Positions 1 to 64,000 of a stretch of DNA of 64,000 bases are shown in pieces (within the stretch, counting starts at the first letter, position 1; every line of letters begins with the position of its first letter). Location of the stretch: positions 124,001 to 188,000 of the forward strand of contig NZ_PXUP01000002.1 in NCBI RefSeq assembly GCF_003324185.1. Direction: 5' to 3'. The DNA is from Faecalibacterium prausnitzii. Its GTDB lineage: Bacteria > Bacillota > Clostridia > Oscillospirales > Ruminococcaceae. The position numbers were made by a program, and so were the translations under genes. The notes beneath the pieces were generated by a model. That model did not search any database. It saw only the letters and a program-made list of their open reading frames with translations, and was not told the origin of the DNA.

Positions 1-356
1 TGTGGGACACCACCGATGCCCCGGAGGAGATCCCCGAGGATTACGAGTACAAGTTCATTGATTTCGTCAATCCCGAGATCCTTGCTGTTTCTGAGGAGGA
101 AGAGACCGCCTATGAGGGCTGCCTGTCCTTCCCGGGGCACAACGGCGCTGTGACCCGCCCCGTTGCCGTCAAGGTGCGTGCACAGGATCGCAACGGCGAA
201 TGGTTCGAGCTGGAAGCCGATGGCCTGCTGGGCCGCTGTATCCAGCACGAGAACGACCATCTGGATGGCATCACCATCATGGAGTCCAGCGAGTACTTCT
301 ATGAGGATACCGAGGAAGGCAAAAAGGCTGCCCGCGAAGCGAAAGGAAACAACTGA
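1..356 (+). CDS. def: Peptide deformylase, C-terminal part (5' end outside window)
   Basis: Removes the N-terminal formyl group from nascent proteins, using a metal held by one Cys and two His. The visible 117 residues carry motif 2 (EGCLSFPG, with the metal-ligand Cys) and motif 3 (QHENDHLDG, the HExxH helix). Motif 1 (GxGxAAxQ) must lie upstream of the window. The stop codon TGA overlaps the fmt start (ATG at 356), so the two are translationally coupled, as in the common def-fmt pair that adds and removes the formyl group. The reading frame begins at base 3. Confidence 0.95.
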
Positions 357-1276
357 TGCGCATTTTGTTCATGGGCACGCCGGATATTGCTGCCGAGTGC
401 CTGAAAGCCCTGTATGCTGCCGGGCATGATATCTGTGCCGTGTACACCCGGCGGGATAAGCCCGTCGGCCGCAAGCAGGTGCTCACCGCACCGCCGGTCA
501 AGGAGGTTGCGCTGGCGCACGGCACGCCCGTGTTCCAGCCCCGCACCCTGCGGGACGGCAGCGAGGATGAAAACATCCGCGCCCTCGCCCCGGAACTGAT
601 CGTGGTGGTGGCTTATGGCTGCATCCTGCCGAAGTCCGTGCTGGAAATGCCCCGCTACGGCTGCATCAATCTGCACGTTTCGCTGCTGCCGAAGTATCGC
701 GGCAGCGCCCCGGTGCAGTGGTCGGTGCTGAACGGTGACGCTGAGACTGGAGTTTCCATCATGCAGATGGACGAAGGGCTGGATACCGGCGATGTTCTGT
801 ACTGCAAAAAGATTACCATCGACCCCGAGGAGACCAGCGGTGAACTGTTCGACCGCGTTACCGCTGTGGGTGCCGAAGCTCTGTGTGAAACGATTCCCCA
901 GATCGCAGCAGGCACCCTGACGGCTGTGCCGCAACAGCACGAGAACGCTACCCTTGCCCCCATGCTGAACAAGGAGATGGCAGAGTTCCACCTGACCGAC
1001 ACTGCCGTCCATATCCACAACTGGGTGCGCGGCATGAACCCTTGGCCGGGTGCATGGTTCATCACCTCCGGCGGCAAAAAGCTCAAGGTGATGTCCAGCC
1101 GCGTGGCCGCCGCTCATGGCGAAGCCCCCGGCACGGTGCTGGCCACAAAGCCCCTGACCGTAGCCTGCGGCGAGGGTGCTATCCAACTGCTGGTAGTCGT
1201 GCCAGAGGGAAAAAAGCCCATGGACGGCACTGCCTTTGCAGCGGGTCTGCGCCTGAAAACGGGGGATAGCCTCTGA
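356..1276 (+). CDS. fmt: Methionyl-tRNA formyltransferase
   Basis: Transfers formyl from 10-formyl-THF to the initiator Met-tRNA. The 306 residues match the usual length. The N-terminal formyltransferase domain starts [10 protein letters not shown] and contains the catalytic triad region: N105 and H107 in INLHVSLLPKYRG, and D143 in DEGLDTGDV. The rest is the C-terminal OB-like tRNA-binding domain. The start overlaps the def stop, and the stop TGA overlaps the rsmB start at 1276, so this is one tightly coupled operon. Confidence 0.97.
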   Translation: MRILFMGTPDIAAECLKALYAAGHDICAVYTRRDKPVGRKQVLTAPPVKEVALAHGTPVFQPRTLRDGSEDENIRALAPELIVVVAYGCILPKSVLEMPRYGCINLHVSLLPKYRGSAPVQWSVLNGDAETGVSIMQMDEGLDTGDVLYCKKITIDPEETSGELFDRVTAVGAEALCETIPQIAAGTLTAVPQQHENATLAPMLNKEMAEFHLTDTAVHIHNWVRGMNPWPGAWFITSGGKKLKVMSSRVAAAHGEAPGTVLATKPLTVACGEGAIQLLVVVPEGKKPMDGTAFAAGLRLKTGDSL

Positions 1277-2607
1277 TGGCCGCAAATCCGCGTGCGGCAG
1301 CAGTTGCCGCACTGGTACGGCAGGAGCAGAACGGCTTTTCCAATCTGGTGCTGGACGCAGAGCTCAAGCGCCAGAAGCTGGAAGGCCGGGATAAGGCTTT
1401 TGCAAGTGCCATTTTCTACACCGTGCTGGAGCATCGCGGCACGCTGGACTATATTCTGGAGCAGTTTCTGCCCAAGGGTCTGGCAAAGCTGGATGCACCC
1501 GTGCGGGAAATTTTACGCGCTGCACTGGCACAGGCACGCTATATGCAGGTGCCTGTCTCTGCTGCGGTGAACGAGGCAGTCAAGCTGACCCGCACCTTTA
1601 AAAAATCCAGCGCCTCCGGCCTTGTCAATGCCGTGCTGCGCAAGGCCTGCGGCTATGATCTGGACGCTGCCGTTTTTACGGACGAGATCCAGCGCCTGAT
1701 GGTGCTTGGCTCTGCCGGGCGGGATGTGGCGGAATTCCTCCACAAAAATTACCCGGATGAAGCACTGGGCATCCTGACCTATCAGGCCGATGGCGGTTTG
1801 ACCAGTCTGCGTGCAAACCCCCTCAAGGCCAGCGCTGCACAGCTGTGCGCGCTGCTTACAGAGCAGGGCGCAGCAGAGGTGCGGCAGGGTATTGTGCCCG
1901 GCAGCGTGCTGGCACGATTTGCCGGCAGTCCGGCAGACAACGAACTGTTCCGACAGGGCTACTACCATGTGGAGGGACAGGCCAGCCAGCTGGCAGCCCT
2001 TTGCGTGGGCGCAGCCCCCGGCGAGACGGTGCTGGATCTGTGCGCTGCCCCCGGCGGCAAGACCGTTCTGCTGGCCGAGCAGATGCAGGGCACAGGAATA
2101 CTGTACAGCTGCGATGCGGCAGAGAACCGTGTGGGGCTGATCCGCACCGCGGTAGACCGCATGGGCTTTACTGGGGTGCATACCCTTTGTAATGATGCCA
2201 CCAAACCGAACCCTGCACTGCCCATGGCAGACCGCATCCTGACGGATGTGCCTTGCAGCGGCTTGGGCATTCTGGCAAAAAAGCCGGATCTGCGCTATAA
2301 AAAGCTGGAAGCTGACCGGCAGGCAGAACTGCTTGCCACACAGGCGGCAATTCTGGATACCGCTGCGGCGCTGCTCAAGGCGGGCGGACGGCTGGTCTAC
2401 TCCACCTGCACCATCGACCCGGCAGAAAATCAGCAGCAGATCGCAGCCTTTTTGCAGCGCCACCCGGAATTTGCGGTCTGCGCGCCGGAGGTGCCGCTGC
2501 CCGCCGGAATGACGGCAGGGGAGCATGGTTGCCTTTCGGTGCCCACCCGCACCGGCATGGACGGCTTTTTCCTGTGCGTGTTGCAAAAAGCCGCCGCAAC
2601 GCAATAA
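1276..2607 (+). CDS. rsmB: 16S rRNA (cytosine-967-C5)-methyltransferase
   Basis: 443-residue Sun/RsmB-type m5C methyltransferase. An N-terminal NusB-like RNA-binding domain (about residues 1-140) precedes the Rossmann methyltransferase domain. The AdoMet loop is LDLCAAPGGKT (about 253-263). The two m5C cysteines are C327 in DVPCSGLG and C378 in YSTCTIDPAEN. It overlaps fmt by one base and continues the def-fmt-rsmB-rlmN translation/RNA-modification operon seen in Bacillus. Confidence 0.96.
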   Translation: MAANPRAAAVAALVRQEQNGFSNLVLDAELKRQKLEGRDKAFASAIFYTVLEHRGTLDYILEQFLPKGLAKLDAPVREILRAALAQARYMQVPVSAAVNEAVKLTRTFKKSSASGLVNAVLRKACGYDLDAAVFTDEIQRLMVLGSAGRDVAEFLHKNYPDEALGILTYQADGGLTSLRANPLKASAAQLCALLTEQGAAEVRQGIVPGSVLARFAGSPADNELFRQGYYHVEGQASQLAALCVGAAPGETVLDLCAAPGGKTVLLAEQMQGTGILYSCDAAENRVGLIRTAVDRMGFTGVHTLCNDATKPNPALPMADRILTDVPCSGLGILAKKPDLRYKKLEADRQAELLATQAAILDTAAALLKAGGRLVYSTCTIDPAENQQQIAAFLQRHPEFAVCAPEVPLPAGMTAGEHGCLSVPTRTGMDGFFLCVLQKAAATQ

Positions 2608-2648
2608 CCACGACCTTTGTGGGTCGTATCCTCTTATAGGAGAACAGA

Positions 2649-3689
2649 ATGGAACAAAAACGCTGTATTTCTTCTCTGACGCTGGCAGAATTGACTGCTG
2701 AACTGAAAGCTCTGGGGCAGCCGGGTTTCCGGGCAAAGCAGATCTTCCACTGGGTGCACCAGAAGCTGGTCACCGAGTTTTCTGCCATGACCGACCAGCC
2801 CAAGACCCTGCTGGCAAAGCTGGAAGAAACCTTTTATATCGCTGCACCGCAGATCGAGCGCCGTCAGGAGGCCAAGGACGGTACTGTGAAGTATCTGCTG
2901 CGCATGGCTGACGGCAACTGCATCGAGACCGTTGTCATGCGTTACCACTACGGCAATACCGTGTGCGTATCCACACAGGTGGGCTGCCGCATGGGCTGCC
3001 GGTTCTGCGCCTCCACACAGGCGGGGCGGGTGCGCAACCTTGAAGCAGGCGAGATCTGCTCCGAGATCTACACTGCCCAGAAAGATATCGGCGAGCGCAT
3101 CTCCCATATCGTGCTCATGGGCATCGGCGAGCCGCTGGACAACTTTGACGAAGTGATGCGCTTTTTGGAGAATATCACCTCGCCCGAGGGCGTCAACATC
3201 GGTATGCGCAACATCAGCCTTTCCACCTGCGGCCTTGTGCCCAAGATCGACCAGCTGGCGGAGAAAAAACTGCAGCTCACCCTTTCCATCTCGCTGCACG
3301 CACCCACCAACCAGATCCGCAGCAGTATGATGCCGGTCAACGATGCCTACCCGGTGGAGCAGCTGATCCAGACCGTGCGCCGGTATCAGGAGACCACCGG
3401 CCGCCGGGTCAGCTTTGAATATTCCATGGTGCGCGGTGTCAATGATTCTGATGTCTGCGCAAAGCAGCTGGCAGACCTGATCCGGGGCATGGGTGCGCAT
3501 GTAAATCTGATCCCCATCAACCCAGTGGACGGCAGTCCGTACTCCGCTACGGATGCAGCCAATGTGCGCCGGTTCCAGCAAAAGCTTGAAAGTCTTGGCG
3601 TAAACGCTACGGTGCGCCGCCGCCTTGGCAGCGAGATCAGCGCCGCCTGCGGCCAGTTGCGCCGCGACGAAATGAACGGCAAGGCATAA
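2649..3689 (+). CDS. rlmN: Dual-specificity 23S rRNA A2503 / tRNA A37 C2-methyltransferase (radical SAM)
   Basis: Radical-SAM enzyme that makes 2-methyladenosine at 23S A2503 and, in some species, at A37 of tRNAs. The 346 residues include the cluster motif GCRMGCRFC (C113, C117, C120) and the C-terminal methyl-carrying Cys in SAACGQLR (about 334). A Shine-Dalgarno (TAGGAG) lies 8 bases upstream of the ATG. It sits between rsmB and prpC exactly as in B. subtilis (yloM-yloN-prpC). Confidence 0.96.
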   Translation: MEQKRCISSLTLAELTAELKALGQPGFRAKQIFHWVHQKLVTEFSAMTDQPKTLLAKLEETFYIAAPQIERRQEAKDGTVKYLLRMADGNCIETVVMRYHYGNTVCVSTQVGCRMGCRFCASTQAGRVRNLEAGEICSEIYTAQKDIGERISHIVLMGIGEPLDNFDEVMRFLENITSPEGVNIGMRNISLSTCGLVPKIDQLAEKKLQLTLSISLHAPTNQIRSSMMPVNDAYPVEQLIQTVRRYQETTGRRVSFEYSMVRGVNDSDVCAKQLADLIRGMGAHVNLIPINPVDGSPYSATDAANVRRFQQKLESLGVNATVRRRLGSEISAACGQLRRDEMNGKA

Positions 3690-3705
3690 ATAGAGGGAGA
3701 AACCT

Positions 3706-4455
3706 ATGAAACTTGCAGGAAAAACGGACGTGGGGCGCGTCCGGCAGGACAATCAGGATGATTACCGTGCCGGGGAACTGCCCGGCGATGCAGCATGGGC
3801 GCTGGTATGCGATGGCATGGGCGGCGCACGCGGCGGGCGGGAAGCCTCGCAGTGTGCGTGCAGCGTCATCGAGCGCTGCTTTCAGGAGCAGTACAACCAG
3901 TGCATCCCCGGCGAAGAGGAGACTTTTCTGAAAAAGGCGCTGCTCAGTGCCAACCGCTATGTGTTCCAGAAGGCACTGCGGGAGGAGTCTCTGGCCGGTA
4001 TGGGCACCACCGCCGTCTGCGCTCTGGTGCGCGGCGGCAAGGCCTATCTGAGCCACGCGGGCGATTCCCGCGCCTACCTATACCGGGACGGTAAGCTGGC
4101 GCAGCTAACCCACGACCACTCCTATGTGCAGGAGCTGGTGGACTGCGGCACCATCACGCAGGAGCAGGCAGAGCATCACCCGCAGAAAAACATCATCACC
4201 CGGGCGCTGGGCGTGGATTACCGGCTGGAGCCGGAGTTCACCACCGTAGCGCTGCAGGCAGGGGATGTTCTGTTGCTGTGCACGGACGGCCTGACCAATG
4301 CCGTACCCACAGAGCAGCTGGAGCAACTGCTGCGCAGCGGGTCTTTTTACGATCTGCCAGACGTTCTGATCCGTACTGCCAACGAAAACGGCGGCCCGGA
4401 TAACATTACCGCCCTGCTGGTGGGAGTAGAGCCGATGGAGGTGCGCCATGGATAA
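3706..4455 (+). CDS. prpC: PP2C-family serine/threonine phosphatase PrpC/Stp
   Basis: Metal-dependent phosphatase that opposes the PrkC kinase encoded next. The 249 residues show the PP2C metal-binding signature set in order: DNQDDY, CDGMGGARGG, GTTAVCALV, GDSRAYLY, TDGLTNAV and GGPDNIT. There is no membrane segment, so it is cytoplasmic. The last 8 bases overlap prkC, giving the usual coupled phosphatase-kinase pair that regulates cell-wall synthesis and dormancy exit. Confidence 0.95.
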   Translation: MKLAGKTDVGRVRQDNQDDYRAGELPGDAAWALVCDGMGGARGGREASQCACSVIERCFQEQYNQCIPGEEETFLKKALLSANRYVFQKALREESLAGMGTTAVCALVRGGKAYLSHAGDSRAYLYRDGKLAQLTHDHSYVQELVDCGTITQEQAEHHPQKNIITRALGVDYRLEPEFTTVALQAGDVLLLCTDGLTNAVPTEQLEQLLRSGSFYDLPDVLIRTANENGGPDNITALLVGVEPMEVRHG

Positions 4456-6334
4456 CCTGATCGGTAAAAGACTGGACGGTCTGTACGAGGTGCAGGAGCT
4501 GATCGGCTCCGGCGGCATGGCCAACGTGTATAAGGCGGTCATGCGGGGACAGAACGGCCCTGTGCCCGCCGGGACTGTGGTGGCCGTCAAGGTGCTGCGG
4601 CGGGAGTATATGCACGACCCGGATCTTGTGCGCCGCTTTAAAAACGAATCCAAGGCCATCTCGCTGCTGAATCACCCCAATATCGTTAAGGTGTACGATG
4701 TCTCGGTCAACGACAATCTGCAGTATATCGTTATGGAATATGTGGACGGCATGACCCTGCGGGAGTATCTCAACGAGCGGGGCGGCAAACTTTCCAGCCG
4801 GGAGACCGTGCACTTCATCTCCCAGATCCTCAAGGCGCTGGAGCATGCCCACGCCAACGGCGTCGTGCACCGGGATATCAAGCCCCAGAATATTATGCTG
4901 CTGGATAACGGCCAGCTGCGCATGATGGACTTCGGTATCGCCCGCATTTCCCGGGCAGATAACCAGATGCTGGCCGGCAAGGCAATGGGCAGCGTGCATT
5001 ATATCAGCCCGGAGCAGGCCAAGGGAGACGAGACCGACCGCACCAGCGACATCTACTCTGTGGGCGTCATGATGTACGAGATGCTTTCCGGACATCTGCC
5101 CTTTGATGCCGATGACGTGGTTGAGGTTGCCATCAAGCAGATCTCGGACGAGCCCCGCTCGCTGCACGAACTGGCACCGGAAGTGCCCTATGCGCTGGTG
5201 GAGATCACCGAAAAGGCCATGGCAAAGCTCCCTCAGAACCGCTACCCTTCGGCACGGGCGATGCTGGAAGCACTGGACACCTATGTGCAGAACCCCTCCG
5301 TGCTGTTTGAATATCAGTATATTACAGAAGAAGCGCCCGAAAAGGTGGTGAAACGTACCATGAACCAGAACCGCGCGATCCGTCAGAACGAACAGCCCGC
5401 ACCCCGCAAAAAAGGCAAGGGAAAGCCGGGCAAAAAACGCCGCACTGTCTTTTTGCCGGCCTTGTTCGGCATCACCATTGCCTTTGCACTGGCCTGCATG
5501 GCACTGTGCTGGATGATCCTGAACGACTCCTCCAACCTGATGAACAACAAGGCCGATGTCACCCTTGGAGACTATATCGGCATGACCAAGGATCAGGCCA
5601 TGGCCACGGATCAAATCGCATCCGGCCAGATTTCCCCGGAATGGGAAGAAGAGTACAACAGCAACTACGCCGCCGGTTATATCTATAAGCAGTCGCCGGT
5701 ATCCGGCCGCACCGTCCGCGAGGGACAAAGCGTGACTTTGACCGTTAGTCTGGGCACCCAGTATGTCACCGTGCCGGACCTGACCAACTATGTGCAGACC
5801 GATGCCGAACAGCAGCTCAAGGCACTGGGCGTTTCGGTGCTGGTCACGCAGGCTGTGGATACCTCGGTGGCTTCCGGTGCGGTCATCCGCACCGACCCTG
5901 CCGCCGGTACGCAGGTGGCGGCAGGCTCTACGGTCATCCTCTATATCAGTCGTCCGCAGGTGTCCACCACCACCAAGGTGCCCTCGCTTACCGGCATGAG
6001 CGTGGATGATGCCCGCACCCTGCTGGTGCAGAACCATCTGGGGCTTGGCAGCCAGAGTGAAGAATACAGCGACCAGCCCGCAGGTACGGTGCTCAGCCAG
6101 AACCCTGCGGCAGGTACTACCGCAAAACTGAACAGCCGCGTAAACGTTGTGGTCAGCGCGGGCGCTGCACCGGTACAGGAACCGGAGCAGCCGGGTGGCG
6201 ATGGCACTACTTCCGGCACCACGGGCGAAGGTTCTACCGGCGGTGAGAGCACCGGCGGCAGCAGCGAGCCGAGCTCCAGCAGCAGCTCCACAGGCGGCGG
6301 TATTCTGGACTGGTGGTCCTCGCTGTTGGGCTGA
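4448..6334 (+). CDS. prkC: PASTA-domain Ser/Thr protein kinase PrkC/StkP
   Basis: Membrane Hanks-type kinase that senses muropeptides or lipid II. The cytoplasmic kinase domain (about 1-275) shows the Gly loop LIGSGGMANVYK, AVKVL (K48), HRDIKPQN, DFGIAR and GSVHYISPEQA. A basic juxtamembrane stretch leads to one transmembrane helix (about 335-358). Outside are three PASTA repeats, recognisable by GDYIGMTKDQA, VPDLTNYV and VPSLTGMSVDDA. The protein ends in an unusual Ser/Gly/Thr-rich tail of about 60 residues finishing with a Trp motif (DWWSSLLG), which may contact the wall. It overlaps prpC. In spore formers this family also signals germination. Confidence 0.96.
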   Translation: MDNLIGKRLDGLYEVQELIGSGGMANVYKAVMRGQNGPVPAGTVVAVKVLRREYMHDPDLVRRFKNESKAISLLNHPNIVKVYDVSVNDNLQYIVMEYVDGMTLREYLNERGGKLSSRETVHFISQILKALEHAHANGVVHRDIKPQNIMLLDNGQLRMMDFGIARISRADNQMLAGKAMGSVHYISPEQAKGDETDRTSDIYSVGVMMYEMLSGHLPFDADDVVEVAIKQISDEPRSLHELAPEVPYALVEITEKAMAKLPQNRYPSARAMLEALDTYVQNPSVLFEYQYITEEAPEKVVKRTMNQNRAIRQNEQPAPRKKGKGKPGKKRRTVFLPALFGITIAFALACMALCWMILNDSSNLMNNKADVTLGDYIGMTKDQAMATDQIASGQISPEWEEEYNSNYAAGYIYKQSPVSGRTVREGQSVTLTVSLGTQYVTVPDLTNYVQTDAEQQLKALGVSVLVTQAVDTSVASGAVIRTDPAAGTQVAAGSTVILYISRPQVSTTTKVPSLTGMSVDDARTLLVQNHLGLGSQSEEYSDQPAGTVLSQNPAAGTTAKLNSRVNVVVSAGAAPVQEPEQPGGDGTTSGTTGEGSTGGESTGGSSEPSSSSSSTGGGILDWWSSLLG

Positions 6335-6346
6335 CGGAGGATATGC

Positions 6347-7225
6347 ATGAACGGTTATATCGTAAAAGGCATTGGCGGCTTTTACTATGTAAAAACGCCG
6401 GATGGCATCGTGGAGTGCAAACCCCGCGGCATCTTCCGCAAGCAGAAGATCACCCCCGTGGCAGGGGATGAGGTGACGCTGGAGACCGAGAATGGCGCAG
6501 CGGTCATTGCGCAGATCGCGCCGCGCAAAAACGTTTTTGTGCGCCCGCCGGTGGCAAATCTGGATGTGCTGTTCCTTGTGGCCAGCACCACCCAGCCTAC
6601 CCCCAGCACGCTGGTTCTGGATAAGCTTTCGGCCATTGCGGTGGATAAGGGCGTGCAGCCGGTGGTGGTGTGTACCAAAAGTGACCTTGCCGAGGCGGAT
6701 TTTCTGGCAAATGCCTATGCAAAGTCCACCCTGCCGTTTATCCGTATCGACTACGAAAGCGGTGCAGGTCTGGACGAAGTAAAGCAGTGGATCAACAGCA
6801 GATTGTGCGCTTTCTGCGGCAACTCCGGTGTGGGTAAATCCACCCTGTTGAACGCATTGCTGCCGGACGCTGCCCGCGAGACCAGCGCCATCAGCCAGAA
6901 GTTGGGACGCGGCCGCCACACAACCCGTGAGGTGACCATCTTTGAAGCCTACGGCGGACGCATTGCCGACACGCCGGGCTTTGCCAGCTTGGAGGCGAAT
7001 CGTGCCGGGTTCATCCCCAAGGAGAATCTGGAGCACGCCTTCCCGGAATTTGGCCCTTATCTGGGACAGTGCCAGTTTACCGGCTGCTCCCACCGCAGCG
7101 AAAAAGGCTGTGCTGTGCGGGAAGCGCTGGCAGAGGGCAAGCTTTCCCAGACCCGGTACGACAGCTACTGCGCCATGTACGACGAGGTAAAGGATGTCAA
7201 GGACTGGCAGCGCCCGAAAGTGTAA
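6347..7225 (+). CDS. rsgA: Ribosome small-subunit-dependent GTPase A
   Basis: Circularly permuted GTPase that checks 30S subunit maturation. The 292 residues have an N-terminal OB fold, then GTPase motifs in permuted order: G4 (CTKSDL), G1 (GNSGVGKSTLLN), G3 (ADTPGF). The C-terminal zinc knuckle is C-x5-C-x-H-x5-C within CQFTGCSHRSEKGC. It is preceded by GGAGG and follows prkC by 12 bases. In B. subtilis rpe lies between cpgA/rsgA and thiN; here only 18 bases separate rsgA from thiN, so rpe is absent. Confidence 0.95.
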   Translation: MNGYIVKGIGGFYYVKTPDGIVECKPRGIFRKQKITPVAGDEVTLETENGAAVIAQIAPRKNVFVRPPVANLDVLFLVASTTQPTPSTLVLDKLSAIAVDKGVQPVVVCTKSDLAEADFLANAYAKSTLPFIRIDYESGAGLDEVKQWINSRLCAFCGNSGVGKSTLLNALLPDAARETSAISQKLGRGRHTTREVTIFEAYGGRIADTPGFASLEANRAGFIPKENLEHAFPEFGPYLGQCQFTGCSHRSEKGCAVREALAEGKLSQTRYDSYCAMYDEVKDVKDWQRPKV

Positions 7226-7243
7226 TACGGAAGGAAGAATGAG

Positions 7244-7879
7244 ATGTCCCGTTGTGTGATCCTTTCCGCCTGCCCGGTGCAGCCGGAACTCAAACGCCTG
7301 TTGCGCAGCGATGATTTTATCATTGCCTGCGATGCGGGCTACCGCAACTGCGAACGGCTGGGCTGCAAGCCGGATATCATTGTAGGCGATTTTGATTCCG
7401 CTCCCTGTCCGCAGCAGAATGCGGACGATATCGTCGTTTTACCCCACGTCAAGGACGACACCGATACCGAGTATGCCGCAAAGCTCGCGGCGCAAAAGGG
7501 CTTTGACGAGGTGCTTTTGCTGGGCGCACTGGGCGGCAAGCGGGTGGAGCACACCCTTGCAAACCTGTGCACCGGCCTTGGGCTGGAGCAGCACGGCATC
7601 CGCGCTGCCTTGCAGGACGAGCGCTCCCGCATCACCTTTGTGCTGCCGGGCGAGAGCCGCCGCTATCCCAAGGAGGAGTTCTTCTACTTCTCCGCCTTCC
7701 CCATGGAGGGACGCGCCGAGGGCGTGTATGAAAAAGGCTCCTTCTATGAGTTAGAGGATGCCGTGCTCACAGCAGGCTATCCGCTGGGCGTGAGCAACGA
7801 ATATGCCGAAGGATCGGACTGCATCACCATCAGCACACGGCAGGGCGCGCTTGTGGTGGTGGAGACCATCGCAGATTAA
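7244..7879 (+). CDS. thiN: Thiamine pyrophosphokinase
   Basis: Converts thiamine plus ATP to thiamine diphosphate. The 211 residues contain the family motifs: DAGYRNCERLG, the metal-binding VGDFDSAP, and DDTDTEYA, followed by the C-terminal beta-sandwich thiamine-binding domain ending in GALVVVETI. It keeps the rsgA-(rpe)-thiN-spoVM order of B. subtilis (cpgA-rpe-yloS-spoVM). Confidence 0.93.
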   Translation: MSRCVILSACPVQPELKRLLRSDDFIIACDAGYRNCERLGCKPDIIVGDFDSAPCPQQNADDIVVLPHVKDDTDTEYAAKLAAQKGFDEVLLLGALGGKRVEHTLANLCTGLGLEQHGIRAALQDERSRITFVLPGESRRYPKEEFFYFSAFPMEGRAEGVYEKGSFYELEDAVLTAGYPLGVSNEYAEGSDCITISTRQGALVVVETIAD

Positions 7880-7950
7880 ACCTCTTCCCGGAACATTTTT
7901 GCCCGTCAGACGCTATAATGGGGTAAACATGAGCGAAAGGCGGGGTGGAG

Positions 7951-8031
7951 ATGCAGGTAGTGGTCATTCGCAGCCCGAAAGCGCTGTGCGGCATTCTGCG
8001 CAAGCTGTTCGGCATCCGCAAAGAGAACTGA
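7951..8031 (+). CDS. spoVM: SpoVM-like 26-residue spore morphogenetic microprotein
   Basis: The predicted product is exactly 26 residues, the length of B. subtilis SpoVM, and aligns without gaps: SPKALCGILRKLFG here against LPKFLGGIVRAMLG in B. subtilis. The functionally critical Pro9 is conserved, as is the short amphipathic basic helix that embeds in the positively curved forespore membrane and recruits SpoIVA. It lies directly after thiN, the same position as in B. subtilis. A purine-rich run (AAAGGCGGGGTGGAG) precedes the ATG, and a TATAAT hexamer lies at 7914-7919. A strong terminator follows. The gene is so short that automated callers would probably miss it. Confidence 0.88.
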   Translation: MQVVVIRSPKALCGILRKLFGIRKEN

Positions 8032-8037
8032 ATCCAT

Positions 8038-8079
8038 AAAAGGCCGGTGTGTGGCAAAGCTGCTGCACACCGGCCTTTT
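8038..8079 (+). terminator. Intrinsic terminator after spoVM
   Basis: Perfect 14-bp stem, AAAAGGCCGGTGTG paired with CACACCGGCCTTTT, with a 14-base loop. The 3' arm supplies the short T run. It closes the def-spoVM operon, and the next gene has its own promoter-like signal just downstream. Confidence 0.85.
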
Positions 8080-8086
8080 ACTGTCG

Positions 8087-8115
8087 GCATACCGCCGCCT
8101 GCTGCCGCATACACT
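8087..8115 (+). promoter_or_regulatory. Candidate sigma-E-type promoter for the SipL-like gene
   Basis: The octamer CATACACT at 8108-8115 equals the sporulation sigma-E -10 consensus (CATACANT). Fourteen bases upstream, GCATACC (8087-8093) matches 5 of 7 positions of the sigma-E -35 consensus (KMATATT). It lies between the spoVM terminator and a gene known to be sigma-E dependent in C. difficile (sipL). Assignment rests on sequence alone. Confidence 0.6.
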
Positions 8116-8151
8116 CTTACGGAAACGGACAGGGAAAGGAGCACACTGCAC

Positions 8152-9669
8152 ATGGAACTGAAGATATTCCGGGACACGCTGCCGCAGGGCGGGGCAGGCT
8201 GTACCGTAAAAGCAGAACTTCCGCTGGAGACCGAGATCCGCATCTCGGATGACCTGCCGCCGGTGGGTAAGCTGGTCAAGTGCTTTGTCCGCCCGGTTGT
8301 TCTGCAGCGGCAGCTGCAGCCGGGCAGACTTACCTTAGAGGGCTATCTGCGCTGCACGGTGTTTTACCAGAGCGAAGCAGAAAAAGGCCTGTGCCAGACC
8401 GAGCAAAAGCTGCCCTTCACCCGGCAGCTGGAGCTGCCGGAGCTTACCTTTACGGCATGGACAGCCGTGGTGGAAGGGCAGACAGAGTACCTCAACACCC
8501 GCGCGGCAGACCCGCGCCGCATCGAGGTGCGGGGTGCCTATGGGCTGGTGGTCACGGTGCACACCCAGTGCAAGACCGAGGTGATCACCGCACTGGCAGA
8601 TGGCGGCATCGAGCAGCAGCTGCGCACCCTGCAAGGCGTGCGCAGTGTGGCCGTGTTGGATAAGCTTGTTACCTTAGAGGGAGAGCTTGTCTTTGCAAAG
8701 CCCCCCGCGGCTGTACTGGATATTACCGGCAACGCCTGTGTGGCAGAGGTAAAGCTGCTTGCCGGTAAAGCTGTTGTCAAGGGGGAACTGCGGGTGCAGT
8801 GTGCATGGCGGGCAGAAGGGGACACTGCCCTGCAAAGTCAGGCGGCGGCACTGCCCTTCCAGCAGGTAATAGATTTAGAGGGCATCACCGAGGACTGCCG
8901 CTGCCTGTGTGTGGCAGAGCCGGTGGGGTTTACCCTGTCGCAGGCAGAAAGCGCCGCCGCCCAGCTGACGGCAAATGTCATGCTGCACCTGCGGGCATGG
9001 CGCAGCTATCAGCTGCAAGTGGCAGTGGATGCTTTTTCTACCCGGTTTGAAACGGAACTCACACCGCAGCCGCTCGTCACAGAGCAGTTGCTCTGCACCC
9101 TGAATGATACCGCCACCGCCACAGGCTCCGGACCTCTTCCGGATGCAGGGGCGCAGCTGCGGGCCTGTTTTGTGCACTATGGCCCTCAGCAGGCCGTCCA
9201 AAAAGGGGAGGGCTGGGTGCTTGCCGCCAAAGCAGTGGTAACTGCCCTTGCAGAGAATACCCTCGGCGAGCTGGAAAGCTACGAAAAAACCTTGGAGGTC
9301 GCTGTCCCGCTGCCCATTACGCCGCCGGAGGGAACGGTGCTTGTGCCGGAATGTTGGCTGAGCATCGAGAACATGCAGTGCACCTGTGCGGGCGGCACAC
9401 TGGAAGCTACGATTACAGTCCGGGCAGAGGGCGCGATTTTAGGCTGTACCACCAGCCCGGTCATCGGCAGCATCACCCTTGGCGACCCGCTGCCCGATAC
9501 CGACCCCGAGATCGCCTTGCGTATCTACTACGCGCAGGCCGGAGAGGAGGTGTTTGCAGTGGCCCGGCGGTTCCATGTAGCCCCGGCGCAGATCCTTGCG
9601 GCAAACCAGCTGGAAGAGGAGCTTGCCTGTCTGCCGCAGGCACAGCAGTTGCTGATCCCGGTCACCTGA
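8152..9669 (+). CDS. sipL: SipL-like SPOCS/DUF3794 and LysM spore coat morphogenesis protein
   Basis: 505 residues with repeated DUF3794 (SPOCS) domains and one C-terminal LysM domain (about 455-503, ending ILAANQLEEELACLPQAQQLLIPV). That domain order is the signature of SipL, which binds SpoIVA through its LysM domain and anchors the spore coat to the forespore in clostridia. The start ATG follows AAAGGAG by about 10 bases, and there is no signal peptide, as expected for a mother-cell cytoplasmic protein. Placing it beside spoVM puts two SpoIVA partners together. Confidence 0.85.
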   Translation: MELKIFRDTLPQGGAGCTVKAELPLETEIRISDDLPPVGKLVKCFVRPVVLQRQLQPGRLTLEGYLRCTVFYQSEAEKGLCQTEQKLPFTRQLELPELTFTAWTAVVEGQTEYLNTRAADPRRIEVRGAYGLVVTVHTQCKTEVITALADGGIEQQLRTLQGVRSVAVLDKLVTLEGELVFAKPPAAVLDITGNACVAEVKLLAGKAVVKGELRVQCAWRAEGDTALQSQAAALPFQQVIDLEGITEDCRCLCVAEPVGFTLSQAESAAAQLTANVMLHLRAWRSYQLQVAVDAFSTRFETELTPQPLVTEQLLCTLNDTATATGSGPLPDAGAQLRACFVHYGPQQAVQKGEGWVLAAKAVVTALAENTLGELESYEKTLEVAVPLPITPPEGTVLVPECWLSIENMQCTCAGGTLEATITVRAEGAILGCTTSPVIGSITLGDPLPDTDPEIALRIYYAQAGEEVFAVARRFHVAPAQILAANQLEEELACLPQAQQLLIPVT

Positions 9670-9687
9670 GCTGCAAACTTAACTGTA

Positions 9688-9735
9688 CCCCTTTCCCGGA
9701 TGGCACAAGCTGCCGCACCGGGGAGGGGCTTTTTT
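9688..9735 (+). terminator. Intrinsic terminator after the SipL-like gene
   Basis: CCCCTTTCCCGG (9688-9699) pairs with CCGGGGAGGGG (9718-9728) in an imperfect GC-rich stem followed by CTTTTTT. Confidence 0.75.
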
Positions 9736-9941
9736 GTTCGTACTGCGTAGAAAACACAACGCAAAGAATTACTGATTAAGCCAGCAAAGGAAAATGAAAA
9801 ACAGAACGAATCAACGTTATAAAATATAATGAGTATACGTTTAGTATCTTGCACTAGTGATTAAAAGTCAACATTTGATGTGTGCTGATATCGATTTCAA
9901 CGTACGAGAGCACTTTAAAAATACGATTTGTATTTAGCGCT
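9736..9941. other. AT-rich intergenic stretch, no gene seen
   Basis: Together with the flanking signals this gap between the SipL-like gene and ligA is about 410 bases. It is markedly more AT-rich than its surroundings and contains short hexamers such as TATAAAATATAAT (around 9819). No frame of credible length or family resemblance, no tRNA-like fold and no recognised riboswitch was found. Confidence 0.5.
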
Positions 9942-9970
9942 TTGCAGACCATCCATGGATGTGGTATACT
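9942..9970 (+). promoter_or_regulatory. Sigma-A-type promoter upstream of ligA
   Basis: TTGCAG (9942-9947), a 17-base spacer, then TATACT (9965-9970), about 110 bases before the ligA start. Confidence 0.65.
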
Positions 9971-10067
9971 AAGGAAGATGCAAATGCAAACGACTGCCGC
10001 TCGTCTGCTGTGTCCGGTGTACAGCACGGTTTCTGTCGGGCAAGCAGCACGGCGGGCGGTAAAATGA

Positions 10068-12095
<2,028 letters not shown>

Positions 12096-12131
12096 AGCGC
12101 CCTTTTAAATGCCGAAATACAAGTAATTTCA

Positions 12132-12166
12132 AAAGCTTCTGCAATGCTGTTGCAGAGGCTTTTTTG
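12132..12166 (+). terminator. Intrinsic terminator after ligA
   Basis: AAAAGCTTCTGCAA pairs with TTGCAGAGGCTTTT (one G-T wobble), 5-base loop, followed by a T run. Confidence 0.85.
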
Positions 12167-12188
12167 TTTGCCCGTTCCCGGTTCCCGG

Positions 12189-12216
12189 TTCTAATGACGC
12201 ACAAAGCGCATACAAT
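12189..12216 (+). promoter_or_regulatory. Candidate sigma-E-type promoter of the spoIIIA operon
   Basis: CATACAAT at 12209-12216 matches the sigma-E -10 consensus CATACANT. A weak -35 (TTCTAAT, 12189-12195, 4 of 7 to KMATATT) lies 13 bases upstream. The spoIIIA operon is sigma-E transcribed in B. subtilis. The start codon of spoIIIAA is 36 bases downstream of the -10. Confidence 0.55.
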
Positions 12217-12251
12217 GCTAGCACAAAGCTTTCGTGGAAGGAGAAACCAAA

Positions 12252-13142
12252 GTGGACGAGTATTACCGGGCTATCAGAGCCCTTCCCGCTTGGCTTGCAT
12301 CGCCGCTGGCACAGCTGCCCGTACAAACGGCAGTGCGCATACAGGAGCTGCGGCTGCGCACTGGCTGTGCGGTCACATTTACCGTACAGGGGCGGCAATG
12401 CTCTGCTTCGGCACTGCCGGGCTGCCCTCCAAAGCTGGCTGCAATAAGGCTGAATGCGCTGCAAATAGAAGAGATATTTCACACCCTTTGCAATGGCTCG
12501 GTGCACACCCACGAAAGGGAGCTTGCTGAGGGCTACCTGACCACTGCTGTCGGCAACCGCGTGGGCGTGGCGGGGCAGTTCGTACAGCGGGAAGGGCAGT
12601 GCATCGCTCTGCAAAAGGTCACTTCGCTCAACCTGCGGATCGCACGCAGTTGTGTTATCCCTTTGCCGCCCGCGCTGGACAAGCTGCTGGAACAGCACTT
12701 TACCGGGCTGCTGGTGGTGGGAGAGCCCGGCAGCGGCAAGACCACCCTGTTGCGCACTATCGCCCGGACGCTGGCCGAGCGGCAGCGTCTGGTGGCAGTG
12801 ATAGACGAGCGGGGCGAGCTTTTCCCGCCGGAAGGGCCGCTTCCGCCGCTGGAGCGCATTGGCGGGGTGGATAAAGCCCGCGCCGTCCAGATGGTGCTGC
12901 GTACGCTGGCACCACAGGTGATCCTGCTGGACGAGCTGGGCAGTCTGGAGGAAACGATGGCACTGGAGCAGGGCTTTTTCAGCGGGGTGGATTTTATTGC
13001 CAGTATCCACGCGCCGGATGCTGCACAGGCACAGTGCCGCCCGCAGGTGCAGGCTTTGTTGCAGCGCGGGATGCTGCGGCAGCTGGTCATCCTTGCCGGG
13101 CGGGAGACACCGGGTTGCATCCGGGAAGTGTGCGCCGTATGA
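12252..13142 (+). CDS. spoIIIAA: Stage III sporulation ATPase SpoIIIAA
   Basis: Secretion-type ATPase thought to power the SpoIIIA-SpoIIQ channel between mother cell and forespore. The 296-residue product has Walker A GEPGSGKTTLL and Walker B VILLDELG, with the AAA/PilT-like fold of the family. I chose the GTG at 12252 because AGGAG (12239-12243) is 8 bases upstream; an earlier GTG at 12234 lies within the ribosome-binding region. Its TGA overlaps the spoIIIAB ATG. Confidence 0.92.
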   Translation: MDEYYRAIRALPAWLASPLAQLPVQTAVRIQELRLRTGCAVTFTVQGRQCSASALPGCPPKLAAIRLNALQIEEIFHTLCNGSVHTHERELAEGYLTTAVGNRVGVAGQFVQREGQCIALQKVTSLNLRIARSCVIPLPPALDKLLEQHFTGLLVVGEPGSGKTTLLRTIARTLAERQRLVAVIDERGELFPPEGPLPPLERIGGVDKARAVQMVLRTLAPQVILLDELGSLEETMALEQGFFSGVDFIASIHAPDAAQAQCRPQVQALLQRGMLRQLVILAGRETPGCIREVCAV

Positions 13143-13603
13143 GTGGCCTTCTGCACGGGCTTGGCCTGCTTTTGCTCCCACTGTGCGGCTGGCTGGCGGG
13201 GGATGCGGTACAGGCTCAGACAAGTCTGCACCTTGCTGCCTTGCAGGGCACCATCGCGTTATTACAGCGCATCCGGCAGGAGATACAGTACCGCCGGGCA
13301 GACCTGCAAAGCCTCTGCCGGCAGCTTTGCCGCGAGGGCCTTTTGCCACAAAATCCCGGCGGTACATTGCAGCAGTTGCCTGCACCGTGGCAGCTTTCAG
13401 CAGAGGAGCGTGCCTGCTTTGCAGAGTGCTTTAGCGGAATCGGCCGCGCAGAGGCCGCACAGGAATGCGAGCGGCTGGGTTACTATACGGCGCGGTTTGA
13501 GGACTATTTACAGCAGGCACGCCGCACAGCACAGCGGCAGGCCGGTTTGCCGCACCGTCTGGGGTTGGCTGGCGGTATGATGCTGGCGCTACTCTTTTGG
13601 TAA
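13139..13603 (+). CDS. spoIIIAB: Stage III sporulation protein SpoIIIAB
   Basis: 154-residue GspF-like membrane protein with an N-terminal hydrophobic segment (GLLLLPLCGWLAG), a central helical soluble region rich in Gln and Arg, and a C-terminal hydrophobic helix (GLAGGMMLALLFW). It overlaps spoIIIAA by four bases (ATGA). Identity is supported by size, topology and operon position more than by strong motifs. Confidence 0.85.
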   Translation: MSGLLHGLGLLLLPLCGWLAGDAVQAQTSLHLAALQGTIALLQRIRQEIQYRRADLQSLCRQLCREGLLPQNPGGTLQQLPAPWQLSAEERACFAECFSGIGRAEAAQECERLGYYTARFEDYLQQARRTAQRQAGLPHRLGLAGGMMLALLFW

Positions 13604-13630
13604 AAGCTGTACAGAACAAAGGAGAAACGG

Positions 13631-13825
13631 ATGGATATCGAACTTGTGTTCAAAATTGCGGCCATCGGCATCATCGTGGCAGTACTTAATCAGCTGCTCA
13701 TCCGCTCCGGGCGGGAGGATCAGGCCATGATGACCACATTGGCGGGGCTTGTGGTAGTGCTTTCCATTCTCGTCAAGCAGATCAGCACCCTGTTTGCCAC
13801 CATCCGGTCTCTGTTCGCGCTATGA
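13631..13825 (+). CDS. spoIIIAC: Stage III sporulation protein SpoIIIAC
   Basis: 64-residue, two-helix membrane protein matching the family's usual 65 residues. The first helix is IAAIGIIVAVLNQLL and the second LAGLVVVLSILVKQI, separated by the conserved polar loop RSGREDQAMM. The ATG follows GGAG. The stop overlaps the spoIIIAD start. Confidence 0.92.
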   Translation: MDIELVFKIAAIGIIVAVLNQLLIRSGREDQAMMTTLAGLVVVLSILVKQISTLFATIRSLFAL

Positions 13826-14205
13826 GCGCAGCAGTTCCGGTGCTGACTGCGCTGCTGCTGATGGCCTTTGCGGGAGTTCTATTGCAGCGGTATTCCCCGG
13901 CATTTGCGTTGCTGCTTTCGCTGGGTGCTGCGGTGTGGCTGCTGCTCCGTCTGGCACAGCCGCTGCGCGGGGTACTGCAAGCAATGGTACAGCTGGGGCA
14001 GCGCACCAATGCGCAAGCCTTTTCCTGCCTTTTGCGCAGCGCGGGCATCCTGTTGCTGGCAGATTACGTCCGCACCCTCTGCGAGGAAGCAGGAGCAGAT
14101 ACTCTTGCATGGTGCGCCGGGCTGGCGGGGCGGTGTCTCGTACTGGCAGCAGTATGGCCGCTGCTGGAACAGATATTCCAGACGATCTGGGGGTTGGCAG
14201 GATGA
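13822..14205 (+). CDS. spoIIIAD: Stage III sporulation protein SpoIIIAD
   Basis: 127-residue polytopic membrane protein, the size expected for SpoIIIAD, with four likely hydrophobic segments. The conserved C-terminal pattern CEEAGADTLAWCAGLAGR is visible (two Cys and the EAG). It overlaps spoIIIAC by four bases and spoIIIAE by four. Confidence 0.9.
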   Translation: MSAAVPVLTALLLMAFAGVLLQRYSPAFALLLSLGAAVWLLLRLAQPLRGVLQAMVQLGQRTNAQAFSCLLRSAGILLLADYVRTLCEEAGADTLAWCAGLAGRCLVLAAVWPLLEQIFQTIWGLAG

Positions 14206-15260
14206 AAAAATGCGCCCTTATCATTTGCATGGCAACGCTGGGTTTTCTGTGCAGCAAAACCGCTCTGAAAGCTGCGGCAGCAGAAGCCACACCGTGGCAA
14301 ACCTATCTCGACAAGGCACCTGTACAGGCCGAGCAGTTTGCGGCAGACCCGCTTGGCACCCTTGTGCGTTTGTTTGCCGCCGAACCGGTGCAATTGCTGC
14401 GGGATACGATGCAACAATATGCCGATGTTCTGCTGTTTTTGTCGCTGGCAGCTGGACTTGCATTTCTCTTGCAGGACACTGCCGACAGAGCACTGCTGGA
14501 GCTGGCGGCTGCCGGCGGCTGCGGCGTTCTATTGTGGCAGGAGCTGGACAAGCTTGCCGCTGCCCTGTGCACCCGGATGGCCGGGTGGAAAAGTTATCTG
14601 CTGGGCTTTTTGCCGGTATACAGCGGCGTGTTGGCAGCTGGCGGTGAATGGAACGCCGGAGCGGCTGCAAACGGCTTTCTGCTCACGGTGCTGTGTTTTA
14701 TCGCACAGGCGGTCACCCTCTGGCTGCAGCCGCTGCTGCGCAGCTACCTTGCCATCAGCATGGCCTGCGGCATCAGTTCCCGCAAAAGTCTGTTCGAGGG
14801 CTGCACTCTGACCGGGCGGCTGCTGCGGCAGGCCATCGGCTGGGCAGGCAAAGCGTTCGCCGCTCTGATGAGCATTCAGCGCGTAGTCACGGTGCAGCTG
14901 GATCGTTCAGCCTCCCGTCTGGGACAGCTGCTGACCGGCAGTGTGCCCATTGTAGGGCAGGCGCTGAGCAACGCGGCAGATGCAGTGCTGGCCGGGATGC
15001 AGTTGCTCAAAAGCACCCTTGGCATTGCCGCATTGCTCAGCATCGGGGCAGAATTTGCGCCCTTGTATCTCGGGCTGCTGGTGCATCTGCTTTTTCTGTC
15101 CTGCTGCGGCTGGCTTGCCGGGATCGGCGGGCTGGAGCATTGCCATAAGCTGCTGCAATGCTTTGCCGAAGCTGTGCGCTGCATGGCGGCTGTTACGGCC
15201 TTGTTTTTTATGTTGTTTGTGGTGGGCATCGTGCTGCTGATGCTGACAGGGGGTGGTTAG
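14202..15260 (+). CDS. spoIIIAE: Stage III sporulation protein SpoIIIAE
   Basis: 352-residue integral membrane protein of the SpoIIIA complex. The N-terminus is a cleavable-looking signal peptide (MKKCALIICMATLGFLCSK), followed by a short periplasmic-type domain and seven or so membrane helices. The start ATG at 14202 overlaps the spoIIIAD stop; no separate Shine-Dalgarno is needed in such a coupled array. Confidence 0.9.
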   Translation: MKKCALIICMATLGFLCSKTALKAAAAEATPWQTYLDKAPVQAEQFAADPLGTLVRLFAAEPVQLLRDTMQQYADVLLFLSLAAGLAFLLQDTADRALLELAAAGGCGVLLWQELDKLAAALCTRMAGWKSYLLGFLPVYSGVLAAGGEWNAGAAANGFLLTVLCFIAQAVTLWLQPLLRSYLAISMACGISSRKSLFEGCTLTGRLLRQAIGWAGKAFAALMSIQRVVTVQLDRSASRLGQLLTGSVPIVGQALSNAADAVLAGMQLLKSTLGIAALLSIGAEFAPLYLGLLVHLLFLSCCGWLAGIGGLEHCHKLLQCFAEAVRCMAAVTALFFMLFVVGIVLLMLTGGG

Positions 15261-15743
15261 ATGCAGGCATTTCAGCGGGCCGCGGCAGTATTCTGCATAG
15301 CGTGCATCGGGGCGGAGCTGGTCAGTTTTTTTGCTGGGCAAAGCTGGGCTGGCCGGTGCATAAAAGCCGCAGCCGGGTTATATATTTTAGCAGTCCTTCT
15401 TGCGCAGCTGCCACGGCTGCCAGGCAAGATTATGACCGCTTTTTCAGGGAATACAGCCCCGGCGGCCACGTCCACTGCACAGCCGGATGCACTGGAAACG
15501 GAGATCCTGACCGAGACAGAGACCCGGTTGGCGGAGTACTGTACCGCACAGTGCCGCCAGCAGTTCGGGCTTGATGCCAGCGTGACGGTCACGCTGGAAA
15601 AAGCCGGGCAGCAGGTCGTGGTAAAAAAGGTTGTTGCTGCCTTCCCGGCGGGCTGTACCGCCGCCCAAAAGCAGGCAGCGCTCAGCTTTTTGCAGCAGAC
15701 ACTGGGCACCGCTCCCACGGCAGCGGAGGAGAGCACACCGTGA
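15261..15743 (+). CDS. spoIIIAF: Stage III sporulation protein SpoIIIAF
   Basis: 160 residues: two N-terminal transmembrane helices, then a soluble domain with the ring-building-motif style fold known for SpoIIIAF (about 70-155; pattern VTVTLEKAGQQVVVKKV). It begins immediately after the spoIIIAE stop and overlaps spoIIIAG by four bases (GTGA). Confidence 0.85.
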   Translation: MQAFQRAAAVFCIACIGAELVSFFAGQSWAGRCIKAAAGLYILAVLLAQLPRLPGKIMTAFSGNTAPAATSTAQPDALETEILTETETRLAEYCTAQCRQQFGLDASVTVTLEKAGQQVVVKKVVAAFPAGCTAAQKQAALSFLQQTLGTAPTAAEESTP

Positions 15744-16252
15744 AGAAGAATGAATTGCTTTCCGCTTTACGCTCTTTGCAAAGCAACAAAAACCGCACCG
15801 CGCTGGCGGTGACGGTCGGCGTGATGGCAATGCTGCTGCTTTTGCTGTCGGAACTTTTACCCAGCGGCAACACGCAGAAAACCGCGGCATCTACTGTCCG
15901 GACTGCTGCCGTCAGCCAGTACCAGACCCAACTGGAGCAGCAGCTGGAAGAGCTTATCAGCCAATTGCAGGGAGCAGGGCGCACCACGGTCATGGTCACC
16001 CTGACCACCGGAGAGGAGACTATCTATGCAGTAGATACCCAGACCGGAGATCTGCAACAGCAGGAGACGCACGTTCTTTTACAGGATGGGTCTGCGCTGG
16101 CCGAGACTACCTATCTGCCGCAGGTCTGCGGGGTCGCCGTGCTGTGTGAGGGCGGGGGAGATGTCCGGGTTGCAGCCCGCATTACTGAGCTGCTGCATTC
16201 GCTGTTGGATCTGCCCACGAACCGCATCTGCGTGGAGCAACGCAAGTGCTGA
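15740..16252 (+). CDS. spoIIIAG: Stage III sporulation protein SpoIIIAG
   Basis: 170-residue channel-ring protein. One N-terminal membrane helix (AVTVGVMAMLLLLLSELL) precedes a soluble YscJ/FliF-like ring-building domain; the pattern GAGRTTVMVTLTTGEETIYAV is typical of the family. The start is GTG at 15740, overlapping the spoIIIAF stop. It should form the large mother-cell-side ring. Confidence 0.88.
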   Translation: MKKNELLSALRSLQSNKNRTALAVTVGVMAMLLLLLSELLPSGNTQKTAASTVRTAAVSQYQTQLEQQLEELISQLQGAGRTTVMVTLTTGEETIYAVDTQTGDLQQQETHVLLQDGSALAETTYLPQVCGVAVLCEGGGDVRVAARITELLHSLLDLPTNRICVEQRKC

Positions 16253-16311
16253 GCTGCTGCTTTGATCGAGTACCAAAACTATTTACCCAAAAACAAAGGA
16301 GGAAGCGTTTT

Positions 16312-16935
16312 ATGAGAGCACTTTCCAGAAACACCCGCAGGGTCACCGCCCTGACACTGGCGGCGGCGCTGGTCATTGCCGTCTACTTAAACTGGCAGTA
16401 TGCCCGGGCAGACATTACTCCGCAGACAGAGGACGACACCCTCATGGTCTCGGCAGAGCCAGTGGAGGCAGAAGCGGAGACTGCCATCACGGATGCGCTG
16501 CCCACAGAGGCGGAGGCCGCCTCCGGTGTCAATAAAAATTATGGCGAAGCACAGCTTGTCAGCGTAGCAAACGACAGCGGCACCCGCTTTTTTGAACAGG
16601 CTCGGCTCAAGCGGGAAAAGGCACACGACGAAGCAATGGATACCCTGCAAAAGAGCCTGAAGTCCTCCTCCCTGACAGCGGAGGAGAAAAAGGAGTACAC
16701 CGCACAAATGGCGGCAGGGCTGGAGGATCTGAACGCAGAAAACGAGATCGAAACGCTGGTGCGCGCCAAGGGCTTTGCGGATTGCCTGTGCTTTTTGCAA
16801 GCAGGGCGGGCAGACCTGACCGTGATGACAGCGGGTGAGCCGCTCACGGCGGCGCAGGTGGCACAGATCCGGGATGTGGTGATGAACAAAAGCAGCGTGA
16901 CCGCCCAGAATATTACGGTGGTGGAGGTAAAGTAA
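16312..16935 (+). CDS. spoIIIAH: Stage III sporulation protein SpoIIIAH
   Basis: 207 residues. The N-terminal membrane anchor (TALTLAAALVIAVYLNWQYA) ends in the typical YLNW motif. An acidic linker follows, then the ring-building domain that binds SpoIIQ across the intermembrane space (from about SGTRFFEQARLKREKAHDEA to the end). A strong AAAGGAGG lies upstream of the ATG at 16312. It completes a full spoIIIAA-AH set. Confidence 0.92.
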   Translation: MRALSRNTRRVTALTLAAALVIAVYLNWQYARADITPQTEDDTLMVSAEPVEAEAETAITDALPTEAEAASGVNKNYGEAQLVSVANDSGTRFFEQARLKREKAHDEAMDTLQKSLKSSSLTAEEKKEYTAQMAAGLEDLNAENEIETLVRAKGFADCLCFLQAGRADLTVMTAGEPLTAAQVAQIRDVVMNKSSVTAQNITVVEVK

Positions 16936-16956
16936 GCACTCTTTATCTATGCGGAT

Positions 16957-17016
16957 ATCCCGGCGGCGCAGGCGCAGCTTTTCTTGCAGGCAGAAAGCCG
17001 TATGCGCTGCCGGGAT
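16957..17016 (+). terminator. Large hairpin downstream of spoIIIAH
   Basis: ATCCCGGCGGCGCA (16957-16970) pairs with TGCGCTGCCGGGAT (17003-17016) at 13 of 14 positions. An inner GCTTT/AAAGC hairpin sits in the loop. No T run follows, so it may act as an mRNA 3'-end stabiliser or a weak terminator. The rest of the gap to yqhY holds only the promoter described next. Confidence 0.5.
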
Positions 17017-17057
17017 GCCATTCTATGCTGATTTCCATCTTCTTTTCCAAACAAGTA

Positions 17058-17087
17058 TTGAAATTACCCCCGCATTGATGGTATAAT
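17058..17087 (+). promoter_or_regulatory. Sigma-A-type promoter for the yqhY-nusB operon
   Basis: TTGAAA (17058-17063), an 18-base spacer, then TATAAT (17082-17087), 138 bases upstream of yqhY. Confidence 0.75.
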
Positions 17088-17224
17088 AACTCTATCAAAA
17101 ATGAATGCTGCGCGCCTTTATGCACTGTACAAGGGCGCGTTTGAACACAAAAGGCAGACACGGCAGACCGGTTTCAGGGTTTTGAAACCGCTGCCGGAGC
17201 AGCCTTTGGATGGAGGACAGCACA

Positions 17225-17584
17225 ATGGATTTACAGAACATGGATCTTCAGGGCGGCAGCCTTCAGATTTCGACCGAGGTCGTGGGTAAGATTGCCCGCT
17301 GCGCCGCACTGGAAGTGGACGGCGTTGCCGAGGTGTCCTGCGGCGTGCAGAATAAAAAGCTGAAAAGCCTGCTGGAATCTGCCAGTATCCAGCCGCCTGT
17401 GGTGGTTGAGATGCGGGACGGCACGGCCAGCATCACTCTGCACCTGATGATGCAGTTCGGCGCACGGATTCCCTCTGTGGCTGAAAAAGTACAGGAGAAC
17501 GTCAAGTCTGCTGTGCAGAACATGACCAATGTGACGGTTAGCCGCGTGGATCTGGTCATTGCAGGCCTTGCCGAAGCGCAGTAA
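17225..17584 (+). CDS. yqhY: Asp23/Gls24 (DUF322) family protein YqhY
   Basis: 119-residue Asp23/Gls24 protein; recognisable core LQISTEVVGKIARCAALEVDGV and the C-terminal NVTVSRVDLVIAGL. It lies just upstream of nusB as yqhY does in B. subtilis (accBC-yqhY-nusB), where it is linked to control of acetyl-CoA carboxylase, although accBC are not adjacent here. I chose the second ATG (17225) because GGAGGA ends 7 bases before it. Confidence 0.85.
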   Translation: MDLQNMDLQGGSLQISTEVVGKIARCAALEVDGVAEVSCGVQNKKLKSLLESASIQPPVVVEMRDGTASITLHLMMQFGARIPSVAEKVQENVKSAVQNMTNVTVSRVDLVIAGLAEAQ

Positions 17585-17667
17585 CGAATTCAGCAAAAAA
17601 TCATATCAGAAACGATCCTCCTCCCGGCAGGCCCGGCGGGGAGGGTTTGTATTGCGAAAGGAACATT

Positions 17668-18114
17668 ATGGAAAACATTCTGCCCCGTAGAGAAGCCCGC
17701 GAAAACGCCTTTTTGCTGGCATTTTCGCAGACCTTTGGTGACATTCCTCTGGCCGAGGCATTGTCCAACCACGCTGAGAACGATGAAGAGCATCCCGTGG
17801 ACGCGTTCAGCCGTCTGTTGCTGAACGCCTACTACGATCATTCCGCAGAGGTGGATGACGAGATCCGCGCTCACCTGCGCAACTGGACCATGGAGCGTCT
17901 GCCCCGCGTCAGCCTGACTGTGTTGCGTCTGGCCGTGGCCGAGATGCTGTTCGGCGGCGAGAACAAGCCCGGCGTTGCCATCAATGAGGCTGTGGAACTG
18001 ACCAAGAAGTACGGCGCGGGCGAGGACTACCAATTTGTGAATGGCCTGCTGGGTGCTGTGGCACGCGACCACGGCCTGAGTGATGAAGCCGTCACGGAGT
18101 CGGCTGAACAGTGA
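17668..18114 (+). CDS. nusB: Transcription antitermination factor NusB
   Basis: 148-residue all-helical NusB; family landmarks are RREARENAFLLAFSQTF at the N-terminus and PGVAINEAVELTKKYG followed by FVNGLLGAV at the C-terminus. It acts with NusE/S10 in rRNA antitermination. ATG at 17668 follows AAAGGA. A GC-rich hairpin (CCTCCC/GGGAGG, 17620-17644) lies between yqhY and nusB. The GTGA overlap couples it to the next gene. Confidence 0.93.
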   Translation: MENILPRREARENAFLLAFSQTFGDIPLAEALSNHAENDEEHPVDAFSRLLLNAYYDHSAEVDDEIRAHLRNWTMERLPRVSLTVLRLAVAEMLFGGENKPGVAINEAVELTKKYGAGEDYQFVNGLLGAVARDHGLSDEAVTESAEQ

Positions 18115-19052
18115 GCCGTTATACGCTCGGGGTCGATACAAGCAACTATGCAACCTCTCTGGCAGTTTTTGATACAGCCGGGGAGGTTGTTTGTGCAAAA
18201 AAGCGCTTTTTGCCGGTAAAAGCCGGGCAGCTTGGTCTCCGGCAAAGCGATGCACTGTTCCATCACACAGCAGCTCTGCCGGAGATGCTGCAGGAGCTGG
18301 CGCAGGAATTCGACCTGACAAAAATAGATGCCGTAGGTGTTTCGCAAAAACCGCGCCCGGTAGAGGGCAGCTATATGCCCTGTTTTCTGGCTGGTGTCAG
18401 CGCGGCGACCGCCTTTGCGGCGGCACGGGACATTCCGCTGATCCACACTACCCATCAGCAGGGTCACGCTGCTGCGGCGCTGTATGCCGCAAAGGGTGAG
18501 GCACTGTTCTCCCAGAAGGTGCTTTTGTTCCATATCTCCGGCGGCACCACGGATCTTTTGCTGTGCGATCAGGTGCGTGCTATCACCACCCTTGGCACCA
18601 GTACCGATCTGTACGCTGGTCAGGCGGTGGACCGCGTGGGCGTGCGGCTGGGCTTTGGCTTCCCCGCAGGGGCAGAGGTCTCCCGCCTTGCTGCGCAGTG
18701 CGCCGAGGAGATCCGGCCCAAGTCCAGCGTAAAGGGGCTGCAATGCAGCCTTTCTGGGCTGGAAAACCAGTGTAACGCCCTGCTTGCGGCCGGAAAAGCT
18801 CCGGAATACGTTTGCAAGTACTGCCTGCTCTGCGTGGCAGATACCGTTGTCCGCATGACAAAGGCCGCACAGAAGGAATACCCCGGTCTGCCGGTGGTCT
18901 GCGCCGGCGGCGTGATGAGCAGCGATATCATCCGCACATGGGTGCAGCAGCGGCTGCCGCAAGTCTATTTTGTGCCGGGGCAGTATTCAAGTGATAACGC
19001 CATCGGCGTGTCTATTCTTGCTGCACGGGAGGCCGGTCTATGGCTGATGTGA
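18111..19052 (+). CDS. Kae1/TsaD-like paralogue
   Basis: 313-residue ASKHA-fold protein of the Kae1/TsaD/YgjD superfamily. It starts LGVDTSNYATSLAV and retains the metal-binding HQQGH motif, the analogue of HxxxH in TsaD, inside HTTHQQGHAAAAL, plus the phosphate loop HISGGTTDLL. The true t6A-synthesis TsaD is usually about 340 residues and encoded elsewhere, so this is probably the clostridial paralogue of unknown function. It starts at GTG overlapping nusB and overlaps xseA by 13 bases. Confidence 0.75.
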   Translation: MSRYTLGVDTSNYATSLAVFDTAGEVVCAKKRFLPVKAGQLGLRQSDALFHHTAALPEMLQELAQEFDLTKIDAVGVSQKPRPVEGSYMPCFLAGVSAATAFAAARDIPLIHTTHQQGHAAAALYAAKGEALFSQKVLLFHISGGTTDLLLCDQVRAITTLGTSTDLYAGQAVDRVGVRLGFGFPAGAEVSRLAAQCAEEIRPKSSVKGLQCSLSGLENQCNALLAAGKAPEYVCKYCLLCVADTVVRMTKAAQKEYPGLPVVCAGGVMSSDIIRTWVQQRLPQVYFVPGQYSSDNAIGVSILAAREAGLWLM

Positions 19053-20263
19053 TCTCGGTCTCAGAGCTGAACCATTATGTCAAAACGCTGCTGGATGTCA
19101 ACGATGGGTTGTTCGATCTGGCCCTGCGGGGTGAGATCGCAAATTTTGTGCAGAACGCCCGCAGCGGGCACTGCTACTTTTCTCTGCGGGACGATGCCTG
19201 CAGCGTAAAGGCGGTGATGTTCCGCACCGATGCCCGCCGTCTGGCATTTCGCCCGGAGGAGGGGATGCGGGTCGTGGTACGCTGCCGCGCTACCCTCTAC
19301 GAGCGGGACGGTGCGTTTCAGGTCTATGTAAACGAGATGTTTCCGGATGGTCTGGGCGCGGCACAGCTTGCGCTGGAGCAGCTGAAGGCCCGGTTGGAAA
19401 AGGAAGGTCTGTTTGACTCGGCACACAAAAAGCCGCTGCCTGCATACCCCAAATGTATTGGTGTCGTTACCAGCAAAACCGGGGCGGCGCTGCAGGATAT
19501 CCGCAACGTGATCAGCCGCCGCTGGCCGTCCGTTCGGCTGCTGCTGTGCCCGGTAACGGTGCAGGGCTTTGAGGCTGCCCGGCAGATTGCCGTAGCCATC
19601 CGCACGCTGGATCAGAGCGGGAAGGTGGACGAGATCATCGTAGCCCGGGGCGGCGGCAGCAGGGAAGACCTGTGGGTGTTCAATGCCGAGGAGATCGCCC
19701 GGGCGGCATTTCGTTGCAAAACGCCGCTGATCAGTGCCATCGGACACGAGATCGACTACACCATTCTGGACTTTGTAGCCGACCAGCGTGCTCCCACACC
19801 GTCCGCTGCCGCAGAGCTTGCGGTGCCGGATCGGGAGGAGCAGCAGCGCATTTTTGAAAATATTGAAGAAAATATTCACAAAAATATACAAAAACGGCTT
19901 GCGTTGTGCTATAATGGTCTAGAACAATACAACTTTTTGTTGGAGCAGAGCGCGCCGAGTAAAATCTTACAGCAGTATTCAAACCGCCTGCAACAGATAC
20001 AGCAGACTGTCCGGACGCAGCAAAAAGCGCGTATGAATGACAAAAGTATGCAGCTTCAACACGCAGCTGCACTGGCTACATCGCTGAATCCATACCGTGT
20101 GCTGGCCCGTGGCTATGCCCTTGTGACCGATACAAAAGGGAAGGTCTGCACCGTGGAGCAGCTGCAGCCGGAGCAGCTCATCTGTGTGCGCAGTCGGCAA
20201 TATCAGGCACGATGCCGTGTGGAAACTGTGGAGGAGATCAATGAGAGCACCCAAAAGCTTTGA
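19040..20263 (+). CDS. xseA: Exodeoxyribonuclease VII large subunit
   Basis: 407 residues: N-terminal OB-fold (about 1-100), catalytic domain with the conserved GVVTSKTGAALQDI, ARGGGSREDLWVFN and SAIGHEIDYTI motifs, then a coiled-coil and C-terminal segment. GGGAGG lies 7 bases before the ATG, inside the upstream gene. Its 3' end overlaps xseB by 23 bases. Confidence 0.96.
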   Translation: MADVISVSELNHYVKTLLDVNDGLFDLALRGEIANFVQNARSGHCYFSLRDDACSVKAVMFRTDARRLAFRPEEGMRVVVRCRATLYERDGAFQVYVNEMFPDGLGAAQLALEQLKARLEKEGLFDSAHKKPLPAYPKCIGVVTSKTGAALQDIRNVISRRWPSVRLLLCPVTVQGFEAARQIAVAIRTLDQSGKVDEIIVARGGGSREDLWVFNAEEIARAAFRCKTPLISAIGHEIDYTILDFVADQRAPTPSAAAELAVPDREEQQRIFENIEENIHKNIQKRLALCYNGLEQYNFLLEQSAPSKILQQYSNRLQQIQQTVRTQQKARMNDKSMQLQHAAALATSLNPYRVLARGYALVTDTKGKVCTVEQLQPEQLICVRSRQYQARCRVETVEEINESTQKL

Positions 20264-20471
20264 AGAAGGAATGGATCGGCTGAACGCGATCCTTGCACAG
20301 ATGCAGCAGGAAGACACCTCGCTGGCAGATTCCGTCAAGCTGTATGCGGAAGCCGCCTCCCTGATGCAGTACTGCCATGCAACGTTGGAAAAAACCTCGC
20401 TGCAGATCGAGGAAATCAGTGCAAAGATCGCCGAGACCGTAGAAGCCCCGCAGGAGCAGGAGGAAGAATAA
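20241..20471 (+). CDS. xseB: Exodeoxyribonuclease VII small subunit
   Basis: 76-residue helical hairpin protein; SFEEGMDRLNAILAQMQ and the LADSVKLYAEAASLM repeat are the family hallmarks. The ATG at 20241 follows GGAG within xseA. The TAA overlaps the ispA ATG. Confidence 0.93.
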   Translation: MRAPKSFEEGMDRLNAILAQMQQEDTSLADSVKLYAEAASLMQYCHATLEKTSLQIEEISAKIAETVEAPQEQEEE

Positions 20472-21352
20472 TGGAATACAAGGCGCAATATCAGGAATAT
20501 CTGCTGCAAGCCACGGCTGCGCTGGATGCTGCCAGCGCCCGTTTTCTGCCTGAGGAATCGGAGGTGTGCAGAGCTGCCCGTTACAGCTTGCTGGGCGGTG
20601 GAAAGCGCATCCGCGCGATTCTGACGCTCAGTGTCTGCGATATGCTGGGCGGCGAGATGCAGGTTGCCGCACAGTTCGCGGCAGCTGTGGAGATGCTGCA
20701 TTGCTACTCGTTGATCCATGATGATCTGCCTTGCATGGACAACGATGATCTGCGCCGGGGACGTCCCTCTTGCCATAAGGCCTTCAGCGAGTCCACGGCA
20801 ATGCTGGCCGGTGACGTGCTGCTGACCGAGGCTTTTGAGGTGATTGCAAACGCCTCCGCTACGCCGCAGATCTGCGTGGCAGCCGCCCGTGCACTGGGCG
20901 CGGGTGCAGGCAGCCGCGGCATGGTCTACGGGCAGGAGCTGGATCTGAAATATGAAGCGCTAGCGGCCACCGAGGAGCAGCTGCGCCTCATTCACCGTAA
21001 CAAGACTGGTGCACTGATCAATGCCGCCGTCCAGATGGGCGCTGCCGCAGCCGGTGCAACACCGCAGCAGTGCGAGATACTGGCCTCCTACGCATACGGG
21101 CTGGGGCTGGTGTTCCAGATCGTGGACGATGTGCTGGACGTTACCAGCACCCCGGAACAGCTGGGCAAACCCATCGGCAGTGACAGCGAAAACGGCAAGA
21201 CCACTTTTGTTACTCTGTATGGGGTAGACGGCGCAATGGTGCTGGCGCAAAAGCTGAACGAGCAGATCTGCAATGATCTGCAGCAGCATTTTGGTGCAAA
21301 GGCAGCTTTTTTGCAACAGCTGGCTCAGCAGCTTCTGGTGCGCAAAAACTAA
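20471..21352 (+). CDS. ispA: Farnesyl/geranyl diphosphate synthase
   Basis: Class I trans-prenyltransferase of 293 residues that condenses IPP onto allylic diphosphates. The first Asp-rich motif is HDDLPCMDND and the second VDDVLDVT; GGGKRIRAILTL binds the diphosphate. It sits two genes upstream of dxs, giving an isoprenoid block (ispA, PAP2-like, dxs). Confidence 0.94.
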   Translation: MEYKAQYQEYLLQATAALDAASARFLPEESEVCRAARYSLLGGGKRIRAILTLSVCDMLGGEMQVAAQFAAAVEMLHCYSLIHDDLPCMDNDDLRRGRPSCHKAFSESTAMLAGDVLLTEAFEVIANASATPQICVAAARALGAGAGSRGMVYGQELDLKYEALAATEEQLRLIHRNKTGALINAAVQMGAAAAGATPQQCEILASYAYGLGLVFQIVDDVLDVTSTPEQLGKPIGSDSENGKTTFVTLYGVDGAMVLAQKLNEQICNDLQQHFGAKAAFLQQLAQQLLVRKN

Positions 21353-21370
21353 AGAAAAAGGAATACAGAT

Positions 21371-21838
21371 ATGCAGTTTATTCAAAATATCTTATCAGTC
21401 AATCAGATCTTGACCGCATCGCTTCTCAGCTGGTTCATTGCACAGGTGCTAAAGACCATCATCAACTTTATTCTGCTGGGTAAGTTCCAGTTAGAGCGGA
21501 TGTGGGGCGATGGTGGTATGCCCAGCGCACACAGCGCGACCGTCTGCGCCATGGCTATTGTTACCGGACGCAGCGCCGGGGTCGCCTCGCCGATTTTTGC
21601 GGTGGCCTGTGTGGTGGCTATCATCACCATGCACGATGCCATGGGCGTCCGGCACGAGACCGGTGAACAGGCAAAGGTGCTGAACCAGATGATTGCCCAG
21701 TGGATCGATGTAAGCGAGAAAAACGCTCCCTTTTTGCAGAATATGCACCTGAAAGAAATGGTCGGCCACACGCCGCTGCAAGTCGTGGCGGGCGTACTGC
21801 TCGGCTCCCTGGTAGGCTTTCTGTTCCCGGTCGTGTAA
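21371..21838 (+). CDS. Divergent PAP2 family (DUF212/YuiD-like) membrane protein
   Basis: 155-residue membrane protein with the DUF212 signature MPSAHSATVCAM, which resembles the PAP2 phosphatase PSGHS motif, and the matching MHDAMGVRHETGEQAKVLN segment. These are membrane lipid-phosphate phosphatase-like residues. Its place between ispA and dxs suggests action on a prenyl phosphate, but that is inference. Confidence 0.85.
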   Translation: MQFIQNILSVNQILTASLLSWFIAQVLKTIINFILLGKFQLERMWGDGGMPSAHSATVCAMAIVTGRSAGVASPIFAVACVVAIITMHDAMGVRHETGEQAKVLNQMIAQWIDVSEKNAPFLQNMHLKEMVGHTPLQVVAGVLLGSLVGFLFPVV

Positions 21839-21886
21839 AAGACGGCAGAGATGCCCAAAGTACAAACGCATAAAGGACGTGTGAAT

Positions 21887-23770
21887 ATGGAATCGTTGTT
21901 GCTGGACAAGATCGATCAGCCCAGCGATCTTAAAAAGCTGAATGCGCAGCAGGTGGAAAAACTTTGCGCAGAGATACGGCATTTTTTGCTGGAAAATATC
22001 TCCAAGACAGGTGGCCATCTGGCCTCTAATCTTGGCACCGTAGAGCTGACCGTGGCGCTGCACCGTGTGCTGGAAACGCCTAAGGATAAGATCGTTTTTG
22101 ATGTGGGGCATCAGTGCTACACCCACAAACTGCTTACCGGACGCCGGAAACAGTTTGACCATTTGCGGCAGCTGGATGGCATTTCCGGCTTTCCCAATCC
22201 TCACGAAAGTGTGCACGATGCCTTTATTGCCGGACACGGCAATACGGCGCTTTCACTCGCTATTGGTATGGCTTGGGCCAAAAAGATCAAGCATGAGCCC
22301 GGGCTTGTGGTGGCGGTGATCGGCGATGGCGCTTTTACCGGCGGCATGGTGTATGAGGGGATGAACAATATCGGCGGGCTGGACAACCTGCTTGTGATCT
22401 TGAACGATAACAAGATGTCCATCTCTAAAAATGTCGGTGCACTGGCACGATATCTGACCCATCTGCGCACAACTACGGCGTATTATGATGCCAAGGATAA
22501 TGTACGCAGTTTTCTGGACGGTGTGCCATTGATTGGTACGCCGATGAAAAAGTCTCTGATCGGCGCAAAAACGCTGGTACGCCGCGCTATGTACCACTCC
22601 ACCATGTTTGAGGATATGGGCTTTGAATACATCGGCCCGGTGGATGGCCACAACGTGGAGGAGCTGGAACGCACCCTGCGCTCGATCTATCAGCGGCCGG
22701 GTCCCCATTTTTTGCATATTGTGACCAAAAAGGGTAAAGGTTATCAGCCGGCAGAGATGAACCCAGGAAACTATCACGGTGTATCTGCTTTTGACCCGGA
22801 CGGAATGCCGGACCCGGAGGTTGCGCCGAAGGAATCCTTCTCCACTGTTTTCGGCAAACTGCTGGTGCAGGAGGGAACACAAAACCCGAAGCTCTGCGCG
22901 ATCACCGCTGCCATGAAGTACGGTACCGGACTGCAATTCTTTGCCCATCGTCACCCGCAGCGCTTTTTTGATGTGGGCATGGCGGAGCAGCATGCTGTCA
23001 CCTTTGCGGCCGGTCTTGCCAGTCAGGGAATGCTGCCGGTGGTGTGCATCTACTCCACCTTCCTGCAGCGCTCCTATGACCAGATCATCCACGATGTCAA
23101 CCTGTTGAAGGAGAATGTGGTCTTTGCCATCGACCGCGCCGGCTTTGTCCCTGCAGACGGCGAGACCCATCAGGGCATCTATGATGCAGCCTTCCTCAGC
23201 CAGATCGGCATCCCGGTCTATGCACCCTCCAATTACGAGGAGCTGCAATACTGGCTGCACTATTTGCTGCAGGACACGGTCTCCGGCCCTCGGGCCATCC
23301 GCTACCCCCGCGGCGGCGAGAGTGCAAAGCTGGCGCAGTATCCCTGCACAAAGCGGGAATACGACTTTTTGTATGAAACGCCCGGGGCAGAGGTCCTTCT
23401 GGTCAGCTATGCGGACGAACTGGAGGATCTGTTGGAAGCTGCCGTTCAATTGAACGCTGCATCGCAGAATGCAGACGTTCTGAGGCTTGTAAAGCTATAC
23501 CCCTTTACAGATAAACTTATCGATACTGTGTCGAAATATAAAATCGTACTGTTTGCAGAAGAATGTGTTGCAGCTGGTGGTATTGGTGAACATCTGGCAT
23601 ATGCTTTGCAGCAAAAAGGCTGGAACGGCCGCTTTTTACACTGCGCTGTCCACACGGCCTGCCTGCCGCACGCGACTGTTCCGCAGATCAAGCAGTGCAC
23701 CGGTCTGGACGCTGCGGATCTTGTGCAGGCAGTCCGGTCTGCCCTCACGAAAGGAGAAAACGAGCTGTGA
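21887..23770 (+). CDS. dxs: 1-deoxy-D-xylulose-5-phosphate synthase
   Basis: Thiamine-diphosphate enzyme that starts the MEP isoprenoid pathway. The 627 residues show the ThDP/Mg motif (GDGAFTGGMVYEGMNN), the catalytic Glu region (DVGMAEQHAVTFAAG) and YSTFLQRSYDQIIHD. ATG 21887 follows AAAGGA by 9 bases; GTGs a few codons upstream are less well placed. The GTGA overlap couples it to tlyA. Confidence 0.96.
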   Translation: MESLLLDKIDQPSDLKKLNAQQVEKLCAEIRHFLLENISKTGGHLASNLGTVELTVALHRVLETPKDKIVFDVGHQCYTHKLLTGRRKQFDHLRQLDGISGFPNPHESVHDAFIAGHGNTALSLAIGMAWAKKIKHEPGLVVAVIGDGAFTGGMVYEGMNNIGGLDNLLVILNDNKMSISKNVGALARYLTHLRTTTAYYDAKDNVRSFLDGVPLIGTPMKKSLIGAKTLVRRAMYHSTMFEDMGFEYIGPVDGHNVEELERTLRSIYQRPGPHFLHIVTKKGKGYQPAEMNPGNYHGVSAFDPDGMPDPEVAPKESFSTVFGKLLVQEGTQNPKLCAITAAMKYGTGLQFFAHRHPQRFFDVGMAEQHAVTFAAGLASQGMLPVVCIYSTFLQRSYDQIIHDVNLLKENVVFAIDRAGFVPADGETHQGIYDAAFLSQIGIPVYAPSNYEELQYWLHYLLQDTVSGPRAIRYPRGGESAKLAQYPCTKREYDFLYETPGAEVLLVSYADELEDLLEAAVQLNAASQNADVLRLVKLYPFTDKLIDTVSKYKIVLFAEECVAAGGIGEHLAYALQQKGWNGRFLHCAVHTACLPHATVPQIKQCTGLDAADLVQAVRSALTKGENEL

Positions 23771-24570
23771 AAATTCGGTTGGATCAATATCTTGTGCAGA
23801 ACGGCCTTGTGCAGAGCCGGGAGCGCGCCAAGGCTCTGATCATGGCCGGTGTGGTTTTTGTCAACCAACAAAAGGTGGACAAGGCCGGCGAGATGATCAA
23901 GGAGGATGCTGTGGTCGAGGTTCGCGGCCACGACATCGGTTACGTCAGCCGTGGCGGCTTAAAGCTGGAAAAGGCCATGAAGTGCTTCCCGCTTACCCCC
24001 AACGGCAAGGTCTGCATGGACATCGGTGCATCTACCGGCGGCTTTACCGACTGTATGCTGCAAAATGGTGCCGTGAAGGTGTATGCCGTAGATGTTGGCT
24101 ACGGTCAGCTGGCATGGAGCCTGCGGACGGATGCGCGCGTGGTGAATATGGAGCGCACGAACATCCGCTATGTCACGCCGGAGGATCTTGCAGAGCCCAT
24201 TGAATTTTTCAGTGTGGATGTTTCCTTTATTTCTCTGCATCACATCTTCCCGGTGGCACAGCGCATCACCACCCCGGACGCCATGGGCGTCTGTCTGGTG
24301 AAGCCGCAGTTCGAGGCAGGCCGCGAGAAAGTGGGCAAAAACGGCGTGGTGCGTGACCCTGCCGTGCATCGTGAGGTGTTGCACAATGCCATGTCTTATG
24401 CTGCGGAAAACGGCTTTGTAGTGCGCGGGTTGGATTACAGCCCGGTCAAAGGGCCGGAAGGCAATATCGAGTACCTGATGTTTGTGCAGAAGAGCGACCA
24501 GCCCGCAGTGCTGGACGACGAAGCCGCCGCACAGGTGGTGGCAGCAAGCCACACCACGTTGGATCGCTGA
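23767..24570 (+). CDS. tlyA: TlyA-family 16S/23S rRNA 2'-O-methyltransferase (RNA methyltransferase YqxC)
   Basis: 267 residues: an N-terminal S4 RNA-binding domain (RLDQYLVQNGLVQSRERAKA) and an FtsJ-like methyltransferase domain with the AdoMet loop DIGASTGGFTDCMLQ. The family 2'-O-methylates rRNA cytidines and is linked to capreomycin sensitivity in mycobacteria. It starts at GTG 23767 overlapping the dxs stop. B. subtilis has the same dxs-yqxC-ahrC-recN order. Confidence 0.92.
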   Translation: MKIRLDQYLVQNGLVQSRERAKALIMAGVVFVNQQKVDKAGEMIKEDAVVEVRGHDIGYVSRGGLKLEKAMKCFPLTPNGKVCMDIGASTGGFTDCMLQNGAVKVYAVDVGYGQLAWSLRTDARVVNMERTNIRYVTPEDLAEPIEFFSVDVSFISLHHIFPVAQRITTPDAMGVCLVKPQFEAGREKVGKNGVVRDPAVHREVLHNAMSYAAENGFVVRGLDYSPVKGPEGNIEYLMFVQKSDQPAVLDDEAAAQVVAASHTTLDR

Positions 24571-24600
24571 GACTCAACTGTCAGCAAAGGAGAAACCGGT

Positions 24601-25452
24601 ATGACGATCTACATTTCGCCCAATCCGGGCAAGACCTCTGCCAGCGAAATCGCGTTGCGTGCGGCGCAGATCCTGCTGACCCACGGCGCAGCTGTACTGA
24701 TGAGCGATGCTCTGCGGGAAAGCTGCAACACGGCAGGGGTCATTTACCTGCCGCTGGAGCGGTGTCTGAAGCGTGCTGACGTGATCCTGACCATTGGCGG
24801 GGACGGTACCATCTTGCACGAAGCGAATCTTTCGCTCCGGTACGCAAAGCCCATCCTCGGCATCAATCTGGGACGCTGCGGCTTTCTGGCTACCTGCGAG
24901 ATCGGCGAAATGGAAACAAAGCTGGCCGCTGTGGCGCGGGGCGATTTCCAGCTGGACAACCGGATGCTTTTATACGCCCGGGTGCTTGGTCAGGACGGCT
25001 GGGAGGGGCACGCCCTCAATGATGTGGTCGTGACCAAGGGACGCCTGCAACAGGCCATCGACTTCAGCATTTACTGCGATGATATTCTGGTAGAGCACTA
25101 CCGGGGCGATGGCGTTATCGTGGCGACCCCCACCGGCTCTACGGCCTACTCGCTGGCAGCCGGCGGCCCGATTCTGGATTCTCAGACCAAGGGCGTCGTG
25201 GTGACCCCCATCTGTCCCCACAGTCTGGCCAGTCCGGCCATGGTATTTGCGCAGGAGCGCAAGCTGAACGTCTGTGTGGGGCAGGTAGCAGACGATGAAG
25301 TATTTATCAGCTGTGACGGCGGTACGGGCTACCCCCTCAAGGCGGGTGCCACCGCAGAGATCCGCCTGTCCGATCAGAACGTCAAGCTTATTACCTTTGG
25401 GCGGGCAGACCAGTTTCAGGCCATTGACCAGAAACTGCGCAAAAGACAATAA
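24601..25452 (+). CDS. nadK: NAD kinase
   Basis: Phosphorylates NAD to NADP. The 283 residues include the GGDGTIL motif, the NLGRCGFLA loop and the TPTGSTAYSLAAGGPI region that binds substrate. AAAGGAG lies 7 bases upstream of the ATG. It is inserted between tlyA and argR, an arrangement common in clostridia but absent in B. subtilis. Confidence 0.94.
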   Translation: MTIYISPNPGKTSASEIALRAAQILLTHGAAVLMSDALRESCNTAGVIYLPLERCLKRADVILTIGGDGTILHEANLSLRYAKPILGINLGRCGFLATCEIGEMETKLAAVARGDFQLDNRMLLYARVLGQDGWEGHALNDVVVTKGRLQQAIDFSIYCDDILVEHYRGDGVIVATPTGSTAYSLAAGGPILDSQTKGVVVTPICPHSLASPAMVFAQERKLNVCVGQVADDEVFISCDGGTGYPLKAGATAEIRLSDQNVKLITFGRADQFQAIDQKLRKRQ

Positions 25453-25472
25453 CACGGGAGGCGATTTTTAAG

Positions 25473-25961
25473 ATGGCACGCAGCCGCAAAGAAGATACAA
25501 AAACAAAAGCGGAACGTTTGCAGACGATCCTGCGTCTTGTGCAGGAGCATCCCATCAGCCGACAGGAGGTGCTGCTGGAGCACCTGCGGAACGAAGGCTT
25601 TGAGGTAACGCAGGCCACCGTTTCCCGCGATATCCGGGAGTTGTGTCTTGTAAAGGCAGCCACTACCGAGGGCTACCGCTACGTTTCCAGCCGGAATGAA
25701 AGCTTCAACCCCAAGACGCAAGGACGCTTTGAGACCATCTTCCACGAGTCCGTTCTGGGGGTAGATTACGCCGGGCACGTTGTGCTGGTAAAATGCTATT
25801 CCGGCATGGCAAATGCCGCCTGTGAGGTTTTTGACGCATTGCAGTGGAAAAATGTCGTTGGCACCCTTTCCGGTGATGATACCTTTTTAATTGTTGCGCG
25901 CTCGGAGCGCGATGCCAAGACCATTTGTTCGGAGCTGACCCGCTATGTGGGGCAGAGATGA
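25473..25961 (+). CDS. argR: Arginine repressor ArgR/AhrC
   Basis: 162 residues: an N-terminal winged helix (SRQEVLLEHLRNEGFEVTQ then ATVSRDIRELCLVK) and a C-terminal arginine-binding hexamerisation domain containing GTLSGDDTFLIVARS. It controls arginine metabolism. GGGAGG precedes the ATG. Position upstream of recN matches B. subtilis ahrC-recN. Confidence 0.93.
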   Translation: MARSRKEDTKTKAERLQTILRLVQEHPISRQEVLLEHLRNEGFEVTQATVSRDIRELCLVKAATTEGYRYVSSRNESFNPKTQGRFETIFHESVLGVDYAGHVVLVKCYSGMANAACEVFDALQWKNVVGTLSGDDTFLIVARSERDAKTICSELTRYVGQR

Positions 25962-25979
25962 CGGTAGGAGAACGAAGCC

Positions 25980-27650
25980 ATGCTGAGCAGCCTGCAAATT
26001 GAAAATGTTGCCGTGATCCAAAAGGCAGAGGTGCACTTTGAACCGGGGCTGAATGTGCTGACCGGCGAGACCGGTGCGGGCAAATCCATCTTGATCGACT
26101 CCATCAATGCGATCCTTGGCAACCGCACCTCTAAGGACTTGGTGCGCACCGGAGCTGCAAAGGCGGTGATTCGCGCCGCCTTTGAGCAGGTGCCGCCTGC
26201 TGTGCTGGATAAGCTTGAACAGTCCGGCTACGAGCGCTCCGAAGCACTGCTGCTCAGCCGTGAGATCACCGCCGAGGGCAAGAGCAGCTGCCGCATCAAC
26301 GGAATGCCGGCTACGGCAGCCGTTCTGCGGGAGCTGTGCGGTGGTCTGATCAACATCAACGGCCAGCACGATTCGGTGGGTCTGCTCAACCCGGCGCATC
26401 ATCTGGGCATTTTGGACGATTATGCGCAGAACCGCACTGTTTTTCAGGAGTACTATGCCCTGTACCGGGAGCTGGTGCGGGTCAAGCGGGAGCTGGATGC
26501 TCTGATCACTGACGAGGCTGAAAAGCAGCGCAAGATCGACCTGTTGCAGTATCAGGTGCAGGAGATTGAGGATGCCGGGCTGACTGCCGGTGAGGAGCAG
26601 ACGCTGGAAAACCGCCGGAAGGTGCTGTCCAATGCGTCTGCCATCCGGGACCGTCTGGCGCAAAGCTATGCGCTGCTTTCCGGCAGTGATGATGCCGCAG
26701 GCGCTGTGGATCTGCTGGGGGAAGCCTCCAACGCAGTAGATGCCGCTGCGCAGTTAGACCCTGCGCTTACAGCCGCCGCCGGGCAGCTGCTGGACTTATA
26801 CTATAACGCCAAGGATGTGGCCGCAGATCTGATTGGGCGGCTGGACACCTACGACACCAACGATGCAGAACTGGACGAGGTGGAGCAGCGACTGGATCTT
26901 TTGTACCGGCTGAAGCGCAAATACGGCAGCACAGTGGAGGATGTGATCGCTTTCGGGCAAAAGGCCCGGGAAGAGCTTGATAACATCCAGCATTCCCAGC
27001 AGCGCTATGATGCATTGCAGGCAGAAAAGCTGCGTCTTTACACAAAAGCGCGGGAAAAAGCAGAGGTTCTGACCCAGACCCGACTGAAGGCCTTTGAGGA
27101 ACTGAACGCCCGCATTTCCGGCACGCTGGACTTTTTGAATATGCCGGGTGTGCGTATGACCTTGCGGCATACCCGCGGTCCGCTGGCCAGCCATGGACAG
27201 GACAGCGTTGAATTCTACATCTCAACAAACCCCGGTGAAGCACCCAAGCCGCTGGCTAAGATCGCATCCGGCGGCGAACTGAGTCGCATCACCCTTGCAA
27301 TCAAGAATGCAATGGCCGATAAGGATGCCGTGCCTACCGTGATCTACGATGAGATCGACAGCGGTGTGTCCGGCAAGGCTGCGGGACGCATCGGCGAGGT
27401 GCTGCGTCAGAGTGCGCAAGGGCATCAGATCCTGTGCATTACCCATACGGCGCAGATTGCAGCACTGGCTGATTGTCATCTGCTCATCCAGAAAAATGTG
27501 TCCAACGAGCGCACCTACACCGAGATCCATCCGTTGGATGAAAATGGCCGTGTAGAGGCCTTGGCGCGCCTCATCTCCGGCGACCACGTTACCGAGCTTT
27601 CCCGCGCCAATGCACGAGAGATGCTGCAGGAGCGCAAGCACGGCGGATGA
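25980..27650 (+). CDS. recN: DNA repair protein RecN
   Basis: SMC-like ATPase for double-strand-break repair, 556 residues. Walker A is GETGAGKSIL; the INGQHDS motif, a long coiled coil (about 160-370), the signature IASGGELSRI and Walker B VIYDEIDSGVSG follow. In B. subtilis spoIVB and spo0A come next; here a tyrosine T-box and tyrS follow instead. Confidence 0.95.
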   Translation: MLSSLQIENVAVIQKAEVHFEPGLNVLTGETGAGKSILIDSINAILGNRTSKDLVRTGAAKAVIRAAFEQVPPAVLDKLEQSGYERSEALLLSREITAEGKSSCRINGMPATAAVLRELCGGLININGQHDSVGLLNPAHHLGILDDYAQNRTVFQEYYALYRELVRVKRELDALITDEAEKQRKIDLLQYQVQEIEDAGLTAGEEQTLENRRKVLSNASAIRDRLAQSYALLSGSDDAAGAVDLLGEASNAVDAAAQLDPALTAAAGQLLDLYYNAKDVAADLIGRLDTYDTNDAELDEVEQRLDLLYRLKRKYGSTVEDVIAFGQKAREELDNIQHSQQRYDALQAEKLRLYTKAREKAEVLTQTRLKAFEELNARISGTLDFLNMPGVRMTLRHTRGPLASHGQDSVEFYISTNPGEAPKPLAKIASGGELSRITLAIKNAMADKDAVPTVIYDEIDSGVSGKAAGRIGEVLRQSAQGHQILCITHTAQIAALADCHLLIQKNVSNERTYTEIHPLDENGRVEALARLISGDHVTELSRANAREMLQERKHGG

Positions 27651-27685
27651 TGCAGCGGAATGCATTTTTGCAGAAAGGACAGCTC

Positions 27686-27714
27686 TTGACAAGGCGGCGG
27701 TCTTGTGATAGAGT
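27686..27714 (+). promoter_or_regulatory. Strong sigma-A promoter of the tyrS leader
   Basis: TTGACA (27686-27691), 17-base spacer, TAGAGT (27709-27714), placed directly upstream of the T-box stem I. Confidence 0.8.
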
Positions 27715-27719
27715 AGACA

Positions 27720-28010
27720 ATGTTAATGGCGATGAAGGGAACAAGTACCCTAGAGTGTTCTGTCCAGAGAAGTCCCGGTTGGTGCAAGGGATCACAGAAC
27801 AGCAGGGGAAATACCTCCCGGAGCTGCAGGCTGAATGCGTAAGGCTAGTAGGCTGTGCCGCGTGCGAGCGTTAAAGACGCAGGAGTGTCACTCTACTCTG
27901 GGGTGCGCACTCGTAAGGCCGCTTCCGTGAGGAAACGGCAAACAGAGGTGGTACCGCGAAGTTATCTCGCCCTCTGCCAAATTCATTTTTGGCAGAGGGC
28001 GTTTTTGTTT
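27720..28010 (+). promoter_or_regulatory. T-box riboswitch (tyrosine), with terminator
   Basis: The T-box sequence AGAGGTGGTACCGCG is at 27944-27958. The 3' end holds a terminator, GCCCTCTGCCAAA (27969-27981) with TTTGGCAGAGGGC (27988-28000), followed by GTTTTTGTTT. Stem I contains a UAC codon (27746-27748) in AACAAGTACCC, the expected specifier for tRNA-Tyr, and a GGTTGGTGCAA apical-loop-like segment near 27777. Uncharged tRNA-Tyr would stabilise the antiterminator and let transcription into tyrS continue. Confidence 0.93.
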
Positions 28011-28039
28011 CCTCTGCCCCAAAAACAGGAGGTTTTTCC

Positions 28040-29260
28040 ATGACGCTGTACGAAGAACTGAAAGCCCGTGGTCTGGTAGCCCAGATCACCGATGAGGAGA
28101 TCATTGACCTGATCAACAACGGCAAGGCTACTTTTTATATCGGCTTTGACTGCACCGCCGACAGCCTGACTGCCGGTCATTTTCTGGCGCTGACCCTGAT
28201 GAAGCGCCTGCAGCTGGCAGGCAACAAGCCCATCGCCCTGATCGGCGGCGGCACTACTATGATCGGTGACCCCTCCGGCCGCACCGATATGCGCAAGATG
28301 CTGACCAAGGACGATATCGCTCACAATGCCGCCTGCTTTAAAAAGCAGATGGAGAAGTTTATCGATTTCTCCGAGGGCAAGGCGCTGATGCTGAACAACG
28401 CCGACTGGCTGTTGGACCTGAACTACGTTGAGCTGCTGCGCGAGGTAGGTGCCTGCTTCTCCGTGAACAACATGCTGCGCGCCGAGTGCTACAAGCAGCG
28501 CATGGAGAAGGGCCTGTCCTTCCTGGAGTTCAACTACATGATCATGCAGAGCTACGACTTCTACTACATGTTCCAGCACTACGGCTGCAATATGCAGTTC
28601 GGCGGCGATGACCAGTGGAGCAATATGCTGGGCGGTACCGAGCTGATCCGCCGCAAGCTGGGCAAGGATGCCTACGCCATGACCGTGACCTTGCTGACCG
28701 ACTCTCAGGGCAAGAAGATGGGCAAGACCGCCGGCAACGCTGTCTGGCTGGACCCCAACAAGACCAGCCCCTTCGAGTTCTACCAGTACTGGCGCAATGT
28801 GGGCGATGCCGATGTGATGAAGTGCATCCGTATGCTCACCTTCCTGCCGCTGGAGCAGATCGATGAGATGAGCACCTGGCAGGATCAGCGCCTGAACGAG
28901 GCCAAGGAGATTCTTGCCTACGAGATGACCAGCATGGTGCATGGCAAGGAAGAGGCCGAAAAGGCTCAGAATGCTGCCCGCGCACTGTTCAGTGGCAACG
29001 CAATGGATACCGAGCACATGCCCAGCACCCAGCTGACCGAGGCTGATCTGACGGATGGTGCCATCGGCATTCTGACCCTGATGGTCAAGGCCGGTCTGGC
29101 TGCTTCCAACGGCGAGGCTCGCCGTCTGGTAGTACAGGGCGGTGTGTTGGCAGACGGTGAAAAGGTCGCTGCTCCCACTGTCAGCTTTACCGCAGAACAG
29201 TTGGCCCAGGGTATCGTCATTAAGAAGGGCAAAAAGATCTACCACAAGGTAACGCTGTAA
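28040..29260 (+). CDS. tyrS: Tyrosyl-tRNA synthetase
   Basis: 406-residue class I aminoacyl-tRNA synthetase. The HIGH-type signature appears as GHFLALTLM and the KMSKS-type loop as KKMGKT. FNYMIMQSYDFYYM and GGDDQWSNM form the tyrosine and tRNA site, and a C-terminal S4 domain (about 340-406, ASNGEARRLVVQGGVLADG) binds tRNA. AGGAGG lies 7 bases upstream of ATG 28040. It is controlled by the T-box. Confidence 0.97.
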   Translation: MTLYEELKARGLVAQITDEEIIDLINNGKATFYIGFDCTADSLTAGHFLALTLMKRLQLAGNKPIALIGGGTTMIGDPSGRTDMRKMLTKDDIAHNAACFKKQMEKFIDFSEGKALMLNNADWLLDLNYVELLREVGACFSVNNMLRAECYKQRMEKGLSFLEFNYMIMQSYDFYYMFQHYGCNMQFGGDDQWSNMLGGTELIRRKLGKDAYAMTVTLLTDSQGKKMGKTAGNAVWLDPNKTSPFEFYQYWRNVGDADVMKCIRMLTFLPLEQIDEMSTWQDQRLNEAKEILAYEMTSMVHGKEEAEKAQNAARALFSGNAMDTEHMPSTQLTEADLTDGAIGILTLMVKAGLAASNGEARRLVVQGGVLADGEKVAAPTVSFTAEQLAQGIVIKKGKKIYHKVTL

Positions 29261-29278
29261 AAAAGCATTATAAAATTT

Positions 29279-29320
29279 ATGGGCCAGAAACGTCCGTAGG
29301 CGTTTCTGGCCCATTTTTTA
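29279..29320. terminator. Bidirectional terminator between tyrS and the EIIA gene
   Basis: GGGCCAGAAACG (29281-29292) and CGTTTCTGGCCC (29301-29312) form a perfect 12-bp stem, extended by AT pairs at 29279-29280 and 29313-29314. A T run lies 3' on the + strand and A-rich sequence on the other side, so it can serve both convergent genes. Confidence 0.85.
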
Positions 29321-29887
29321 CATTTTAGCGCGCAACAGCTGCTGTCCGGCAGTCACCCGGCCGGAGAGCAAAGGCTCTATCCGTGCAAACCGGCTGCTGT
29401 TGGTCACGATCACGGGGGTGGTCAGCGTGTAGCCTGCCGCTGCAATGGCCTGCATATCGAACCGGAAGAGCAGCTGGCCCTTCTGCACATGGTCTCCAGT
29501 CTGTACAAATAGCTCATAGCCCTTACCCTTCAGCTCCACGGTGTCCATGCCAACATGAATGAGTACCTCCATGCCGTTGTCGCACAGCAAACTGATGGCA
29601 TGATGGGTCTTGGCGATCTTTTCCACAATGCCGTCTGCGGGTGCTACTACCTCGCCGCAGCTGGGCTCGATGGCACACCCTTTGCCCAGCACCTCGCTGG
29701 AGAACACAGGGTCCTTGATCCGGGTCAGTGCGCGGATACGTCCTGAGACCGGTGCATAGAGCAGCTGCCCGCTGTCCGCAGGCGCAGCTTCCGCTGCAGG
29801 GTCTTCCGGGGCAAACGGTGTGCTTTTCTCAAAATGTGCCAGCAGCCGCTGCCGGATGCTGTGCATAAGAGTAGCAGGTTCTTTCAT
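29318..29887 (-). CDS. PTS glucose-family EIIA domain protein
   Basis: 189-residue stand-alone EIIA-Glc-type protein. The family core reads VLIHVGMDTVELKGKGYE, with the phosphorylated His in IHVG, and an upstream His in THHAISLL. About 40 residues precede the domain. No EIIB or EIIC gene lies nearby, so it either serves a permease encoded elsewhere or has a regulatory role. AAGGA precedes the ATG. It is convergent with tyrS. Confidence 0.9.
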   Translation of the reverse strand: MKEPATLMHSIRQRLLAHFEKSTPFAPEDPAAEAAPADSGQLLYAPVSGRIRALTRIKDPVFSSEVLGKGCAIEPSCGEVVAPADGIVEKIAKTHHAISLLCDNGMEVLIHVGMDTVELKGKGYELFVQTGDHVQKGQLLFRFDMQAIAAAGYTLTTPVIVTNSSRFARIEPLLSGRVTAGQQLLRAKM

Positions 29888-29954
29888 TCCGTTTTTCCTT
29901 CTTTCGGCAGGGAAACTGCCGTGGCGGTGTTTTTCTTGTCTCTACGCATTCCGC

Positions 29955-29992
29955 AAAAACAGGGCCGAAAGGGAAGCTGTCCCCTCGGCCCC
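29955..29992 (-). terminator. Intrinsic terminator of the dap/capA/ACT operon
   Basis: On the - strand GGGCCGAGGGGA pairs with TCCCTTTCGGCCC around a short loop, followed by TGTTTTTGC. It lies 13 bases after the stop of the ACT-domain gene. Confidence 0.7.
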
Positions 29993-30004
29993 GGCTGATT
30001 ACTG

Positions 30005-30472
30005 TTACAGCTCGTATGCCTTTTTCAGTGCCTCATAAGCGGCGTCCTCGTTTTCCGCGTGGACGAGCAGAGAAATATCCAGATCGCTGGTGGTGATCAG
30101 CAGCACCTCAATACCGGCCATAGCCAGTGCATTCAGCGCCCGCGCAGCCACACCACAGCTGGTGACCATATCCTCACCGAACAGATTCAGCTTGGAATAG
30201 CCTACGCTGATCAGGGGAGAAGCCTTGGCGTCCTTATCCAGATTTGCTGCCGAGATTGCTTTCATCACCAGCGGCAAATCGCTGCTGGATGCAGTAAAGC
30301 TGAAATCAATGGTAGTGCCGTGGGGAGCGCTCTGGCTGATCATATCCACCACTACGCCGGTCTCTGCAAAAATATCCAGATACCGGGACAGACTGTTGCC
30401 CCGGAACACTACGTCCTGCACGCTGATCATCATCAGGTCAGTCTCGATATTGATCTTCGATACTCCGTACAT
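30005..30472 (-). CDS. Stand-alone ACT-domain protein resembling the aspartokinase regulatory region
   Basis: 155 residues that look like the C-terminal tandem ACT domains of aspartate kinase: VQDVVFRGNSLSRYLDIFAE, GVVVDMISQSAP and the second repeat KLNLFGEDMVTSCGVAARAL. No kinase domain is present. B. subtilis aspartokinase II makes a free beta subunit of this kind by internal initiation; here it is a separate gene at the end of an asd-dapA-dapB operon, suggesting allosteric control of the lysine/DAP branch. GGAGGA precedes ATG 30472. Confidence 0.8.
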   Translation of the reverse strand: MYGVSKINIETDLMMISVQDVVFRGNSLSRYLDIFAETGVVVDMISQSAPHGTTIDFSFTASSSDLPLVMKAISAANLDKDAKASPLISVGYSKLNLFGEDMVTSCGVAARALNALAMAGIEVLLITTSDLDISLLVHAENEDAAYEALKKAYEL

Positions 30473-30527
30473 AAAAAGTCCTCCGTTCTGCCCGGGTTGC
30501 CGGACAACGCTCAATCATTTCACATTT

Positions 30528-31820
30528 TTATGTAAGTGCTAAAAAGGATGCACTGATATTATTTTGCGCGATTTTTTGTATCCTGTCAAGGCTGAAATCA
30601 GAATAATTTGCCCGCACACCATGCGCTGCCGCCAATTTCTGCGTGTAATCGCGCAAAAGGTAGGTGCGCACATTGGTTTTTCCGGTATCATAATGGGTCA
30701 CGGTGGGGTGCAGCTGCGGCGCAAGCACTTCACACTGCACCGAGCCGTTCGGCTGGGTGGTCTTTTGCAGCTGCAAGGTCAGGATCGCTCCCACCAGCTG
30801 ATCCGGGTGGCTCTGGGTGCTGAGGAAATTGCCCAGCGAGAAGGCGACAAAACTCCGCCGTCCGTCTGCCGCGGTCAGCCACTGGGCGTCCTGCAGCACA
30901 TGCGGATGGGTGCCCACGATGACATCTGCGCCCCAGTCTGCCAGATTCTGCGCCAGTGTGCGCTGACTGTCCACGACGGCGTGGCTGTTCTCTACGCCCC
31001 AATGCACTCCCACCACCACAAAGTCCGCCTGCTGACGCGCTAAGCGCACCTGATGCTCGATCACATCGGTCTGGCTGGTGTAGATGACATTGGCTGTCAT
31101 ATTCTTATTCTGGCGGATACCGTTGGTGTGTTCAGTATAGGAGAGATAGGCGATGGTCACACCGTTGACGGTTTGCAGCGGGATGCGGTCGTAGTCCTCT
31201 TCGCCGCACCACAGACCGGTGGTGACTACATCCTCCGGCATGGACTCCCAGAATTGCAGAGTAGCCGCAATGCCGGACGCGCCCTTATCATAGGTGTGGT
31301 TATTGGACAGGCTGAACACCCGCACCCCGGCACGGTACAGCGCCCGCGCACAGTCGCCGGGGGTGGAAAAGCATGGGTAGGTGGAGGGTGCAAGGGTGTC
31401 GCTGCAAAGGGTCTCCTGATTGATCCAGTTCACATCCTGTTCCGCATAGAAAGGAGCAATGTGCTCATAGCAGTAATCAAAGCTGTACTTTCCGTCTTCG
31501 CCTGCCCGGCGGGCGGCCTGATTATAAATGGGAGAATGGATCAGGTTATCTCCTGTTGCGGAAAAACGGATGGTTTCCACCACAGGCTGCGGTTCGGGCT
31601 CCGGCTCCGGGGTCGCAACGGATGAAACAGGGGATAACACCTCCTCCGGCGGCTCGACGCCGCCCACCGGTACATCTTCTCCCGGCAGCCTTGTCCAGAT
31701 TCCCAGACACAATGCTATCACGCTCACAGCCAGAACCGACAGCACCACCGCCCGGAGCGTTTGTTTTTGGCCGCGCTTACGGGCAGCCGGACGCCGCCGC
31801 TTTAAAGGCTCCTGCTTCAT
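30528..31820 (-). CDS. CapA-family (poly-gamma-glutamate capsule type) membrane-anchored metallophosphatase-like protein
   Basis: 430 residues. A very basic N-terminus leads to one transmembrane helix (about 24-44, VVLSVLAVSVIALCLGIW) and a Pro/Glu-rich linker, then an extracytoplasmic PGA_cap domain with the metal-site motifs SATGDNLIHSP, LSNNHTYDKG, GVHWGVE and GTHPHVLQ. No capBC partners are near, so capsule synthesis is not implied; many clostridial CapA proteins are of unknown function. It lies between dapB and the ACT gene in the same orientation. Confidence 0.88.
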   Translation of the reverse strand: MKQEPLKRRRPAARKRGQKQTLRAVVLSVLAVSVIALCLGIWTRLPGEDVPVGGVEPPEEVLSPVSSVATPEPEPEPQPVVETIRFSATGDNLIHSPIYNQAARRAGEDGKYSFDYCYEHIAPFYAEQDVNWINQETLCSDTLAPSTYPCFSTPGDCARALYRAGVRVFSLSNNHTYDKGASGIAATLQFWESMPEDVVTTGLWCGEEDYDRIPLQTVNGVTIAYLSYTEHTNGIRQNKNMTANVIYTSQTDVIEHQVRLARQQADFVVVGVHWGVENSHAVVDSQRTLAQNLADWGADVIVGTHPHVLQDAQWLTAADGRRSFVAFSLGNFLSTQSHPDQLVGAILTLQLQKTTQPNGSVQCEVLAPQLHPTVTHYDTGKTNVRTYLLRDYTQKLAAAHGVRANYSDFSLDRIQKIAQNNISASFLALT

Positions 31821-31861
31821 CGTTCACCTCTTCTCCCGGCGTATGCCGGGCAGCTCGTTTT

Positions 31862-32620
31862 TCAAAGTGCAGCGATCAGATCGCCCATATCGTACAGACC
31901 CGGCTCTTTTTTTGCCAGATAGACCGCAGCATTTACTGCACCGTTGGCAAAGATGCTGCGGGAATAGGCGGTATGCCGCAGGGTGATCACCTCGTCCGGG
32001 CCGCAGAACAGCACCTCGTGGTCGCCCACGATGCTGCCGCCGCGCACAGAGCTGATGCCGATTTCCTTCGGGTCACGCTTCTGGCGCACGGAGGAGCGGT
32101 CGTACACATAATGGTACGCGCCGTTATTTCCCTCGTTGATGGCGTCGGCCAGCATCAGTGCCGTTCCGCTGGGGGCATCCAGCTTGTTGTGGTGATGCTG
32201 CTCCACGATCTCGATATCATAGTTGATACCCAGCACAGCAGAGGCTCGCTTGCACAGCTCTGCCAGTACATTGATGCCCATGGACATATTGGCGCTCTTG
32301 AACACCGGAACGCTGCGGGACAGTTGCACTACCTTCAGCTGCAGCTCCTCCGAAAGGCCGGTGGTGCACACCACGATGGGCAGCTTGTGGGTCTGGCAGT
32401 AGGGCAATGCCTTTTCCACTGCGGCAGGGGAACTGAAGTCGATGATCACATCGCCCTTGCCGTTCAGCTTTTCCAGACTGTCGTAGACCGGAATGCCGTT
32501 TTGCTCGCCGTCCTTCATATCAATACCGGCCACCACACAGCAGTCCTCCCGCTGTGCGATCATATCGCACAGCACATGGCCCATGCGGCCGCCAATACCC
32601 TGAATCACGATCTCTGTCAT
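31862..32620 (-). CDS. dapB: 4-hydroxy-tetrahydrodipicolinate reductase
   Basis: NAD(P)H-dependent second step of the DAP/lysine branch. The 252 residues show the Rossmann loop IQGIGGRMGHVL and the substrate and catalytic motif EQHHHNKLDAPSGTAL. It lies downstream of dapA; a perfect hairpin, AGAATGCCCGG with CCGGGCATTCT at 32649-32682, lies between the two genes and may stabilise or adjust the message. Confidence 0.95.
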   Translation of the reverse strand: MTEIVIQGIGGRMGHVLCDMIAQREDCCVVAGIDMKDGEQNGIPVYDSLEKLNGKGDVIIDFSSPAAVEKALPYCQTHKLPIVVCTTGLSEELQLKVVQLSRSVPVFKSANMSMGINVLAELCKRASAVLGINYDIEIVEQHHHNKLDAPSGTALMLADAINEGNNGAYHYVYDRSSVRQKRDPKEIGISSVRGGSIVGDHEVLFCGPDEVITLRHTAYSRSIFANGAVNAAVYLAKKEPGLYDMGDLIAAL

Positions 32621-32648
32621 TGCTGTTTCCTCATTTCTATAATATGGC

Positions 32649-32682
32649 AGAATGCCCGGAAGCTGAAGATCCCGGGCATTCT
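32649..32682 (-). other. Intercistronic hairpin between dapA and dapB
   Basis: Perfect 11-bp stem with a 12-base loop and no T run on either side, so it is unlikely to terminate. It probably affects mRNA stability or processing. Confidence 0.55.
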
Positions 32683-32693
32683 GTACGCTGTTG

Positions 32694-33587
32694 TTATTCC
32701 TTGATCAGACCTGCAGCCTGCAGAGCCTGCTCGATCTTTGCCTTGTGGGCATCGCTGGGCTCTACCAGCGGCAGACGGCATTCGCCTGCGTTCCAGCCCA
32801 GCACGTTCATGGCATACTTGACCGGAATGGGGTTCACCTCGCAGAACAGAGCCTCCTCCAGCGGCAGCATTTCCAGCTGCAAAGCGCAGGCCTTGGCGGT
32901 ATCTCTGTCAAAGAAAGCCTGACAGCAGTTATGCACCAGTTCCGGCGCAACATTGGACACCACGCTGATGACACCCTTGCCGCCCAGTGCCAGCAGGGGA
33001 ACCACCTGATCGTCGTTACCGGAGTAGATGTTCAGCGCATCACCGCACAGTGCAGCAACTCTGGCCACCTGAGAGATGTTGCCGGAGGCCTCCTTGATGC
33101 CGTTGATGAGCGGGTGCTTGCTCAGCTCCAGAGCAGTCTCGGGTGCAATGTTCAGACCCGTGCGGGAGGGTACATTGTACAGGATGACCGGGATGCCGCC
33201 GGCCTCAGCCATGGCGGTAAAGTGCGCCACCAGACCGGCCTGCGAGGTCTTGTTGTAGTAGGGGGTGACCATCAGCAGGGCATCGGCACCGCAGGCGGCA
33301 GACTTTGCTGCCAGTGCGCAGCCGTGGTCGGTATCGTTCGAACCGGCACCGGCAATGACCGGTACGCGGTGATTGACCGTATCCACGGTGAACTTGATGG
33401 CGGCCAGCTGCTCCTCATCGGTCATGGTAGAACACTCGCCGGTGGTGCCGCAGATGATGATGGCATCGGTGTGGCGGGCGATCTGATCCTCGATAATGCG
33501 GCCCAACTCGTCAAAGTTGATGCTTCCGTCCTCGTACATCGGGGTGATGATGGCAACACCCGCACCGGTAAAGACAGGCTTCTTCAT
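32694..33587 (-). CDS. dapA: 4-hydroxy-tetrahydrodipicolinate synthase
   Basis: Condenses pyruvate with aspartate semialdehyde. The 297 residues have the (beta/alpha)8 Schiff-base Lys in INGIKEASGN, the Tyr in VILYNVPSRTG and the GTTGE motif (IICGTTGECST). AGGAG is 8 bases before ATG 33587. It lies directly after asd, which makes its substrate. Confidence 0.96.
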   Translation of the reverse strand: MKKPVFTGAGVAIITPMYEDGSINFDELGRIIEDQIARHTDAIIICGTTGECSTMTDEEQLAAIKFTVDTVNHRVPVIAGAGSNDTDHGCALAAKSAACGADALLMVTPYYNKTSQAGLVAHFTAMAEAGGIPVILYNVPSRTGLNIAPETALELSKHPLINGIKEASGNISQVARVAALCGDALNIYSGNDDQVVPLLALGGKGVISVVSNVAPELVHNCCQAFFDRDTAKACALQLEMLPLEEALFCEVNPIPVKYAMNVLGWNAGECRLPLVEPSDAHKAKIEQALQAAGLIKE

Positions 33588-33631
33588 AGTAAAAACTCCT
33601 TTGCTGCGTGTATCGCGCAAAAATTCAGGCA

Positions 33632-34714
33632 TTAGTCCATATAGCCCTTTGCTGCCAGCAGCTCGGCCAGCAGCACAGCACCGCCGGCAGCACCGCGCAG
33701 GGTGTTGTGGCTCATGCAGGCAAACTTGTAATCAAACAGGGTGTCCTCCCGCAGACGGCCGATGCACACTGCCATACCGTTTTCGGTGTTGCGATCCAGC
33801 TTGGGCTGCGGACGATCCGGCTCGGTAAAGTAGTGCAGGAACTGCTTGGGAGCGCTGGGCAGGTTCAGTTCCTGTGCAGGGCCGCGGAAGTTCGCCCAAG
33901 CTTCCAACATCTGCTCCTTGGTGGGCTTTTTGTCAAAGCTTACGAACACGGCTGCGGTGTGGCCGTCCGAAACAGGCACACGGAAGCACTGTGCAGTGAT
34001 GACCGGCTTCTCGGCATTGACGATCCGGTCGCCCTCAATGTGGCCCCACAGCTTCAGCGGCTCGCGCTCGCTCTTTTCCTCCTCGCCGCCGATGTAGGGG
34101 ATCACGTTGTCCACAATCTCAGGCATCCGGTCAAAGGTCTTACCAGCGCCGGAAATGGCCTGATAGGTGCACACCAGTGCCTTACTCACGCCAAAGTCCT
34201 TCATCAGGGGATGCAGGGCGGGCACATAGCTCTGCAGGCTGCAATTGGACTTGACCGCGATGAAGCCGCGCTTGGTGCCCAGACGCTTGCGCTGGGCAGG
34301 GATGATCTCGATATGGTCGGCGTTGATCTCGGGAACCACCATGGGAACGTCCGGGGTGAAACGATGGGCACTGTTGTTGGAGACCACCGGGCACTCAGCC
34401 TTGGCGTATGCTTCCTCCAGTGCTTTGATCTCGTCCTTGGGCATATTGACAGCGCAGAAAACAAAATCCACCTGCGAAGCAACTTCCTCTACCTTGGAAG
34501 CGTCCAAAACGGTCATCTTCTTCACGCTCTCCGGCATGGGAGTAGTCATGGCCCAGCGGGAGCCCACTGCATCCTCATAGCTTTTGCCCGCACTGCGGCC
34601 GGATGCAGCCAGCACGGTCAGCTTGAACCAGGGATGATTCTCCAGCAGAGTCACAAAACGCTGACCCACCATACCAGTTGCGCCTACGATACCCACTTTA
34701 TACTGTCTATCCAT
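33632..34714 (-). CDS. asd: Aspartate-semialdehyde dehydrogenase
   Basis: 360 residues, of the longer archaeal/fungal-like ASADH type. NADP loop VGATGMVGQRF; catalytic Cys in VKSNCSLQSYVPALHPL; GAGKTFDRMPEIVDN and a catalytic His near GHTAAVFV. It is the first gene of the leftward lysine operon, with a promoter in the divergent queA gap. The start at 34714 follows AAAGG. Confidence 0.94.
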   Translation of the reverse strand: MDRQYKVGIVGATGMVGQRFVTLLENHPWFKLTVLAASGRSAGKSYEDAVGSRWAMTTPMPESVKKMTVLDASKVEEVASQVDFVFCAVNMPKDEIKALEEAYAKAECPVVSNNSAHRFTPDVPMVVPEINADHIEIIPAQRKRLGTKRGFIAVKSNCSLQSYVPALHPLMKDFGVSKALVCTYQAISGAGKTFDRMPEIVDNVIPYIGGEEEKSEREPLKLWGHIEGDRIVNAEKPVITAQCFRVPVSDGHTAAVFVSFDKKPTKEQMLEAWANFRGPAQELNLPSAPKQFLHYFTEPDRPQPKLDRNTENGMAVCIGRLREDTLFDYKFACMSHNTLRGAAGGAVLLAELLAAKGYMD

Positions 34715-34774
34715 TTCCAGCACCTTTCCTTTCAAAAAACAAACAGCAAATCTTATCATTGTGCACAACACGGC

Positions 34775-34803
34775 TTGCAAACCGGACAGCAATGCAATAT
34801 AAT
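34775..34803 (+). promoter_or_regulatory. Sigma-A-type promoter for queA
   Basis: TTGCAA (34775-34780), 17-base spacer, TATAAT (34798-34803), in the divergent asd/queA gap. Confidence 0.7.
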
Positions 34804-34825
34804 AGATACTGTTTATACAGATTCT

Positions 34826-34855
34826 ATAATATCATTGATACGTTGTCCGTGTCAA
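34826..34855 (-). promoter_or_regulatory. Sigma-A-type promoter for the asd-dap operon
   Basis: Read on the - strand: TTGACA (34855-34850), 18-base spacer, TATTAT (34831-34826). It is about 110 bases upstream of asd. No lysine riboswitch core was recognised between it and the start codon. Confidence 0.7.
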
Positions 34856-34879
34856 TCATCGGAAAGGCAAATGCACAGT

Positions 34880-35908
34880 ATGTTAAAAAAAGATTTTTGG
34901 TATGATTTACCCAAAGAGCTCATTGCACAGGAACCTGCGTCCCCGCGGGATGCGGCACGGCTGATGGTTCTGAGCCAAAAGGACGACAGCATTCAGCACA
35001 AGGTATTCCGCGACCTGCCGGAATTTCTGGAGCCGGGAGATCTTTTAGTAGTGAATAATTCCAAGGTGCTGCCCGCCCGCATCGTGGGCGTCAAGCAGCC
35101 TACCGGTGCCGTGTGCGAGCTGCTGCTGCTGCGGCAGGTGAAGGGAGACCAGTGGGAGTGCCTGGCAAAGCCCGGCAAGCGGATGCAGCCCGGCACGAAG
35201 GTAAGCTTTGGCGACGGCAGTCTGACCGCCGTGGTGGACGAGACCATGGAGGACGGCAACAAGTACGTTACATTCTATTATGATACCGAAACGCTTTATG
35301 AAAAGCTGGATGAATTTGGCAAGATGCCTCTGCCGCCCTACATCACAAAGCAGCTGGAGGATCAGAGCCAGTACCAGACCGTCTATGCCAAGGAGCTGGG
35401 CAGCGCAGCTGCTCCCACCGCCGGGCTGCACTTTACCCCGGAGCTAATGGACACCATCCGCGCCATGGGGGTCGGCATTGCCGAGGTCACCCTGCACGTT
35501 GGTCTGGGCACCTTCCGACCTGTGCAGGAGGACGAGATCGCCGACCATAAGATGCACAGCGAGTGGTACTCCATCAGCGAGGAGACCGCCCGGCGCATCC
35601 GCGAGACCAAGGCCGCAGGCCACCGGGTCATCGCTGTGGGCACTACCAGCTGCCGCACACTGGAGGCTGCCGCTGCCAAGTACGGCGAGATCAAGGCTTG
35701 CAGCGGCAACACCTCCATCTTCCTGTACCCGGGGGTGAAGTTCAACTGCATCGACGGTTTGATCACCAACTTCCATCTGCCGGAGAGCACCCTGATCATG
35801 TTGGTGTCCGCCCTGTACGGCTACGAAAAGACCATGCACGCCTATGAGGTGGCTGTGGCAGAGAAGTACCGTTTCTTCTCCTTTGGCGATGCTATGCTGA
35901 TAGTTTGA
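34880..35908 (+). CDS. queA: S-adenosylmethionine:tRNA ribosyltransferase-isomerase
   Basis: Builds epoxyqueuosine on tRNA at the wobble base. The 342 residues start LKKDFWYDLPKELIAQ; DLLVVNNSKVLPARI, AAPTAGLHFT, GLGTFRPV and the C-terminal YRFFSFGDAML are family hallmarks. I chose ATG 34880 because the protein then begins as in homologues; ATG 34871 is only three bases from AAAGG. The next gene, tgt, acts one step earlier in the same pathway. A 13-codon relic of a second copy of its C-terminus lies at 42176. Confidence 0.96.
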   Translation: MLKKDFWYDLPKELIAQEPASPRDAARLMVLSQKDDSIQHKVFRDLPEFLEPGDLLVVNNSKVLPARIVGVKQPTGAVCELLLLRQVKGDQWECLAKPGKRMQPGTKVSFGDGSLTAVVDETMEDGNKYVTFYYDTETLYEKLDEFGKMPLPPYITKQLEDQSQYQTVYAKELGSAAAPTAGLHFTPELMDTIRAMGVGIAEVTLHVGLGTFRPVQEDEIADHKMHSEWYSISEETARRIRETKAAGHRVIAVGTTSCRTLEAAAAKYGEIKACSGNTSIFLYPGVKFNCIDGLITNFHLPESTLIMLVSALYGYEKTMHAYEVAVAEKYRFFSFGDAMLIV

Positions 35909-35951
35909 TACAAAATTCGCGCTTTTTGCGATATTTGTATGTGAAAGGTAA

Positions 35952-37232
<1,281 letters not shown>

Positions 37233-37241
37233 ACTTTAGCC

Positions 37242-37270
37242 TTGCAACAAGACTGATAAGAGGGTATAAT
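37242..37270 (+). promoter_or_regulatory. Sigma-A-type promoter for yajC
   Basis: TTGCAA (37242-37247), 17-base spacer, TATAAT (37265-37270), 36 bases before the ATG. Confidence 0.75.
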
Positions 37271-37306
37271 AGCATTATCTGAATTTTTGAGAGGAGATTT
37301 TGCCCC

Positions 37307-37624
37307 ATGCAATTTCTGACTACCACGTCCGAAGGCTATATCAGCCTGTTCTTCACGCTGGCACTGATGCTGGTCCTGCTGTACTTCATGATCTACCGTC
37401 CCCAGAAGAAGCAGGAAAAGAAGGATGCCGCTATGCGCAGCAGTCTGGAGATCGGCGATCAGGTCACCACCATCGGCGGTGTCATTGGCCGCGTTGTCGC
37501 CATCAAGGACGACACTTTTGTTCTGGAGACCGGCGCTGACCGCGTGAAGATCCGCTTCACCAAGTCTGCGATCTCTTCGGTCGAAAAGCTGAACATGGAC
37601 AAGGCTCCTGCCGACAAGAAGTAA
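37307..37624 (+). CDS. yajC: Preprotein translocase subunit YajC
   Basis: 105 residues: one N-terminal membrane helix (LFFTLALMLVLLYFMIY) followed by RPQKKQEKKDA and the small cytoplasmic beta domain (IGDQVTTIGGVIGRV). It accompanies SecDF in the translocase. The tgt-yajC order is widely conserved. GAGGAG precedes the ATG. Confidence 0.95.
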   Translation: MQFLTTTSEGYISLFFTLALMLVLLYFMIYRPQKKQEKKDAAMRSSLEIGDQVTTIGGVIGRVVAIKDDTFVLETGADRVKIRFTKSAISSVEKLNMDKAPADKK

Positions 37625-37646
37625 GCGTTTACACCGTGCATACATG

Positions 37647-37690
37647 AACCGCCTCCCTGCATAGACTATGTGCAGGGAGGCGGTTTTGTT
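37647..37690 (+). terminator. Terminator-like hairpin after yajC that holds the next gene's Shine-Dalgarno
   Basis: AACCGCCTCCCTGCA (37647-37661) and TGCAGGGAGGCGGTT (37671-37685) form a perfect 15-bp stem with a 9-base loop, then TTGTT. The 3' arm contains GGGAGG, the only plausible ribosome-binding site for the gene starting at 37691. Confidence 0.8.
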
Positions 37691-38089
37691 ATGTCTGAGT
37701 CTCGAGGTTTCCCGGCGGAGCTTCTTTCGTTTCTGCTTTTCGGGGTGCTGGGGGTAGCTGTAACGGCGGCAGCTTTGGCATGTTTTGCGCAGCTGATGGC
37801 CGGGCAGGGCTGCTCCGGCAGTGTAGTGCCGATACTTGCCACAACAGCCGTGTGCATGGGCAGCCTGCTGTGTGCACTGACGGCAGCGTTTCGTAAAAAG
37901 GCGCGCGGTCTGCTGACCGGACTGCTCCAAAGTACATTTCTGGCAGTGCCGCTGGCGCTTTCTGCTATATGGAACGGCACAGCCGCTGAGCCTGCTGTGG
38001 TATGCCGCCTTCTGGCGGTGCTACTCTGCGGCTGCATTGGTGGGCTTCTTGGAGTCACCCTGCGCAGCCGCAGGCACACGCTTCGTTGA
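37691..38089 (+). CDS. TIGR04086-like four-helix membrane protein
   Basis: 132 residues with four predicted hydrophobic helices (about 10-35, 45-65, 74-90, 98-120) and a basic C-terminus (LRSRRHTLR). In clostridia a TIGR04086 membrane protein of this size usually follows yajC and precedes scfA/scfB; the position matches, but the SCIFF genes are not here. Function unknown. Its ribosome-binding site lies inside a strong hairpin. Confidence 0.65.
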   Translation: MSESRGFPAELLSFLLFGVLGVAVTAAALACFAQLMAGQGCSGSVVPILATTAVCMGSLLCALTAAFRKKARGLLTGLLQSTFLAVPLALSAIWNGTAAEPAVVCRLLAVLLCGCIGGLLGVTLRSRRHTLR

Positions 38090-38131
38090 TCGATCCGGCA
38101 AATCGAATCCATCAGAGGGAGAAAACAGCGT

Positions 38132-38878
38132 ATGTGGATCTATGAACAGACAAAATCAGAAGAAAACTTTTCTTTGCTGCCGCAGACGGTCGGCCTACCG
38201 GTGCAAACACCAGAGTCTGCCCTGTCGCCCGCGCCGGCACAGGCAGCTGAACCGGCAGAACAATTGACGCAAAAAGAGCCCTGCACCCCGGCAAAGCGCC
38301 ACGCCACCCGAGATTGCTGGCTGCTGGCTGCGGCGTTTCTGCTGGGGTGTACGGCAGCCGGTGTATTGCAGGCCGTATGCGATGCCCGGCAGACAGAACT
38401 GCTGCAGTATTATCTGGAAGCGTGGCAAAGGCTGTTTGCGCCGGGCAGTATGCAAGGAGCGGTACAGCTTTTCGGCATGGAATACCTGACACTCGGCCTT
38501 GTGGTCAGCCTATTTCTGGTATTGGGGCTTTCTGCCCTTGGCCCAGTAATGATCTTTGGCAATATGATGTTGTACGGCTTGGGCAGCGGGTTGCTTATGG
38601 TACAGCTTTGCGCCGCAGGCGGATGGAAAACGGTACTTCTGGCGCTGCTGTGGACAGGCCTGCCGGCGGCAGCAGCAAGCGGCTGTCTGTGCTTTTTCGG
38701 GGCTTGTGCTTTGCAGGTCAGCAGCCGGATCCACGCCTACTCCTTCCGCAGGCATCCCGGCGGACAAGCCCGCCCCGGGGTACAGGCACTGTTGGGACAA
38801 TATCTGCTGACCATGGTGGTGCTGCTGCCGCTGTGCGGTGCAGCAGCAGGGCTTTCGTATCTTGGCAGTCGCCTGTGA
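38132..38878 (+). CDS. SpoIIM-like membrane protein
   Basis: 248 residues. A 65-residue Pro/Ala-rich cytoplasmic N-terminus precedes about five hydrophobic helices. The pattern FLLGCTAAG, then LGLSALGPVMIFGNMMLYGLG, GGWKTVLLALLWTGLP and a final helix follows the SpoIIM/DUF95 profile. SpoIIM is part of the engulfment DMP peptidoglycan machine; many non-sporulation relatives exist, so the role is not certain. The ATG follows AGAGGGAG. Confidence 0.55.
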   Translation: MWIYEQTKSEENFSLLPQTVGLPVQTPESALSPAPAQAAEPAEQLTQKEPCTPAKRHATRDCWLLAAAFLLGCTAAGVLQAVCDARQTELLQYYLEAWQRLFAPGSMQGAVQLFGMEYLTLGLVVSLFLVLGLSALGPVMIFGNMMLYGLGSGLLMVQLCAAGGWKTVLLALLWTGLPAAAASGCLCFFGACALQVSSRIHAYSFRRHPGGQARPGVQALLGQYLLTMVVLLPLCGAAAGLSYLGSRL

Positions 38879-38892
38879 ACAGCATCCTTTTC

Positions 38893-38921
38893 TTGCGGGT
38901 TTTGGCACAGTGTGTTACAAT
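38893..38921 (+). promoter_or_regulatory. Sigma-A-type promoter for radA
   Basis: TTGCGG (38893-38898), 17-base spacer, TACAAT (38916-38921), 32 bases before the ATG. Confidence 0.6.
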
Positions 38922-38952
38922 AACAAAAGACCATAATAAATGAGGGACAGAC

Positions 38953-40356
38953 ATGAAATTGAAATCCGTCTATGTATGCTCCAATTGCGGAGAGACAAGC
39001 CCCCGCTGGATGGGGCGCTGCCCCAGCTGCGGCAGCTGGAATACCATGAACGAGGATGTTGTTGCTGAAGCGCCAAAGGCGGGGACTCCTGCCGCCCGTC
39101 AGGCTGCCGCGGCTCGTCAGGAGGGCGTGACCACCCTGACCGCCCGGCGGCTGTCAGAGATCAGCACCACGGAGGAAAAAAGCCGCATCCTGACCGGTAT
39201 CTCGGAGCTGGACCGCGTATTGGGCGGCGGCATCGTGCTGGGCGGCGTGGTGCTTTTGAGCGGTGAGCCGGGCGTGGGTAAATCCACTATGCTGTTACAG
39301 CTGTGCGGCGCCATCTCCAACCAGCACAGCGTATTGTATATCACCGGCGAGGAGTCTGTCCGGCAGGTCAAGCTGCGTGCAGCGCGGCTGAAGGTACCGC
39401 AGGATAACATCTTTCTGGCGGCGGAAAATGACGTGGATGAGATCTGCGGTCTGATCGAAAAAGAAAAGCCGGACCTTGTGGTCATTGACTCCATCCAGAC
39501 CATGCGCTGCATGGATATCTCGTCCTCGTCCGGCACGGTCAGTCAGGTGAAGGAGAGTGCCGCCCGGCTGCTGGCGGTAGCCAAAAAGCAGGAGATTCCC
39601 ATGTTTATCGTGGGTCATGTGAACAAGGACGGCGCAATTGCAGGCCCCAAGGTCATGGAACATATCGTGGATACGGTGCTCTACTTTGAGGGCGACAAGA
39701 TGCTGCCGTACCGCATTCTGCGGGCAGCCAAAAACCGCTATGGCTCCACCAATGAGCTGGGAATGTTCGATATGACCGGCACAGGACTTGCCGAGATTGA
39801 AAACCCATCCCAGATGCTGCTGGAAGGACGTCCGCTGGGGGTTTCCGGCAACTGTGTGGCCTGTACCATGGAGGGCAGTCGTCCAATCCTGAGCGAGATA
39901 CAGGCACTTGCCACCAAGACGAATTTTCCGGCACCCCGTCGCGCCTGCAGCGGATACGACTATAACCGCATGAACCTTTTGATCGCCGTGCTGGAAAAGC
40001 GGGCAGGGTACTTCTTTGGCAATCTGGATGTCTATGTCAATATCGTGGGCGGCATTGCACTGCGGGATACCGCCTGCGACCTTGCAGTCTGCCTGAGCAT
40101 GGTCTCCTCGCTGCTGGACCGCCCGGTCAGCGATAAGCTTATCGCCATTGGTGAGGTAGGTCTGGGCGGGGAAGTGCGCAGTGTGCCCAATCTGGAACAG
40201 CGCCTGCACGAGGCTGAGCGTATCGGCTTTGAGCGGGCTGTTATCCCCAAGCACAGCCTTGCACACCTGAATGCCGCAGATTATCCCGGCATGAAGCTGG
40301 TCGGTGCAGCGTATATCGCAGATGCCATCAATGCGCTAAAAAATGACCGCCTGTGA
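38953..40356 (+). CDS. radA: DNA repair protein RadA/Sms
   Basis: 467-residue RecA-like branch-migration helicase. The N-terminal zinc ribbon is CSNCGETSPRWMGRCPSCGSW; Walker A is GEPGVGKSTM; the RadA-specific KNRYGS motif is present; a Lon-protease-like C-terminal domain (GGIALRDTACDLAV) completes it. It precedes the Xer recombinase by 15 bases, giving a recombination pair. Confidence 0.96.
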   Translation: MKLKSVYVCSNCGETSPRWMGRCPSCGSWNTMNEDVVAEAPKAGTPAARQAAAARQEGVTTLTARRLSEISTTEEKSRILTGISELDRVLGGGIVLGGVVLLSGEPGVGKSTMLLQLCGAISNQHSVLYITGEESVRQVKLRAARLKVPQDNIFLAAENDVDEICGLIEKEKPDLVVIDSIQTMRCMDISSSSGTVSQVKESAARLLAVAKKQEIPMFIVGHVNKDGAIAGPKVMEHIVDTVLYFEGDKMLPYRILRAAKNRYGSTNELGMFDMTGTGLAEIENPSQMLLEGRPLGVSGNCVACTMEGSRPILSEIQALATKTNFPAPRRACSGYDYNRMNLLIAVLEKRAGYFFGNLDVYVNIVGGIALRDTACDLAVCLSMVSSLLDRPVSDKLIAIGEVGLGGEVRSVPNLEQRLHEAERIGFERAVIPKHSLAHLNAADYPGMKLVGAAYIADAINALKNDRL

Positions 40357-40371
40357 TGAAACGAGGAACCT

Positions 40372-41580
40372 ATGTCGATTTATCTGGACGAAAGAAACCC
40401 CGGCAAGCACGCACCCTTTGAGGATGCTGCGCCGGATATTGTAGAATATGTGCGTTATCTTGAAGTGATCGCCGGCAAAAGTGCCAATACGGCGTTCAGT
40501 TATTACTGTGACCTGCGCTCCTTCAGCCGCTTTATGAAGCGCCGCCGCGGGCTTGTGGCCACGGATGCAGAATTCAAAGAGATCGATCCCAAGGGGCTGG
40601 ATACGGCCTTCTGGGGCAGCATAACAAAAGAGGATATCTACGAATATCTGTATTTTCTGAACCGGGAGTGCGGCAACAAAAAATCCTCTACCGCCCGGCG
40701 GCTGGCCAGTCTGCACGGCTTTTATGATTATCTGGTCAATCAGGTCAACCGCTTATCCGAGGACCCTACGGCGGCCATCCGCCCGCCCAAACAGGATAAG
40801 GTCTTGCCCAAGTACCTGACGGCAGAGCAATCCATTTCGCTTTTGGAGAGTACCCAGACCCAGAGCGATTTCCCGGAGCGGGATTATTGCATGGTGGTGC
40901 TGTTCCTCAACTGCGGTATGCGTCTTGCAGAGCTGGTAGGCATGGACCTTGGAGACATCGATTTAGAGCAGCGTCAGATCCGCCTGTTCGGCAAAGGCCA
41001 TAAAGAGCGTATGGTCTACCTGAATGATGCCTGCGTGGAGGCACTGCAACTATATCTGCGCAAGCGCAACACCATGGAGGGACTTTCACCCAAGGAAAAA
41101 GCGGTGTTTATTACCCGTATGCGCAAGGAACGTATTTCGAACCGCAGAGTAGAACAGCTGATCTCCGGTGCAATGAAGGCTGCGGGGCTGAAGGGCTTTT
41201 CCACCCATAAGCTGCGGCACACCGCCGCAACGCTGATGTATCAGACCGGCAATGTGGATATCCTTACCCTCAAGCAGCTTCTGGGGCACAGCAGTGTGGG
41301 AACAACACAAATTTATACGCACCTGCAAGAATTTCAGGTGCGCTCTGCCATTGAGGAAAACCCGCTGGGCAAGGTACTGCCCATCAAAGCTGCAAAAGTA
41401 AGCTTGGATACAACAGATGCGGCAGGGGAGACATCTGTTGAAAATGACCCGGCGGGAGATGACGCTTCTGAGCCGTCCGGCCCTATGGCGGCCTTTGAGG
41501 GCGCTGCACAGGATGGCTTCCGGGCAGATATCTCGGCAATGTCCAACGATGAAATGGACGATTCATCGCGCGATACTTAA
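40372..41580 (+). CDS. Xer-type tyrosine recombinase
   Basis: 402 residues. A SAM-like core-binding domain (about 20-125; KSANTAFSYYCDLRSFSRFM) precedes the catalytic domain with the full R-K-H-R-H-Y set: CGMRLAEL (R), the beta-hairpin Lys near GKGHKERM, HKLRHTAATLM (H and R), LLGHSS (H) and the nucleophile Tyr in TQIYTH. An extra acidic C-terminal tail of about 60 residues is unusual for XerC/XerD, which are about 300 residues. It follows radA by 15 bases. A dif/lox-like palindrome lies about 390 bases downstream. Confidence 0.93.
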   Translation: MSIYLDERNPGKHAPFEDAAPDIVEYVRYLEVIAGKSANTAFSYYCDLRSFSRFMKRRRGLVATDAEFKEIDPKGLDTAFWGSITKEDIYEYLYFLNRECGNKKSSTARRLASLHGFYDYLVNQVNRLSEDPTAAIRPPKQDKVLPKYLTAEQSISLLESTQTQSDFPERDYCMVVLFLNCGMRLAELVGMDLGDIDLEQRQIRLFGKGHKERMVYLNDACVEALQLYLRKRNTMEGLSPKEKAVFITRMRKERISNRRVEQLISGAMKAAGLKGFSTHKLRHTAATLMYQTGNVDILTLKQLLGHSSVGTTQIYTHLQEFQVRSAIEENPLGKVLPIKAAKVSLDTTDAAGETSVENDPAGDDASEPSGPMAAFEGAAQDGFRADISAMSNDEMDDSSRDT

Positions 41581-41607
41581 ACCTGCACAAAACGTCTGAG
41601 ACGATTC

Positions 41608-41656
41608 AAAGACCTATGGCGCGATCCGGCTTGACCGGATAACGTCATGGGTCTTT
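41608..41656 (+). terminator. Branched hairpin after the Xer recombinase
   Basis: Outer arms AAAGACCTATG and CATGGGTCTTT pair (one mismatch) around an inner ATCCGG/CCGGAT hairpin. It is followed by ATAATTT rather than a clean T run, so it is a weak terminator or a structured 3' end. Confidence 0.5.
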
Positions 41657-41677
41657 ATAATTTACATTATAAGCAGT
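41650..41677. other. Possible Xer-like palindrome 1
   Basis: TTATAA-TTTACA-TTATAA (centre 41661-41666). Inner ends ATAA and TTAT around a 6-base centre match the geometry of Xer core sites; 7 of 11 positions agree between the two 11-base arms. It may instead be simple AT-rich sequence. Confidence 0.3.
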
Positions 41678-41965
41678 CAGCAGCAATACATACAGGAGCA
41701 TCCATAGAAACGCGCAACGTAATGTCTACACAAAAACAAATGTTATAAAGCAAGCACATAGATGCTTACTGGAATAAAATGAATTACAAATGAACTGATG
41801 CAGCAGCGCATAACACAGGAAGCATCTGTAAGCATGAGACAAATAAAACCATAAAATATGATAAAATTTGCAGAATGTGCAAAACGGCTGAACTAAGCCC
41901 GAAAATGAGCCAGCTGAGGCTGGAACGCCAAAAATCCGGGAAATGGGCATTTTTCGCTTCCCTAA

Positions 41966-41993
41966 GTTTCGCATAACGTGCATTATACGAAAT
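41966..41993. other. Candidate dif/lox-like Xer recombination site
   Basis: 28 bp: left arm GTTTCGCATAA (41966-41976), 6-base centre CGTGCA, right arm TTATACGAAAT (41983-41993). The arms are inverted repeats at 9 of 11 positions. The left arm matches the E. coli dif XerC arm GGTGCGCATAA at 9 of 11, including CGCATAA, and the right arm resembles a loxP arm (TATACGAA). It is about 390 bases from a Xer recombinase gene and at the main orientation switch of the window. Confidence 0.55.
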
Positions 41994-42004
41994 ATCTATA
42001 ATCA

Positions 42005-42031
42005 AAAGAGAGAAGCTGCCCTTCTCTCTTT
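42005..42031. terminator. Perfect hairpin AAAGAGAGAAG/CTTCTCTCTTT
   Basis: 11-bp perfect stem with a CTGCC loop (42005-42031), giving a T-rich end on both strands. It may terminate transcripts arriving from the convergent amidase gene. Confidence 0.5.
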
Positions 42032-42175
42032 GTCAGATTTCCGGCAGCTTCTGTGGATGCTTTTCAGTTCGCACACGCACGCTTCTACGCCGCTGGACAT
42101 ATTACCAGTACGTTCAGGCGTTCGACTTATGTCTGCGATAGCCGTTCCAGTGCGTTACAGGTCCTGTTATAAAAG

Positions 42176-42214
42176 CAGTATCGTTTCTTTTCCTTTGGTG
42201 ATGCGATGCTCATT
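42176..42214 (+). pseudogene. queA: Relic of a queA C-terminus
   Basis: Thirteen codons read QYRFFSFGDAMLI, against KYRFFSFGDAMLI at the end of the intact queA (35865-35903). Six of the codons differ only by synonymous bases (for example TAT/TAC, GGT/GGC, GCG/GCT), which suggests divergence under selection before decay rather than a fresh copy. A stop codon lies two codons upstream and no further QueA sequence is recognisable. The final bases overlap the amidase stop region. Confidence 0.75.
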
Positions 42215-43073
42215 TCACCGGCAGCGGCTTTGTGCCGAAGTATACACAGATGGCTTCGTAATAAATGCGTGCCACTGTCTTGCAGCCCTGTTCACTGCCA
42301 AAATGCTCCACATCCTCATCGTTCGTCACAAAACACTGCTCTGCCAACACTGCCGGACAATCCACATCCTCCAGCAGCGTAAAGCTGCGCTCAGGCCGAA
42401 CCTGCGTGTAGGTATTCTCCACCAGCTGCTTCTGGTCGTTTTCCAGATAATAAATGTAACGCACTCCCCCACGTCCGCGCAGCTTTGCGCCAATGCTCTG
42501 CATTCCACCGGCCAGCAGTTTTGCAAAATAAAAACTTTCCTGATGCCATGTACGCCCGGGCACTGCCGGATAGCATTCAAAACCGGCTGCCGTAGAGCCA
42601 TTGGCTGCGGAGTTGCCGTGGATGGACAGCAGCAGCTGCGGGCTTTGGGCGTTGGCTGCTGCTGCACGCTGGGCAGGCGTGGCGGTTGCATCAAAGCTTT
42701 CCCGGGTTTGCAGCGGGATGTAATTCGAATCCTCTTCTAACCATTGGAGCAGCGCAGCAGCCGTGGCTGCGGTGACCTGTTTTTCTTCGACCACTCCCCT
42801 TGCGCCCGGGTCACTGCCGCCATGCCCGGCGTCTATTGCCACCCGGTACGGCGGGTCGCCCACCACAGGACGAAAGTCCTCCGCTGAGACTGAGACTGCG
42901 GATTCTGCGGGTGCGTTCAGTTCCAGCGCCGCCCTCCATAAAAACAGGCCGAAACAGAGCATCAATGCCGCAAAAACAAGCAGTAGTCCATGCAAAATCC
43001 GACGCTGGGCTTTGCGGCGGTGCGTTTTGCGTTTACTATGCTTATTTGCGGGTCTGCGATGACTGGTTGGCAT
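42210..43073 (-). CDS. N-acetylmuramoyl-L-alanine amidase (Amidase_3)
   Basis: 287 residues. A basic N-terminus and one membrane helix (about 27-48, LHGLLLVFAALMLCFGLFLW) anchor an extracytoplasmic zinc amidase domain. Zinc-ligand motifs are DAGHGGSDPGA, a downstream Glu (VVEEKQ), SIHGNSAAN and the C-terminal catalytic Glu in VLAEQCFVTNDED. It cleaves the MurNAc-L-Ala bond; relatives include CwlD, which makes spore-cortex lactam, but specificity cannot be read here. GGAAG precedes the ATG. Confidence 0.9.
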   Translation of the reverse strand: MPTSHRRPANKHSKRKTHRRKAQRRILHGLLLVFAALMLCFGLFLWRAALELNAPAESAVSVSAEDFRPVVGDPPYRVAIDAGHGGSDPGARGVVEEKQVTAATAAALLQWLEEDSNYIPLQTRESFDATATPAQRAAAANAQSPQLLLSIHGNSAANGSTAAGFECYPAVPGRTWHQESFYFAKLLAGGMQSIGAKLRGRGGVRYIYYLENDQKQLVENTYTQVRPERSFTLLEDVDCPAVLAEQCFVTNDEDVEHFGSEQGCKTVARIYYEAICVYFGTKPLPVK

Positions 43074-43141
43074 AAAGTTTTACTTCCTGTTCGTTTTACA
43101 TTTATAATACGAGTATACTCGCCTTTTCCCTGCACTGCAAC

Positions 43142-43174
43142 AAAAAAAGACTGCCAATTTTTCAAAAGGCAGTC
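43142..43174 (-). terminator. Intrinsic terminator of the phoH-mutS2 operon
   Basis: On the - strand GACTGCC (43174-43168) pairs with GGCAGTC (43155-43149), followed by TTTTTTT (43148-43142), just after the mutS2 stop. Confidence 0.8.
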
Positions 43175-43182
43175 CTTTGGGG

Positions 43183-45597
43183 TTATTTCAGTTCTACAAC
43201 CGTCACGCCGCTTTCGCCTTCGCCGTAACGGCCAAGACGGAAGCTTTTTACCATGCGGTTGCCGCGCAGATGCTTATGGATGGCAGTGCGCAGTGCGCCG
43301 GTGCCGTTGCCGTGGATCAGATAGACTACTGTCTGTCCGTTCAGGATGGCGCGGTCAATAAAGGAGTCCACCTCCGACAGCGCCTCGTCCACTGTAAGTC
43401 CCAGCAGGTTGCACTCCATTTTGGCGGTACGCTGTACGCGCTCTACCCTGCCGTTGGGACGGTTAGTGTCGCCGGTCAGGCGGGAATACCGCTGCTGCGC
43501 TTTGGTCTTGGGCACAGTGGGTTCTTTCACCAGCTTTTCCGGCTGCTTCAGGCCCTTGAGGGGTACCTTGGTTTTGATGATACCGGCACGCACCAGCACA
43601 TCGCCGTTTTTATCAGGCAGCGCCAGAACGGTGGCCAGCTGGTTCAGTTCTGCAATGCAGACCTCCTGTCCCACTTTTACCTCCTTCAGCGGCACAAACT
43701 CCTTGACGGGGTTATGCACCACCTCCGTACCGGCAAACAGCTTTTCGGTCTCCTTTTTGGCAATTTCGCGGGCACGCTGCGCCTTCTGCTGGGCGCTCAT
43801 GCGCTCGTCCTTTTGCAGCTGGCGCAGTTCATCGGTCAGTGCGTAGGCCTGCGTTTCCACCTGCTGTGCCAGCGTGCGCGCCTTGGCACGGGCAGCTTCC
43901 AATTCATTTTCGCCCTGCTGGATCAACTCATCCCGTTTTTTGCGGGCTGCTTCCAGCTGATGGGAAGCTTCGTTGCGTAGCTGCTCCACTTCGTTCTGAC
44001 TTTCCTTCAGCTGCAGCTTCAGGTCGTCCAGCTGACCCAGAACCGCATCCAGACGCTTATCCTCGGCAGACAGATGCTGTTGAGCCGCTTCAATGACGCG
44101 GCTGGGGATGCCCAGTTTTTCACTGATCAGGAATGCGTTGGATTTGCCTGGTACGCCCACACTCAGCTTATAGGTGGGACGTAGGGTCTCCAGATCAAAC
44201 TCGCAACTGGCGTTGACCACGCCCTTAGTCTCCAGTGCAAAAACCTTCAGTTCCGCATAGTGGGTGGTTGCCATCAGCAGCACACCACGGCGGCGCAGCT
44301 CCTCAATGATGGCAACTGCCAGCGCGGCACCCTCGGCGGGGTCGGTACCGGCACCCAGCTCGTCCAGCAGCACAAGGGTGTGCGGCATAGCCAGTTCCAG
44401 AATACCGGTGATTTTTTTCATGTGGCCGGAGAAGGTGGAAAGGCTCTGTTCAATGCTCTGCTCGTCGCCGATATCCACCAGAAATTCATCAAACACGCAG
44501 ATCTCGCTGCGCTCGTCAGCAGGAATCAAAAAACCGCACTGTGCCATAGCGCACAGCAGACCGGCGGTTTTCAGAGTAACCGTCTTACCGCCGGTGTTCG
44601 GGCCGGTGATGATAAGGGAATCGTATTCCCCGCCCAGTGCAATATCCACAGGAACACACTTTTGCGGGTCGATCAGCGGGTGGCGGGCACGGATCAGATT
44701 AAAGGAAGAATCCGTCCGCACAGCGGGCTTGAAGGCCTTCAGCTCCAGTGCAAGCCGCGCCTTTGCCAGCAGGATGTCGATTTCCAGCATGGCCTTGTAG
44801 CTGTACTGGAATTGCGGCTCAATGGCGGCCACCTGTGCGGTAAAGGCCACCAAAATGCGCTCGATCTCCTGTGCCTCCTGTGCGCGGTACTGCAGAATGC
44901 GGGCGTTTGCCTCCACCACAGCCTGCGGTTCCACGAACACCGTAGCGCCCGTAGAGGATACATCGTGGATGATACCGCTCACCTCGCCGCGGTACTCGCT
45001 CTTGACCGGCACAACATACCGGCCGTTGCGCATGGAAACCACACTCTCCTGCAGGTATTTGGAGGTGTCCATATTGCGTACCATGCTTTCCAGCCGGTCG
45101 CGGATGCTGTTTTCGGTGGCGCGGATCTTTTTGCGCAGCTCTGCCAGCGTGCGGGAGGCGGTATCCGCCATGGCATCCGGTGCCAGAATGGCGCTGGAGA
45201 TCTGCTGCTCAAGGCCCGGCTCCGGTGCCAGCGCGTAAAACAGATCATTGGTCGGCAGCGCGTCATGCTCAGAGGAGCCGTACCAGCTGGTCAGGTGCTG
45301 AAAATTGCGCAGCGCACCGGCCACCATCAGCAGTTCGCCCATGGAAAGCACGCCGCCCTTTACGGCACGGGCGGCAAGCTGGCTGACCCCCTCTACCCCG
45401 CCAAAGCGCGGCGAGCCGTTTTTAATCAGCAGGGTGTTGATGGCGTCCGTCTGCTCTAGTGCGTAGCGCACCTCGTCCGGGTCGCACTGCGGCTCAATGG
45501 CCAGCAGCATAGCACGGGCTTCCTTGCATACGCAGCCCTCCGCTGCACGCGCAATGATCTTATCCAGTTCTAATGTTTTTAAGTAGCTTGTTTCCAT
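43183..45597 (-). CDS. mutS2: Endonuclease MutS2
   Basis: 804 residues. MutS core and lever domains, Walker A GPNTGGKTVTLK, STFSGHMKKI and LVLLDELGAGTDPAEG, a long coiled coil (about 515-640), then a KOW-like segment and a C-terminal Smr domain with HGNGTGALR. The usual LDLRG of Smr reads CNLLGLTVDEA here. In B. subtilis MutS2 rescues collided ribosomes; in other bacteria it suppresses recombination. Confidence 0.95.
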   Translation of the reverse strand: METSYLKTLELDKIIARAAEGCVCKEARAMLLAIEPQCDPDEVRYALEQTDAINTLLIKNGSPRFGGVEGVSQLAARAVKGGVLSMGELLMVAGALRNFQHLTSWYGSSEHDALPTNDLFYALAPEPGLEQQISSAILAPDAMADTASRTLAELRKKIRATENSIRDRLESMVRNMDTSKYLQESVVSMRNGRYVVPVKSEYRGEVSGIIHDVSSTGATVFVEPQAVVEANARILQYRAQEAQEIERILVAFTAQVAAIEPQFQYSYKAMLEIDILLAKARLALELKAFKPAVRTDSSFNLIRARHPLIDPQKCVPVDIALGGEYDSLIITGPNTGGKTVTLKTAGLLCAMAQCGFLIPADERSEICVFDEFLVDIGDEQSIEQSLSTFSGHMKKITGILELAMPHTLVLLDELGAGTDPAEGAALAVAIIEELRRRGVLLMATTHYAELKVFALETKGVVNASCEFDLETLRPTYKLSVGVPGKSNAFLISEKLGIPSRVIEAAQQHLSAEDKRLDAVLGQLDDLKLQLKESQNEVEQLRNEASHQLEAARKKRDELIQQGENELEAARAKARTLAQQVETQAYALTDELRQLQKDERMSAQQKAQRAREIAKKETEKLFAGTEVVHNPVKEFVPLKEVKVGQEVCIAELNQLATVLALPDKNGDVLVRAGIIKTKVPLKGLKQPEKLVKEPTVPKTKAQQRYSRLTGDTNRPNGRVERVQRTAKMECNLLGLTVDEALSEVDSFIDRAILNGQTVVYLIHGNGTGALRTAIHKHLRGNRMVKSFRLGRYGEGESGVTVVELK

Positions 45598-45612
45598 ACT
45601 GTTCCTTTTTGG

Positions 45613-46362
45613 TCAGGGCAGCACGCTTTTCAAAAAGGCATAGCTTTTCAGCGGCTTATCCAGATGCGTCAGGGCATAGTTTTCAGCCACTGCGGAAAGC
45701 TTTGCCAGACTGCCCACAGAGATCTTGAATGCAAATATTTTTTTGTCCTCCACCAAGCAGATGTGGCGCAGTGCAAACAGCGCAGCCTTGTCCAGATTGC
45801 AGTTCTTGCCTGCCTTTGCCGCACAGGACGCACAGAGCAGGTGCCCTTCCTGTGCGTCCAGATAAAAGGCATCTCCTTCATCGTAGGTGCCACAGTCCCG
45901 GCAGCAGACAATCTGCGGCATAAAGCCGCACTCACTCATGGTGCGCAGCTCAAATACTGCCTTGATCACCCGCAGGTCGGTGCGGTGCTCGTTGATCATA
46001 TACAGACTGTTCAGCACCAGACGCAGCTCCCGGGCTGCTTCCTCTCCGGTAGGCGAAAGCGCAGCGGCCAATTCGGTAAGATACATGGCAAGGCTTACCC
46101 CTTCAATGGAGGAGGAAATGCCATGGAAGATGTTCTGCACATCGGCTTCCCGCACGGTATACATATTGCGTCCGGGCACCAGTGTAAACTCCGAATAGCA
46201 GAACAGCCCGCAGGCACTGAACAGCTTGCTTTTCAGCCGCAGGCTGTTTGCAGCCATTGCTGTGATCACGCCCAGTTTCGGGGTAAGAATCGTCAAAATG
46301 CGATCTGCTTCTCTATAACGGGTCTCCTTCAATACCAGACCCATGGTCACGAATGGTTCCAT
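45613..46362 (-). CDS. recO: DNA repair protein RecO
   Basis: 249 residues: N-terminal OB fold (LVLKETRYREADRILTILTP), central helices and a four-Cys zinc site (CCRDCGTYDEG then LLCASC). It loads RecA in the RecFOR pathway. AGGAG is 8 bases before ATG 46362. It overlaps the end of the yqzL microgene in another frame, keeping the Bacillus era-yqzL-recO order. Confidence 0.93.
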   Translation of the reverse strand: MEPFVTMGLVLKETRYREADRILTILTPKLGVITAMAANSLRLKSKLFSACGLFCYSEFTLVPGRNMYTVREADVQNIFHGISSSIEGVSLAMYLTELAAALSPTGEEAARELRLVLNSLYMINEHRTDLRVIKAVFELRTMSECGFMPQIVCCRDCGTYDEGDAFYLDAQEGHLLCASCAAKAGKNCNLDKAALFALRHICLVEDKKIFAFKISVGSLAKLSAVAENYALTHLDKPLKSYAFLKSVLP

Positions 46363-46477
46363 CGTCCGTTTCTCCTGCCGGATGCTCGGCGGGCAGCTGC
46401 ACCAGTTGTTTGTAATCGAGATAACGGAGAATGTTCCCCGTGCAGGCAAAGGCCTGCCAGCTTGCAGCAGCATCCAT
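46313..46477 (-). CDS. yqzL: YqzL-family microprotein
   Basis: 54 residues. The N-terminal 25 residues contain W-x2-F-x2-TGNI-x2-YL-x-YK (SWQAFACTGNILRYLDYKQL), the YqzL pattern known from the gene between era and recO in B. subtilis. GGAAGGAG lies 8 bases upstream of ATG 46477. The last 50 bases overlap recO in a different frame. Function is unknown. Confidence 0.78.
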   Translation of the reverse strand: MDAAASWQAFACTGNILRYLDYKQLVQLPAEHPAGETDDGTIRDHGSGIEGDPL

Positions 46478-46580
46478 CTTCAGCACTCCTTCCCTTTTCT
46501 GTGCACAGGCTGCTTTTGTTATAGTGTCAGCCTGATTCTAGCACAGCATACAAGGGAAAACTGTCCTGCTTTGGCATCAC

Positions 46581-47516
46581 TCAGCGGTTGGAGGAATTCT
46601 GCTTAAAGCCGAAGTTGTTCAGCAAAAACTCGTTATCCCGCCAGTCGGATTTCACCTTGACCCAGCACTGCAGATTGACCCGGCAGCCCAGAAACTCCTC
46701 GCAGTCGGCACGGGCAGCGCTGGCGATCTTTTTAAGCATGGCACCGCCCTTACCGATGACCATGCCCTTGTGGCTCTCCCGCTCGCAGTAGATGTTCACA
46801 TCAATGTCGATCAGGTCTGTGCCCGGGCGCTCCTTGAAGCGCTCCACCACCACTGCAATGCCGTGCGGGATTTCATCCCGCATAAAGAGCAGTGCCTTTT
46901 CGCGGATGACCTCGGCCACCAGCTCTTTTTCCGGCATATCGGTATAGGCATCATCGTCAAAGTAATGGGGACCTTCCACAGCGTAGCGGCTCAAAGCATC
47001 GAACAGTTCCTCGCTGCCTTCCTTGTTGCGCACACTGATGGTATAGATCTCATCGAACACGCCCAGCGCCTTCAGCTCTGCCTTGCGGGTTTCCAAATCG
47101 GCAGGTTCTTTAACAAGGTCGGTCTTATTAATGACTGCAATGGCCGGGCCGCTGCGGTGCAGCGCCTCCACAAGTGCCATCTCAGATTCGTTCAGCGCGC
47201 CGTAAGGCTCGAACAGCATCATGGAAACATCCACATCCGCAATGGAATCGCTGGCGGTCTTATCCATGCGCTTTCCCAGCTTGTTGTGGGCTTTGTGCAC
47301 ACCGGGGGTGTCCAGCAGCACATATTGCAGCGGCCCCCGGGTGATCACGCCGGTAATGCGGGTGCGGGTAGTCTGGGGCTTAGAGGTGACGATAGCCACT
47401 TTCTCGCCGACCAAGAGGTTCGTCAGGCTGGATTTGCCCACGTTCGGCCGTCCGATGACAGCAACGAATACAGAGGAGGTGTCGTAATGCTCCTGAACGG
47501 GTGTTGTAGTACTCAA
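46581..47516 (-). CDS. era: GTPase Era
   Basis: Ras-like GTPase with a KH domain that binds the 16S rRNA 3' end. G1 GRPNVGKSS, G3 LDTPGVHK, G4 NKTD, and the KH motif VIGKGGAMLKKI are visible. The start is debatable: TTG at 47516 has AGGAG 6 bases upstream (311 residues), while ATG at 47555 overlaps the ybeY stop but lacks a Shine-Dalgarno (324 residues). I prefer the TTG. Confidence 0.94.
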   Translation of the reverse strand: MSTTTPVQEHYDTSSVFVAVIGRPNVGKSSLTNLLVGEKVAIVTSKPQTTRTRITGVITRGPLQYVLLDTPGVHKAHNKLGKRMDKTASDSIADVDVSMMLFEPYGALNESEMALVEALHRSGPAIAVINKTDLVKEPADLETRKAELKALGVFDEIYTISVRNKEGSEELFDALSRYAVEGPHYFDDDAYTDMPEKELVAEVIREKALLFMRDEIPHGIAVVVERFKERPGTDLIDIDVNIYCERESHKGMVIGKGGAMLKKIASAARADCEEFLGCRVNLQCWVKVKSDWRDNEFLLNNFGFKQNSSNR

Positions 47517-47551
47517 AGCGAACTCCTGTCTTGTTTTTATGTTCTGGGATA

Positions 47552-48043
47552 TCATTCCGTATAGCTGACCGTGCGGGGCAGACCCAGCTGCAGCAGCACA
47601 GCCTCTTCTTTTTCGCGCATACGCATGGCTTCCAAACCGCCGTTTTCGTGGTCGTAGCCCAGCAGATGCAGCATGGAGTGAACGGTCAAAAAGGCTACCT
47701 CCCGCTGCAGCGGATGCCCATACAGATTGGCCTGCTCCATGGCGCGCTCCATGCTGATGACGATATCGCCCAGCATCATGCAGCCGTTGTTCTCGTCGAT
47801 ATCATACTTGCCGTTCTCACCCAGAGGAAAGCTCAGCACATCAGTAGGCATGGGCTTATTGCGGTACTGGTTGTTCAGCTCGGCAATGGCAGCGTTGTCC
47901 ACAAAGGTAACGCTGATCTCGGCGGGACGGTCGAAATGCTCATATTCCAGCACGGCATTGCAGGCACGGCGGATCAGAATGCGGAGCCCGGAGGGCACCT
48001 TAACAGCTTTCTGGGAGTTGGTGATCAAAACTTTATTGGACAT
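47552..48043 (-). CDS. ybeY: Endoribonuclease YbeY
   Basis: Metal-dependent RNase for 16S 3'-end maturation and ribosome quality control. The 163 residues contain the H-x3-H-x5-H zinc motif in HSMLHLLGYDHE and the conserved DVLSFPL. It lies between phoH and era, the standard order. Confidence 0.95.
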   Translation of the reverse strand: MSNKVLITNSQKAVKVPSGLRILIRRACNAVLEYEHFDRPAEISVTFVDNAAIAELNNQYRNKPMPTDVLSFPLGENGKYDIDENNGCMMLGDIVISMERAMEQANLYGHPLQREVAFLTVHSMLHLLGYDHENGGLEAMRMREKEEAVLLQLGLPRTVSYTE

Positions 48044-48066
48044 ATCGGTCCACTCCTTTCAGGGAT

Positions 48067-49062
48067 TTATTTAAAATTCTTATTGTTTTCTTTATTTTTC
48101 GCATCGGCAGCCGGATGGGCGGCACGTTCGTAAGCCTTTACGATCTCCTGCACCAACCGGTGACGCACAACGTCTTTATCGGTAAAGTAGCATTGTGCAA
48201 TGCCGTTCACATCCTTCAGCACCTTCAGCGCGTCCACCAGACCGCTGCGGGTGCTGCCCGGTAGATCGATCTGGGTCACATCGCCGGTAACGACCACCTT
48301 AGAGCCTACGCCCATACGGGTAAGGAACATTTTCATCTGCTCCGGGGTAGTGTTCTGCGCCTCGTCCAGAATGATAAAGGAATCATCCAGTGTGCGCCCG
48401 CGCATATAAGCCAGCGGGGCGACCTCAATGATCTGCTTTTCCACCAGACGCTCGTAGGTCTCTGCGCCCAGCATATCAAACAGGCCGTCGTACAGCGGCC
48501 GCAGATAGGGGTCTACCTTCTGCTGCAGGTCACCGGGCAGAAAGCCCAGCTTCTCCCCTGCCTCCACCGCCGGGCGGGTCAAGATGATGCGGGATACCTC
48601 CTTGGCCTTGAAGGCTTTCACCGCCATGGCAACGGCCAGATAGGTCTTGCCGGTACCCGCCGGGCCGACACCGAAGGTAATGGCATTGGAGCGGATGGCG
48701 CTCAGGTATTCCTTCTGTCCCAGCGTTTTGGGGCGGATCGGGCGTCCCTTGACCGTGACGGTAACAAAGTCCTCGGTCAGCTCCTTTACCCGCTTCTCTG
48801 CGCCATCATGCGCCAGACTGATGCAGTAGTGCACAGTCTGATCTTCCAGCGGGGTGCGGTTCTCGATCAGAAGAAGCATTCCCTCCACGGCGCGGTTCGC
48901 TGCCGCCACATTGGCAGGCTCGCCGGAAATGCGAAGCTGTGTGCCGCGGCAGACAGCGGTAACAGAAAACTCTTTTTCCAACAAGCGAATATTCCGGTCA
49001 CAGTTGCCAAAAACAGCCGCTGCGATCTCTACACTATCCAGTTCAATACACTTTTCCGCCAT
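48067..49062 (-). CDS. phoH: PhoH family ATPase
   Basis: 331 residues: a KH-like N-terminus followed by the PhoH ATPase domain with Walker A GPAGTGKTYLAV, PAVEAGEKLGFLPGD and Walker B FIILDEAQNT. Probably RNA-related. GGGAGGAG precedes ATG 49062. It is the first gene of the leftward phoH-ybeY-era-yqzL-recO-mutS2 series. Confidence 0.95.
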   Translation of the reverse strand: MAEKCIELDSVEIAAAVFGNCDRNIRLLEKEFSVTAVCRGTQLRISGEPANVAAANRAVEGMLLLIENRTPLEDQTVHYCISLAHDGAEKRVKELTEDFVTVTVKGRPIRPKTLGQKEYLSAIRSNAITFGVGPAGTGKTYLAVAMAVKAFKAKEVSRIILTRPAVEAGEKLGFLPGDLQQKVDPYLRPLYDGLFDMLGAETYERLVEKQIIEVAPLAYMRGRTLDDSFIILDEAQNTTPEQMKMFLTRMGVGSKVVVTGDVTQIDLPGSTRSGLVDALKVLKDVNGIAQCYFTDKDVVRHRLVQEIVKAYERAAHPAADAKNKENNKNFK

Positions 49063-49221
49063 GGAGCTCCTCCCGAATTGCAGAATTTGATAACTATATT
49101 GTACCACCAAAATCTTCAGAAGAAAACTATGAAAAGTGCACAAAATATTTTCCTGCATTCCATCGGTTTTTCCATACGAACTGCGTTTTAAAGCTTTTTG
49201 ATGGCCTTTTTCTGAAAACGC

Positions 49222-49251
49222 TTGACAAAGTATATCGGGAGACGATATACT
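49222..49251 (+). promoter_or_regulatory. Promoter of the PadR operon
   Basis: TTGACA (49222-49227), 18-base spacer, TATACT (49246-49251). The spacer and -10 lie inside a palindromic operator, so bound repressor would block RNA polymerase. Confidence 0.85.
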
Positions 49252-49280
49252 TTAAACGCAATATATCGGCTGACGATATA
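49229..49280 (+). promoter_or_regulatory. Two tandem palindromic operators, likely PadR sites
   Basis: Operator 1: AGTATATCG-GGAGA-CGATATACT (49229-49251, perfect 9-bp arms). Operator 2: TATATCG-GCTGA-CGATATA (49262-49280, perfect 7-bp arms). They share the core TATATCG-N5-CGATATA, with centres 31 bases apart, about three helical turns. They cover the promoter of the PadR gene itself, indicating autorepression. Confidence 0.8.
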
Positions 49281-49314
49281 AAGACGTCCGATAGAATCCA
49301 TGGAGTATTTCAGT

Positions 49315-49632
49315 ATGGAAAACCTTGCATTGACCGAATCGACCTATTATATCCTGTTGTCTCTTTACCATCCGCAGCACGGCTATGGCATCATGCAGCA
49401 GACGGAGCAGCTTTCCGGTGGCAGAGTCCATCTTGCCGCCGGGACACTGTACGGAGCATTGACCTCCCTGTGTGAAAAAGGCTGGATCCGTCCCCTGCCC
49501 GCTGAGAGCGGCAGCCGCAAAAAGGAATATCAGCTTACCGCAGAGGGCGTACAGGTCTTAAAGCACGAGCTTGCCCGTTTGCAGCAGCTTGTGGCAAATG
49601 GTGAGAGCATCCTGAAGGAGGAAACCTTATGA
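49315..49632 (+). CDS. PadR family transcriptional regulator
   Basis: 105-residue winged-helix regulator: LTESTYYILLSLYHPQHGYG, GGRVHLAAGTLYGALTSL and the KKEYQLTAEG wing are PadR hallmarks. ATG 49315 follows GGAG; an earlier ATG at 49300 has no Shine-Dalgarno. It overlaps the DUF2812 gene (ATGA). Probably senses an envelope or antimicrobial stress ligand, but that is inference. Confidence 0.92.
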   Translation: MENLALTESTYYILLSLYHPQHGYGIMQQTEQLSGGRVHLAAGTLYGALTSLCEKGWIRPLPAESGSRKKEYQLTAEGVQVLKHELARLQQLVANGESILKEETL

Positions 49633-50132
49633 GGGAAAAGAAAACCGTTTTCAAGCTTTTCTTTGTGTGGGATTTTGAAAAAGAAGAGCGCTGGCTGAAC
49701 GAGATGGCGCAGGAGGGCTGGGTACTGGACAATACCGGTTTTTCCTTTTACACCTTTGTGCGCTGCGAACCGGGCGAATATATCATCCGCTTGGAGATGA
49801 ACCCCAGCAGCGATTACCGCGCCTTTGTAAAGGAACTGGGTGCAGAATATATCGGCGGCTGTGTCAACTGGGTGTACTTCCGTCGGAAAGCGGAGCTTGG
49901 CAGCTTTGAGCTGCTCTCGGATATTGACTCCCGTCTGACGCATCTGAGCCGCATCGACCGGATGCTTTCCCTGATCTGTCTGGCAAACCTGATCCTTGGC
50001 ATAACGAACTCTTTGAATCAGGCTCGCTACGGCTGGCTGAACCTGTTGTGCGCAGCAATGCTCTCCTATGCACTGGGGCGTATCCACGGCATGAAAGCAG
50101 CGCTGGAAAAGCAACGCAGTTTGCACGAATGA
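49629..50132 (+). CDS. DUF2812 membrane protein paired with PadR
   Basis: 167 residues. The DUF2812 core is visible as KLFFVWDFEKEERWLNEMAQEG and GWVLDNTGFSFYTF, followed by two hydrophobic segments (about 112-127 and 135-148). DUF2812 proteins are routinely encoded beside PadR regulators; their function is not established. Translation is coupled to padR. Confidence 0.85.
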   Translation: MREKKTVFKLFFVWDFEKEERWLNEMAQEGWVLDNTGFSFYTFVRCEPGEYIIRLEMNPSSDYRAFVKELGAEYIGGCVNWVYFRRKAELGSFELLSDIDSRLTHLSRIDRMLSLICLANLILGITNSLNQARYGWLNLLCAAMLSYALGRIHGMKAALEKQRSLHE

Positions 50133-50292
50133 TTTGTCAATCCCTTCTTCGCCACAACTGCAGAGAAAAAAGAGGCGTATCTTTGGATAAAAAGACCATA
50201 GCAAACCGTTCTCCATCGTGATACAATAGCAAGCGTTGTGTGCCGCCGCCCGGCGGCCGTTTGGACTGCTTGAACACAAAGGAGAAGGAACC

Positions 50293-50487
50293 ATGGAACA
50301 GCTTTTTTTGATGCCCGGTGAAGAACGATACGAGCGCTTCAAGGATGGCAATGGTGTTCCTAAGGTGCACTACTCCTACTGCTCTATGCGCGGTGCCTTC
50401 TTTGACTGCGAGAGCCGCAGCTTAGAGGAAGCCCAGCGTCTGTGCGAAAACTGGCTTGTAGGACAGGATCGCTGCTACCGCAACTAA
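50293..50487 (+). CDS. Small conserved-looking protein of unknown function
   Basis: 64 residues, not recognised. It is acidic and soluble, with Cys at 31, 39, 51 and 61 and a compact pattern GVPKVHYSYCSMRGAFFDC followed by a Leu-Glu-Ala helix. A strong GGAGAAGGAA precedes the ATG and a terminator follows, so it looks like a real gene rather than noise. No hydrophobic segment is present. Confidence 0.65.
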   Translation: MEQLFLMPGEERYERFKDGNGVPKVHYSYCSMRGAFFDCESRSLEEAQRLCENWLVGQDRCYRN

Positions 50488-50500
50488 CATAGAACCTTAA

Positions 50501-50552
50501 AACCCCTGCCGTATTTGCAGACCTTTCCGCAAAACGGCAGGGGTTATTTTTA
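50501..50552. terminator. Bidirectional terminator
   Basis: AACCCCTGCCG (50501-50511) pairs with CGGCAGGGGTT (50535-50545), followed by ATTTTTAT; it separates the small gene (+) from yqeB (-). Confidence 0.8.
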
Positions 50553-50560
50553 TATAGGTT

Positions 50561-51376
50561 TTACTGCCACACCTGCGCACAGACAAGTTCCAGTACACTG
50601 CCGGCAATACAGCGAGATTTATCTGAGATCAGGAAACAGTTGGAAAGCTCCTCCCGCCGGGGGTCGATATCCGCAATCTTAAAGCCCGGCGTAACCGGAT
50701 AGCCGCTGCGCAGCAATCCGCGCAGAATGCCGGGAATCTGTGCTGTGACCGGGATTTCTGCCCCCTCCGGGGTGCGGATGGTGGCAATAGTCTCACCCTT
50801 CTCTACTAAATCGCCGATTTTACGCACATTCATAAAAACACCGGCGGCCTGTGCATGGATCACCCGCTCTGCACCGTACCCGCCAATGACGCCGGGAATG
50901 CCGGTATTGGGGATAGCGCTCCCCTCCCGGATGATCCGGCCAAGCCGGTGGCCGCGCTTGGTTTCTACCACGGCATCTACGTCCTGCCCGGCTACAAAGC
51001 CGGGGCCAAGGGCAATAGTCAACGGTGCCATATCCCGGCTGGTGCCAAGGTTGCGCTTGGCCAGAATGGCATCCACTACGACCTCCGGCTTTGCCCGGGC
51101 AATACAGGCCCCCTCTGGGTCAACGAGCACCGGAACAGCGCCCTGCGCCCAGACGGACTGTGCCTGTTCCAATGCTTCAATGCGGACAGCGCGCAGACCC
51201 TCAACAGTGGCTTCGCCTTCATACACTGCTTCACACAGAGCTACCTGACGGCGGATGGCTGCGGGCTGTGTCGTTTCCAATACCAGCACTCGCAGCCCGG
51301 CGCTACACAACCGGTGGATGGTACCGGTGGCAAGGTCGCCGCCGCCGCGCACGATAATTAGGGCGTCCTTTTTCAT
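50561..51376 (-). CDS. yqeB: YqeB, selenium-dependent molybdenum hydroxylase system protein
   Basis: 271 residues: an N-terminal NAD-like loop (IIVRGGGDLATGTIHRL) and the EF2563/YqeB family pattern including ALGPGFVAGQDVDAVVETKRGH and the GVIGGYGAERVI stretch. The family marks the selenium-dependent molybdenum hydroxylase trait, with an unknown biochemical role. It overlaps the XdhC-like gene by four bases and is the last gene of the leftward cluster. Confidence 0.9.
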   Translation of the reverse strand: MKKDALIIVRGGGDLATGTIHRLCSAGLRVLVLETTQPAAIRRQVALCEAVYEGEATVEGLRAVRIEALEQAQSVWAQGAVPVLVDPEGACIARAKPEVVVDAILAKRNLGTSRDMAPLTIALGPGFVAGQDVDAVVETKRGHRLGRIIREGSAIPNTGIPGVIGGYGAERVIHAQAAGVFMNVRKIGDLVEKGETIATIRTPEGAEIPVTAQIPGILRGLLRSGYPVTPGFKIADIDPRREELSNCFLISDKSRCIAGSVLELVCAQVWQ

Positions 51377-52428
51377 TTTATTTCCTCCCCGGAGAAAAGT
51401 GTCTGCAATAGCACCTCCATGGAGCCGCCACAGGCAGCAATGGCTGTGTCCTCGTTTTTGCCGTCAGCCGAAAGCTGTAAGCATTGCAAGGCGGGCACAG
51501 CCTGTGCTAACAGCTTCTGAGCCGCCTGTACCGTGTAATGCTCCATAATGCCGCCGCCCACACTGCCCACTATACTGCCATCGGGCAGAACGAGCATTTT
51601 TGCGCCCACATCCCGCGGGGTGGAGCCGTGCCGCGCAATAATAGTAGCCAGTACCGCCGGGGTATGGGCTTTTTCTGCCTGCACCATCGCATCCAGCAAT
51701 GCGACGGGATAGCCCTCGGTCTGGGGGCGGGCATTTTTGACCTGCACGATCTGCGCCAGAATGGAAAGCGCGATCTCCGCAGCCGTCTGTGCGCCAATGG
51801 CAAGGCCGATGGGTGCGCAGAGTGCATCGATCCGCTGGCTGTCCAGACCGTTCTCCAACAGCTGACGGCGCACCAATGCGGCACGGCCTCGGCTGCCCAT
51901 CATGCCCACATAGGCCGCAGGCTTTTGCAGAATCCGGGTAAGGCAGTCCAGATCAAAGACGTGGGAGCGGGTCAGCACCGCAAAATAGGTCTCCGCCCCG
52001 CCGGGCACACCCTGAAGCGCCTGCGCAAAGGGAGCGCAGAGCACGGTATCCGCTCCGGCGGCGCGCAGCTGCTGAGCAAATTCCTCCCGATCATCTATGG
52101 CAAGCACTGGTATGCCGAGAAGCTTTGCCTGCTTTACAAGGGCAGCAGCAACATGACCGCCGCCGCAGACCACCAGCTGCGGCACCGCACCAAAGCGCTC
52201 AGCAAATACCCGCTGACCTTCCAGTGTAAGAAAGCCCGTAGCGGTACAGGCCTGCAGGACGGCAAGCTGACGCTGCAAAAGTTCGGCACTCTGGGTCTGC
52301 CACAGGGCGTCTCCGTCCCGCAGCAGCAGCTGACTGCCTGCCTCTGCGCCTTCCAGCACGGTAGCCAGCGTATAGCTGCCGGTCTGGTTTGTACTTTGCA
52401 GAACGTCTGCAAGCGTTTGTCTGTTCAT
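51373..52428 (-). CDS. xdhC: XdhC/CoxI-family molybdenum hydroxylase maturation protein
   Basis: 351 residues with the two XdhC modules in reverse order: the Rossmann XdhC_C part (LVVCGGGHVAAALVKQAK, YVGMMGSRGR, IGLAIGAQTAAEIALSI) comes first, and the XdhC_CoxI part (TIIARHGSTPRDVGAKMLV, GSVGGGIMEH) second. The family binds molybdenum cofactor and helps insert its terminal sulfur or selenium. Confidence 0.9.
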   Translation of the reverse strand: MNRQTLADVLQSTNQTGSYTLATVLEGAEAGSQLLLRDGDALWQTQSAELLQRQLAVLQACTATGFLTLEGQRVFAERFGAVPQLVVCGGGHVAAALVKQAKLLGIPVLAIDDREEFAQQLRAAGADTVLCAPFAQALQGVPGGAETYFAVLTRSHVFDLDCLTRILQKPAAYVGMMGSRGRAALVRRQLLENGLDSQRIDALCAPIGLAIGAQTAAEIALSILAQIVQVKNARPQTEGYPVALLDAMVQAEKAHTPAVLATIIARHGSTPRDVGAKMLVLPDGSIVGSVGGGIMEHYTVQAAQKLLAQAVPALQCLQLSADGKNEDTAIAACGGSMEVLLQTLFSGEEIK

Positions 52429-52447
52429 TGGTGTTTCTCTCCCTTAA

Positions 52448-52678
52448 TTATTGCTCCACAGGTGTTACCTTATCAAACTGTGTCTGATCCAGTTCTGCCT
52501 GCCAGCTTTGCCAGTCCTCCGGCAGCATACGCCATGCAAGCCCGCACCCTGCCGAGATCTCACGCGGCAGCGGGATCAGCCGCCCGGGCACCTGCCGGGC
52601 ATTGCATTGCTTTTCCCACTCCATAGCCTCTAAGGTGGTGCGGAAGGAAAGCACGATATAGCTTCGTTTTACTCGCAT
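52448..52678 (-). CDS. DUF3343 putative Se/S carrier-like protein
   Basis: 76 residues, DUF3343-like: an N-terminal SYIVLSFRTTLEAMEWEKQC, RLIPLPREISAGCGLAWRM with the conserved CGxAxR turn. Small proteins of this family accompany YedF and selenium hydroxylase genes and are proposed carriers. Its start overlaps the cysteine desulfurase stop by 10 bases. Confidence 0.8.
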   Translation of the reverse strand: MRVKRSYIVLSFRTTLEAMEWEKQCNARQVPGRLIPLPREISAGCGLAWRMLPEDWQSWQAELDQTQFDKVTPVEQ

Positions 52679-53817
52679 AAAATCTCCCGTGCAAGTGCGC
52701 AAACTGCCTGTGCTGCCTGCTGCACCTCCTGTTCGGTATTGAAGTGGGAAAAGCTGAACCGTACTACGCCCTGCTCGGCCGTGCCAAGGGCCTTGTGCAT
52801 CAGCGGAGCACAATGCGCCCCGGCACGCACGCAGATGCCGTAGTCCTCCCACAAGATATCTGCCACCCGGGCAGAATCCTCCTGTGCGATGTTCAGCGCC
52901 ACAATGGGCGCACGAGGCTGCATAGCCATATCACCATACACTGTTACGCCCGGCGCAGTACGCACCTGCTCATAAAACAGGCGGGCAAGGGCGTTTTCCC
53001 GGGCAGCAAGGTTTTCTACGCCCTGCTCCAACAGCCAGCGCACCCCGGCGCAAAGCCCCGCAAGGCCGTGCACGTTCAGCGTGCCAGCCTCCAGTGCGGC
53101 GGGCATCTGCAAGGGGTGCATTTCGTCAAAGCTGTGCACGCCGCTGCCGCCAACAAGGAGCGGCGCAATTTGTAACCCGGGGCGCACATAAGCTCCGCCG
53201 GTGCCCTGCGGTCCCAGCAGAGCTTTGTGCCCGGTAAAGCAGAGAGCATCAATGCCCAGCTGCTGTACATCAATGGGCTGCGCACCGGCAGTCTGGGCTG
53301 CATCCACGATCAGCAGCAGACCGTGCCGGTGGGCAAAATCCGCTGCGCGGGCAAGGTCGATGCCATTGCCGGTCACGTTGGAAGCCCCTGTCACCACCAG
53401 TGCCAGAGTCGTGGGACGCAGCAGCGTTTCCCACTGGTCGTAGCAAAGCCGTGCAGCGTTATCCACCCCGGTAAAGGAAACCCCTACTCCCTGCGCCCGC
53501 AACCGGTACAGCGGACGCAGAACAGAATTATGCTCGCATACCGTTGTGATGACATGGTCGCCCGGATGCAGCACGCCGTTCAGTACTGTGTTCAGCGCCA
53601 TGGTTGCATTGGCGGCAAAAACAATGCAGGAAGGGTCTGGCGCATGGAAAAGTTCTGCCAGCGCCAGACGGGTGTCCAGTACGATCCGTGCGGCGTGAAG
53701 AGTAGGCTCATGGGCACCGCGCCCGGGGTTGCCTGCTGTATGCAGCGCCTCCAGAATAGCCTGTTCCACCTGCGGTGGTTTATGCAGAGTGGTGGCCGCG
53801 TTATCCAGATAGATCAC
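52669..53817 (-). CDS. Cysteine desulfurase family protein (EF2568 type)
   Basis: 382-residue class V aminotransferase fold. PLP motifs: LDNAATTLHKP at the N-terminus, VDAAQTAGA, and the Schiff-base Lys in CFTGHKALLGPQGTG. The C-terminal active-site loop holds Cys in RAGAHCAPL. In this cluster it probably releases sulfur or selenium from (seleno)cysteine for cofactor maturation. Its ATG overlaps the yedF stop. Confidence 0.9.
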   Translation of the reverse strand: MIYLDNAATTLHKPPQVEQAILEALHTAGNPGRGAHEPTLHAARIVLDTRLALAELFHAPDPSCIVFAANATMALNTVLNGVLHPGDHVITTVCEHNSVLRPLYRLRAQGVGVSFTGVDNAARLCYDQWETLLRPTTLALVVTGASNVTGNGIDLARAADFAHRHGLLLIVDAAQTAGAQPIDVQQLGIDALCFTGHKALLGPQGTGGAYVRPGLQIAPLLVGGSGVHSFDEMHPLQMPAALEAGTLNVHGLAGLCAGVRWLLEQGVENLAARENALARLFYEQVRTAPGVTVYGDMAMQPRAPIVALNIAQEDSARVADILWEDYGICVRAGAHCAPLMHKALGTAEQGVVRFSFSHFNTEQEVQQAAQAVCALAREILCE

Positions 53818-54428
53818 GGCTTTACCACGTTTCCGGCCTGTGTCAGCTTTTCAGCAATGGTGTACATATTGGTCACGCTGCCCACAGCCAGCTTCTCGGT
53901 AAGGCCATAGAAATTCAGGCAGGTGCCGCAGGTCAGGATTTCCACGCCCTGTGCCTCCAGTTCCTTGAGATCCTCCAGCATGGCAGAGCCTTCACAGGTC
54001 AGCGCCGCGCCGCCGTTATAGAACAGAATGGTCTTGGGCAGCTTGTCCTGCTGGGTCAGTGCAAATACAAAGGCCTTGAGCAGGGTCTTACCCAACTCCT
54101 CGCTGCCTTCGCCCATAACGGCAGCGGAAATAGCCACCACCGTATCGGTGCGGGCATCGGGGGTGCAGACAGGAGCATCTTCTGCTGGGGCGCTTACTGC
54201 TTCGCCCAGCGTGAACAGCACACGGTATTTGCGCTCTTCCAGTTTTTCGGCACTGTACTGATAACCCTTTTGCTGTGCCATCTTGGTCAGGTTTTGCACA
54301 GCAATCTCGTTGTCCACCAGTACCTCCACCTGTCCCGCGCCCTGCAGCTCGGAAATCGCCTTTTTTGCCTTGACAACAGGCAGCGGGCAGGCATCGCCCA
54401 GTGCATCCACTTTGATAAATTCAGCCAT
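53814..54428 (-). CDS. yedF: YedF, sulfurtransferase-like selenium metabolism protein
   Basis: 204 residues: a TusA-like N-terminal domain (DALGDACPLPVVKAKKAI, with the conserved CP-x-P) and a C-terminal DsrE/F-like domain with LTCGTCLNFYG. It is typical of selenium-dependent hydroxylase clusters. ATG 54428 has AGAGGAG 9 bases upstream; ATG 54446 overlapping selD lacks one. Confidence 0.92.
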   Translation of the reverse strand: MAEFIKVDALGDACPLPVVKAKKAISELQGAGQVEVLVDNEIAVQNLTKMAQQKGYQYSAEKLEERKYRVLFTLGEAVSAPAEDAPVCTPDARTDTVVAISAAVMGEGSEELGKTLLKAFVFALTQQDKLPKTILFYNGGAALTCEGSAMLEDLKELEAQGVEILTCGTCLNFYGLTEKLAVGSVTNMYTIAEKLTQAGNVVKP

Positions 54429-54442
54429 GTTGATTACTCCTC

Positions 54443-55480
54443 TCATTTGTCTGTTACAGTGATCTCAATTTCCTGCTTCGGCAGGATTTCTCCAACGATG
54501 CTTGCCGGCAGCCCTGCGGCGCACAACGCCTGTTCCAGTGCCGCGGCATCCGCCGGGTCTACCGCCAGCAGCAGCCCGCCGGAGGTCTGCGGGTCGAACA
54601 GAACTTCCTCCATGGCAAAGCTTACGTTCTCGAACCGAACGAACGGCCCGGTATGGTTGCGGTTGCGCTGCCCGGCGGCGGTGTACAAAAACGCATCGGC
54701 TGCTTTTTGGGCACCCGGCAGCACTGGCACGGCATTTGCATGGATGACGCAGGAAAGTTTGCCGCCCATCATTTCATGCAGATGGCCGAGAAAGCTGAAG
54801 CCGGTCACATCCGTAGCGGCATGGACGCGGTATTTGCGGCTGATCTCTGCCGCCGTTTTGTTCAGAGTGGTCATGGAGCGGATGGCGGCTTCCATCTCCT
54901 CCGGGGCGGCTTCGCCCACACGGTTTGCCGTACACAGCAGCCCCACACCCAAAGCCTTGGTCAATACCAGCTTGTCGCCCGGCATACCGGTGTCGTTCGT
55001 ATACATCCGGTGCGGGTCTACAAGGCCGGTTACAGAAAGACCGTATTTCACCCCGCTATCTGCAATGGAATGCCCGCCTGCAAGGCTGCCGCCGGCTTCT
55101 GCCACCTTTTCAGCACCGCCGCGCAAAATCTCGCCCAGCACATTCAAGTCCATATCCTCCGGAAAACAGACCAGATTCAGGGCGGTCTTTACCTCGCCGC
55201 CCATGGCGTAGACATCGCTCAGGGCGTTTGTGGCTGCGATCTGCCCAAAGGTATAGGGGTCGTCCACCATCGGCGGAAAAAAGTCCACAGTCTGCACCAG
55301 TGCAATGTTGTCCGTAATGCGGTAGACTGCGGCATCATCCCGGCTGTCATAGCCGACCAGAAGATCCGGGTCTTTTTCGCCCCGGGGCAGCTTTTCCAGA
55401 ATACGGCTCAGCACCCCGGCACCCAGCTTTGCGGTGCAGCCGCCCCCGGTACAGAATACGATCTTATCTTCCTTGCTCAT
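54443..55480 (-). CDS. selD: Selenide, water dikinase
   Basis: Makes selenophosphate from selenide and ATP. 345 residues. The glycine-rich N-terminal loop [11 protein letters not shown] carries the catalytic Cys (C15) and Lys (K18), aligned with Cys17 and Lys20 of E. coli; the second Cys of E. coli (Cys19) is Ala here. AIR-synthase-like motifs include [46 protein letters not shown] and DPQTSGGLL. No in-frame UGA selenocysteine is used. It overlaps yqeC by four bases. Confidence 0.95.
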
Positions 55481-56178
55481 GCGCGTTCTTCCTCTTTAAA
55501 ATGCGTCAGCACGCACAGTATGCCCTGCTGACGCAAAAGCTGTTGTATTTGTATGCCCTGCTGCTGCAGCTTTGGCGTATCAACCTGATTGAGTACGGCA
55601 TAAAACTGCCGGTCACCCACCGCCTTGCGGCCACCCTGCGCGCTTGCAAGCAGCTGTGCCAGCACAGACGGTGTAAGAGGCGCATCCGGCGCAGCCGCTA
55701 AAAACTGCGGACGGATGGTATCGTAGCGGAAGCAGGCCTCCCGCAAGGGCCTATCCAGCGCCGAAAGCCCTGCCATCGCCAAAACGATATCGCTTTGGGG
55801 CAGCAGCACCGGCTCGTGCGCCGCCGGGACTTTGCAGGGGTAGTGCTTTGCCCCGTCTGCTTCTATAAACACCGCATCCGCCTGCGCCATCCGGCGCAAA
55901 AGCTGCGGCTGCGGCAAAGTCAGCTTTCCGTTTTCAGCCGGGGTTCCGATCACTGCATAGTGACCCGCTTGCCATAAGGCGGTAAGCGCTGCGTCATCCG
56001 GTGCATAGCAGACTGCCGGTTGCCGGATGTGGGTGGTGGTAGTCACAAGCACCCGCCAACCCTTACGGGCACAGTGGTCTGCCATGGCATACAGCAGGGT
56101 CGTTTTGCCCCCACCGCCTACCAGAGAAACGATATGCCCTTTCTCTGCTAGAAACGGAAGCTCTTTTTCGTTCAGCAT
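55477..56178 (-). CDS. yqeC: YqeC, selenium-dependent hydroxylase accessory protein
   Basis: 233-residue P-loop protein: [19 protein letters not shown] is Walker [10 protein letters not shown] a switch-like motif and [13 protein letters not shown] a Walker B-like region. YqeC proteins occur with selenium-dependent molybdenum hydroxylases; exact activity unknown. It lies between the Mo subunit and selD. Confidence 0.9.
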
Positions 56179-56184
56179 CTGCTA

Positions 56185-58473
56185 TTACTGCTTGGCTGCA
56201 ACTGCCATGGCGATCTGCTCCGGGGTGATGGGCAGCTCGTAGAAGCGGGTGCCGATGGCGTTGTAGATGGCGTCCGAGATGGCGGGCAGCGGCGTATTGA
56301 TGACCACCTCACCGATGGACTTTGCGCCAAAGGGGCCGTTGGGCTCATAGCTATTCTCAAACTCCACATGGATATGCCCGATATCGTTGCGGGCAGGGAT
56401 CTTGTACTGGAACAGAGAGTTCTCCTCCGGGTATCCGTTTCTGTCGTAGGTGATGTTCTCGGTCAGGGTCATACCGATGCCCTGCAAAATACCGCCCTCT
56501 GCCTGCACACGGGTCAGGTTGGGGTTGATGGGGGTGCCGCAGTCCACGCAGGCGTCAAATTCCAGCACCTTCACCTCGCCGGTCTCGGTATCCACCTCTA
56601 CCTCGGCAGCGCCCACCATATACGGCGGCGGCGACAAAGGCGAGGTATGGGTCTCGGTAAATTCCAGCGGGATCTTATGGCCAAACTGAGAAGCAAAGGC
56701 GATCTCGGACAGGGTCTTTTGGCGGGTGGGGTCAGCGCTTTCAAACACGACTTTGCCGTCAAACTCCACAGCATCCGCCGGGCATTCCAGCAGCTCTGCG
56801 CCCAACTTGCAGATCTGTTCCCGCAGCTTCATGGCGCACTTTTCGGTAGCCTTACCGGTGACATAGGTGGTGCTAGAGGCGTAGGAGCCGGAATCGTAAG
56901 GGGAAGAATCCGTATCCGCACCAAAGACGGTAATGTTATCCAGCGGGCAGTCCAGCACCTCGGCGGCGATCTGCGCCAGCGTAGTATCGCAGCCGGTGCC
57001 CATATCGGCAGCACCGATCATAAGGGTATAAAAGCCGTCATCGTTCAGTTTGAGGGTAGCACTGCCCACGTCCATGCCGGAAATGCCGGAGCCCTGCATG
57101 GCCATACCCATGCCTACGGCACGGATCTTGCCGTTGCCCATATCCCGGGCGGGGTACTTGTGCTCCCAGTCGATCATCTCGCGCACCTTAAGCACACACC
57201 GGTCCAGCGCACAGCTGGTATTTACTGCGCCGTAGTAGGCGGGCATCACATCACCCTCCTGCACGGTGTTCTTCAGACGCAGTGCAATGGGGTCCATGTT
57301 CAGCTTGTGCGCCAGCTCGTTCACGGCAGACTCCACCGCAAACAGGCCCTGTGTAGCACCATAGCCGCGGTATGCACCGGCAGACATGTGGTTGGTGTAC
57401 ACCACATCGCTGACAAAGCGGAAGGCTTCGGCCTTGCCGTACAGCGGGATGGACTTATGACCGGACAGGCCCACGGTAGTGGGGCCGTGCTCGCCGTAAG
57501 CACCGGTGTTGGACAGGGTGTACAGGTCAATGCCCTTCACAATGCCATCCTTGGTAGCGCCCAGACGGACGTGCATCTCCATCTCGTGGCGCGGCGAGGA
57601 AGCCGTCTGACTTTCCACACGGCTGAAGATGAGCTTGGAGGGCTTTTTGGTCATCCAAGTCACAAAAGCCGGGTACACCTCGCTGACCGCGGTCTGCTTA
57701 GCGCCAAAGCCGCCGCCGATGCGGGGCTTGGAGACACGCACCATGGACTTGGGAATGTGCAGTGCATTGGCAATGTTGCGGCGGGCGTGGAACACGATCT
57801 GGGTAGAGCTGAGCACATTCAGCCGCCCATAAGTATCAATGGAACAATAGGTGCGGAAGGTCTCCATCATGGCCTGCTGACAGGCCTTGGTGTGGTACAC
57901 ATGGTCGATGACCACATCGCACCCGGCCAGCACAGCGTCGATATCACCATTGCCGCATTCATCATGAGCGCAGAGGTTGCGCTTGTTGTCGGCGCCCACG
58001 GGGGCAAGGCTTTCCCAGTTATCCTCCGGATGCACAAGGATAGGATTATCCTTTGCGGTGTGGAAATCCAGCACGGCTTCCAGCACCTCATAATCCACTT
58101 TAATGAGCTTGAGTGCCTTGTCCACGCACTTTTCATCCTTACCGGCTACGATGGCCACCACGTCTCCCACAAAGCGGACGTGGCGATCGATCAGCAGACG
58201 GTCGTAGGGGCTGGCCTCCGGGTAAGTCTGGCCGGCCTGCGTGTAGCGGCGGGCATCCTGCGGCACATCCTCCCAAGTGAAGATAGCCTCGATGCCGGGC
58301 ACTTTTTTGGCAACAGCGGTGTTGATGCTGCGGACGATGGCGTTTGCATGGGGCGAGCGCAGCAGCTTGACGATCAGGCAGTCCTGCGGGATGATGTCAT
58401 CCATATAGACAGGCTGGCCGGTGACCAGCTGCATCGCATCTTTTTTGCGGAACGGTTTGTTGACGGTTTTCAC
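56185..58473 (-). CDS. Selenium-dependent xanthine dehydrogenase-like Mo-binding subunit
   Basis: 762-residue molybdopterin subunit of the xanthine oxidase family. Landmarks: IGGGFGAK (Mo-pterin), AYRGYGATQGLFAVESA, MGTGCDTT, DACVDCGTPINPNLTRVQAEGG-type region (about 690) and the catalytic Glu in AKSIGEVVINTP. Start GTG 58473 overlaps the Fe-S subunit stop, with GGAGGG 6 bases before it. With SelD, YedF, YqeB and YqeC around it, the enzyme probably carries a labile Se on Mo; purine hydroxylation is likely, but substrate is inferred. Confidence 0.9.
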   Translation of the reverse strand: MKTVNKPFRKKDAMQLVTGQPVYMDDIIPQDCLIVKLLRSPHANAIVRSINTAVAKKVPGIEAIFTWEDVPQDARRYTQAGQTYPEASPYDRLLIDRHVRFVGDVVAIVAGKDEKCVDKALKLIKVDYEVLEAVLDFHTAKDNPILVHPEDNWESLAPVGADNKRNLCAHDECGNGDIDAVLAGCDVVIDHVYHTKACQQAMMETFRTYCSIDTYGRLNVLSSTQIVFHARRNIANALHIPKSMVRVSKPRIGGGFGAKQTAVSEVYPAFVTWMTKKPSKLIFSRVESQTASSPRHEMEMHVRLGATKDGIVKGIDLYTLSNTGAYGEHGPTTVGLSGHKSIPLYGKAEAFRFVSDVVYTNHMSAGAYRGYGATQGLFAVESAVNELAHKLNMDPIALRLKNTVQEGDVMPAYYGAVNTSCALDRCVLKVREMIDWEHKYPARDMGNGKIRAVGMGMAMQGSGISGMDVGSATLKLNDDGFYTLMIGAADMGTGCDTTLAQIAAEVLDCPLDNITVFGADTDSSPYDSGSYASSTTYVTGKATEKCAMKLREQICKLGAELLECPADAVEFDGKVVFESADPTRQKTLSEIAFASQFGHKIPLEFTETHTSPLSPPPYMVGAAEVEVDTETGEVKVLEFDACVDCGTPINPNLTRVQAEGGILQGIGMTLTENITYDRNGYPEENSLFQYKIPARNDIGHIHVEFENSYEPNGPFGAKSIGEVVINTPLPAISDAIYNAIGTRFYELPITPEQIAMAVAAKQ

Positions 58474-58940
58474 TGTACGCCCTCCTTCTGCTTTTTCCAT
58501 GCCAGAAAGCTCATAATGCCGCGCAGCTGGCCTTCGTAGCCGGAGCAGCGGCACAGGTTTCCGGCAAGGTATTCCTTCACCTGCTCTTCGGTGGGGTACG
58601 GCTGCTCCCGGAATAAAGCCAGCGCATTCATAATAAAGCCCGGGTTGCAGAAGCCGCACTGCTCTGCACCCTGATCTGCGATAAAGGCACCGAACTCGGC
58701 GGCCTCCTCCTGCAGACCCTCCAGCGTGGTGATCTTGTGCCCATCGGCGCGGGCTGCCAGCACGGAGCAGGACAGCACAGGCTTATCGTCCATAAATACG
58801 GTGCACAGACCGCAGTTGGAAGTCTCGCAGCCGCGCTTGACGCTCTTGCAGCCGTGTGCACGGACAAAATCGATCAAAAGCATATCCGGGGCGATCTCCT
58901 CGGACACCCGGATGCCGTTCAAGGTAAGTGTGATCTGCAT
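58470..58940 (-). CDS. Molybdenum hydroxylase [2Fe-2S] subunit
   Basis: 156 residues. N-terminal plant-type [2Fe-2S] ferredoxin (C-x4-C-x2-C around GCETSNCGLCTV) and the C-terminal cluster (QCGFCNPGFIMN then GNLCRCSGY). It transfers electrons from Mo to FAD. Starts one base before the FAD gene stop and overlaps the Mo subunit. Confidence 0.95.
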   Translation of the reverse strand: MQITLTLNGIRVSEEIAPDMLLIDFVRAHGCKSVKRGCETSNCGLCTVFMDDKPVLSCSVLAARADGHKITTLEGLQEEAAEFGAFIADQGAEQCGFCNPGFIMNALALFREQPYPTEEQVKEYLAGNLCRCSGYEGQLRGIMSFLAWKKQKEGVQ

Positions 58941-59744
58941 TTACTTTTCCTCCTGCATTTTACGCTGTTCCAGCTCCAGCACTGCGCGCTTTGTCAGCAC
59001 GCCTGCCAGATGTCTGCGGTATTCGGCGCTGCCGCGCATATTGGATCCGGTAACGATCTGCGCCTTTACGCTTTCGGCAAACTGCGCGGCAAGCTGTTCT
59101 GCCGCAAGGGCAGGCTCTGCCGGGAGTTCGAACCGCACGGCGCGCAGCGGACGCGCACCAATGACGATGTTGTAATCGCCGTTCTCCATCCGGGCGGCAG
59201 CACAGGTCAGCACCGGGATATCGGTCTGGCTGTTGCGCACCGACTGGTAATAAATCTGCATCGGTGTCTTTTTTACAATCAGCCGCACCAGAATGTCCCG
59301 GTCGTAGGGGCGCTGTGCATATTCCTGCAGCGGCAGGATGCCGCCCTTGTACAGTTCCACATCACAATCCATGGCAAGGAACATGGTCAGCACATCCGAA
59401 AAGCCGAACCGGCTGTAAATGCTGCCACCCACAGTAGCCAGATTGCGCAGCTGCACGCCCACGATATGGCGCACAGCCTCCCGCATAGCGCCGTGGGTGT
59501 AGGCGGCAAGCCCCGGGTGCTGTTCCAGCTGACGCAGGGTGACCATAGCGCCGATGGAAAAGCCCTCCTCGTTCTCCTCAATGGTATCCAGTCCCAGACC
59601 GGAAAGGTCGATGGCGGTGCCGACATTGATGGTTTCCATCTTCAGCCAGATCATGCCGCCCAAAATGCGGTTTGGTTTTTTCTGGTTCAGCTGCCACGCT
59701 TCCTCCAGACTTTCTGCCCGCTTGTATTCTCGGATCGTCATCAT
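58941..59744 (-). CDS. Molybdenum hydroxylase FAD-binding subunit
   Basis: 267 residues. The FAD loop is visible as ILGGMIWLKME near the N-terminus and in ATVGGSIYSRFGFSDV; the C-terminal CO-dehydrogenase flavoprotein domain follows. It is the first gene of the leftward enzyme operon, divergent from the mocA-like gene. Confidence 0.9.
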   Translation of the reverse strand: MMTIREYKRAESLEEAWQLNQKKPNRILGGMIWLKMETINVGTAIDLSGLGLDTIEENEEGFSIGAMVTLRQLEQHPGLAAYTHGAMREAVRHIVGVQLRNLATVGGSIYSRFGFSDVLTMFLAMDCDVELYKGGILPLQEYAQRPYDRDILVRLIVKKTPMQIYYQSVRNSQTDIPVLTCAAARMENGDYNIVIGARPLRAVRFELPAEPALAAEQLAAQFAESVKAQIVTGSNMRGSAEYRRHLAGVLTKRAVLELEQRKMQEEK

Positions 59745-59847
59745 GTGCAGTACCTCTCTTTTCTATCGCTGCGATATCTCTGCTTTTATTTTAGCACAGC
59801 TTTCGATATAATACTATTATAAAATGCTGCTGAAGGGGTGTTTTTGT

Positions 59848-60507
59848 ATGAAGAAGTCGCTTACGGTCGGCTGTGTGATCATGGCCTCCGGGCTGAGCCG
59901 CCGGTTTGGCACAAACAAGCTACTGGCAGATTTTTGCGGGCAACCCATGCTCTGCCGTGCTTTTGACGCTACCGCCACACCCGGTATCGCTGCCCGCATC
60001 GTGGTGACCCGCTCGGAGGAGGTGCAGGCACTGTGCAGGGCGCAGGGCGTCCCGGTGCTGCTGCACAGCCTGCCCGGCCGCAACGATACCGTTCGGCTGG
60101 GTCTTTCGGCGCTGCTGGAGCAGCTGCCGGAGCTTAGCGGTTGTATGTTTCTGCCCGGGGATCAGCCCCTGCTGCGCCGGGAGACGGTAGAAGCTATGAC
60201 AGAGCGCTTCTGCCAGGAGCGGTTGTACCCGGCAGAATGGCAAAAAGAAACAGAACGGGAGATCTTCCGTCTGGGAGCCGTGGCCGAAAACGACCCGGCG
60301 CCTCTTGTTGGAAGTCCCGTTCTGTTTGGAAGCAGTTTCTTTCCGGAACTGCTCACCCTGCCGGAAAATAAAGGCGGCAACGTGCTGCTTAAAAAGTATC
60401 CTGCGCAGGTGCGCACGGTTTACATTGCGGACAGCGCAGAGCTGCTGGATGCAGACACCCCGGAGGTGTTGCAGCAGCTGGAAGCCCTTGCCCGACAAAA
60501 AAGTTAA
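59848..60507 (+). CDS. mocA: MocA-like molybdenum cofactor nucleotidyltransferase
   Basis: 219-residue MobA/MocA-type NTP transferase: IMASGLSRRFGTNKLLADFCG is the nucleotide loop, FLPGDQPLLRRETV the catalytic region. It should convert the pterin cofactor to its cytosine dinucleotide form used by the xanthine oxidase family. ATG 59848 follows GAAGGGG. TATAAT-like sequence lies at 59806-59811 in the divergent gap. Confidence 0.85.
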   Translation: MKKSLTVGCVIMASGLSRRFGTNKLLADFCGQPMLCRAFDATATPGIAARIVVTRSEEVQALCRAQGVPVLLHSLPGRNDTVRLGLSALLEQLPELSGCMFLPGDQPLLRRETVEAMTERFCQERLYPAEWQKETEREIFRLGAVAENDPAPLVGSPVLFGSSFFPELLTLPENKGGNVLLKKYPAQVRTVYIADSAELLDADTPEVLQQLEALARQKS

Positions 60508-60510
60508 AAT

Positions 60511-61908
60511 TTATTCTGCCATATCGTTCTTGGGCAGCAGCACGTTCAGCAGAATTGCCACAAAGGCGGCCGGAACAATGCCGGACTCGCCGCAGATCAG
60601 CTGGAGGGCCTGCGGAGCCTGTGCCAGAATGCCGCTGTTGGCACCCATGCCATAGCCCACGCCCAGTGCCACAGACACGATGGTCAGGTGGCGCGGAGTC
60701 ATCTTTTCCTTGGTGATCAGCTGGATGCCGCTGACCACGATGGAAGAGAACATCATAACGGCAGCACCGCCCAGAACGGCCTGCGGCATGATGGAAATCA
60801 GCGCACCCAGCTTGGGGATCAGGCCGCAGAGGATCAGGAACACGGCACCGGAGGCCAGTGCCATACGGTTAACCACCTTGGTCATGGCCACCAGACCCAC
60901 GTTCTGGCTGAAGGAGGTATTGGGCAGCACGCCGAACAGTGCGGCAAAGGTAGAGCCGAGGCCATCGCAGATGACGCCGCCGGACAGCTCCTTATCAGAG
61001 GGCTCACGGTTCATGCCGCCCTCCATCACGCCGGAGATATCGCCCACAGTCTCCACTGCGGTAACGATGAACATGATCAGCACCGGCAGGATTGCACGGG
61101 CATCGAATACCACCTTGACCGGCATCAGCTTGGGTACTGCGAACCAGGAGGCCTGTGCCACCTTGTTCCAGTTGAGCACCCATGCCTTGGTGAACTCTAC
61201 ACCATCAGCAGTCACGCCGGTGGTGGGCAGCACCAGACCCATAATGAAAGCAACCACATAACCGGCCAGAATGCCGATGAGGATGGCAGAGGAGCTAAGG
61301 AAGCCGGTGGTCCAGTGTTTGAAGAACAGGATGACCACCAGCACGAACAGTGCCAGAAGCAGGTTCTCCACAGAGCCGAAGTCCTTGGCCTTGTTGCCGC
61401 CGCCGAAGGAGTTGATGCCCACCGAGATCAGCGAAAGACCGATGGAAAGCACCACCGTGCCGGTGACCACCGGCGGGAAGAACCTGCGCAGCGGCTTCAG
61501 GAAGAAGCCCAGCACGCTTTCAAAAATACCGCCGATGATGGATGCGCCCATGATCGCGCCATAGGCCAGCACACCGCCGCCCATCGTGCCCACAACGCTG
61601 TTGAACACGCCGATAAAGCCGGAACTGGTACCCATGATGATAGGCACTGCGCCGCCCACGGGTCCGATGGTGAACAACTGCACCAGCGTAACGATGCCTG
61701 CCACGAACATGGCGCTCTGCAGCAGGGTGACCTGCAGGTCTGCAAACTCGCCGCCTGCAATGCCGCAGGCGCTGGTAATGATCAGCAGCGGGGTCAGGTT
61801 GCCCACGAACATGGCGCAGACATGCTGCAAGCCCAGCGGGATGGCCTGCCGCAGGGACATTTTGGCTTCAAACTGATAAGCCGCTTCTTCAAGCTTGACT
61901 TCCTTCAA
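60511..61908 (-). CDS. NCS2-family nucleobase permease (xanthine/uracil type)
   Basis: 465-residue transporter with about 14 hydrophobic helices. The NCS2 signatures LGLQHVCAMFVGN (His in TM1), the EXXGD-like AVETVGDISGV and NTSFSQNVGLVAMT are clear. The neighbouring purine hydroxylase suggests xanthine or urate uptake. TTG 61908 lies 10 bases from AGGAG; an ATG at 61860 (MSLRQAIPLG) is an alternative. Confidence 0.93.
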   Translation of the reverse strand: MKEVKLEEAAYQFEAKMSLRQAIPLGLQHVCAMFVGNLTPLLIITSACGIAGGEFADLQVTLLQSAMFVAGIVTLVQLFTIGPVGGAVPIIMGTSSGFIGVFNSVVGTMGGGVLAYGAIMGASIIGGIFESVLGFFLKPLRRFFPPVVTGTVVLSIGLSLISVGINSFGGGNKAKDFGSVENLLLALFVLVVILFFKHWTTGFLSSSAILIGILAGYVVAFIMGLVLPTTGVTADGVEFTKAWVLNWNKVAQASWFAVPKLMPVKVVFDARAILPVLIMFIVTAVETVGDISGVMEGGMNREPSDKELSGGVICDGLGSTFAALFGVLPNTSFSQNVGLVAMTKVVNRMALASGAVFLILCGLIPKLGALISIMPQAVLGGAAVMMFSSIVVSGIQLITKEKMTPRHLTIVSVALGVGYGMGANSGILAQAPQALQLICGESGIVPAAFVAILLNVLLPKNDMAE

Positions 61909-61974
61909 AAATTCCACTCTCCTCAAGGTTTTAAAGGTTTATGCGGTTCGGATGCTTTGCAAAAAAGCGAAAAT

Positions 61975-62003
61975 ATTATAGCAAAATGCAGATAAGATGT
62001 AAA
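61975..62003 (-). promoter_or_regulatory. Sigma-A-type promoter of the permease gene
   Basis: On the - strand: TTTACA (62003-61998), 17-base spacer, TATAAT (61980-61975). The leader to the start is only about 60 bases; no purine riboswitch was recognised in it. Confidence 0.75.
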
Positions 62004-62070
62004 ATAAGTATGACTTTTTATATGAAGAAATGCTGCATCCTTTAAGCGAACTTTTCTTCGGCAGACAAGC

Positions 62071-62142
62071 AAAAAAGCAGGGCTTCCGCATGATTTGTCC
62101 AGCCTGATTCGCCTGGCATCATACAGAATCCCCTGCTTTTTT
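62071..62142. terminator. Long bidirectional structured terminator
   Basis: AAAAAAGCAGGG (62071-62082) pairs with CCCTGCTTTTTT (62131-62142). Inside are ATGAT/ATCAT and CCAG/CTGG pairs, giving a long interrupted hairpin with T runs on both strands. It ends the RmlD-like gene leftward and shields the permease promoter. The rest of this gap shows no gene. Confidence 0.7.
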
Positions 62143-62193
62143 CGTGCTTTTCTCTGTTTTTTGTGCGATACGGAAAAATTTTTGTTTCTGCAG

Positions 62194-63030
62194 TCAGAGC
62201 AGTCCATAATCCCGCAAACAGCGCGTCAGCCCTGCCTGTGTGGTGTCAAATACGATGCCCTGCGCCCGCAGCTTGCTGCAATCCATCGCAAGATTCCGTG
62301 CCCAGTCAGCTTCCTGAATATCGACCGTGATCCCCAGTGTCTCAGCAAACTGCCGGGCGGTCAGTACCATGTTTTCAGCGTTTTCACTGCCAAAGTTATA
62401 GACCCCGCCGGGCAGGGTCAGGGCAGCTTCCAGCAGTGCTACCGCCTGCCGGACATAGGTGATGCCCCGGAAGTCCCAGACAGAAAAGCGGACAGATTCT
62501 CCCCGCTGCGCCGCACGCAGAAGGTTCAGCGGCAGGTTGCCCCGGATGGGCAGCCGGTAGCCCGGCAGGTCGTACATCCATGTGGCGCGCAGCAATACGG
62601 CACCCGGGCAGAGCGCCTGCACCCGCTGCTCCATTTCCAGCTTGCCCTGCCCGTACACATTGGCAGGCTTTAACGGAATTGTTTCCGGCAGCGGGCCGGA
62701 CTGCTCCACACCGGCATAGACCTGATCCGAGCTGAAAGCCACCAGCTTTGCGCCGATCTCAGCTGCCGCCCGGGCAAGCCAGACCGACAGTTCCACATTG
62801 GCGCGGTAAGCCTGCTCCGGGTGGCCGGCGCAGTAGCCGGTATCCGAAATGGCTGCAGTGTGCAGAATGACATCCGGGCGCTGCTGCAAAACAGCCTGCC
62901 GCACGGCGTCCTCCCCTGCTGTTGCCAGAAAGCCTTTAGGAAAGGTGCACAGTTCGTAATGCCCCGCCCATTGCTGCATCACGCGGGAGCCCACAAAGCC
63001 GCCTGCACCGGTTACAAGGATCTTTTTCAT
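62194..63030 (-). CDS. RmlD-like NAD(P)-dependent sugar-nucleotide reductase/epimerase
   Basis: 278-residue short-chain dehydrogenase: cofactor loop KKILVTGAGGFVGSRVMQQ, SDQVYAG and the catalytic YGQGKLEMEQRV (YxxxK). It resembles dTDP-4-dehydrorhamnose reductase, but no rml genes are adjacent, so the substrate is unknown. ATG 63030 follows GGGAGA. Confidence 0.8.
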   Translation of the reverse strand: MKKILVTGAGGFVGSRVMQQWAGHYELCTFPKGFLATAGEDAVRQAVLQQRPDVILHTAAISDTGYCAGHPEQAYRANVELSVWLARAAAEIGAKLVAFSSDQVYAGVEQSGPLPETIPLKPANVYGQGKLEMEQRVQALCPGAVLLRATWMYDLPGYRLPIRGNLPLNLLRAAQRGESVRFSVWDFRGITYVRQAVALLEAALTLPGGVYNFGSENAENMVLTARQFAETLGITVDIQEADWARNLAMDCSKLRAQGIVFDTTQAGLTRCLRDYGLL

Positions 63031-63052
63031 TTTGTTCTCCCGCAATAAGGCA

Positions 63053-63358
63053 TCAGATAAAAAATTCCAGCACGAACACCACGGCACAGCAGCCTGCAGC
63101 CACCTGAAACAGGCTTGCGCCAAACCATGCGGCAGCAATGCCGACTACCAGTGCAACAGCACCTGCTGCCGGGCTCTGCGTTGCCTGAATGATGGCCGGA
63201 AAGGTCATCACAGCCAGCGTTACATAGGGCACATAGTACAAAAACGACTGGATGAAGCGGTTTTTGATCGGTTTGCGGATCAGCGTCAGCGGCAGGATGC
63301 GGATGGCATAGGACACCAGCGCCATGACCGCAATATAGATATAATTGTTATGCGTCAT
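63053..63358 (-). CDS. azlD: AzlD-family branched-chain amino acid exporter small subunit
   Basis: 101-residue membrane protein with four hydrophobic helices; AVMALVSYAIRILPLTLIRK and YYVPYVTLAVMTFPAI match AzlD. It overlaps the azlC stop by 11 bases; GGAGGA precedes ATG 63358. Together AzlCD export branched-chain amino acids or analogues. Confidence 0.9.
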   Translation of the reverse strand: MTHNNYIYIAVMALVSYAIRILPLTLIRKPIKNRFIQSFLYYVPYVTLAVMTFPAIIQATQSPAAGAVALVVGIAAAWFGASLFQVAAGCCAVVFVLEFFI

Positions 63359-64000
63359 CTTCGTTTTCCTCCTGCCTGACCGGGAACAGCACCGCTGCTG
63401 CACCGGAGATCGCCACTGTCAAAAGGATGGTGCGGGTGCCTTCGGAGAGTGCCGAGATGCCCGGCAGATAGCTGCACAGAAAACTCAGCGCAAAGCTGAT
63501 GACGACCAGCACCGCAACGATCCGATCCTTGCGGGCCGGCGGGATGATGATGGCCAGAAACATTCCGTAAAGTGCCACGCTCAGGGCGCTGACTACCCGC
63601 AGCGGCAGCAGGTTGCCCGCTATAATGCCCAGCGCCGTACCACAAGCCCAAGCCGGCGCTGCCAGCAGGATAGCGCCATAGGTATAGTACGGGTTCAGGT
63701 TGCCCGGGCGGGCGATAGTAATGCCGAACAGTTCGTCCGTGACATCATAGCCGATGAGCAGCCGATGCCAGAAGGGCGTTTCCGGAGCAAAGCGCTGTGC
63801 CAGTGCACAGCTCATCAGCAGATACCGCGCATTGGCGATTAAAGTAATGACCGCCACCTCAAAATAGGTGGCGTTTGCCATGATCAACGCAAATGCGGCA
63901 TATTCTCCTGCGGAGGCATTGTTCAGCAGGCTGACAAGAAACCCCTGAAACGGCGTAAAACCCGCCTTGCGCGCCGCGATGCCCAACGAAAACGATACCG
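63348..64000 (-). CDS. azlC: AzlC-family permease, large subunit (5' end outside window)
   Basis: The visible 217 residues read in from the window edge (VSFSLGIAARKAGFTPFQGF) and show the AzlC pattern SAGEYAAFALI, LIANARYLLMSCALAQ and YDVTDELFGI. About five helices are visible. The TTG at 63986 is not the real start, since the homologous sequence continues past the window. Confidence 0.9.
   Translation of the reverse strand, partial: VSFSLGIAARKAGFTPFQGFLVSLLNNASAGEYAAFALIMANATYFEVAVITLIANARYLLMSCALAQRFAPETPFWHRLLIGYDVTDELFGITIARPGNLNPYYTYGAILLAAPAWACGTALGIIAGNLLPLRVVSALSVALYGMFLAIIIPPARKDRIVAVLVVISFALSFLCSYLPGISALSEGTRTILLTVAISGAAAVLFPVRQEENEDDA

Follow-up and report, generated by a model that had tools for sequence, protein, structure and literature searches.

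A candidate single-recombinase Xer/dif system with a palindromic site in Faecalibacterium prausnitzii and related Clostridia

Introduction

Resolution of chromosome dimers by Xer recombination involves two enzymes in most bacteria. Systems with a single recombinase are also known and include XerS/difSL, XerH/difH and XerA (PMC5357621, excerpt). To these can be added XerL/dif of the Legionellales, in which a single recombinase is associated with a palindromic site; this system was revealed by an integrating element and has been shown genetically (PMC9765430, excerpt).

Among the open-licence articles in PMC, searched by titles and openings of abstracts, none was found on a lone Xer or a palindromic dif in Ruminococcaceae or Clostridia, nor on chromosome dimer resolution together with Ruminococcaceae. 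In excerpts of its main text, a broad prediction of dif sites published in 2011 names neither Faecalibacterium nor Ruminococcus, and reports no success for C. perfringens or C. beijerinckii (PMC3025954). In C. acetobutylicum, marker excision reached 36% with the predicted dif and 37% with a random 29-mer (PMC10312008, excerpt), which would fit a wrong predicted site in that species.

In this article, we examine a 28-bp inverted repeat next to a Xer-type recombinase gene in a stretch of 64,000 nucleotides of the F. prausnitzii genome, referred to below as the window. From sequence comparison, this repeat is very probably the chromosomal dif of a single-recombinase Xer system that would resolve chromosome dimers.

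The site and the neighbouring recombinase

The site reads GTTTCGCATAA-CGTGCA-TTATACGAAAT and consists of two 11-bp arms and a 6-bp centre, 28 bp in all (Table 1). A preliminary description of the window had proposed an inverted-repeat site here; the position that it gave is exact and the arms pair at nine of 11 positions. No match with up to 3 mismatches appeared in 100 shuffles of the window. The genome-wide copy search that had been recommended returned a single match in the 3.03-Mb, 76-contig draft genome at the same tolerance, and none for the reversed control. Against E. coli dif, the left arm agrees at nine of 11 positions, as had been noted, and the right arm at eight. The likeness of the right arm to loxP, also mentioned in the preliminary description, contributes nothing to the interpretation. 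An RNA element was also considered at this locus and rejected, as an Rfam scan of 40300-43200 up to E = 0.1 gave no match.

Table 1. Coordinates of the features of the dif-like locus in the window
Feature	Position	Strand	Remarks
Gene upstream of xer, RadA-like by eye	38953..40356	+	Open reading frame
Lone Xer-type tyrosine recombinase, 402 aa	40372..41580	+	Stop codon 385 bp from the site
C-terminal tail of the recombinase, residues 344-402	41401..41577	+	Predicted disordered; contains a patch shared by core genus members
Spacer from the xer stop to the site, 385 bp	41581..41965	+	No Rfam match
GC-skew sign change, taken as replication terminus	41947..41993	.	Cumulative maximum at 41947
dif-like core site	41966..41993	+	Arms 41966-41976 and 41983-41993; central 6 bp 41977-41982 (CGTGCA)
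Next gene past the site, convergent and amidase-like by eye	42210..43073	-	Open reading frame

The length of the recombinase and its distance from the site, previously put at about 390 bp, were both borne out. Residues R184, K208, H279, R282, H306 and Y315, the tyrosine-recombinase signature, are invariant in an alignment of 24 family members. The protein stays under the NCBIfam cut-offs for XerC (211 of 335 bits), XerS (139 of 267), XerA_Arch (184.9 of 220) and XerD (202 of 330), the last of these being an equivalog cut-off so strict that just 4 of 14 control genomes pass it. In a tree built with a quick method (107 rows, none dropped, with long-branch warnings and no rows for XerS, XerH, XerA or XerL), 53 of these recombinases make up a single clade with an SH-aLRT of 100 and a long stem (2.45); the 46 canonical XerC/D proteins and the seven 'second' Xers of other families fall outside it.

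The extra C-terminal tail of about 60 residues that had been pointed out is real, and residues 344-367 and 369-402 have pLDDT values below 50 in the structure model. Other family members compared have 318-386 aa, against 402 aa in the window. Within the tail, a patch PMxAFxG(A/T)A..G is present in all eight genus loci L157-L164 and absent from the divergent L033, L034 and L073; it is possibly a contact point for a partner such as FtsK. The core of the protein is modelled with confidence, and archaeal XerA (5hxy) is the best fold match of the model and the second-best profile match. The segment 310-318, which holds the tyrosine, and the tail are poorly modelled and pTM is 0.56, so that the fold matches confirm just the tyrosine-recombinase fold. 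During these searches, a 401-residue chain labelled RaiA (PDB 9i5v, chain 14) matched the Xer profile at 5e-44, and its label looks mistaken.

Linkage of gene and site in the genus

A check on close relatives, called for in the preliminary description, gave a site match (up to 3 mismatches) in 29 of 31 genus genomes, including all 22 good ones, against a single match for the reversed control (in G030). The match in G020 is weak and probably due to chance, but a site of the family type closely precedes the xer gene of this genome. Both the gene (XerD model, E ≤ 1e-28) and the site could be located in 27 of the 31 genomes. The expected linkage holds, with the two on one contig and no more than 4 kb apart in 26 of these 27 and on different contigs in one. 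The site is 3' of xer in 23 of the 26, at 0.6-4 kb from the Xer domain match, and 5' in three.

Among 25 core-type genus sites, the arms are symmetric at 8 (three sites), 9 (seven), 10 (seven) or all 11 positions (eight). The centre follows C-N-[TC]-[GA]-CA and is never self-complementary. Three divergent genus members (L033, L034 and L040) carry hybrid sites just upstream of xer, composed of a family-like left arm, ATTTCGCTTAA, and a genus-like right arm, TTATACGAAAT; these are likely intermediates in a shift of the type and place of the site.

One recombinase or two

The genome under study has 15 Phage_integrase matches, made up of this recombinase and 14 others. One of the latter (L004 on contig C44; 355 aa, 129 bits to XerD) was examined as a second Xer and discarded, since it has no place-conserved counterpart in the genus at E ≤ 1e-28. 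In ten of the 22 good genus genomes the XerD model (E ≤ 1e-28) matches this protein alone, and its extra matches in the other 12 vary in place and length. At this threshold, no conserved second Xer was found in the 22 good genomes, in line with the lone recombinase of the preliminary description.

In the family, 122 of 148 genomes match the recombinase at E ≤ 1e-30 and five of the 122 have a second match. One genome bears two adjacent copies of the lone-Xer gene (G092:C56:6837-9608), with the site on another contig. Some genomes outside the family possess a second, canonical-like Xer, and for this reason the term 'lone' is used here for the genus and the family alone. Among these, seven loci from the order's other families (L329-L335) have a second canonical-like Xer of about 300 aa at 1-4 kb from the first, in opposite orientation in six of the seven; these second Xers constitute a clade of their own in the tree.

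Position at the replication terminus

Cumulative GC skew (±9 kb) peaks 32 bp from the site centre. Genes to the left of the site are mostly on the + strand and those to the right mostly on the - strand; together, the skew peak and the strand switch give the pattern of a replication terminus. The placement of the site at the skew switch, one of the checks that had been proposed, is shared by relatives: over 9 kb, skew is positive on the left and negative on the right in the window and in 15 of 17 large-contig relatives, the failing ones being G050 and G146. With 3-kb windows, L139, L141, L156 and L164 fail.

Nineteen genomes were searched for dnaA, and 13 of them have it together with the site or the gene on one chromosome-sized contig; G000, G020, G043, G143, G174 and G169 are left out of the count because their chromosome is split or dnaA is on another contig than the site. 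In 12 of the 13 usable genomes (G002, G003, G014, G017, G027, G028, G029, G030, G050, G081, G142 and G161), 48-55% of the chromosome separates the site or the gene from dnaA. The exception is G146, with its gene at 2.089 Mb and neither a palindrome nor a skew flip beside xer. In the roughly 815 of 2573 kb that were read, the only palindrome of this genome with 11 of 11 symmetric positions is ACTGCACAAAATATATGTTTTGTGCAGT, at 2231247, and 141 kb separate it from the gene. From about 2.14 Mb onwards skew stays close to zero, and it turns clearly negative at 2.235 Mb. The palindrome therefore tracks the skew turn and not the gene. It is situated 25% of the chromosome from dnaA and not opposite. 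The sampled skew points to a dnaA away from the origin in this assembly, or else to a rearranged or misjoined chromosome. The gamma domain of FtsK is encoded in 140 of 148 family genomes, including the one under study.

Palindromes in the family, order and class

The commonest palindrome of the family, ATTTCGCTAAAT-N4-ATTTAGCGAAAT, occurs in 76 of 148 family genomes (up to 3 mismatches; the reversed control gave 0 throughout), and five of the 76 have two or three matches. Extra near-perfect palindromes (L292-L298) in G048, G109, G176, G043 and G143 are away from xer, and the stretches read around each contain no second copy.

A more general rule asked for arms symmetric at 10 or more of 11 positions with inner AA/TT, in the interval from -500 to +60 of the xer start. 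Loci were scanned from 89 of the 122 family genomes with the gene, and four without 400 bp upstream were not counted, which leaves 85. The 89 comprise 29 best protein matches, 43 loci chosen because the common palindrome was absent (a downward bias) and 17 from genomes with a known site or large contigs (an upward bias, with the site in 17 of 17). A palindrome is present near the xer start in 66 of 85 family loci, or 49 of 68 without the 17 fetched for a known or expected site, in 10 of 21 loci from other families of the order and in 15 of 32 on named Clostridia contigs. It is missing from this interval in 19, 11 and 17 loci of the three sets, a few having one further off. Canonical XerC/D loci have none near the gene start (0/45). 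Elsewhere, the same rule finds 8 palindromes in 661 kb (family), 0 in 70 kb (order), 6 in 259 kb (named Clostridia) and 1 in 353 kb (canonical). In most family loci with a site, the palindrome is 21-344 bp upstream of the xer start, unlike the site of the window, which is 3' of xer.

Symmetry was also assessed on AAAY-N4-RTTT seeds, a test that sets no symmetry condition at the eight outer positions, the inner seed itself being symmetric. All eight outer positions are symmetric in 56 of 85 seeds near family xer starts versus 1 of 160 elsewhere, and in 13 of 22 versus 3 of 89 on named Clostridia contigs; the canonical XerC/D loci gave 0 of 6 near gene starts and 0 of 38 elsewhere. A per-position symmetry table, being conditioned on symmetry at 10 or more of 11 positions, is not taken as proof. 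The 66 family sites have 25 distinct left arms, for example ATTTCGCTAAA (30 sites), ACCGCACTAAA, ATTGCACCAAA and GTTTCACTAAA, and the right arm co-varies. Arms that are lineage-specific yet symmetric fit the prediction of one protein binding both.

Orthologs of the recombinase are found in 109 of 117 genomes of the order (E ≤ 1e-100) and in 139 of 214 genomes of the class (E ≤ 1e-69, counted by hand); the other class genomes have weaker matches alone (73 genomes, best 4e-55) or none (two). Named carriers among the best 80 of 579 loci include Gemmiger, Acutalibacter, Pseudoflavonifractor, Peptoniphilus, Proteiniclasticum and Clostridium hydrogeniformans, the last with ACTTCGCTAAAT-ATAC-ATTTAGCGAAGT upstream of xer. 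Twenty further stretches were taken from the class and the order, one of which (L336, fetched for its second Xer) lacks the ortholog. Of the remaining 19 loci, 12 have a palindrome symmetric at 10 or more of 11 positions within about 2 kb of the ortholog and two more have one at nine of 11; skew is positive on the left and negative on the right in 11 and fails in eight.

Phages at the site

The exact family palindrome is present on seven IMG/VR contigs. One of these (L165) has a lone xer and a site, adjoined by genes for a Rep_trans initiator (8.9e-35) and a Zot-domain ATPase (6.6e-6). In the family genome G041 (L302), a perfect site and xer enclose genes for Zot (6e-6) and Rep_trans (3.5e-33). 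A second copy beside the xer start has an identical left arm and centre and a degenerate right arm, and the two copies share the same upstream flank but for one inserted base. The L302 proteins scanned, which are part of the provirus genes, include no integrase. In the IMG/VR contig L167, two copies of the site 5831 bp apart surround a Zot-like gene, with flanks that agree at 27 of 28 bases; the perfect copy adjoins xer, and the second one has two degenerate arms and a different centre. Both sets of junctions, and best those of L302, would fit integration of a filamentous phage by the host Xer at its dif. Filamentous viruses thus appear to use the chromosomal dif-like site for entry. Zot matches are found in 11 of 148 family genomes; five of them are in frames shorter than 400 aa, and three of these (G035, G041 and G135) are within 5 kb of a site that is near xer or split from it.

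Four related, tailed-phage-like contigs (L166, L168, L169 and L171) have the exact palindrome between the genes for the small and large terminase subunits, which a family search named in L168 only. In these phages the palindrome could be an attachment site or the dimer-resolution site of a phage-plasmid. Seven further IMG/VR contigs (L172-L178) carry a genus-type site.

Interpretation and alternative explanations

The observations computed here are a defined site, its single copy, its position at the terminus, its linkage to the gene, the symmetry of its arms, which persists through lineage-specific changes, one conserved Xer in the genus, FtsK with a gamma domain, and phages at the site of the family. 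In the proposed mechanism, two copies of the neighbouring Xer would bind the two inverted arms. A dimeric chromosome, with its two sites probably drawn together by FtsK, would thus carry four protomers, and strand exchange in the 6-bp centre would yield two monomers when the cell divides. Binding by the candidate Xer, catalysis, a dependence on FtsK, the resolution of dimers and the sufficiency of one protein are predictions read from sequence.

The site could instead belong to an ordinary two-recombinase dif, in which the protein would be half of a XerC/XerD-like pair and its partner a divergent tyrosine recombinase unrecognised here. The 15 Phage_integrase matches, one other of which scores 129 bits to XerD, and the second Xer of some related lineages lend themselves to such a reading, which we nevertheless consider very unlikely: at E ≤ 1e-28 a second XerD-like protein is missing from 10 of the 22 good genus genomes and is not place-conserved in the rest, and arms that are symmetric and co-varying are unlike sites for two different proteins. 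Even the loci with a second Xer (L329-L335) keep sites symmetric at 9-11 of 11 positions. A shade less credible still is a regulatory role, with the palindrome as an operator by which the recombinase or some other regulator would control xer and at which no recombination would occur. The upstream location in most family loci with a site (21-344 bp from the xer start) is what such an element would show, but phage genes lie between copies of the palindrome and the genus centre is never self-complementary. The operator reading was set aside on account of the 3' position of the site in 23 of 26 genus genomes, at 0.6-4 kb from the Xer domain, and on account of G146, where no palindrome adjoins xer and one occurs at the skew turn, at a distance of 141 kb.

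It is extremely unlikely that the site is the attachment or resolution site of a mobile element that has come to be at the terminus by chance. The same palindrome does occur on contigs of filamentous and tailed phages, but the site is kept with the gene across the genus and the family, Zot is found in just 11 of 148 family genomes whereas sites are widespread, and both proviruses have one perfect and one degenerate copy, as if one of the two imitated a host site.

A single-recombinase Xer/dif system is therefore retained as the preferred interpretation, and its extension, with a palindromic site, to much of the class Clostridia is the best reading of the survey. The new single-recombinase case anticipated in the preliminary description is supported and is wider than claimed, being family-wide and reaching much of the class. 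Going further, we find it rather probable that this is an additional single-recombinase Xer lineage beside XerS, XerH, XerA and XerL in much of the Clostridia, that its dif is fully palindromic, with arms and protein evolving together, that the order of strand exchange is set by the central bases or FtsK, and that some published clostridial dif predictions modelled on B. subtilis are wrong. With a full palindrome and co-evolving arms, the order would have to come from the centre or FtsK, since neither two proteins nor unequal arms could provide it.

If true, single-enzyme chromosome dimer resolution would be widespread in abundant gut bacteria and would offer a natural test of the order of strand exchange when both protein and arms are symmetric, as well as an entry route for gut filamentous phages. 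It may also explain the trouble with dif in C. perfringens, C. beijerinckii and C. acetobutylicum, if the ortholog is present there. The site serves as a sequence marker of the terminus in draft genomes and is a possible marker-excision tool for anaerobes.

Comparison with known systems

The proviruses resemble the IMEX filamentous phages of the CTXphi type in that genes of a filamentous phage are flanked by two dif-like copies of which one is degenerate, and in the lack of an integrase among the L302 proteins scanned. They differ in that the host recombinase would here be a lone Xer, integration being inferred from sequence.

With XerCD/dif of E. coli and B. subtilis, the locus shares a 28-bp site at the terminus, 11-bp arms, a 6-bp centre, a single copy and the FtsK gamma domain. 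It departs from that system in the nearly or fully symmetric arms, in a protein that is under the NCBIfam XerC and XerD cut-offs and forms its own clade, and in that no conserved second recombinase was found in the genus.

XerS/difSL of streptococci and lactococci likewise combines a single recombinase with a genetically linked site, but difSL is an atypical 31 bp (PMC5357621, excerpt) compared with 28 bp here, and the protein reaches 139 of 267 bits with the XerS model. XerH/difH of Campylobacterota also has one recombinase and a site near its gene (PMC5357621, excerpt). In difH, blocks of about 6 bp are always palindromic and the arms show a conserved asymmetry (PMC3325230, excerpt), whereas the 11-bp arms described here are symmetric throughout; XerH (PDB 5jjv) is a weaker profile match to the recombinase than XerD or XerA.

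Archaeal XerA/dif has a single recombinase and a 28-bp site in common with our locus, and is described as FtsK-independent (PMC5357621, excerpt); the present system is bacterial, with a gamma-domain FtsK, and its protein is under the XerA_Arch cut-off (184.9 of 220 bits). XerL/dif, likened here by its description (PMC9765430, excerpt), belongs to a different phylum and shares with the clostridial locus both a single recombinase and a palindromic site.
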